This document shows positions 1-33,250 of a stretch of 33,250 bases of DNA, one piece after another. The translations under genes and the position numbers were made by a program. Origin of the DNA: Planctomycetota bacterium. Lineage in GTDB: Bacteria; Planctomycetota; Planctomycetia; Isosphaerales; Isosphaeraceae. The notes below the pieces were generated by a model that saw only the letters and a list, made by a program, of their open reading frames with translations, did not search any database and was not told where the DNA came from. The stretch lies in NCBI GenBank assembly GCA_021808995.1, contig JAKBAP010000006.1, positions 1-33,250 of the forward strand, in the 5' to 3' direction. The first letter of the stretch is position 1. Every line of letters begins with the position of its first letter.

Positions 1-162
1 GAGAGGGCCGTTGATCCGATCGGGCCGGTTGGATAGACTGTTCCTATCGGTCGAGTTGGTGCACACCGGCGGCCGATTTTCGTGTCGCGCTACCGTGGCG
101 CGATGGACTAGAGCCTGGCTTGGCTCGAGGCTGGTCTCCAGCCGGGTCAGGGAGGCTAGAAC

Positions 163-211
163 GAAAGGAGGTGATCGCGTGTGTAGTGAGAACCAGGGGC
201 GGCTCGCCTAA
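163..211 (+). promoter_or_regulatory. Perfect Shine-Dalgarno (GAAAGGAGGTGATC, 163-176) followed by a 10-codon GTG-start mini-ORF, MCSENQGRLA (179-211)
   Basis: 14 nt are fully complementary to the canonical 16S rRNA 3' end (GATCACCTCCTTTC). GTG lies 6 nt after GGAGG; in-frame TAA at 209-211. Confidence 0.45.
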
Positions 212-277
212 CGGCAGCCGACGGGTTGCCCGTCGGGCAGCCGCGCTTTTGATCATAAACCTCACGGTGAAGATCAA

Positions 278-318
278 CCAGTCTCACGAGTCCTCGGACT
301 CGTGAGGCTGGTCTTTGG
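278..318 (+). terminator. Strong hairpin, probable intrinsic terminator or structured end of an upstream RNA
   Basis: CCAGTCTCACGAGTCC (278-293) pairs with GGACTCGTGAGGCTGG (296-311) with one G-U; the apical loop is CTCG-like. Followed by TCTTT, a weak U-tract. Confidence 0.55.
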
Positions 319-358
319 TGAGTTTTGAAATGTTGGGGGATCGCGAGGAGAGTTCAGG

Positions 359-475
359 TTGACTGGCTTGCCGGCTTCAGGAACGACTGGCTTCTATCTT
401 GACCGCGCGTGGTGGTGGTCCTGGGCGTTTACCAGGGTTATCACAGGTTGCCGGGCCGAGGGTGGAGCGCCATAG
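359..475 (+). CDS. Putative Trp/aromatic-rich leader peptide: (M)TGLPASGTTGFYLDRAWWWSWAFTRVITGCRAEGGAP
   Basis: TTG start 8 nt after GAGGAG (345-350); codons TGG TGG TGG TCC TGG at 410-424; stop TAG 473-475; lies upstream of DAHP synthase and before a T8 terminator. Absent from the supplied ORF track because it is short and TTG-initiated. Confidence 0.7.
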   Translation: MTGLPASGTTGFYLDRAWWWSWAFTRVITGCRAEGGAP

Positions 476-513
476 TCGTTCCAGACTCGTTTGATCATGC
501 CGAGAATCAAGGC

Positions 514-547
514 CCCGGAACCTGACACAAGGTTGCGGGTTTTTTTT
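514..547 (+). terminator. Intrinsic terminator (attenuator) in the DAHP synthase leader
   Basis: CCCG-G-AACCT (514-523) pairs with AGGTT-G-CGGG (530-539), immediately followed by TTTTTTTT (540-547). Confidence 0.8.
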
Positions 548-667
548 CGCGCGAATGGGATCATGCGGGGGCGGGCGAGTCGTGACCGGGACCCAATTGG
601 CATCCGTGGGAGTAGAAGGCGCACCGGGGAGCGCGGAATATCCCCTCTCAATGGAGGACGGTCGACC

Positions 668-1681
668 GTGATCGTGGTCATGAAATCCGACGCAACGCCC
701 GCACAGATTGATCATATGTCGCGACATATCGCGTCCCTGGGTCTATCCCCGCAGGTGATCCATGGATCGCATCAAACGGTCATCGCCGCGATTGGCGAGG
801 AGAGCCCCGGCATGGCCGAGGCTCTGGAACCGGGCGAGGGGGTTGAGAAAGTGCTGCCGATCATGGCACCCTATAAGAGAGCGTCGTCCGAGCTCAAGCA
901 TGAGCGGACGGTGGTCAAGGCGAGGGGTCTCGAGGTCGGCGGGGTCCGGATCGCGATGATCGCGGGCCCGTGCTCGGTCGAGAGCGAGGACCAGATCGTC
1001 ACCCTGGCCAGGCGACTCAAGGCGTTGGGGGCGACGGGGCTGCGTGGCGGCGCGTTCAAGCCGCGGACCAGTCCGTACAGCTTTCAGGGGCACAAGGAGC
1101 AGGGGCTCAAGATGCTCGCGACCGCTCGGGCCGAGACGGGGCTTGCGATCGTGACCGAGGTGATGGCCCCCGAGCATGTGCCGATGGTCGCCGAATACGC
1201 CGATGTGCTCCAGATCGGCGCTCGCAACATGCAAAACTATCAGCTCCTCCAGGCGGTCGGTGATTCCGGCAAGCCGGCTTTGCTCAAGCGGGGCATGAGC
1301 GCGACGATGGACGAATTCTTACTCGCCGCCGAGTACATCCTGGACCGGGGCAACCCGAACGTGATGCTCTGCGAGCGGGGAATTCGCACCTTCGAGGATC
1401 ACACGCGGTTCACGCTTCCCTTGGCGACGATCCCATTCTTGAACGAAAAGAGCCACCTGCCGGTGGTCGTCGATCCCTCGCACGGCACGGGCAAATCACG
1501 GCTGGTCCCCGCGATGGCCAAGGCCGCCATCGCCGCCGGCGCGGACGCGCTGATCCTCGAGGTTCACGAGGATCCCGAGCACGCCGTCAGCGACGGCTCG
1601 CAGACAATCACCCCGGCGGTCTTCAAGCAGCTCATGGACGATTGCCGCCGCGTGGCGATTGCCGTCGACCGGGCGATGTGA
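668..1681 (+). CDS. aroF: 3-deoxy-7-phosphoheptulonate (DAHP) synthase
   Basis: Family motifs: [41 protein letters not shown] start at 668 with GGAGG at 653-657. The 491 ATG start in the ORF track would place the terminator inside the CDS. Confidence 0.93.
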
Positions 1682-1726
1682 GGTCGCCCGCGCCATCTTC
1701 CAGGCCGGTTTTGAGAACCCATCGCG

Positions 1727-3385
1727 ATGGAGAGAGAACCGGACGACCACTCTCTGAAAGATCCCGCCGCCCGTGTCGCTCGGCTGGCGAACGAGGCCCT
1801 TGCGCACTGCGAGCGGGGCGCGCTTTACGCGGCCGAGGCGCCGCTCTTGCGGGCTCTTGAGCTCGCCGAGAATGCGGACGGTTCCGGTCTTCATCAGACC
1901 GCTCACGTTCTGAGCCACCTGGGCTTCGTGGCGCTTTCTCGCGGGATGTACGAGCAAGCCGTGGCCTATTATCGCCGTGCCCTGGCGATTCGAGAAGCTC
2001 GACTCGGGCCGGCCGACGCCGAGACGCTGAGAAGCGTCGAGGAAGTGGCCGAAGCGCTCTTTCAAGCCGATGCGAGCTCCGACGAGTCCGACGCCCTCGC
2101 CCTCCGCGCGATCGCCGGATACGAAGCGCTGGGCCACGACGACCCCGCGCTCGCCGTGCTCATCGGCACCCTGGGATGGCGCAGGTACTGGGTGGGACGC
2201 TACGCGGACGCCGAGCCCCCCTCCCTTCGCGCGTTGGCCATGTTCGAACGTCTGCTCGGACCCGACGATCCCTCGACCGCGGGCGCCGCGCGGGCGCTGG
2301 CGATGCTCTTTGATTACGGTCCATCCGACGGCGACCCCGAGCCCTACTATCGCATGGCGCTCAGAGGCCATGAAGACGCCCGCCCCGACCACACGATCGC
2401 TGTCGTCGAGTCCCGCTTTCGTCTCGCCTACTACCTCCACCGGCAAGGTCGCGACGACGAAGCGGCGCCGCTCTTCGCACTCGTGGAAAAGGCGATTCGC
2501 GAGAGCTCGTCGTTCGACGGCCAAGACTTGCGTCACTGGATGATCAACGGATGTTATGATTTTCTGTGCGACCTCGGCCGCCTGGACGAGGCCGACGCCC
2601 TGGATCAGTGGGCCGGTCCTTACAGCGCGTATCTCACGGGTTGCCAGCGCGAGGCGATTCGGATCGAGTCGGTCCACGGCCCTGCATCGCTGGAGATGGC
2701 CGAGTCGCTGCGCACCCTCGCTCTGGCTTTCGCCTTCGAGGGCCTGGCTGACGAGGCTGAGGAATCGGCCCGCCGCGTCCTGGCGATTCTTCAGGCTCGG
2801 CTCGGGCCCGGCGATCCGCAAGTGATCGAGGACGCCCGCCGGGCGGAGTGCATCCGCGCGCACGCGGTCAGATCCGCCGCCGAGCGACCGCCTCGGCGCA
2901 GGGCGCGCAAGAAAGTCGCGAAGCAGTTCGAGACATTCACGGCACCCTGGCGCGACGAGCGCAGATCTGATTGGATCCGCGCTTACTTGAAAGACATGGC
3001 CGAGGACTCTGACGACGATCCGACGGGCGCGGTCAGGGCGGTCACCGCGATGTCGTACGCCGCCGCCCTCGACGAGCAATGGGTCGTGATCCTGGAAATG
3101 ATCGCCGAGTCCCCCGACAATGAACAGGTCTTGCAAGCGATCGCGGCCGGGCCCCTCGAATCGTTCCTGTCTGATTTTGATCAGCAGGCGATCGACCGCG
3201 TCGAGGCCGAGGCCGCCCGTGATCCCAAGTTTCGCCGCGTGCTGTCCGGGGTCTGGAAGCTCGCAATGTCCGATCCCGTCTGGCAGCGGGTCCGAGCGAT
3301 CCAGGCGACCGTGCCCGATCCCTTGCCCGAGATGCTTCCCTTCCCCACGGGCTCTCGTGGGATTGGAGACGCCTTTGCCCTGTGA
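1727..3385 (+). CDS. Tetratricopeptide-repeat protein (kinesin-light-chain-like repeats)
   Basis: 552 aa; repeats such as AVAYYRRALAIREARLGPADAETL and SARRVLAILQARLGPGDPQV. Confidence 0.85.
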   Translation: MEREPDDHSLKDPAARVARLANEALAHCERGALYAAEAPLLRALELAENADGSGLHQTAHVLSHLGFVALSRGMYEQAVAYYRRALAIREARLGPADAETLRSVEEVAEALFQADASSDESDALALRAIAGYEALGHDDPALAVLIGTLGWRRYWVGRYADAEPPSLRALAMFERLLGPDDPSTAGAARALAMLFDYGPSDGDPEPYYRMALRGHEDARPDHTIAVVESRFRLAYYLHRQGRDDEAAPLFALVEKAIRESSSFDGQDLRHWMINGCYDFLCDLGRLDEADALDQWAGPYSAYLTGCQREAIRIESVHGPASLEMAESLRTLALAFAFEGLADEAEESARRVLAILQARLGPGDPQVIEDARRAECIRAHAVRSAAERPPRRRARKKVAKQFETFTAPWRDERRSDWIRAYLKDMAEDSDDDPTGAVRAVTAMSYAAALDEQWVVILEMIAESPDNEQVLQAIAAGPLESFLSDFDQQAIDRVEAEAARDPKFRRVLSGVWKLAMSDPVWQRVRAIQATVPDPLPEMLPFPTGSRGIGDAFAL

Positions 3386-3460
3386 GCGGGCCGTCACGAG
3401 GGTCCGTCAGGCTCGCTGTGAGCCTGGCCGCGGAAACCGGAGATCCATCGATTCACGGAA

Positions 3461-5131
3461 ATGTCTTCCATCACTCTCAGCTTCCTTCTCCGCGTGTCGT
3501 CGTCGCTTGTTTTGGTACTCGGTTTGGCGAAGGCATGCGCCGCCCAGGCTGGCGAGACCGAGCGCTCTTCGATCGTGCTCAACGACGTGGCGGCCCGGGC
3601 GGGGGTTGTGTTTCGGTTTCATCATGGTTCGCGGGGCAGGCACGACCTGCCCGAGATCATGGGGGGCGGCGTGGCCCTTTTTGATGCCGATGGCGACGGC
3701 CGGCTCGACCTCTATCTCTGCGACGGCGGCCCGATTGGCGATGGCAAGGATCAGAGCGACCCTCCCTGCCGGCTCTATCGCAATCTGGGCGGGATGCGAT
3801 TCGAGGATGTCACGGATGCCGCGGGATGCCCGGGACCGAGCTACGCCATGGGCGCTGTCGCCGGCGATTACGACGGAGACGGCCGCGTCGACCTGTTCGT
3901 CACCGGCTGGCGCGGACAGCGGCTCTATCGCAATCGGGGCGGCGGCCAGTTCGAGGACGTTACGCGTCAGGCGGGTCTCGAATCGAGCCGCTGGAGCACC
4001 TCGGCGGCCTTTGCCGACCTTGACGGCGACGGCGATCTTGATCTCTACGTCGCCACATATCTGGAATACGACCCAGCGCTCGCGCCTTATTGCGCGGCTC
4101 CGGACGGCCGGCGCGATTACTGCGGGCCCGAGGATTTTCCCGCCCAGCCCGACATGCTCTATCGCAACAACGGCGACGGCACCTTCACCGACCTCGCCGC
4201 GAAGGCTGGGATCGATCAACCCCCCGGGCGCGGGCTGGGCGTGCTCGTGGCGGAGCTCACCGGCGACAATCGACCCGACGTCTTCGTCGCCAACGATGGC
4301 TCGCCGTGCCGGTTATACGCCAACCAGGGCAACCTCGCCTTCCGCGAAATCGCCCTGGAATCGGGCGTGGCGACGGACGGAAACGGCGAGGCCCTCGCCG
4401 GCATGGGGGTCGCGTTTGGCGACCTGATGGGCTCGGGCCGGCCCATGCTCATGGTCGCCAACTTCCTGGGCCGGGGAACCGTCGCGTTTGAGCAATCGCC
4501 TGGTCCAGCGGGACCATACCGCGACGTCTCCTCGGCGATCGGGCTCAAGGGCCTGACAAAAGGCATGCTGGGGTTCGGGCTCGCGATGGTCGACCTTGAT
4601 GGCGGCGGGAGCCTTGAGCTTATTCAGACGAATGGACATGTGCTCGATCGTGAGCGATTGGGAACACCGTTTCGGATGCGGCCCGTGATCGTGGGAGTGG
4701 TCGCGGGTCGTTTGGTCGCGAGGGTTTCGTGGCCCTCGGAACGGGTCCTGGGTCGAGGGCTGGCGGTCGGCGACCTCGACGGCGACGGCCGGCCCGACCT
4801 GGTCGCGGCCGCGCTCGACGCGCCCGTCGCGATCTTGCACAACGAATCGCCGGGCAAGAATCGCTTGATGCTCGAGCTCGTCGATCAGAGGGGTCTGCCC
4901 GCGTATGGCGCTCGGGTTCGGCTCACGGCGGGGGGAAGGACGCGATCGTTCGAGCTCGTCTCGGGCGGGAGCTATCTTTCGTCGTCGCCCCCCTGGCTTT
5001 CGATCGGCCTGGGCGTGGCCGAGTCGGTCGATCGCATCGAGGTCGACTGGCCCTGGGGCAAGATGGAAGCCTGGACACGGCCGAAGATTTCCCCTGACAA
5101 GCGGCTGCGGCTCACAGCCGCGGGTCAATAG
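3461..5131 (+). CDS. Secreted FG-GAP/VCBS repeat protein with C-terminal ASPIC/UnbV domain (CRTAC1-like)
   Basis: Signal peptide; repeated DxDGDGxxD motifs (LFDADGDGRLDLYL, DYDGDGRVDLFV, DLDGDGDLDLYV); C-terminal GARVRLTAGGRTRSFELVSGGSYLSSSPPWLSIGLG. Confidence 0.9.
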   Translation: MSSITLSFLLRVSSSLVLVLGLAKACAAQAGETERSSIVLNDVAARAGVVFRFHHGSRGRHDLPEIMGGGVALFDADGDGRLDLYLCDGGPIGDGKDQSDPPCRLYRNLGGMRFEDVTDAAGCPGPSYAMGAVAGDYDGDGRVDLFVTGWRGQRLYRNRGGGQFEDVTRQAGLESSRWSTSAAFADLDGDGDLDLYVATYLEYDPALAPYCAAPDGRRDYCGPEDFPAQPDMLYRNNGDGTFTDLAAKAGIDQPPGRGLGVLVAELTGDNRPDVFVANDGSPCRLYANQGNLAFREIALESGVATDGNGEALAGMGVAFGDLMGSGRPMLMVANFLGRGTVAFEQSPGPAGPYRDVSSAIGLKGLTKGMLGFGLAMVDLDGGGSLELIQTNGHVLDRERLGTPFRMRPVIVGVVAGRLVARVSWPSERVLGRGLAVGDLDGDGRPDLVAAALDAPVAILHNESPGKNRLMLELVDQRGLPAYGARVRLTAGGRTRSFELVSGGSYLSSSPPWLSIGLGVAESVDRIEVDWPWGKMEAWTRPKISPDKRLRLTAAGQ

Positions 5132-7718
5132 GTTCGCTTTCAAGCGCCAAGACGCCAAAGACGCACTCGTGGACCCGTCTCAGGGGCTCGCGGCGAACGA
5201 ATCGCTCGAGCCCTTCGATTCCAAGGGCGAATTCACCAAGAGCCAACGAGCGTTTGCGAGACAGGCCGCGCGCGCGGAGGCGCGACAGATGCTCATGCGT
5301 CGTGTATTCGGGGCCATAAATGATCCGCAGATACTCGCGACCGCGGCACTTGAGAGCCGGTTGAGAGAGCCCCCGTGCGCCCTTGTGCAGGAACGACAGC
5401 GGCTTGACCACCATCCCCTCGCCGCCGTTGCCGGTGAGCTCGTCCCACCAGGCGACGCCCGCTTCCTGGCTGGCGGGATCGGTGACGTCGACGAGCTGGT
5501 ACGGGGTCGAGCGTAGAAGCTCGGGGGCGGCCTTGCAGACCTCGGCCAGCGTGTCCATGTGCCAGGCGTGGTCCTTATCGGTATGGACGCGGCCCTCGGT
5601 CGCGAGCAGATGGAACGGCGCGAGCTTGTAACCAGCGAGCGAGTCGACCGGCCAGCAATAGCGCCTGTAGGCGGCCGTGAAGAGCGCCACGTCGGTTTCG
5701 CGGCGGCGATGATCGGCCGCGATTTGAAGCGCGTTTTCGCGGTCGCCCCCTTCGAGCCGGCCGGCCGCTTGCTCGAGCGCGGCGACCGCGCGGGGCAGGG
5801 CGGCCGCCCCTGCCGCGGCGACGGCGGCATATTGCGAGCGCAACAGCTCCTGGGCCTTGGCAGACCAGGGCATGAGCTCACAGTCCAGGCACGCCCACGA
5901 CGTCTCCAGCCGGCCCCAGAGATCGACGGCGCTCAGGGCCGAGCGCACGCGCTCATGGAATTGCCGATCGAGGTCGAGATCATTGAAGAATCGTCTTCCC
6001 GTGCGGGTATAGACGACGCCGGTCTCGCCGGTGTCGACGCCGAACCGTTCGCGCGCGGCGGCCTGATCGCGGCAGGCGATCACGATGGCGCGCGAGCCCA
6101 TGTGCTTTTCCTCGCAGATCACCCGGGGAGCGCCCTTGCCGCGGTAATAGGCGAAGGCCTCGGCCGGGTGCTCGAGCAGGCTCTCGGATCGGGACGTCTC
6201 ACACGGCGACATCGTCGGCGGCAGATAGATCAGCCACCGGGGATCGGCGGCGAAGCGGCTCATCACCTCGAGCGCGGCCGCGGCGTTTTCCTCGCGCACC
6301 GTCACCTTGCCACGCAGTGTGGTCGTGATCAACCGCTTGCCGATCACGTCCTGGGCGTCCAGGAGCGAGTCGTGGGCCTGCTGCGCGGAAAGGGCCTGCG
6401 CCTGACTTTCGACGGGCAAAAACGGCCGCGCCGGCTCGCAATAGGTCCGCGCCGCCGCGATCGACACGAACGCGCGCTCGGGATACCGGAGCGCCGTCAG
6501 CCGGCCGCCAAAGACGCAGCCAGTGTCGATGTTGACGGTATTGTTGAGCCACCGCGGCTCGGGGACCGGCGTGTGGCCGTAAACCACCATCGCCTGTCCC
6601 CGGTACGCGCTCGCCCAATCGTAACGGACGGGCAGCCCGAAATCGTCGGTCTCGCCGGTCGTCTCGCCATAAAGCGCGAATTCGCGCACCTGGCCCGAGC
6701 CCCGGCCTTGCATTTCTTCCTTCATGCCGGCGTGCGCGACGACCAGTTTACCGCCGTCGAGAACGTAATGGCTCACCATGGCGTCCAGGAACTCGGCCAG
6801 ATCGCGGGTCAATGAGTCCCGGATGTCGGCCGGCAAGGCGTCGATCTCGGCCAGGGTCTCGGCCAGCCCGTGGGCAATCCGGATATCCTTGCCCTGGAGC
6901 TTCCGCATGAGCTTCATGTCGTGGTTGCCAGGAACACAGAGCGCGGAGCCGGCCACGACCATGTTTCGCACGATCCTGACCGCGTCCAGCACCCGAGGCC
7001 CGCGATCGACCAGGTCCCCCACGAAAACCGCCATTCGACCGTCCGGGTGCGCGTAAACGGGACCGCCGGAGAGTGACCGATCATCAGGATTCGCAATCGT
7101 GCATACATAGCCGAGGACGCGGAGCAGCTCCTCGAGCTCGTCGGTACAGCCGTGGACGTCGCCGATCAGGTCAAAGGGTCCGCGTAGGTCGCTCTTGTCG
7201 TTCCAGAGTGGCACCCGCTCGACCGTGGCGGCGTCGATCTCGTCGGGATTCACGAGCGTGTAGACCTGGCGGAATCCTTCCCGGCCGAGATTCCGCGTCG
7301 ACTGCCGCAGCCGCGACTTCTGATTGCGGACCACGTGGGGGCCGAAATCCCGATCGGGCCGGGCATCGTTTCGTTCGCGGCAGACGCGCTCGGGGACGTC
7401 GAGCACGATGGCGACCGGCAAACAGTGGTATTCCCTTGCCAGCTCCACCAGGGGTTTTCGCGCCTCGGGCTGGACGCTAGTGGCATCGACCACGGTCAGC
7501 CGGCCCAACGCCAGCCGCTTGCCGGCGATCACGCGCAGGAGCTCAAACGCGTCATTCGTGACCGTCTGGTCGTTTTCGTCGTCGGCGAGCATGGCCCGGC
7601 ACATGTCGGACGAGACGATCTCGGTCGGCTTGAAATGCCTGCGCGCGAACGTGCTCTTGCCCGATCCGCTTGGGCCGATCATGACGACGAGGCTAAGCTT
7701 GGGTATTGTGATTTTCAT
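5112..7718 (-). CDS. pnkp: Bacterial polynucleotide kinase-phosphatase-adenylyltransferase (RNA repair Pnkp)
   Basis: 868 aa; kinase P-loop GPSGSGKSTFARRHF; metallophosphatase GDVHG...GDLVDRGP...GNHD...H; ligase-like EEKHMGSRAIV. C-terminus CVFGVLALESEPIDPRL. Confidence 0.93.
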   Translation of the reverse strand: MKITIPKLSLVVMIGPSGSGKSTFARRHFKPTEIVSSDMCRAMLADDENDQTVTNDAFELLRVIAGKRLALGRLTVVDATSVQPEARKPLVELAREYHCLPVAIVLDVPERVCRERNDARPDRDFGPHVVRNQKSRLRQSTRNLGREGFRQVYTLVNPDEIDAATVERVPLWNDKSDLRGPFDLIGDVHGCTDELEELLRVLGYVCTIANPDDRSLSGGPVYAHPDGRMAVFVGDLVDRGPRVLDAVRIVRNMVVAGSALCVPGNHDMKLMRKLQGKDIRIAHGLAETLAEIDALPADIRDSLTRDLAEFLDAMVSHYVLDGGKLVVAHAGMKEEMQGRGSGQVREFALYGETTGETDDFGLPVRYDWASAYRGQAMVVYGHTPVPEPRWLNNTVNIDTGCVFGGRLTALRYPERAFVSIAAARTYCEPARPFLPVESQAQALSAQQAHDSLLDAQDVIGKRLITTTLRGKVTVREENAAAALEVMSRFAADPRWLIYLPPTMSPCETSRSESLLEHPAEAFAYYRGKGAPRVICEEKHMGSRAIVIACRDQAAARERFGVDTGETGVVYTRTGRRFFNDLDLDRQFHERVRSALSAVDLWGRLETSWACLDCELMPWSAKAQELLRSQYAAVAAAGAAALPRAVAALEQAAGRLEGGDRENALQIAADHRRRETDVALFTAAYRRYCWPVDSLAGYKLAPFHLLATEGRVHTDKDHAWHMDTLAEVCKAAPELLRSTPYQLVDVTDPASQEAGVAWWDELTGNGGEGMVVKPLSFLHKGARGLSQPALKCRGREYLRIIYGPEYTTHEHLSRLRARGLSRKRSLALGEFALGIEGLERFVRREPLRRVHECVFGVLALESEPIDPRL

Positions 7719-7720
7719 GT

Positions 7721-9127
7721 CTATTGTATCACGGATCCGTCGCGGGTGAAGACTCCCATCTGGGTCGGCGAGCCCAGGGGTTCCCGCTCAGGACCGACGC
7801 CCAGGAACCGAACGGCGTAACCGAACCTCGCTGCGACGGCGAGAGCCCAGGCTTGAAACTCGGCCCGGGTCCATTCGAAGCGATGGTCGGGGTGCCGGAA
7901 TCGTGCTTCCCCGACCCTTTCCCAGACCACGTTGTATTCGCGGTTGGGGGTGGTCAACACGATTGTACCGGGCCGGGCAAACTCGAAGAGCACGCGCTCG
8001 AGCGCGGCCAGGCGGGGCGGGTCGAGATGCTCGACAACCTCGACCAGGGCGGCGGCGTCATAGCCTTCCAGACGCTGGTCGCGATACATGAGCGACCCGT
8101 GCAACAGCCGCGCGCGGGCCGCTTGACGCTCGGGCAGCCGGTCGAGACGCAGCCTGTCGCGCGCGATCTCAAGCGCGCGAATCGAGACGTCGACGCCCAC
8201 GATCTCGTCGAATTGCTTGTCCTTGATCAGCTCTCTCAAGAGCCGCCCCTCCCCGCAACCCAGGTCGAGCACCCGGCGGGCCGCGCTCGCGCGGAGCGCC
8301 GCCATGACAGCCCCAATTCGTTCCTCGTTCAGCCTGAGCGGCCCCTCGACCGCCTCCTCCCGAAGGGCGATGGCCTTTTCAGAAATCTCGCCCGAGTCGT
8401 CTTCCTCGGCCAGCCGCTCGAGCGCCTCGCGAAACAGGCTAGGGCGGAACTTCAGGTAGCGGCGCGTGATCTCGTCCTTTTCGGGGTGACTGGCCAGCCA
8501 GCCTTCGCCCTTGGCCAGCAGCTTTTCCATCTCTTCCTCGCCCACGAAGTAGTGTTTTTGATTGTCGAAGACAGGGATCAGCACATAAAGCTGCGCGAGC
8601 AGCTCGGCGAGGGTGGTGGTCTTGCCCACGGTCACGGCGTAGTAGGGGCTTTCGCCCCACTCGGGGAAAGTCTCGTCGAGCGGATGTCGAGTGGCCGTGA
8701 GGGTGTAGCCAAGGGGCTCGAAGACAGCCCTGAGGAACCGCTCGCCACCGCGCACGGGAAGGACGTCGATCCGAGCCTCGAGCGGGATCGGGGTGGTCGC
8801 AAGCTCGGGACGATCCTCGCATCGGCCGTTCATGGCCGAGCCCCAGACACGCGAGATGGCGACGCTCAGAAACGACGTCGCGGCGTACGGTCGGTCGTTG
8901 ACATACTGGGCGAGCGGGCCATCCTCGGAACCCTTGCCGCGAACCAGCCCAATCGGGTCGACATCGAGCAACAGGCAAGCCGTGCAGCGATTCGCGGCCG
9001 CCTCGGGATAAAACACATGGGCCTTGCCAAAGCTCAGTTCGTACGTTTGCAATCGGTCCGGGTGCTTGTGCAGCAGGTAACCCAGGTCGGTGGCGGGCTC
9101 GATCGTGGTGGTGATGGAGAGGAGCAT
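7721..9127 (-). CDS. hen1: 3'-terminal RNA ribose 2'-O-methyltransferase Hen1
   Basis: N-terminus MLLSITTTIEPATDLGYLLHKHP; C-terminal SAM-methyltransferase VLDLGCGEGRLL and EVVEHLDPPRL motifs; stop 2 nt before the pnkp start. ORF track extends to 9145; the internal Met at 9127 is preferred. Confidence 0.92.
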   Translation of the reverse strand: MLLSITTTIEPATDLGYLLHKHPDRLQTYELSFGKAHVFYPEAAANRCTACLLLDVDPIGLVRGKGSEDGPLAQYVNDRPYAATSFLSVAISRVWGSAMNGRCEDRPELATTPIPLEARIDVLPVRGGERFLRAVFEPLGYTLTATRHPLDETFPEWGESPYYAVTVGKTTTLAELLAQLYVLIPVFDNQKHYFVGEEEMEKLLAKGEGWLASHPEKDEITRRYLKFRPSLFREALERLAEEDDSGEISEKAIALREEAVEGPLRLNEERIGAVMAALRASAARRVLDLGCGEGRLLRELIKDKQFDEIVGVDVSIRALEIARDRLRLDRLPERQAARARLLHGSLMYRDQRLEGYDAAALVEVVEHLDPPRLAALERVLFEFARPGTIVLTTPNREYNVVWERVGEARFRHPDHRFEWTRAEFQAWALAVAARFGYAVRFLGVGPEREPLGSPTQMGVFTRDGSVIQ

Positions 9128-9246
9128 GAATCGGTCTCGCGACAATCCCTGGCGACTGAGCCATTCATCATAACCTCACCACGACACCCGGCCACCAGGC
9201 GAAGTTCGCGGTTGGCCCCAAATGGCGAAGGACGGTCCACGAGATT

Positions 9247-10209
9247 ATGCTGATGAGTGCCTCGATCGAAGCGAGGGAATCCCGGCCGAGACCCCTTTTC
9301 CGACACCCGATCCCCCGCGTCCGCTCACGATACAGGTGCAAATTGCCGATCATCGACCCGGTTCCCGAGGATCATCTCGAACTCCACTGCATGGAGATCT
9401 GGGGGGGCGTGGAGCCCGCCGATCAATCGATCTCGACCCCAGGGCTCGACCTCTGGGTCTATTCCCAGCCCTTCGAAGGGGACCTTGAGGGAGGGGACGT
9501 CCATTACCTCTCGCTCTGCGGAGGTGGACTGATCACCCGCCTGGTCGTGGCCGATGTCTCGGGACATGGCAGCTCGGTCGCCGAGTTTTCTCGGTCCCTG
9601 CGCTCGATGGTCCGCAAGGCGATCAATCATAAGAGCCAGGACCGATTCGTCGAGGAGCTCAACCGGCGATTCTCCGAGATGGCGAAACTTCGGCGATTCG
9701 CGACGGCCCTCGTCATGACCTACCTCGCCTCGACGGACCGGGTCGCGATCTGCAACGCCGGGCATCCTAGCCCGCTCTTGTACCGGGCCCGCGATCGAGC
9801 CTGGACGCTGGCGACCGAGCTGGCGGTTCCCCCTGTCGATGAGCTCTCGGACCTGCCGCTAGGGCTTGACGAGGACACCCTCTACCGATCCGCCGAGTAC
9901 GCGCTTGGACCCGGCGATAAGCTCGTCATGTACACCGACGCTCTCTCGGAAGCGGCCGACGCCGAGGGACGGATGCTCGGTCAGGACGGGCTGCTCGAGC
10001 TCGCGCGCGGCCTGAAATTCGAGGGGGCCCAGCCCGCCCAATGGGGTGATCGCTTGCTCGCGGCTGTCGCCCAGCATCGCCAGGACAAGGCCCCCGACGA
10101 CGACGTGACCCTGGTCGTGCTGCACCATAACGCGACGCCCCAGCGCCGCGCTGGGCTCGCCGAGAAACTCGACGTCTACGCCAAGTTCTTCGGGATCAAG
10201 GATTATTAG
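9247..10209 (+). CDS. SpoIIE/RsbU-type PP2C serine phosphatase
   Basis: Motifs VVADVSGHG, NAGHPSPLLY, GDKLVMYTDALSEA. Start codon uncertain. Confidence 0.88.
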   Translation: MLMSASIEARESRPRPLFRHPIPRVRSRYRCKLPIIDPVPEDHLELHCMEIWGGVEPADQSISTPGLDLWVYSQPFEGDLEGGDVHYLSLCGGGLITRLVVADVSGHGSSVAEFSRSLRSMVRKAINHKSQDRFVEELNRRFSEMAKLRRFATALVMTYLASTDRVAICNAGHPSPLLYRARDRAWTLATELAVPPVDELSDLPLGLDEDTLYRSAEYALGPGDKLVMYTDALSEAADAEGRMLGQDGLLELARGLKFEGAQPAQWGDRLLAAVAQHRQDKAPDDDVTLVVLHHNATPQRRAGLAEKLDVYAKFFGIKDY

Positions 10210-10236
10210 CCCCCAGGCGGTCGGGGAGTGGGGGCT
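10208..10236 (+). terminator. Possible rho-independent-like hairpin at the phosphatase stop codon
   Basis: AGCCCCCA (10208-10215) / TGGGGGCT (10229-10236), 8-bp stem with 13-nt loop; no T-tract. Confidence 0.35.
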
Positions 10237-10336
10237 CGCCCCGGCCATCCCGATCGACTAGCTTGATAGATAGGGTCGGCAACGACCGAAACCCGCGCCG
10301 ACATACCCTCGCGAGGTCAAGACTGGGGCCGTCATC

Positions 10337-13129
10337 ATGAAACGTTCACTCGTGTTTACCTTCGTGCTCGCGCAGGCGAGCCCCATTTTTGCCCAGACCC
10401 CGATCCCACGCCCCGAGCATCCCCGGCCCGACGCCATCCGCGCGCACTGGTCGAATCTCAACGGCCCCTGGCGGTTTCGCTTCGATCCGAAGGATGAGGG
10501 CACGAGCCAGGGTTGGGAAAAAGCCGGTTCCGATGGGTTCGACCGGACCATCGTCGTCCCTTTTCCCTGGCAGAGTGAACTGTCGGGAATCCATCAGGTC
10601 AAGGACACTCCCAGGATCGGCTGGTATCGCCGCCAATTCCGCGTTCCCACCGATTTTCCCACGGGAGACCGGGTCTGGCTCCGGTTCGAGGCCGTCGACT
10701 GGCGCGCCGACGTCTGGGTCAACGGGCGAAAGATCGCCGAGCACGAAGGAGGCTATACACCCTTTGCCGCCGACATCACTGACGCGACCGACAGGGCTGG
10801 CGAAAACACCGTCGTCGTTCGCGCGTTCGACCCCACCGACCCCGAACTGCCAACCGGAAAACAGGTCGGTTGGTATACACCAACCTCCGGCGTTTGGCAG
10901 ACGGTCTGGCTGGAATCGCGCCCGAAAGCGCACATCGCCGGCTTCCGCGTGACCCCCAAGCTCGACCCGGCCCAGGCGGTTTTTCGGGTCGATCTCTCGG
11001 GCGTCGAAGGCACCTGTCAGGTGGTGGCGCGGGGCCACGATCGGGGGGTGACGAGCAAGCCCTCGATGGTCGAGCCAGGCAAGAAGTCCTGCCAGGTCGT
11101 TTGCACGATCGCCGAGCCCCGGCTCTGGACTCCCGAGACGCCCCATCTCTATGAGGCGACCATCGAGCTCAGGGACCAGGCCGGAACGCTGATCGACGCG
11201 GTCGACACGTATTTTGGGCTTCGGACGATCGCCCGCGGCGTCTACCCGGGCGCTCCCTACGAGCGAATCCTGTTGAATGGAAAGCCTCTCTATCTCCGGG
11301 CGGCGTTGGACCAGTCGTTCAATCCCAAGGGGATCTATACAGCGCCCGACGACGATTTTCTCAAACGAGACATCATCATCGCCAAGGAGATGGGCTTGAA
11401 TGGGCTGCGGATACACATCAAACCCGACGAACCGCGCAGGCTTTACTGGGCCGACAAGATCGGACTCTTGATCCTGGAAGACATTCCCAACACCTGGCGG
11501 CAAAGCCCGCGCGCCCGGTTGGCCTGGGAACAGACCATGCGCGAGGTCGTCGCGCGCGACCGCAACCACCCCTCGATCATCGCCTGGGTCGCCTTTAACG
11601 AGACGTGGGGCCTGGGCCGGCCCGAGGATTACAAGAAGGACAAGGACACCCAGGCCTGGGTGGCGAGGATGGTCGGCGAGATCGGCGAGCTGGACCAGCA
11701 CGAGCGCCTGGTCGAGGACAACTCGCCCTGCAATTACGACCACATCGCCGCCGGCGACATCAATAGCTGGCATTTCTACATCGATAATCACGAGGAAGCG
11801 CGACGACACATCACGGAGGTGGTCGAGCGCACCAAGCCTGGCGGTGATTTCAATTACTGCCCCGGCGCGAGGCAGAGTAATCTCCCCTTGATCAATTCGG
11901 AATATGGGGCGGTTTCGGCGGGAGGGGGTGATCGCGATATCTCGTGGGGTCTCCGCGATCTGACCACCCAGCTCCGCCGGCATCCCAAGATCCAAGGGTT
12001 CGTTTATACCGAGTTGGCCGATATCGAGTGGGAGCACAACGGGCTCGTCAACTACGACCGCACGGCCAAGGTCTTCGGGTATGACGCGTGGCTTCCCGAC
12101 ATGCGGCCAAGCGAGCTCATGGGGGCGGATTTCATCGGTTACGACGCCCCTCCAGCAATCACCGCGAAGCCAGGCGAAAAAGTCAAAATCCCCCTGTTCG
12201 CGAGCCATTTTTCCGACCGGACCCATCCGGTCAAATTGCGCTACTGGGTCAGCGGCTATGACAGCCGGGCCGATATCCGGATGGTGGTCCAGCCCAAGAG
12301 CATCCCAATCACGTGGAAGGCGTACGACGTGGTTGAGCTCGAGCCGCTCGAGATCGTCGCGCCCAAGTACCCATTCGCCGGGGCGGTCCTGATGACCCTT
12401 CGCGATCCCGAGAACCGACGGTTCGCGGCCAATTTCGTCAACCTGATCGTAAAGCCCGACAAGCCCCTACCGCGGGTCGAAAGGCGTAACGATCACGACG
12501 CCCTGGTTCGGTTTTCACCCAGCGATTTCTCCAGGTCGTCGTGGAAAATCCCGCTCCAGCCCCGCCCCGACAAGGTCCAAGGCCATGGAGTGGGCTATTT
12601 CGAGTATCGCATCCAGATCCCCGCCGCGATCGCGAAGGCCCATCCCGAGTCGATTTACTATCTCTTCGAGGTGAGCTCGAAAGCCCAGCGAGAGCGGGTC
12701 GATTGGCCCGAACACGTCAGCCGCCAAGACAATCCCCAAACCGACCTGGCGCGGACCTGGCCCTCGACACTCTCGGTCATGGTCAACGGGCGCGAGATCG
12801 AGCGCCTGACACTGCCCGATGACCCCGCCGACGCTCGGGGCGTCATGTCGCACCTGAAAAAGGTCGATCCGGGCAGCCACGGAGAGCTCGTGGACGGCAT
12901 GGTCACGCTCACCGAGCACGATCGAGCCGCCCTCGAGGCTGGCGAGCCCCTCGTGCTCCGGCTGCGAGTTCCGCCCGACGCGGAGCACAAGGGGGGGCTT
13001 TGTCTGTTTGGCGCGGACTCAGGCGAGCTCCCGCTTGACCCGAGCCTCGAATTCCACACCCGCGACGCGCTGCCCAACGACATGGGTGTCGACCCCGCCG
13101 AACCCGCCGCCCGACCCGCCGGTCCCTGA
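10337..13129 (+). CDS. Secreted glycoside hydrolase family 2 protein (beta-galactosidase/glucuronidase-like)
   Basis: Signal peptide; sugar-binding jelly-roll segment; WVAFNETWG (acid/base Glu) and LINSEYGAVS (nucleophile Glu). Confidence 0.9.
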   Translation: MKRSLVFTFVLAQASPIFAQTPIPRPEHPRPDAIRAHWSNLNGPWRFRFDPKDEGTSQGWEKAGSDGFDRTIVVPFPWQSELSGIHQVKDTPRIGWYRRQFRVPTDFPTGDRVWLRFEAVDWRADVWVNGRKIAEHEGGYTPFAADITDATDRAGENTVVVRAFDPTDPELPTGKQVGWYTPTSGVWQTVWLESRPKAHIAGFRVTPKLDPAQAVFRVDLSGVEGTCQVVARGHDRGVTSKPSMVEPGKKSCQVVCTIAEPRLWTPETPHLYEATIELRDQAGTLIDAVDTYFGLRTIARGVYPGAPYERILLNGKPLYLRAALDQSFNPKGIYTAPDDDFLKRDIIIAKEMGLNGLRIHIKPDEPRRLYWADKIGLLILEDIPNTWRQSPRARLAWEQTMREVVARDRNHPSIIAWVAFNETWGLGRPEDYKKDKDTQAWVARMVGEIGELDQHERLVEDNSPCNYDHIAAGDINSWHFYIDNHEEARRHITEVVERTKPGGDFNYCPGARQSNLPLINSEYGAVSAGGGDRDISWGLRDLTTQLRRHPKIQGFVYTELADIEWEHNGLVNYDRTAKVFGYDAWLPDMRPSELMGADFIGYDAPPAITAKPGEKVKIPLFASHFSDRTHPVKLRYWVSGYDSRADIRMVVQPKSIPITWKAYDVVELEPLEIVAPKYPFAGAVLMTLRDPENRRFAANFVNLIVKPDKPLPRVERRNDHDALVRFSPSDFSRSSWKIPLQPRPDKVQGHGVGYFEYRIQIPAAIAKAHPESIYYLFEVSSKAQRERVDWPEHVSRQDNPQTDLARTWPSTLSVMVNGREIERLTLPDDPADARGVMSHLKKVDPGSHGELVDGMVTLTEHDRAALEAGEPLVLRLRVPPDAEHKGGLCLFGADSGELPLDPSLEFHTRDALPNDMGVDPAEPAARPAGP

Positions 13130-13149
13130 CACCAACCCAACGGCCACCC

Positions 13150-13428
13150 CTAACCCACCAGCGAATCCTGCTCGGCGAATTGATCCCCATCGCCGGTCAA
13201 GAGCCAATGCGGGTGCGCGCCGGTAAGCTCAATGAACTTCAGGATCGCCTGGGCCGGAATCGTACAGCCCATTTCATAATTGTGAAGCGTACGAAACGGG
13301 ATGCCCATGGCCTTGGCCAGGATTGGGCCGCCATGCTCGCCGTAAAGCGCCACCCGGATCTCGCGCATCCTCCGCGAGAGGTCGCTCTTGACGGCTCGCC
13401 AGTCGGAATCGACCGGAAATTGATCCAT
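13150..13428 (-). CDS. Small helix-turn-helix (XRE/CI-repressor-like) protein
   Basis: 92 aa; [49 protein letters not shown]. Confidence 0.75.
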
Positions 13429-13806
13429 TGAGAAGAGATCCTGGGCTCAAGCCTCGTATCGGAAGCCGGGATGAACGATCCGTGTGACCCGCATTATGAG
13501 GACTCGCACTTGTGAATTCCAGACCACCCGACGCGAAATTCGGGCGGATGGATCGGCCGATCCCCTCGAAACCGCCCACCTTCTGGACAGTCGCCGTGCC
13601 GCGATTCCCAGTCGATCGAGAGCGGAGTCCGCCCAGGTCCCGAGACGCCGGCGCGATCGAGTTCCTGACGGAAATCGAGGTCTGGCGAAAAAAAACTGGA
13701 TTCCTGTCGCGTGTCGTCCGAAATCGCGTTCCCTTCTATCGGGCGTCGTGAAACGAGGCCCCGAGACAAAAACCGGAAGCAGAGCCGCTTACCGAGGTGG
13801 ATTGCC

Positions 13807-14415
13807 GTGTTGCCAACCCAACGAATGATCGCCCGACTTGCCGCCCGGATCGAGATCGCCTACCGACTGAGACGCCCCGACTGGCGCTCAGGCTGCTCGA
13901 CGACGAGGATCTGGCAGGAGGCAGCGTACCAACTTTGGCGAGTCCATCGGGACGACCACCACCGCATCCCCCTCGACCCCGAATTCTATGTGGCATCGCA
14001 ACCACTCTCACCGCTTTATTCCGATCCCTGGGCGGAATTGGCCTGCGTGGCCGCGGCTCGCCGTTACCGTAATCAGGTTCACCGCGTCGTACGCGGCCTA
14101 CGCCAGGAACTCAATGGCGAGGTCAAAACCGCGGAGCGCCTGATCGAGGAAAGCCCGGGCGATTACCGTCGGCTCGCCAACGACTGCCGACTCTCGCCAC
14201 TCAGTTGCTACATCGCCGCCATCCGCCGCGACCAGACCGAAATCGCCGCGCGTTTCGCCCATGGCGCGCTTGGCCAGCACGAGTCTTGCCCCCTCTACAA
14301 AATCGCCGCTCAAGGGATGATTCCCAGCGACCTCTACCCGATCGAGATCGTCGAGCATGATCGTCGTGAACAAAGCCCGGCCACCATCGATCAAGCATCC
14401 CTGTTACTGAATTAG
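13807..14415 (+). CDS. Hypothetical protein
   Basis: Open frame with GAGGTGG ahead of a GTG at 13807; ORF track start is 13711. No family recognised. Confidence 0.5.
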   Translation: MLPTQRMIARLAARIEIAYRLRRPDWRSGCSTTRIWQEAAYQLWRVHRDDHHRIPLDPEFYVASQPLSPLYSDPWAELACVAAARRYRNQVHRVVRGLRQELNGEVKTAERLIEESPGDYRRLANDCRLSPLSCYIAAIRRDQTEIAARFAHGALGQHESCPLYKIAAQGMIPSDLYPIEIVEHDRREQSPATIDQASLLLN

Positions 14416-14752
14416 CCGACAGCCTCGCTCAAAAGTCCCCGGTTCAGCCAGGAACGCGTGATTTTGAGTCGTGAAATCATGGCTCGCGCGCCGACCAAGG
14501 ATACAGGTCGAAGTCCGACCTTACCTGCGTTACGTCGCGTGTCCTGAAGTCAGCCCAAAGCGAAGCGCCGCGCCCCGATAACGGGCTCGTCATGCTTCCA
14601 GCGCGAGTCCGCGCCGTGGCTTGTGTGGTTCCCCGCCCGCCAGGGCGTGGTTGGTTCATCGCTCGTCCGCCGGCAAGGGATCGATTCGTTCCTTTGCATC
14701 TGTTCATGTTTTGTTATCATTACTTGCCTTTATGACCAAGGAGTTTCTGATC

Positions 14753-14983
14753 ATGCGCTCCCATCGCCTGTTCCAGCCCTCGCTCGATTCGATGCCCGTT
14801 CGTATCGCCCCGGCCGTCATGGGGCTTCACGTGGTGGCCACGGTGGCCCATCTCGCTCATGCATCCGCCCACGGATCGATCGGGGGGGCCCTTCCGATGG
14901 ATTCCGGGGAAGATTCCGGCACCGCGAGCCCGCTCATCATCGCTCCGGTCCCCTCCACCCCGCCCGCCACGTTGATCTGCTGA
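14753..14983 (+). CDS. Small hypothetical protein (76 aa, His/Ala-rich hydrophobic segment)
   Basis: AAGGAG upstream of ATG 14753 and a promoter-like TTTGCA-N16-TATCAT upstream; no homology recognised. Confidence 0.4.
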   Translation: MRSHRLFQPSLDSMPVRIAPAVMGLHVVATVAHLAHASAHGSIGGALPMDSGEDSGTASPLIIAPVPSTPPATLIC

Positions 14984-15086
14984 ATAGGACAATTCCTCGC
15001 TAGAATCGGTGGCGGGTCACTGCCAGGTCCCGCGGATTTCTGGATCCACCTGCCTTATTCAAGCCGCCCGTGGTGCTCAACGTCAT

Positions 15087-15119
15087 TCCCGCGAGGGTCC
15101 CCTCGCGGGAGTTCTCATT
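15087..15119 (+). terminator. Intrinsic terminator
   Basis: Perfect 10-bp stem TCCCGCGAGG (15087-15096) / CCTCGCGGGA (15101-15110), loop GTCC, followed by GTTCTCATTTTT. Confidence 0.7.
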
Positions 15120-15391
15120 TTTAGGCAGGTTTGCGGAAGAGGTCGGATTTTTTTGCGGATTCCACGTTCTTTGGGGGCCACGCAATCGACCTAAACATTC
15201 CAAACTTCCCACATTAACAGCAATCGGTTGGATTGGCGTGCTTTTTTTAGAGAAAATCGTGTTCCGCCCTCCTGCTACTCGCGCTTACAATACTTTGCGA
15301 CGTGGCCACGAAAAGCGAGCGTGAGGATCTGGTACCGAGAATCGAGCTCGGCCCATTCTCGCGCCCCGTTCGTAGGGGGAGGGGTTTCTCA

Positions 15392-15994
15392 ATGACGCCG
15401 ACGTTTCATCTCGAGATCGAGGATGATCTCTCGACGACGCTCCGTGAAGCGCGGAATGGAAACCAAGAGGCCTGGGAGACGCTTTTCAAGGAATGTTATC
15501 CCAAGGTACGCCGGGTAGTTCGTCGGCGACTGAATCGGTCGTTGCGAACGATTTATGATTCGCGTGATTTCGCGAATGAGGCGATGGAAAGCCTGGCGGC
15601 CCACCTGGATCAGCTTCAGTTTCCGACGGTGGGTTCGTTGATTGCCTTCCTGGCGAAGGTCGCCGAGCAGAAAGTGATCGACGTGCATCGGCGTCAAGGG
15701 ACGTCGAAGCGCGACCAGGGTCGCACGCAGTCGATTTCGGCGGGCGAGGACGACGATGGTTTTGGGGAATTGCAGGTTTCGTCGCCGATGCCGACGGCGA
15801 GCCAGTACGCCCAGGCCAACGAAGTACACGAGCGGCTCCTGGCTCGGGGGGATGAGACTGAGCGGCGAGTGATTCAGCTCAAGCAGCAGGGATACTCCAA
15901 CCAGGACATCGCGAGTTTTACGGGATGGAATATCCGAAAGATTCAACGGTTTTTCAAGGAGCTCCACGATTCGTTGAATGAGTCAGGAGACTGA
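15392..15994 (+). CDS. ECF-type RNA polymerase sigma factor
   Basis: Sigma region 2-like EAWETLFKECYPKVRRVVRRRL...RDFANEAMESL; region 4-like ETERRVIQLKQQGYSNQDIASFTGWNIRKIQRFFKEL. Start at the internal ATG 15392. Confidence 0.82.
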   Translation: MTPTFHLEIEDDLSTTLREARNGNQEAWETLFKECYPKVRRVVRRRLNRSLRTIYDSRDFANEAMESLAAHLDQLQFPTVGSLIAFLAKVAEQKVIDVHRRQGTSKRDQGRTQSISAGEDDDGFGELQVSSPMPTASQYAQANEVHERLLARGDETERRVIQLKQQGYSNQDIASFTGWNIRKIQRFFKELHDSLNESGD

Positions 15995-15996
15995 GA

Positions 15997-18591
15997 ATGA
16001 ATTCGCTCCCCGCTTCGGTCCGCGATGACTGCGGACCCGACCGCGTGGACCAAGCCGTTCGGCTGCTCGATGATGAGCGGCGGCGCTACGGCACGGTCAA
16101 GATTGAGCGCGTGTGGGCCCGTTGCCGCAACATGTCGAGCAATGGGACGGAGTCCGCCGACTTGCTCGCCGACCTTGTGAAGGCCGATCTTCGTCGGCGA
16201 TTCGACCTGGGGGAGAGCCCCCAGGTCGCTGATTATCTGGTCCGCGTTCCCGATCTGAGGAAGGCGGATGACCGCATGGTCTCCCTGATTTACGAGGAAT
16301 ACTGCCTCCGGGAGGAACAGGGAACCCCGCCTGATCTCGCGGCGTTTTGCGACCGCTATGCCGACTGGAAGGATTCGCTCTTCTCCCAGCTCCAATGCCA
16401 CAAACTGTTTAGTCCGGCGACGGAAACGATCGCTAAACCACCCCAATTCCCCAGGCCGGGCGAGGATTTCGAGGAATTTCACCTGGTTTCGCTGCTAGGC
16501 GAGGGGGGGGCGTCTCGGGTCTTCGTGGCTCGGGATCAGTCGCTTGGAGGCAAACCGGTCGTCCTCAAGGTCGCCATCGATCGGGGAGAAGAGCCCAAGC
16601 TCCAAGGGCGGCTGAACCATCCTCATATCGTCCCGGTGAACTCGGTCGCGTTCGCGCCCGAACGCGGGCTGGTCGGCCTGTCGATGCCGCTCCAGCCGGG
16701 ACTGCCGCTCGATCTGATCATCACCCGGATCGATCCCTCCTCGCGCCCCACGCACGCTCGCGCGATCTGGCAGGTGCTCGTCGACGGGGCGGCCCAGGGT
16801 CTGATTCCCGATGGCAGCGGCGAGTTTCGGGCGCTGCTCCGTTCCGAAATCTCCCGAGTCGGCCCCCGGGGCGATCACTGGAGCGGCTTTCCCATAAGGG
16901 AAGGATACGCCCAGGGCGTGGCCTGGATCGTCATGACCCTCGCCAGAGCCCTTCATTACGCCCACTCGATGGACACGTTTCATCGCGACGTCAAGCCCGG
17001 AAACATCCTCTTGACCCTGGCACAGGGCCCCCAACTCCTCGATTTCAATCTGGCCGAGTCTCCTCACTCGGCCGAACGCGCGCACGAAGCGGTCCGTGGC
17101 GGAACCCTACCGTACATGGCTCCCGAACAGGTTCAGGCATTCTTGAATCCTGATCGCTGGGGCTCCGTGAGCGCGGCCGCGGACGTCTATTCCCTTGGAC
17201 TCGTGCTTCGCGAGTTCCTCACTGGCGAGGCCCCCGTGGCCCCACCTGGGAACCTCGATCCCCCGGTCGCGATGGCCGAGATCCTGGTTCGCCGCCGCGC
17301 CCTCGACGTCTCGGTTCGCCGCTTGAACCCGACGATTCCACACGCCTTGGAGGCCATTGTCGCAAGGGCGCTGGCCTTTGACCCGGCGAACCGATATCCC
17401 GACGCCGAGTCCTTGGCCGTCGATCTCGAGTCGTTTCTCAAGCGAAAGCCGTTGGTCCTGGCGTCCAACGCCTCGCGGCGGGAAAAACTGGTCAACTGGA
17501 CCGTGAGACATCGTTGGCCGGTCGTCGCCGCCGTCGCCCTCGTCATGATGCTGGGTATCGCGCTCTACCGTCCCATCGTTGAGCGGCTCAACCCGAGACT
17601 CGAAACACTCGAGGCATTTCAGACCGCGGTCGACGGCGTCGAGCGTGGCGAGAATGCCTCGGCACTCGTCTCGCTGCTGAAACTCGAGGAAGTCTACCCC
17701 CGCTCCTGTCTCGTCAAGTTTTACCTGACCATCGTCCTGGACTCGGAGGAACGACCGTTCGAGGCCGAGTCCCGGTTCCGCGCGGCCCTCGGACTCTCCG
17801 ACGTCGAGACCGCGCTCCTTCCCTGGGTCAGTCGTCATCCCGATCTCGCGCTCCGGCTCGAGAAATTCACCGCCGACCGCTACGATCTCGCCTATCTGGA
17901 CGACGAGGACGAGACGACCGCGAAGGCCCGGATCCCCTTTTCACGCATGGCTGACCAGGCGCTCAAGGTCGCGGAATCCATCAACCCCGGTTCACACAAG
18001 ATCCAACGCCGCCTCGCCCGCGTCGAGACCCTCCTTCAAGAGTACCCGACCGCGCTGGCTCGGTTGACCCGATCGATCGAGGAAATCGAGTCGGACGCCT
18101 CGGGTGGAAACGAGCTTGTCGACCTCTATTATCTGCGGCTCATGCGCGCATGGTCCACGAGCGCCTACGTCGACGACGCCCAGGATAAACGGCTCATGGA
18201 CCCTGAATCCGCGGTCCGGATGCTCACGACGGCGCAGGCCGATCTCGATTTTTGCTCGCGGTTCATGGACAACTGGGCCTTCGACAACAAACCGCTCAAG
18301 GAATACTACCTCATGCGGACCTCGCTCCGCGTCGCGTTTTCTCAGAGCGAGGTCGAGCTCTCAAGGCATCACCTCGCGGAGGCCGAACAACGACTCAACC
18401 ACGCCCGATCGATTCTGAATCGTTTCACCGAGCGGGCACGCGTTCTCGATCTCCCCCGGTCCGGGACCGTCAAAATGTCGAGACGTCTTGATGATGACCT
18501 CAATCGGGTTCGCGCCCTCGGCCTGGCGCGATTCCCCACCCCCGCCAAGAGCCCGGACCCCGAGCCCAACCGACTTAGCCGATCCGGCTAG
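15997..18591 (+). CDS. Membrane serine/threonine protein kinase with long C-terminal (TPR-like) region
   Basis: LGEGGASRVFVA, VVLKVAID, HRDVKPGNILL, LLDFNLAES (DFN in place of DFG), MAPEQ; TM segment WPVVAAVALVMMLGIALY. Starts 2 nt after the sigma stop. Confidence 0.88.
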   Translation: MNSLPASVRDDCGPDRVDQAVRLLDDERRRYGTVKIERVWARCRNMSSNGTESADLLADLVKADLRRRFDLGESPQVADYLVRVPDLRKADDRMVSLIYEEYCLREEQGTPPDLAAFCDRYADWKDSLFSQLQCHKLFSPATETIAKPPQFPRPGEDFEEFHLVSLLGEGGASRVFVARDQSLGGKPVVLKVAIDRGEEPKLQGRLNHPHIVPVNSVAFAPERGLVGLSMPLQPGLPLDLIITRIDPSSRPTHARAIWQVLVDGAAQGLIPDGSGEFRALLRSEISRVGPRGDHWSGFPIREGYAQGVAWIVMTLARALHYAHSMDTFHRDVKPGNILLTLAQGPQLLDFNLAESPHSAERAHEAVRGGTLPYMAPEQVQAFLNPDRWGSVSAAADVYSLGLVLREFLTGEAPVAPPGNLDPPVAMAEILVRRRALDVSVRRLNPTIPHALEAIVARALAFDPANRYPDAESLAVDLESFLKRKPLVLASNASRREKLVNWTVRHRWPVVAAVALVMMLGIALYRPIVERLNPRLETLEAFQTAVDGVERGENASALVSLLKLEEVYPRSCLVKFYLTIVLDSEERPFEAESRFRAALGLSDVETALLPWVSRHPDLALRLEKFTADRYDLAYLDDEDETTAKARIPFSRMADQALKVAESINPGSHKIQRRLARVETLLQEYPTALARLTRSIEEIESDASGGNELVDLYYLRLMRAWSTSAYVDDAQDKRLMDPESAVRMLTTAQADLDFCSRFMDNWAFDNKPLKEYYLMRTSLRVAFSQSEVELSRHHLAEAEQRLNHARSILNRFTERARVLDLPRSGTVKMSRRLDDDLNRVRALGLARFPTPAKSPDPEPNRLSRSG

Positions 18592-18717
18592 ACCAGCCTC
18601 GGCCGCGGACCACGGTGTGACGACCGGTCCCCGTTCCGAGGAATCGCGGCCCGAATCATTGGCCTGTCATGTTCTAGACTTCCTGAAACAGGCACCTCTT
18701 TTCAGAAAGTCCCAGCC

Positions 18718-19032
18718 ATGTCCGACATCATTTCCGATATTTGGGCCGGCATGAAGGACGCCGGCATGCCCGAAGTCATGCTCTATCTGGCCGACGGCAC
18801 CGCCAGCCGCTGTCACTGGGACGAAACGGCCTTGATCGGTTCGACCCGAGTCGCCTTGCTCGCCGACCAGGAACGACGAATCGTCCGGATCATGCCGGTC
18901 CATGACTGCAAGGGAATTGGCATCGCCAGTCCGAAGGGGACCGACCCCGCCGGTTATCGCGCGGTCGTCCAGGAAAAGCTTAACGAATGCTTCGCAGCCA
19001 CGATCCCAACCGATTCCGAACCCTCAGCCTGA
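18718..19032 (+). CDS. Hypothetical protein (104 aa)
   Basis: Open frame; no recognised family; distinct inverted repeat just upstream. Confidence 0.6.
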   Translation: MSDIISDIWAGMKDAGMPEVMLYLADGTASRCHWDETALIGSTRVALLADQERRIVRIMPVHDCKGIGIASPKGTDPAGYRAVVQEKLNECFAATIPTDSEPSA

Positions 19033-19977
19033 GGTGTCTTGTCCGCGAGTGCTCGTGCCGCCCCGTGGATGGAAGCGCGCGTGGACATCACGAAGTCGGC
19101 TCAGCTCAACCCGGGTATAGATCTGGGTGGTCGCGATCGAGGAGTGCCCCAGCAGCTCTTGAACCACGCGCAGATCCGCCCCCCCGGCCAGCAAGTGGGT
19201 GGCGAAGCTATGCCTCAAGGTGTGCGGGCTTACGTCCGCCGCCAGCCCCGCCGCCTGCGCGTGCCGCTTAACAACCCCCCAAAGCGCTACACGCGACAGC
19301 GCTCGCCCGGATTTCGAGACAAATACCGTCTCGGTGCCCGGCCTTCGCGCGACCAGAATCGGCCGATCCTGCTCCAGATAACTCGACAACGCGGCAATCG
19401 CGCGCGAGCCCAGAGGCACGCGCCGTTCCTTGTCTCCCTTGCCCACGCAACGCGCCATCCGAGCAGTCAAATCAAGGTCAACCGAACGCAGGCCGGCAAC
19501 CTCCGAGGCTCGACAGCCCGTGGCGTAGAGCGTCTCAAGAATCGCGCGGTCTCGACGACCCAGCCGGGTCTGGTCACTCGGCGCATTCAGCAGCCGCTCG
19601 ACGGCGGCCGGTCCCAGCACCGAGGGGAGCCGGTCCCAGACCGCCGGCGTGACGAGGAACTTCGCGAGATTCTCAGAGACCAGTCCCTCGACGACAAGGA
19701 AGCGAAAATAGGTCGAGAGGCACGCGATATTCCGCCCGACCGAGTTGGGCGCGAGTCCACTTCCCGAGAGCCACTCGACGTAACGGATCAGCGCCCTGAG
19801 ATCGATCGACTCGACGGTGGCGGGGCCGTTCGTTTCGCGCCAGCGGTGAAACCGCGTCACGTCCGAGCGATAGGCGGCCAAGGTGTGTGGCGACGCCCCA
19901 CACTCAGCCATGAGATAGTGGAGGAAGGGGCCGATCGGGTCCCTTAAGGGATTCGAGCGAGCCGGCGGAGTTTTCAT
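19024..19977 (-). CDS. xerD: Tyrosine recombinase, XerC/XerD family
   Basis: ATGCRASEVAGLR (Arg), HTLRHSFATHLL (HxxR), LGHSSIATTQIYTRV (catalytic Tyr); N-terminal SAM-like core-binding domain. XerC versus XerD not resolved. Confidence 0.88.
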   Translation of the reverse strand: MKTPPARSNPLRDPIGPFLHYLMAECGASPHTLAAYRSDVTRFHRWRETNGPATVESIDLRALIRYVEWLSGSGLAPNSVGRNIACLSTYFRFLVVEGLVSENLAKFLVTPAVWDRLPSVLGPAAVERLLNAPSDQTRLGRRDRAILETLYATGCRASEVAGLRSVDLDLTARMARCVGKGDKERRVPLGSRAIAALSSYLEQDRPILVARRPGTETVFVSKSGRALSRVALWGVVKRHAQAAGLAADVSPHTLRHSFATHLLAGGADLRVVQELLGHSSIATTQIYTRVELSRLRDVHARFHPRGGTSTRGQDTSG

Positions 19978-20096
19978 CGGATTTGGTCGAACCTCGAGAG
20001 TCCCGGTGTGTACGGGAATCTCATCGACCAGAGACCTGGGCGGGCTTCAACTCGCCCAGGAAGTCGGCATCGCCGGTGGGGGCCGGCTCGATCGAC

Positions 20097-21065
20097 CTAG
20101 CCAGTCCAGGAGGGTTCCATGGCGCGCTTTTCCGCGGAACCACGCAGTTTCTTGAGAGCGCGTTCCTCGATTTGTCGGACACGCTCCTTGGAGACCTCGA
20201 GAATCTTGCCAACCTGGGTGAGCGAGAGCCGTTCCCGACCGCCAAGACCAAATCGAAGCGACAGGACTTGCTGTTCGCGGGGCCGAAGCACACCCATCAG
20301 GCGCTCGATCGTCTCATCGGTGTCGACTTCACGAGTTCGATCACCCTCGGGGTCGCTCATCGTCTGCATGACGGTGAAGTTCGAATCTCGGCCGACGGAG
20401 GCGTCCAGCGAAATGGTCGGGCGGGTGGCGGCCTGAATTCGATCGATGATGACGGATCGTGAGTCCTCGCCCTCCCGTTCCCCTTGTCCGGGGGCGACTT
20501 CGGCCGTGTCCAACATCCCTTGGTTTTGCGCCAATTGCCGCAAATGGCGAGGGGTGAGGCGAACCGGATAGGCCCCCGAGGCCACCGCCCGCTGCATCGC
20601 CTGGCGAATCCACCAGGTGGCGTATGTTGCCAGCTTGGTCTCGTGAGTCAGGTCGAAGCGATCGATGGCCTCCAGGAGGCCGCAGAAACCCTCCTGCATC
20701 AGGTCGGAATTGGGGATGCCACGATCGCGGAATCGCTTGGCGACATGGGCCACCAGCTTGAGATTGGCCAAGGCGAGCTTGCCGCGAATCTCGGAATACC
20801 GCCGGTAGATCGCGCCCAGCCGAGCCTGGCCAGGACCATCGTTCACATAGGTGGCGGCGATCAATTCGGCCATCGCCCGAGGATCGGCGGAGTTGGGAGC
20901 GGGCTCGATCCCCTTCAAATCGGCGAGGGCCTTGGCGAGCTTGCCCTTGCATTCACCGAGCTCACGCAGCAAGACGCGTTCTTGCGAAGTGCCCAGGACC
21001 TCGATGTCGACTTGCTCCAAATTGGCGTATCGGGCTGCTTCAAACGCGGGCCGCCGGGATGTCAT
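20097..21065 (-). CDS. Sigma-70 family RNA polymerase sigma factor (group 2/RpoD-like)
   Basis: ANLKLVAHVAKRFRDRGIPNSDLMQEGFCGLLEAIDRFD, YATWWIRQAMQRAV, LSLTQVGKILEVSKERVRQIEERALKKLR. Start at 21065 with AAGGATCGATCATG. Confidence 0.9.
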   Translation of the reverse strand: MTSRRPAFEAARYANLEQVDIEVLGTSQERVLLRELGECKGKLAKALADLKGIEPAPNSADPRAMAELIAATYVNDGPGQARLGAIYRRYSEIRGKLALANLKLVAHVAKRFRDRGIPNSDLMQEGFCGLLEAIDRFDLTHETKLATYATWWIRQAMQRAVASGAYPVRLTPRHLRQLAQNQGMLDTAEVAPGQGEREGEDSRSVIIDRIQAATRPTISLDASVGRDSNFTVMQTMSDPEGDRTREVDTDETIERLMGVLRPREQQVLSLRFGLGGRERLSLTQVGKILEVSKERVRQIEERALKKLRGSAEKRAMEPSWTG

Positions 21066-21103
21066 GATCGATCCTTTCACCAGGGGCGTTTCAGCGAGAC
21101 GTA

Positions 21104-22033
21104 TCAGGAACGAGAACGGCTGGTCGACCCTTTCCGGGAATCGGCCATGGAGCCCGCCGAATCGCCCAGGAGCGTTCGCGCGAACTCGGCGAGATGAGCC
21201 AGGCACTCTCCGTGACTGGCGTAAACCAATCGCGAGCGGAGCTCAGGCAAGAGCGCCCGCCCCCCCACGATCAAACCAGCGCCTGTCGTCGCCACGGCCT
21301 CCTGGACCGCCGCGAACTCGGTGACAAACCGATCACAATCGTCAATCACGTTGGCCGAGAGGAAAATCAAACGGGGGCGATGCGATAAGACCGCGTTCGC
21401 CAGCGAACGAAGCGGTAAATTCACCCCCAGATGACGTGTCCGCCAGCCGGCTTCACGCAGGACCAACTCGCACAAGAGCCCAGGCAGGGTGTAGGGGTCT
21501 CCCGCCGGAGTCGCCCCCAGGGCGAGCGGCCGATCCAGATCGCCAGGGACGTCGTGGCGGCCGAGCAAATCCGTGATCGCGGCCCCAACCGCCAAGGTCG
21601 CCTCGTGCTCCTGATAAACATCGATCGCCCCAACCTGCCAGGCATGGCCAAGTCGAGCCATCACGGGCCGGATCAGCTTGTCACCCAGATCGACGGCGGC
21701 AAGACCCGAATCGTAAAGCGAGCGAATCAATCTCCGTGCTTGATCCACCCGCCCCTCGCGAAGATGACCCTCAAGCAAATCGACCGTCCGCTCGCCAACC
21801 CCCCCAACGGGATGAAGGTCCGCCTCGACGAACGCCTCAAGAGCCGCCAGCCCCAGGCCCTGTTCCCTCGCCATCCGACGCGCTTCCGACAAGGGGATCA
21901 GCCGGTGCCGACCCTGCGTCCGACCCGCTTGGATCGCACCCGAGTCAACCCAACGCTTGATCGTGCTTACACTCACGCCTAAAGCCTCGGCGGCTCGCTG
22001 CGTTCGGAGATACGACTCGGCGATTGACATCAT
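21104..22033 (-). CDS. MerR/excisionase-type HTH regulator with cobalamin-binding-like (CarH-type) C-terminal domains
   Basis: HTH RTQRAAEALGVSVSTIKRWVDSGAIQAGRTQGRHRLIP; helical-bundle EHEATLAV; Rossmann-like ATPAGDPYTLPGLLCELVLREAGWRTRHLGVNLPLRSL...IVGGRALL. Confidence 0.82.
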   Translation of the reverse strand: MMSIAESYLRTQRAAEALGVSVSTIKRWVDSGAIQAGRTQGRHRLIPLSEARRMAREQGLGLAALEAFVEADLHPVGGVGERTVDLLEGHLREGRVDQARRLIRSLYDSGLAAVDLGDKLIRPVMARLGHAWQVGAIDVYQEHEATLAVGAAITDLLGRHDVPGDLDRPLALGATPAGDPYTLPGLLCELVLREAGWRTRHLGVNLPLRSLANAVLSHRPRLIFLSANVIDDCDRFVTEFAAVQEAVATTGAGLIVGGRALLPELRSRLVYASHGECLAHLAEFARTLLGDSAGSMADSRKGSTSRSRS

Positions 22034-22041
22034 GTGAGCCC

Positions 22042-22059
22042 TTGGACGGTTTGGACGAT
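22042..22059 (-). promoter_or_regulatory. Tandem 9-bp direct repeat just upstream of the regulator gene
   Basis: TTGGACGGT (22042-22050) and TTGGACGAT (22051-22059) on the + strand, between the 22033 start codon and a -10-like TACTAT (minus strand, 22063-22068). Confidence 0.35.
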
Positions 22060-22407
22060 TTCATAGTAGACGAATCGGCCGGATAAGAAAAGGGGCATCT
22101 CGGGATTTCCCCACTGAACCCTGCGAATCATCGCCGAACGGCACGGATTCAGGCCATGGCACTGAACACTCTGGGAGTGTGGCGAATGAACGATTTGACC
22201 GATTCTGGGAAGTCCACGCGGGCCGGCGGACGGTGCCCGCGGCGGCGGAAAGGGCCCAAGATCCCGCCGCGAGGCCGAAGACTCCGGGGCCACGGGGCTC
22301 GACTGGTCTTGCGGAGCGCGGGCCGGTCGGGTGGCATGGAGCCTGAAATCTCAAGTCGTGGCCGAACATGGCCAGGACCCTGGAGCTCCATCAAGCAGAA
22401 AGCGACG

Positions 22408-22998
22408 ATGCCCATGAGCGTTCTGGAATCGGGCGAGGATCGAGAACGGTTGATCGCGATTTTGAAGCGCGACGCCCTCAAGGTGGGGCAATTCACCCTG
22501 GCCAGCGGACGGACTTCGCATTATTACATTGATGGCAGGCGGGTGACGCTGGGGGCGGAGGGGGCGCTTTTGATCGCGGAGGGGGTTCTGGACGTCCTCG
22601 CCGAGCATCCCGACGTCCAGGCGATCGGCGGGCTCACGATGGGAGCCGATCCCATCGTGGGGGCCGCGCTGGCACGCGCTCCCCTGCGTCGGCGTGGTGA
22701 TCTGCGCGGGTTTCTGGTACGCAAGGAGGCCAAGGGCCACGGGACTGGCAAGCTGATCGAAGGCCCTCTCGAGCCTGGCTCGGTGGTCGCGATCGTGGAC
22801 GATGTCGCCACGACGGGGGGCTCCTCCTTGCAAGCGGTCGCCGCGGTCCGAGCGATGGGTTCGACCGTCAAGCTCGTCATCGTGGTGCTCGATCGGCTCG
22901 AGGGGGCGGCGGTGGCGTTCGCCAAGGAAGGGCTCGCCTTTCGCTCGCTGCTCACGATTCGCGATCTGGGGGTCGAGCCACTCGCGAGCGAGGGCTAA
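22408..22998 (+). CDS. pyrE: Orotate phosphoribosyltransferase
   Basis: FTLASGRTSHYYIDGRRVTL, GLTMGADPIVGAAL, FLVRKEAKGHGTGKLIEG, VAIVDDVATTGGSSLQAV. ORF track start 22156 is upstream; 22408 or 22414 more likely. Confidence 0.92.
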   Translation: MPMSVLESGEDRERLIAILKRDALKVGQFTLASGRTSHYYIDGRRVTLGAEGALLIAEGVLDVLAEHPDVQAIGGLTMGADPIVGAALARAPLRRRGDLRGFLVRKEAKGHGTGKLIEGPLEPGSVVAIVDDVATTGGSSLQAVAAVRAMGSTVKLVIVVLDRLEGAAVAFAKEGLAFRSLLTIRDLGVEPLASEG

Positions 22999-23018
22999 AT
23001 TCAAGGAGAGCGGGCGGA

Positions 23019-23684
23019 ATGGAGTCGAGTCTGCATCGGTCACTGAAGGAGCGGTTCGCCGCGGAGGGGAATCAGGAGGTTCCCCTGGAGGGCTTTCGTA
23101 TCGACGCCGTCGACCCCGAGGGATGCCTGGTCGAGGTCCAATCAGGCTCGCTCGGCCCCCTGCGTGAAAAGCTCAGGCGGCTCTTGCCGGTCTATCGCAT
23201 GCGACTGATCAAGCCCGTGCCGCTCGAGCGTAGGCTCGTGCGCAGGGCCCGCCGCGACGGCCCCGATCTTTCCTCGCGAAGGAGCCCCAAACGGGGCGTC
23301 CTGGTGGACGTCTTTGACGACCTCGTCGGTCTCGTTCCCCTGTTTCCCGACGTCAATCTCCGAATCGACGTCCTGGCGGTTTCCATTGAGGAGATCCGGG
23401 TCCCGCGCCGGCGGTCGCCGTATTTCAAGGTCGTCGACCGCCGGCTGATCGCGATCGAGCAAACCCGCTCGCTCCAGCGGGCGTTCGATCTCTGGTCGCT
23501 CCTGCCCGCCGACTGCCAGGGTCAAGCGCCTTTCACCACCCACGACCTCGCGCGGCAATTAAACCGGCCTCTCGCGATGGCCCAGCGCGTCGCCTATTGC
23601 CTGAAAGGCTCTGGAGCGGCCCGGGTGGTCGCTAAAAAAGGCAACCTGCTCGTGTATGTTCGCGGTGATGGATTGGAAACATGA
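23019..23684 (+). CDS. Uncharacterised protein with PD-(D/E)XK-like N-terminal motif and C-terminal winged-helix-like region
   Basis: ESSLHRSLKERFA...FRIDAVDPEGCLVEVQSGSLGPLREKLRRLL; C-terminal FTTHDLARQLNRPLAMAQRVAYCLKGSGAARVVAKKGNLLVY. Confidence 0.7.
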   Translation: MESSLHRSLKERFAAEGNQEVPLEGFRIDAVDPEGCLVEVQSGSLGPLREKLRRLLPVYRMRLIKPVPLERRLVRRARRDGPDLSSRRSPKRGVLVDVFDDLVGLVPLFPDVNLRIDVLAVSIEEIRVPRRRSPYFKVVDRRLIAIEQTRSLQRAFDLWSLLPADCQGQAPFTTHDLARQLNRPLAMAQRVAYCLKGSGAARVVAKKGNLLVYVRGDGLET

Positions 23685-23764
23685 ACTCGCGCCTGATAAG
23701 ATCGGCGTGCGTGGGAGTGTTTTTCATCGACCCAAGGCGCGGAGCATCCGCGGGAGCGACGAGG

Positions 23765-24904
23765 ATGAATCGACGGTTTCCTTTGAGTCGGACCTTGCGG
23801 GTTATGATCGTCGTTGGGACTTGTCTCTTCGTGGTCCCGACGATGTCGCTCGCGCGGCAGGTGCCCGCGGTCGCCCGGGCGGGCTCGAAGCTCCCCTCCG
23901 AGCCGTTCGCGGCCGTGGCCTCGATGGCGAAAGCGGGCGAGTACCTCGACCGCGTCGCTCTCGGGTGGACCAACGAGAAGAAATGCGGTAGTTGCCATAC
24001 CAACTACCCTTACCTGGGCGCTCGGCCCGCCCTTGGCGAGACGAGCGATCGCTATGCCCAGGTCCGGTCCTATTTCGAGAATCGGGTCGTTCACTGGGAC
24101 GACGCCGCCCCGGAATCGAAGCCCAAATGGCCGGCGGAGGTCGTCCTCACCGCCGAGGGGCTCGCACGTGGCGATCACGCCACCACCGGAACGCTTCATC
24201 CGATAACCCGGCAGGCGCTCGACCGGATGTGGACCGTCCAGAAGGCCGACGGCGGCTTTGAGTGGGTCAAATGCGACTGGTATCCCTTTGAATACGACGA
24301 CTACTATGGCGCGGTCATCGCCGCGCTTGCCGTTGGTCACGCTCCTGGCGGTTACGCCAAGACCGCGAAGGCCAAGGCCGGCCTGGAGCGATTGCGTGGG
24401 TATTTCGCCAAGAATTCCCCCCCGGTATTGCACCACCGAACCATGCTCTTGTGGGCCTCGTGCCGGGTCGACGGACTCATGACGGACAAGGAACGGCAAG
24501 AGACCATCGCCAGTCTCCGCAAGCTCGAGCGTCCTGGCGGCGGCTGGGCCGTGGCATCGCTGGGCGACTGGGATCGCAGGGACGGCTCTCCCAACGATCC
24601 CAACGGACCGGCCGACGCCTATGCGACCGGACTGATCGCGTTTGCCTTGCGAGAGGCGGGCGTTCCGGCCGAAGACCCCGCGCTGAGGCGCTCGGTCGCC
24701 TGGCTGCTCGCCAACCAGCGATCCTCGGGGGGTTGGTTCACCCGATCGCTCAACGACGACGAGCATCATTACATCGCCCACGCCGGATCGGCCTATGCGG
24801 TCCTGGCCCTCCGCGCCTGTGGGTATCAGGATGGCGAGCCCCGGATGGCCGCCAAGACCATCCAGGCCGGCAAGCTGGCCGCGGCCTCCTCCGTGCCGAA
24901 ATAG
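23765..24904 (+). CDS. Secreted squalene/terpene-cyclase-like (prenyltransferase repeat) protein with a CxxCH motif
   Basis: Signal peptide; KKCGSCHTNYPYL; QW/QxxDGG-type repeats (VQKADGGFEW, ANQRSSGGWF). Start at internal Met 23765. Confidence 0.8.
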   Translation: MNRRFPLSRTLRVMIVVGTCLFVVPTMSLARQVPAVARAGSKLPSEPFAAVASMAKAGEYLDRVALGWTNEKKCGSCHTNYPYLGARPALGETSDRYAQVRSYFENRVVHWDDAAPESKPKWPAEVVLTAEGLARGDHATTGTLHPITRQALDRMWTVQKADGGFEWVKCDWYPFEYDDYYGAVIAALAVGHAPGGYAKTAKAKAGLERLRGYFAKNSPPVLHHRTMLLWASCRVDGLMTDKERQETIASLRKLERPGGGWAVASLGDWDRRDGSPNDPNGPADAYATGLIAFALREAGVPAEDPALRRSVAWLLANQRSSGGWFTRSLNDDEHHYIAHAGSAYAVLALRACGYQDGEPRMAAKTIQAGKLAAASSVPK

Positions 24905-24968
24905 ACAGGCTTTCCCGGTGTGACCGAAACCGCTCACGACGCCCGGGAGTGTCGGGAGGTTTCCCTAC

Positions 24969-25574
24969 CTAGCCCTTTGCCTCACCGCCTTCGCCGGCGA
25001 CCCATTGCAGGAGCCCGGCGACACAGACGGCGTGATCGATCAGCCCCTCTTGAATGAGCGGGGCGATCGACCGCGCCGGCACAAGCTCGATCGTGAGCTC
25101 TTCGTTGGCGTCGGGCCTCGGTGGGGCGATCGCGATCACGTCCGTGATCACGATGGTGCTGATCCGCATCGAGAGTAGGGCGGGGTTCGGGAACAGCGTG
25201 CTGATCAAGCGCGCCCCTTGCCCCGCGTAGCCCGTTTCCTCAAGCAATTCGCGAGCGCCGGCCACGAGCGGATCCTCGCCAGGCTCGATCAAGCCGCCGG
25301 GCGTCTCCAGGCTGTCGCGACCCGCGCCCGCGCGAAACTGCCGAACCATCACCACCCGACCATCGGCCGTCAGCGCGATCACATGCACCCCATCGGCCAG
25401 GTGGGTGACGAAATAGTCGTGGCACGCGCCCGACTTTCGTGAGCGAAATCGCTCCTTGCGCAATCGAAAGAGCCAGGTCTCGACCAGGGTCTCGTCGTGC
25501 GAGCCCCCCCCCACGCGTGTCCACGAGGCATGATCATCAACGATTTCGTCCACGGATTCGTCCTCTTGGTTCAT
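24969..25574 (-). CDS. NUDIX hydrolase (ADP-ribose pyrophosphatase-like)
   Basis: Nudix box-like GGLIEPGEDPLVAGARELLEETGYAG. Confidence 0.88.
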   Translation of the reverse strand: MNQEDESVDEIVDDHASWTRVGGGSHDETLVETWLFRLRKERFRSRKSGACHDYFVTHLADGVHVIALTADGRVVMVRQFRAGAGRDSLETPGGLIEPGEDPLVAGARELLEETGYAGQGARLISTLFPNPALLSMRISTIVITDVIAIAPPRPDANEELTIELVPARSIAPLIQEGLIDHAVCVAGLLQWVAGEGGEAKG

Positions 25575-25589
25575 GACCCGGGAATCGTC

Positions 25590-26444
25590 CTACGCGGAGA
25601 GCAGTTCTTCCACGAGCATCGCCAGACCGTCCTGGTCGTGGTCGCCGGTGACGCGGTTGGCGATCGAGCGGACGCTCTCGGGAGCATGGCCCATCGCGAC
25701 CCCCAAGCCGGCGTGGCGAATCATCGTGAGGTCGTTCATATCGTCCCCGACCGCGCAGATTTCGCTTGGATCGATGCCCCAGTCGCTCGCGAGCCACTGG
25801 ATGGCGGTCCATTTGCAGGCGTCGTGGCGTAAAAGCTCGCACATTGTCCCGAGGTACCGAGGGCTGCGCTGAACAAAGGTCCGTACCAGGCCGCCAAGCG
25901 ATCGCTCGACGACCTCTTCAAAGGCCGACATCTCGGGCTTTGTCCCGACCGCGCAAACATGAAAGACACCTTGGCTGGTGATATCAAAATCGGGCTCGAT
26001 CCCCGCGTTTTCGCGGTTCCGGGCGACATATTCGTCAAAGAGGTCTCGGCCGGTTGGAAAGGCCGGAATCATGAAATCGGGCTCGGTCGTGGCGAGGTCG
26101 TTGAAGACGATCATGGGCTGATCGTGAGCCTGGAACAGGTCCTTGATCCGGCGGGCGAGGACGGGGTCGAAATCCGCGCGCCAGAGGGTTGAGCCATCTC
26201 GCGGGTCCTTGATGATGGCCCCTGAATTGCAGACGAGAGGGGCGTCGAGTCCGAGTTCCTGGGCGATTGGGAGGGCGCGGCGGTATCGCCGGCCGGTACA
26301 GAGGATCGTCCGCAGGCCCGCCCGGCCGACCCTCGCGATGGCCTCCGCCGTGCGTGGTCGCAGCGCGCCGGTGGAATCCAGCAGAGTCCCGTCCACGTCG
26401 AGCGCGAGCAGGCGAAATTGCGAATTGAGCATCGGTTGGTTCAT
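25590..26444 (-). CDS. HAD-superfamily hydrolase, Cof type
   Basis: LLALDVDGTLLDSTG; GVAMGHAPESVRSIANRVTGDHDQDGLA; AVGDDMNDLTMIRHAGLG. Confidence 0.9.
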   Translation of the reverse strand: MNQPMLNSQFRLLALDVDGTLLDSTGALRPRTAEAIARVGRAGLRTILCTGRRYRRALPIAQELGLDAPLVCNSGAIIKDPRDGSTLWRADFDPVLARRIKDLFQAHDQPMIVFNDLATTEPDFMIPAFPTGRDLFDEYVARNRENAGIEPDFDITSQGVFHVCAVGTKPEMSAFEEVVERSLGGLVRTFVQRSPRYLGTMCELLRHDACKWTAIQWLASDWGIDPSEICAVGDDMNDLTMIRHAGLGVAMGHAPESVRSIANRVTGDHDQDGLAMLVEELLSA

Positions 26445-26793
26445 GCCTCACAAGCGATCACCAGGGGCGAAAGCCCCGAGCAAGGGATTCATGGTATGCC
26501 GAGACGCTCGCGCCGACCAGTCGCATTGGCTGTCGAGCCAAGTCGGCTCGCGTCCAGGAAAGCACCGCCATGCCCCGCGCGATTGGGAGAGCGCGAGCGA
26601 GAAACCGACCGATCGTTCCCACGGGCGCGGGTCGGAGCCCACTTTTGGGGGCGCTGACCGGGACCGGGCGGATCCTCGGCCCTCGCCTTTACGCCGAGAG
26701 AGACGACGGGTTACGCTCTATTCGTGAGCAAGCCACTCACGCCGCCGTCATGGGGATGAGGCGTGAGGCTTGCAACGGTCTGGGCCGAACTCG

Positions 26794-27900
26794 ATGCCGC
26801 GATTCACCGTGAAAGCCTCTCGGGGACTCTTGCTCACGATCACCTTCCTGGTCGGTTGTGGGGAGAATCCGTTCGTGCCGCCCCCTCCGCCCGAGCTGAT
26901 CGATTCGACCCCGGTCCGGACGTCGCCGGTGCCGGGGCGAATCGATCCGCCGACCGAAACCGACGTGACCACTTCGAGCGTGGCGGCGGGGCGGGTGATC
27001 GAGCTCATTCTCAGCCGGCCGCCCAACGGCGATCAAACGTTCATGGCGCAGATTCTTCGTCAGCGGGCGGGAAAGGCTCAGACGTCCTTTCGCTCGTTCG
27101 CCCCCGATCCGGACCACCCCCGACCCGTCGAATGGACCGTCAAGGCGATCGAGGCCGCGACCGAAATGGGGGCGTCGGGGCTGCTGGTCGAGGTTGACCC
27201 CGATCGCGCGATCGTGGAGGCCCTCGCCAGGGCCCGATCCAAGGGCCTAGCCGTGCTCTCCCTCGAAACGCCGCTGCCAACGGTTGACGGCAAGCCCTTC
27301 ACCCTGCTCACCTATGGATCGTTTCCCGAGGCCGGCCGAAAAATCGTCAAGACCATGATGGACGCGGCGCTGAAATTCCCCGACTTTCGCTCGACCCGAA
27401 TCCTGATCATCGACAATCGCGCCGGCGGAGTGTATCGGGAGGCCCGGCTCGAATCCCTGACCGCCCCGCTTCGGGATCTCGGCCAGAAATGGGACATCGT
27501 CTCGTTCGACGGGACCGAAACCGACGCCCTTCGCTCACTCAACAAGGCCATCACAAGGCCCGGTCCCCGGGTGTCGGTCGTCCTCGCCCAGGAAGACGTG
27601 GGGCTCTTCACCGCCCATCGAGCGCTCCTCTCACGGATCGAGCAAAACCAACCGGAATTCCTGATCGGCGGCTATTTTTCGTATGACGGGCGAAGCGGCC
27701 ACGAACTGCTCGGCAAGGTCATCGCGTTCGGAGATCGGGCGGTCTCGACCTTCGCGACCCGCGCGTTCGAGACGATCACCCTCATGATCGACGGCAAACC
27801 CGTCGAGGACCGCGTCGAAGTCCCGATCATGGTGCGCTCAACGGAGACGATTTTCGTTCCAACCGCCGCCACGAAAACCGCGTCGCCCGTCAAGCCTTGA
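26794..27900 (+). CDS. Lipoprotein sugar-ABC-type periplasmic substrate-binding protein (Peripla_BP_4-like)
   Basis: Lipobox-like TFLVGC; VKAIEAATEMGASGLLVEVDPDRAIVEALARARSKGLAVLSLETPL. Confidence 0.75.
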   Translation: MPRFTVKASRGLLLTITFLVGCGENPFVPPPPPELIDSTPVRTSPVPGRIDPPTETDVTTSSVAAGRVIELILSRPPNGDQTFMAQILRQRAGKAQTSFRSFAPDPDHPRPVEWTVKAIEAATEMGASGLLVEVDPDRAIVEALARARSKGLAVLSLETPLPTVDGKPFTLLTYGSFPEAGRKIVKTMMDAALKFPDFRSTRILIIDNRAGGVYREARLESLTAPLRDLGQKWDIVSFDGTETDALRSLNKAITRPGPRVSVVLAQEDVGLFTAHRALLSRIEQNQPEFLIGGYFSYDGRSGHELLGKVIAFGDRAVSTFATRAFETITLMIDGKPVEDRVEVPIMVRSTETIFVPTAATKTASPVKP

Positions 27901-29203
27901 GGGCTCGACGACCGCGAACGCTATGAGGGAAGAGCGAGACCTGATCGAGCGAATCGTCGTCCATGAACGGCATGGGCACGAAATCGGTTTCGCGAGTCAG
28001 GTAAGGGTGGGCCTGGACCTCGGCCGCGAGGGCCTCGGAAACCCAGAGCGTCTCGAGTTCGAGCGTGTTGGGAATCACGACCACCCGCGCCTCGGCCGCC
28101 TCAAGCCTCCAACAGGTCTCGAGGGCGGTCCGCAGAACCTCGCGATCGGTCGGGAAGGTAATCGGGATTCGCGCGCGCTCGAGAAAACACGACGTCAGGA
28201 CATTGATTCGAAACGACTCGGGATCGAGCTGGGAAACCAGCCGATCGGTCGTGAGGTCGGCGAAACCGACGCCGACAATGTTGCCATGACTCTCGGCCGA
28301 GACGTCAAGCGCCACCAGCCGCGTCACCACCGGGCGAGCAAGGTCAGGCTGGGTTTCAACCATCAGCCGGCCAATCACATTGGGGTCCATCCCGGCTCCC
28401 GAATAGTTCTTGCCAATTTCGCCGACGACCAGGACATCGATTTGCTCGAAAGGCAATCGCCCCATGAGCCCACGAGCGCGCTCGAGCAAGGTCGGCTCGA
28501 GGTCGAGGATCGTCTCGGGTTCGAGCGCGACAATCTCGGCTGGGACATCGGCGGCGTTTTCGAGGATCGCAAGCCCGAGCACGAACGGCGTTTTCTCAAG
28601 CAAGATCCGCCCAACGGCCGGCAAGACCTCCATCATTCCCCGCACGCCCAGTTTATGGACCTGACTGGCCCCCTGGCGCTTGCCCAGACCAATCACGAGC
28701 ATCTTGAGCACGCCAGACTCATAACGAGCGTGAAAATCGGTGTGCGGCTTGACCCGATTCACCAAAACCAGGCCGTCGGCGGCGAGAGCGTTTTTATCGA
28801 AATAAATGGGCAGTCCCACGGGACTGGTCCCGATGACGGCGGTGTCCATGTCGGTCTTGACGGGGACCTCCATCGACTCCGAGCTGACCCCATAACCCGC
28901 CAGCAGCTCCCGTTGCCCCTCGGCGGTCGCGCCCCCGTGGCTCCCCATCGCGGCCACCACGAACGGCCGATAGCCCATCCCCTTGAGCGTATCCACCATC
29001 GCCCGCGCGATCACCGCGATCTGGTTCACACCCCGGCTGCCTACCCCGACCGCGATCGTCCCACCAGGCTTCACTCGTTCGCGGATTCGGCTGGTTTCGA
29101 TCAACCGCTTCACTGTCCCCGGAACATCATCGACACGCGGCATGGGCGCGTGCTGCCTGACCCGAGCTAGCCCGGGAAACATCATGGGCGCATGATCCGT
29201 CAC
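27890..29203 (-). CDS. LarA-like/DUF2088-type protein (lactate racemase-like N-terminal domain)
   Basis: VGVGSRGVNQIAVIARAMVDTLKGMGYRPFVVAAMGSHGGATAEGQ; VNRVKPHTDFHARYESGVLKMLVIGLGKRQGA. Confidence 0.72.
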   Translation of the reverse strand: MTDHAPMMFPGLARVRQHAPMPRVDDVPGTVKRLIETSRIRERVKPGGTIAVGVGSRGVNQIAVIARAMVDTLKGMGYRPFVVAAMGSHGGATAEGQRELLAGYGVSSESMEVPVKTDMDTAVIGTSPVGLPIYFDKNALAADGLVLVNRVKPHTDFHARYESGVLKMLVIGLGKRQGASQVHKLGVRGMMEVLPAVGRILLEKTPFVLGLAILENAADVPAEIVALEPETILDLEPTLLERARGLMGRLPFEQIDVLVVGEIGKNYSGAGMDPNVIGRLMVETQPDLARPVVTRLVALDVSAESHGNIVGVGFADLTTDRLVSQLDPESFRINVLTSCFLERARIPITFPTDREVLRTALETCWRLEAAEARVVVIPNTLELETLWVSEALAAEVQAHPYLTRETDFVPMPFMDDDSLDQVSLFPHSVRGRRALKA

Positions 29204-29236
29204 GATAATCCCTCCCCGCCCGCCTTCGTCAGGGTG

Positions 29237-29716
29237 TCACCAACCAAACTGCGTCCGCGGCCCCAAATACGGCGCGTAGACTCCAACCGGCGGCGGTGCT
29301 GGCCGACGATTCGACGCCCGACCTGGATCACCATACGCGAACGTCCGGTACGACCCTCCATTCGGCATGTACGTCGACGGTTGATAATACGACGCGCCGT
29401 AGACATAACCCGAAGTCACGAAGCCAGGCCGCCAAAGCCCCACGCCAAACTTTCCAGGCATGATCCCATACGGAGGCATCGTGCTCCCATACGACGGACC
29501 GGGATAGGCCGAGAAGACCGAGTAAGTCTGCGGCATGCCGTAAGTTGCGAAACCATAACTCATCCCATATGTGCCGGGAGAGCCCAGATAGTCGCTCACG
29601 CGGTAGGACGACGAATAGGCCGTCGTCTGGGCACCCGCCTCCCCCGCCATCGACCCGACCACCACGGCCAAACCCAGCAGGGCCGCCAGCGATCCGAACA
29701 CCTTTCGTGGTCTCAT
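29237..29716 (-). CDS. Small secreted Tyr/Gly/Pro-rich low-complexity protein
   Basis: Signal peptide VFGSLAALLGLAVVVGSMAGEAGAQ, then YSSSYRVSDYLGSPGTYGMSYGFATYGMPQTYSVFSAYPGPSYG. Confidence 0.65.
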   Translation of the reverse strand: MRPRKVFGSLAALLGLAVVVGSMAGEAGAQTTAYSSSYRVSDYLGSPGTYGMSYGFATYGMPQTYSVFSAYPGPSYGSTMPPYGIMPGKFGVGLWRPGFVTSGYVYGASYYQPSTYMPNGGSYRTFAYGDPGRASNRRPAPPPVGVYAPYLGPRTQFGW

Positions 29717-29910
29717 TGCCCACCCCCCAAGAGTTCGTGGTTTCAAGGCTCGAGCGCGTCTGGTCGTCCCCGACCTCAGCTTCAATCCTACCACGCCATC
29801 CGTTCTGGCGGCACGGGCCACAGGCCTGAAATCGTCATTTCAACCGGCGACATACGACCTCGCACTCGCCCATGGTGTTACGCATGGTGTGGTTGGATCC
29901 TTGAAACAAT

Positions 29911-29924
29911 TTTGGCTAGCCAAA
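29911..29924. promoter_or_regulatory. 14-bp perfect palindrome TTTGGCTAGCCAAA, candidate metalloregulator operator
   Basis: Perfect inverted repeat in the divergent intergenic region upstream of the Nramp gene. Confidence 0.5.
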
Positions 29925-29954
29925 CTTCTTGTTTTTGAAATCCTATCTTTTCTC

Positions 29955-29983
29955 TTGGCCGATGTTGAAAGAGTCTCTATACT
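29955..29983 (+). promoter_or_regulatory. Sigma-70-like promoter for the Nramp gene
   Basis: TTGGCC (29955-29960), 17-nt spacer, TATACT (29978-29983). Confidence 0.45.
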
Positions 29984-30093
29984 CTTGGTGCGTGGTTGGT
30001 TGGCCATCGCGCGTGGGACAGAGGAATGATCAGCGCGTGGAGTCTTGGCTGGCGTGGTTTCGAGTCGCGCCCTCAACGTAGGAAGGTCATCGC

Positions 30094-32064
30094 ATGGCGG
30101 TGGTTGAGGAGACGGCACCCAGCCGTCGATCGCTGGACGATGTGCATGGATCGGTGGCGATCCCAAAGGGAGGCGGGCCCAACGCTCGATTGCGGAAGGC
30201 GTTTGCCTTTTTGGGGCCGGCTTATCTTGTCAGCGTCGGGTACATGGACCCGGGCAACTGGGCGACGGACATTCAGGGGGGTGCGCAGTTTGGCTATCGG
30301 CTGATCTGGGTTCTCCTGATGTCGAACATGATGGCCATTCTGTTGCAGACGCTGGCCGCGCGTCTGGGGGTGGTGACGGGCCACGACCTGGCCCAGGCGT
30401 GTCGTGCCGAGTATTCGCGAGGTCTCAACGTCGTGCTCTGGGTTCTCGCGGAGATCGCGATCGCGGCCTGCGATCTGGCCGAGGTTTTGGGGACGATCAT
30501 CGCGCTCAAGCTGCTCTTTGACCTGCCACTTTTATGGGGCTGTGTGATCACGGCCTTCGACACGTTCCTGCTGCTTTCGCTCCAGCGTTATGGGATGCGC
30601 CAGGTGGAGGCCCTGATCCTGGCCCTGGTGGCCACGATCGGGGGTTGCTTCTTGATTCAGATCTTCCTGGCGCGGCCCGACGCGGCCGGGGTGATCTCGG
30701 GGTTCCGACCCAGCTTGCCGCCGGGCTCGCTCTACGTCGCGATCGGAATCCTGGGGGCGACGGTGATGCCCCACAATCTTTACCTGCACTCGGCCCTGGT
30801 CCAGACCAGGCGGATCGGGAGCGATAGCGCGAGCAAGCGTTCCGCCTCGCGCTATTACTTACTTGACTCGACAATCGCGCTGAACGCCGCGTTTTTCGTG
30901 AACTCGGCGATCCTGGTCTTGAGCGCGGCCGTATTTCACCGCAATGGGATCGACGTGGCGAGTATCGATCAGGCCTATCAAATCCTGCCCGAGTTCCTGG
31001 GTCGCTCAGCGCCAATCTTGTTTGGGATCGCGCTTTTGTGCGCGGGCCAGAGCTCGACCTTGACCGGGACACTGGCTGGGCAGATCGTGATGGAGGGGTA
31101 TCTCAAACTCAGGCTCTCCCCCTGGCTGCGCAGGCTCGCGACCCGGCTGCTGGCCTTGGTTCCGGCGGTCATCGTGATCGCGGTCGCCGGCGATGAATCG
31201 ACCCAGCAGCTCCTGGTCTTGAGCCAGGTGGTTTTGAGTCTTCAGCTTTCGTTCGCGGTGATCCCGCTCATCCATTTCACGTCCAGCAAGCTTAACATGG
31301 GCGAATTCGCCTCCCCGGCCTGGGTCAAGGCGTTGGCCTGGACGACGGCGGCGGTGATCGTGGGCCTGAACGGTAAGCTGGTTCTTGATCAGGTCGCCGA
31401 TTGGACCAAGGCCCTCGGCGAACGGGGACTTGCCCTGGGCCCCGTGCCGGCGAGCTGGCTGGTGGGGGGGGTGCTTTATGGCTTGGTCGCGGCCGCCGCG
31501 GGCTTGCTCGCGTGGATGACGGTCAAGCCCTGGATCAATCCCTCGCCCCAGTGGACACCCCAGCCCTCGGTCAAGCTCGACTGGGTGCGGGCGCTCAAGC
31601 CGCGGCTGTTGAGTCGGATCGGCGTCGCCCTTGAACACCAACAAACCGATGCCGAGATTTTGAATCGTGCCTTGGGCCTGGCGGTCGCGAACCCGGAGCC
31701 GAGCGAATTGCTGCTCTTGCACGTGGTTGACACCCCGATGACCCGCGTCCTGGGCGCTCAGACCGCCGACCGCGAATCCACGGCCGATGAACGTTATCTC
31801 GCCGACCTGGTCGAGGCCCTGCGAGCGCGTGGTCACTCGGCTCGGGCGGTCCTCTTACACGGCCCCGATCCCGCCGGCGAGCTGGTCGCGTATCTTAAGA
31901 ACGACCCGGTCGACCTGCTCGTGGTCGGCTCGCACGGGCATGGGCTGGTCCGAGATTTCCTGCTGGGCCAAACGGTCGACCGGGTCCGACACAGTCTCGA
32001 GGTTCCCATGCTGATCGCCCGCCCCGACCGCGCCGGGGATCCGCTTCCGCATGGGCCGGCATGA
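30094..32064 (+). CDS. Nramp-family divalent metal transporter with C-terminal universal stress protein (UspA) domain
   Basis: MDPGNWATDIQGGAQFGY (TM1 DPGN), GATVMPHNLYLHSAL (TM6 MPH); C-terminal VDLLVVGSHGHGLVRDFLLGQTVDRVRHSLEVPMLIARP. Confidence 0.92.
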   Translation: MAVVEETAPSRRSLDDVHGSVAIPKGGGPNARLRKAFAFLGPAYLVSVGYMDPGNWATDIQGGAQFGYRLIWVLLMSNMMAILLQTLAARLGVVTGHDLAQACRAEYSRGLNVVLWVLAEIAIAACDLAEVLGTIIALKLLFDLPLLWGCVITAFDTFLLLSLQRYGMRQVEALILALVATIGGCFLIQIFLARPDAAGVISGFRPSLPPGSLYVAIGILGATVMPHNLYLHSALVQTRRIGSDSASKRSASRYYLLDSTIALNAAFFVNSAILVLSAAVFHRNGIDVASIDQAYQILPEFLGRSAPILFGIALLCAGQSSTLTGTLAGQIVMEGYLKLRLSPWLRRLATRLLALVPAVIVIAVAGDESTQQLLVLSQVVLSLQLSFAVIPLIHFTSSKLNMGEFASPAWVKALAWTTAAVIVGLNGKLVLDQVADWTKALGERGLALGPVPASWLVGGVLYGLVAAAAGLLAWMTVKPWINPSPQWTPQPSVKLDWVRALKPRLLSRIGVALEHQQTDAEILNRALGLAVANPEPSELLLLHVVDTPMTRVLGAQTADRESTADERYLADLVEALRARGHSARAVLLHGPDPAGELVAYLKNDPVDLLVVGSHGHGLVRDFLLGQTVDRVRHSLEVPMLIARPDRAGDPLPHGPA

Positions 32065-32082
32065 GAAAGGATCGCTTCCCCG

Positions 32083-32979
32083 ATGGTTAAGGCTTTTGGT
32101 CTACTCTTGCTCTTGTCGGTGGTGGCCACGTTTGACAAGCCCCCTTCTGGCAACGCGGTCATCCGGGCCAAGGCCGGTGCCTCGGAGATCGTCATCACGA
32201 CCACCTCGCGAGTCGCCGGCGCGATCCACTCGGTTCGATGGGGGGGTAAGGAATTCATCGACAGCCTGGACCATGGGCGGCAGCTTCAATCGGCGTCAAA
32301 CCTGGACCGTGGCGGGCCGCTCATCGCCGAGGTCTTCAATCCCACCGAGGCCGGGTCGAGAGCCGATCACATCGGACCCAAATCGTCGAGCAGGCTGCTC
32401 GCCCTCTCGGCTCAAGGCCCGGAGCTTCGGACCAAGTCGCTGATGGCGTTTTGGCTGAAGCCCGGCGAAAGGTCCCAGGGACATCTCGCGCTCAATGATC
32501 GCGTCTTGTCGGCCCATGGGCTCTCCAAGCGAGTCCACATCGGCCATCGTGGCAACCCCCACGTCATCGAATACGACGTGACGTTCACCCTCCCGAAAGG
32601 CGAGCGACACACCATCGCCCAGTTCGAGGCCCTGACCGGCTACATGCCGGCCGAGTTTGGCCGGTTCTTGAAGTATGATCGGAAGAGCCAATCGTTCCAG
32701 CCCCTGGACGACGGGCCTGGCGAGCAAGCCGCCCCAGTGGTGCTGGCGACGGCGAACGGCTCGCACGCGATGGGAATCTATTCGCCCGATCCCTCGCCAG
32801 GCTACGGGCGGTTTCGTTTCTTACCCGAACGCGTCACCAAGTGGAACTGCGTCTTTCGGGTCCGCGACCCAGCCGGGATCAAGCCAGGCGATTACTCTTA
32901 CCGGATGTATGTGGAAGTGGGCACGCTCGAGGACGTTCGCCGCGCCTTGGGCGACCTACACAATGAATTCCACAAGTGA
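32083..32979 (+). CDS. Secreted hypothetical protein
   Basis: Signal-peptide-like N-terminus MVKAFGLLLLLSVVATF; AAAGGAT upstream of ATG; 18 nt after the Nramp stop. Confidence 0.7.
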   Translation: MVKAFGLLLLLSVVATFDKPPSGNAVIRAKAGASEIVITTTSRVAGAIHSVRWGGKEFIDSLDHGRQLQSASNLDRGGPLIAEVFNPTEAGSRADHIGPKSSSRLLALSAQGPELRTKSLMAFWLKPGERSQGHLALNDRVLSAHGLSKRVHIGHRGNPHVIEYDVTFTLPKGERHTIAQFEALTGYMPAEFGRFLKYDRKSQSFQPLDDGPGEQAAPVVLATANGSHAMGIYSPDPSPGYGRFRFLPERVTKWNCVFRVRDPAGIKPGDYSYRMYVEVGTLEDVRRALGDLHNEFHK

Positions 32980-33250
32980 GAGGGGAGCGCCACCGCGCGC
33001 TTGGCCCGTTCCTCACGTCGAGGCTGGAAATCACCGCGATCGGTTGATCGAATCCCGATCTCGTTCTAGCCTTCCCAGGACCGCTCCGGAACCACGGGCC
33101 TGACCCCGGGTGTCCAGTTGACACGAATCGGGGCGGGCTCGATCTTACCCTGAACACGCGCGAGCCCGCGCGCCGGAGTCAAAATGATCCAACGGACCAA
33201 ACGGGGACGTCGCGCCTTCGTCCCCGATCACGTCGGCGGCCTTGAGGACC

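Follow-up and report, generated by a model that had tools for sequence, protein, structure and literature searches.

A predicted leader-peptide attenuator for aromatic amino acids upstream of the DAHP synthase gene aroF in Planctomycetota

Introduction

The locus studied here raises the question whether the short region ahead of a DAHP synthase gene in an Isosphaeraceae genome (GCA_021808995.1, contig JAKBAP010000006.1) is a transcription attenuator, and which amino acids such a device would read. The region belongs to a stretch of 33,250 nucleotides that was analysed as a whole and is called the window in the following. An initial annotation had described it as a complete tryptophan-type attenuator with the architecture of the E. 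coli trp leader, and had regarded this kind of control as unusual for the entry enzyme of a pathway. Our analysis indicates that positions 359-547 very probably control the DAHP synthase gene by ribosome-mediated transcription attenuation. From sequence comparisons and folding models, this device is predicted to monitor the charging of aromatic tRNAs, in Isosphaeraceae above all that of Trp and in addition those of Phe and Tyr.

Results

Anatomy of the aroF leader

The leader and the gene that it would regulate comprise the following features:

345-350, plus strand: Shine-Dalgarno-like GAGGAG, read in the sequence, 8 nt 5' of the TTG at 359
359-475, plus strand: leader peptide ORF of 38 codons, MTGLPASGTTGFYLDRAWWWSWAFTRVITGCRAEGGAP, with TTG start at 359 and TAG stop at 473-475
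392-430, plus strand: aromatic control region with TTC TAT (392-397), TGG TGG TGG TCC TGG (410-424) and TTT (428-430)
412-424 with 432-444, plus strand: hairpin A, the 1:2 hairpin of the initial annotation, from the minimum-energy fold; its 5' arm overlaps the Trp codons
444-457, plus strand: segment 2, the 5' strand of the antiterminator, CAGGTTGCCGGGCC, within the leader ORF, 16-29 nt 5' of the stop codon
511-524, plus strand: segment 3, the 3' strand of the antiterminator together with the 5' arm of the terminator, GGCCCCGGAACCTG, complementary to segment 2
514-547, plus strand: intrinsic terminator with arms CCCGGAACC (514-522) and GGTTGCGGG (531-539) and T8 (540-547), recognised by sequence, covariation and covariance-model match
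668-1681, plus strand: DAHP synthase gene aroF (type I beta; ferredoxin-like domain at the N-terminus), starting with GTG and preceded by GGAGGA (653-658)

The short ORF with its TTG start, the GAGGAG motif and the WWWSW codons between Phe and Tyr codons were found where the initial annotation had placed them, as was the hairpin at 514-539 followed by T8, which moreover covaries in relatives. An ORF rich in the product amino acids, a terminator between this ORF and the gene, and an antiterminator competing for the 5' arm of the terminator are the marks of an attenuator, and all three are present in the sequence. Segments 2 and 3 of the window form an inverted repeat (14 nt, 86%), and the antiterminator 444-457:511-524 amounts to 11-13 bp; the pairing, for which 11 bp had been claimed, is hence real and extends to 13 bp. 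The terminator hairpin has a calculated stability of about -15 to -16 kcal/mol. Hairpin A consists of 13 pairs in the minimum-energy fold (z = -2.7 compared with shuffles) and its core covaries, which bears out the proposed pairing of GTGGT...CCTGG with CCAGG...ATCAC. On both strands of the 33-kb window five hairpins with a T-run were detected, and only the one in the aroF leader has an aromatic-rich ORF 5' of it; the ORFs ahead of the remaining four contain at most 3 aromatic residues per 12 codons.

The assignment of the regulated gene is supported by matches of its product to PF00793 (DAHP_synth_1; 2e-74) and PF18152 (ferredoxin-like regulatory domain; 1e-19), by TIGR01361 and NF006421, both over the cut-off, and by the similarity to the T. 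maritima DAHPS 1rzm (9e-91), which places it in the Thermotoga type.

Conservation of the leader in aroF orthologues

The sequences 5' of 102 distinct Planctomycetia aroF orthologues were compared, and 88 of them carry a GCCCC/GCCCT terminator with a short ORF ahead of it. Two other leaders outside these 88 (L034, L108) also contain the aromatic ORF, their terminator having been missed or misplaced by the filter. At least five Phe, Tyr or Trp residues per 12 codons occur in the leader frame of 83 of the 88 leaders, compared with 0/88 and 6/88 for the remaining two frames. In the densest 12 codons the leader frame contains on average 6.5 aromatic residues, the other frames 1.6 and 2.6 and the opposite strand 2.3. 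The counts of the leader frame are inflated because, close to each terminator, the ORF richest in aromatic codons was picked for scoring; the contrast between the frames is too large to be explained by this choice of ORF alone. Examples are the leader peptides of Bythopirellula (MQSTYGYFWFSSTRYFFFTRGGGAGGNA), L099 (MRNYFYTYFWFFFSLRGRRAGGGI) and L022 (LFSYRGWWWYPVFTGSTTSGRRAEGGI). Conservation of the leader, which the initial annotation had named as a check, is given for the aromatic ORF; Trp codons are missing from 11 of the 59 leaders outside Isosphaeraceae. In other classes of the phylum, an aromatic ORF plus terminator was found at 9 of the 14 best aroF orthologues (55-60% identical; 20 loci fetched), and a leader peptide from one of these classes (L222) reads CYWVFYYFKYYYKRGGY.

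Among 20 aroF paralogues from the Planctomycetia genomes, 19 lack the aromatic leader, and so do the upstream regions of all 28 scored trpE genes (28/28; the sample comprised 30 loci, with L176 left unscored and L173 possibly scored on the wrong ORF). One divergent extra aroF paralogue (L068, G016:C323) has an aromatic leader ORF of its own, YFSSFRFWFRYG, followed by a terminator; perhaps it was acquired together with its attenuator. In the genus g6 (L030-L032) the leader peptide has been lost and the terminator kept. At L029, L037, L038, L044, L087, L088, L121 and L127 no leader was recognised, it being either lost or present in unrecognised form.

Covariation and co-evolution of the RNA pairings

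Covariation in orthologous leaders, likewise proposed in the initial annotation as a check of its structures, was analysed with 25 Isosphaeraceae leaders. For hairpin A and the antiterminator, 90% of the cells are paired, changes on both sides occur at 7 pairs, and the covariation score exceeds that of 500/500 shuffles and of all slid controls; in the core of hairpin A alone, both sides have changed at 4 of 5 pairs, and the terminator gave a similar result.

When segment 2 was compared with shuffled versions of single leaders, p <= 0.05 was reached in just 39 of 88 cases, the test having weak power in GC-rich sequence. For this reason a swap test was adopted, in which every segment 2 was paired with its own terminator arm and with those of other leaders. 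The own arm was clearly better than the swapped ones (z = -8.9 for the 59 leaders outside Isosphaeraceae, -3.7 for the 29 within), compared with z = 0.5 for a control segment, which indicates co-evolution of the two strands of the antiterminator. Moreover, in 79/88 leaders the best complement of the terminator arm falls within the final 50 nt of the ORF.

A covariance model trained on 25 relatives, the window among them, found a single place in the genome of the window, at 410-547 (E = 4e-23, with the window in the training set). Of the 45 genomes that represented the order, 35 gave a match, at one place each, including genomes outside the training set with E-values down to 1e-25; one genome showed a second, weak match that overlaps the first on the opposite strand. 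All four inspected matches outside the training set (4/4) are located immediately 5' of aroF. Judged from these comparisons, the attenuator anatomy upstream of aroF is not a product of chance, and the central proposal of the initial annotation, a leader-peptide attenuator of DAHP synthase, is upheld by the Pfam domains of the gene product together with the conserved and covarying antiterminator and terminator.

Ribosome position and alternative pairing

Equilibrium folding turned out to be uninformative as a test of the switch, because the terminator is favoured in most leaders whatever the position of the ribosome, and likewise in E. coli trpL. Hence, the switch must be kinetic, and equilibrium folding was replaced by truncated co-transcriptional folding. 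In this walk the transcript was cut just 5' of the terminator 3' arm, mimicking the moment of decision, and the ribosome footprint was assumed to reach roughly 12 nt past the A-site codon, so that all values are model calculations. In the window, the calculated pairing of segment 2 with segment 3 was 0.83-0.90 with the front edge of the ribosome anywhere between 383 and 443, and 0.00 from 461 on, which corresponds to the stop-codon position. Over the 88 leaders the antiterminator reached a mean of 0.73 with a stalled ribosome versus 0.22 with a ribosome at the stop codon, the stalled value being higher in 88/88 leaders, and the same walk with E. coli trpL gave 0.62 versus 0.00. Without any ribosome the mean over the 88 leaders was 0.65, the window attaining only 0.12, via long-range pairing.

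These calculations suggest how the leader could work. With plentiful aromatic aminoacyl-tRNAs, the ribosome would get to the stop codon at 473-475 and mask segment 2; because segment 2 is covered, the newly made segment 3 would fold as terminator, and transcription would end before aroF. If one aromatic aminoacyl-tRNA is scarce, the ribosome would wait in the aromatic codons 392-430, leaving segment 2 free to capture the nascent segment 3, and RNA polymerase would read through into aroF. We thereby infer that the leader ORF is translated, that transcription terminates prematurely, and that this termination responds to amino acids.

The initial annotation had assumed the 1:2/2:3/3:4 scheme of the E. 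coli trp leader. Its antiterminator and terminator were recovered. For the competition of hairpin 1:2 with segment 2 the picture is mixed, as the hairpin covaries and the window is blocked in the absence of a ribosome (0.12), but most relatives are not (mean 0.65). Hairpin A ends at base 444, the only base that it shares with segment 2, so the two are nearly compatible, and it does not appear to be a general competitor since most relatives form the antiterminator without a ribosome. In the models, masking by the ribosome at the stop codon would be the more general switch, and hairpin A may serve as a polymerase pause signal.

Amino acids read by the leader

Phe, Tyr and Trp occur together within 14 codons in 69 of the 88 leaders. 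The 29 Isosphaeraceae leaders contain per 14 codons 2.7 Trp, 2.1 Phe and 1.4 Tyr, and Trp, the commonest, is present in 29/29, Phe in 27/29 and Tyr in 26/29 of them. Outside Isosphaeraceae (59 leaders) Phe dominates, with 3.9 Phe, 2.0 Tyr and 1.1 Trp per 14 codons. Control codons for Trp only, as expected of a Trp-specific attenuator, were hence not observed, and the term tryptophan-type proved too narrow.

One could nevertheless think of an attenuator that reads Trp alone and follows the E. coli trp scheme throughout, hairpin 1:2 blocking 2:3 unless the ribosome is stalled. In the window, four out of five consecutive codons specify Trp and the antiterminator value without ribosome is low, and Trp is the commonest aromatic residue of the Isosphaeraceae leaders. 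We regard this reading as unlikely, because nearly all Isosphaeraceae leaders contain Phe and Tyr as well, Phe prevails and Trp can be missing altogether outside this family, hairpin A stops at the start of segment 2 and does not block it in most relatives, and in the walk of the window a ribosome stalled at TTC/TAT (392-397) leaves segment 2 about as accessible as one stalled at the Trp codons. Since the leaders of relatives mix the three residues, an aromatic sensor appears to be the better reading of the sequences. A device that senses the tRNAs of Phe, Tyr and Trp alike suits a gene located where their shared pathway begins, and each of the three amino acids would then act as a signal.

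Control by translation, by Rho or by a conserved arrest peptide, instead of codon-dependent stalling, might be suspected from the hydrophobic nature of the leader peptide and its conserved C-terminal part G-R-x-A-x-G-G (GRRAEGG or GRGAGGG). However, these residues are encoded by RNA segment 2, which accounts for their conservation, the aromatic residues change freely in order and identity at maintained density, unlike in an arrest peptide, and ORF and gene are separated by a strong intrinsic terminator, all of which makes this explanation very improbable. It is hardly credible that the terminator simply closes an upstream unit, with a coincidental ORF and complementarity and with an aroF promoter 3' of it, for although another conserved RNA element is located upstream, as is a strong hairpin (277-312), this would leave the frame-specific aromatic codons, the co-evolving antiterminator and its fixed position before the stop codon unexplained, and a sigma-70 consensus scan, which found no sites at all, gave none between terminator and gene.

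Upstream RNA element and neighbouring genes

In Isosphaeraceae, a highly conserved single-copy RNA of approximately 200 nt is located upstream of aroF (window about 45-244). It holds a 14-nt sequence, GAAAGGAGGTGATC, at 163-176 that matches the complement of the 16S rRNA 3' end, downstream of it a conserved ORF of 10 codons at 179-211 (MCSENQGRLA), and a hairpin. A promoter-like TTGATC-17-TAGACT at 11-39 was seen by alignment alone (L002-L032). A weak similarity to the Caulobacter sRNA CC2171 falls in this element, not in the attenuator. Between the element and the leader ORF, a 17-bp hairpin with a T-poor tail (277-312) could be a first terminator, and similar hairpins, GGCCTGGTCT, were seen in some relatives. 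In the genus g6 (L030-L032) aroF follows immediately after the element and a terminator (L032: GGGCGGGCCTGA...), which leaves hardly any space for a further promoter and suggests that the element itself belongs to the aroF leader. It is conceivable, though doubtful, that the Isosphaeraceae leader is a tandem regulator, in which the upstream RNA with its own promoter is co-transcribed with the attenuator and adds a second signal, one of translation capacity, to the expression of DAHP synthase. On the minus strand of the window, 5112-9145 harbours an RNA-repair gene pair for bacterial Pnkp (868 aa) and Hen1 (474 aa).

Discussion

What the sequences show are the parts of the predicted aroF attenuator, the way these are conserved and covary, and the alternative pairing. 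The attenuator would control the committed step of the shikimate pathway, where one short peptide would read three end products, and the trpE genes of the same genomes contrast with this in showing no such leader. With dozens of independent leaders, Trp-rich or Phe-rich, comparison can test the design rules behind a multi-amino-acid attenuator, and the leader might offer a ready sensor for aromatic starvation.

No match at the gathering threshold was obtained in Rfam for the window and 12 relatives, and no leader family at E <= 1. In the open literature, as distinct from subscription papers, no planctomycete attenuator was found. Hence, the aroF attenuator seems to represent an undescribed family of the classical kind that occurs across several classes of the phylum, and seemingly the first leader-peptide attenuator family described for Planctomycetota.

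Among known systems, E. coli trpL (Rfam Trp_leader RF00513) is similar in its leader ORF with tandem Trp codons, its intrinsic terminator, its alternative antiterminator and its stall/stop pattern in silico. In contrast to trpL, the planctomycete leader precedes DAHP synthase instead of trpE, mixes Trp, Phe and Tyr, has a hairpin 1:2 that abuts segment 2 without overlap, and lacks an Rfam match. The sensing of several amino acids of a shared pathway by a single leader peptide is known from the E. coli ilvGMEDA and thr leaders; those are proteobacterial and respond to branched-chain amino acids or Thr/Ile, whereas the planctomycete leader is aromatic.

With an aromatic sensor at aroF, attenuation of the entry enzyme is therefore not as odd as the initial annotation had supposed, and there are precedents in Corynebacterium and Acholeplasma. 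For aroR-aroF of C. glutamicum, attenuation of DAHP synthase via Phe-Tyr-Phe codons has been reported (Neshat et al. 2014, as cited in PMC11802643 and PMC4046766), with a response to limitation of Phe and not of Tyr and with no Trp codons reported. Leader-peptide attenuation of DAHP synthase is thus common to both systems; by this description the one of the Actinobacterium differs in reading Phe-Tyr-Phe only. The uORFC-13-1 motif of Acholeplasma, a uORF plus terminator upstream of aroF with predicted attenuation, is by its description restricted to Acholeplasma and environmental sequences and to Phe (U run) only (PMC8632094), which sets the planctomycete leaders apart from it.
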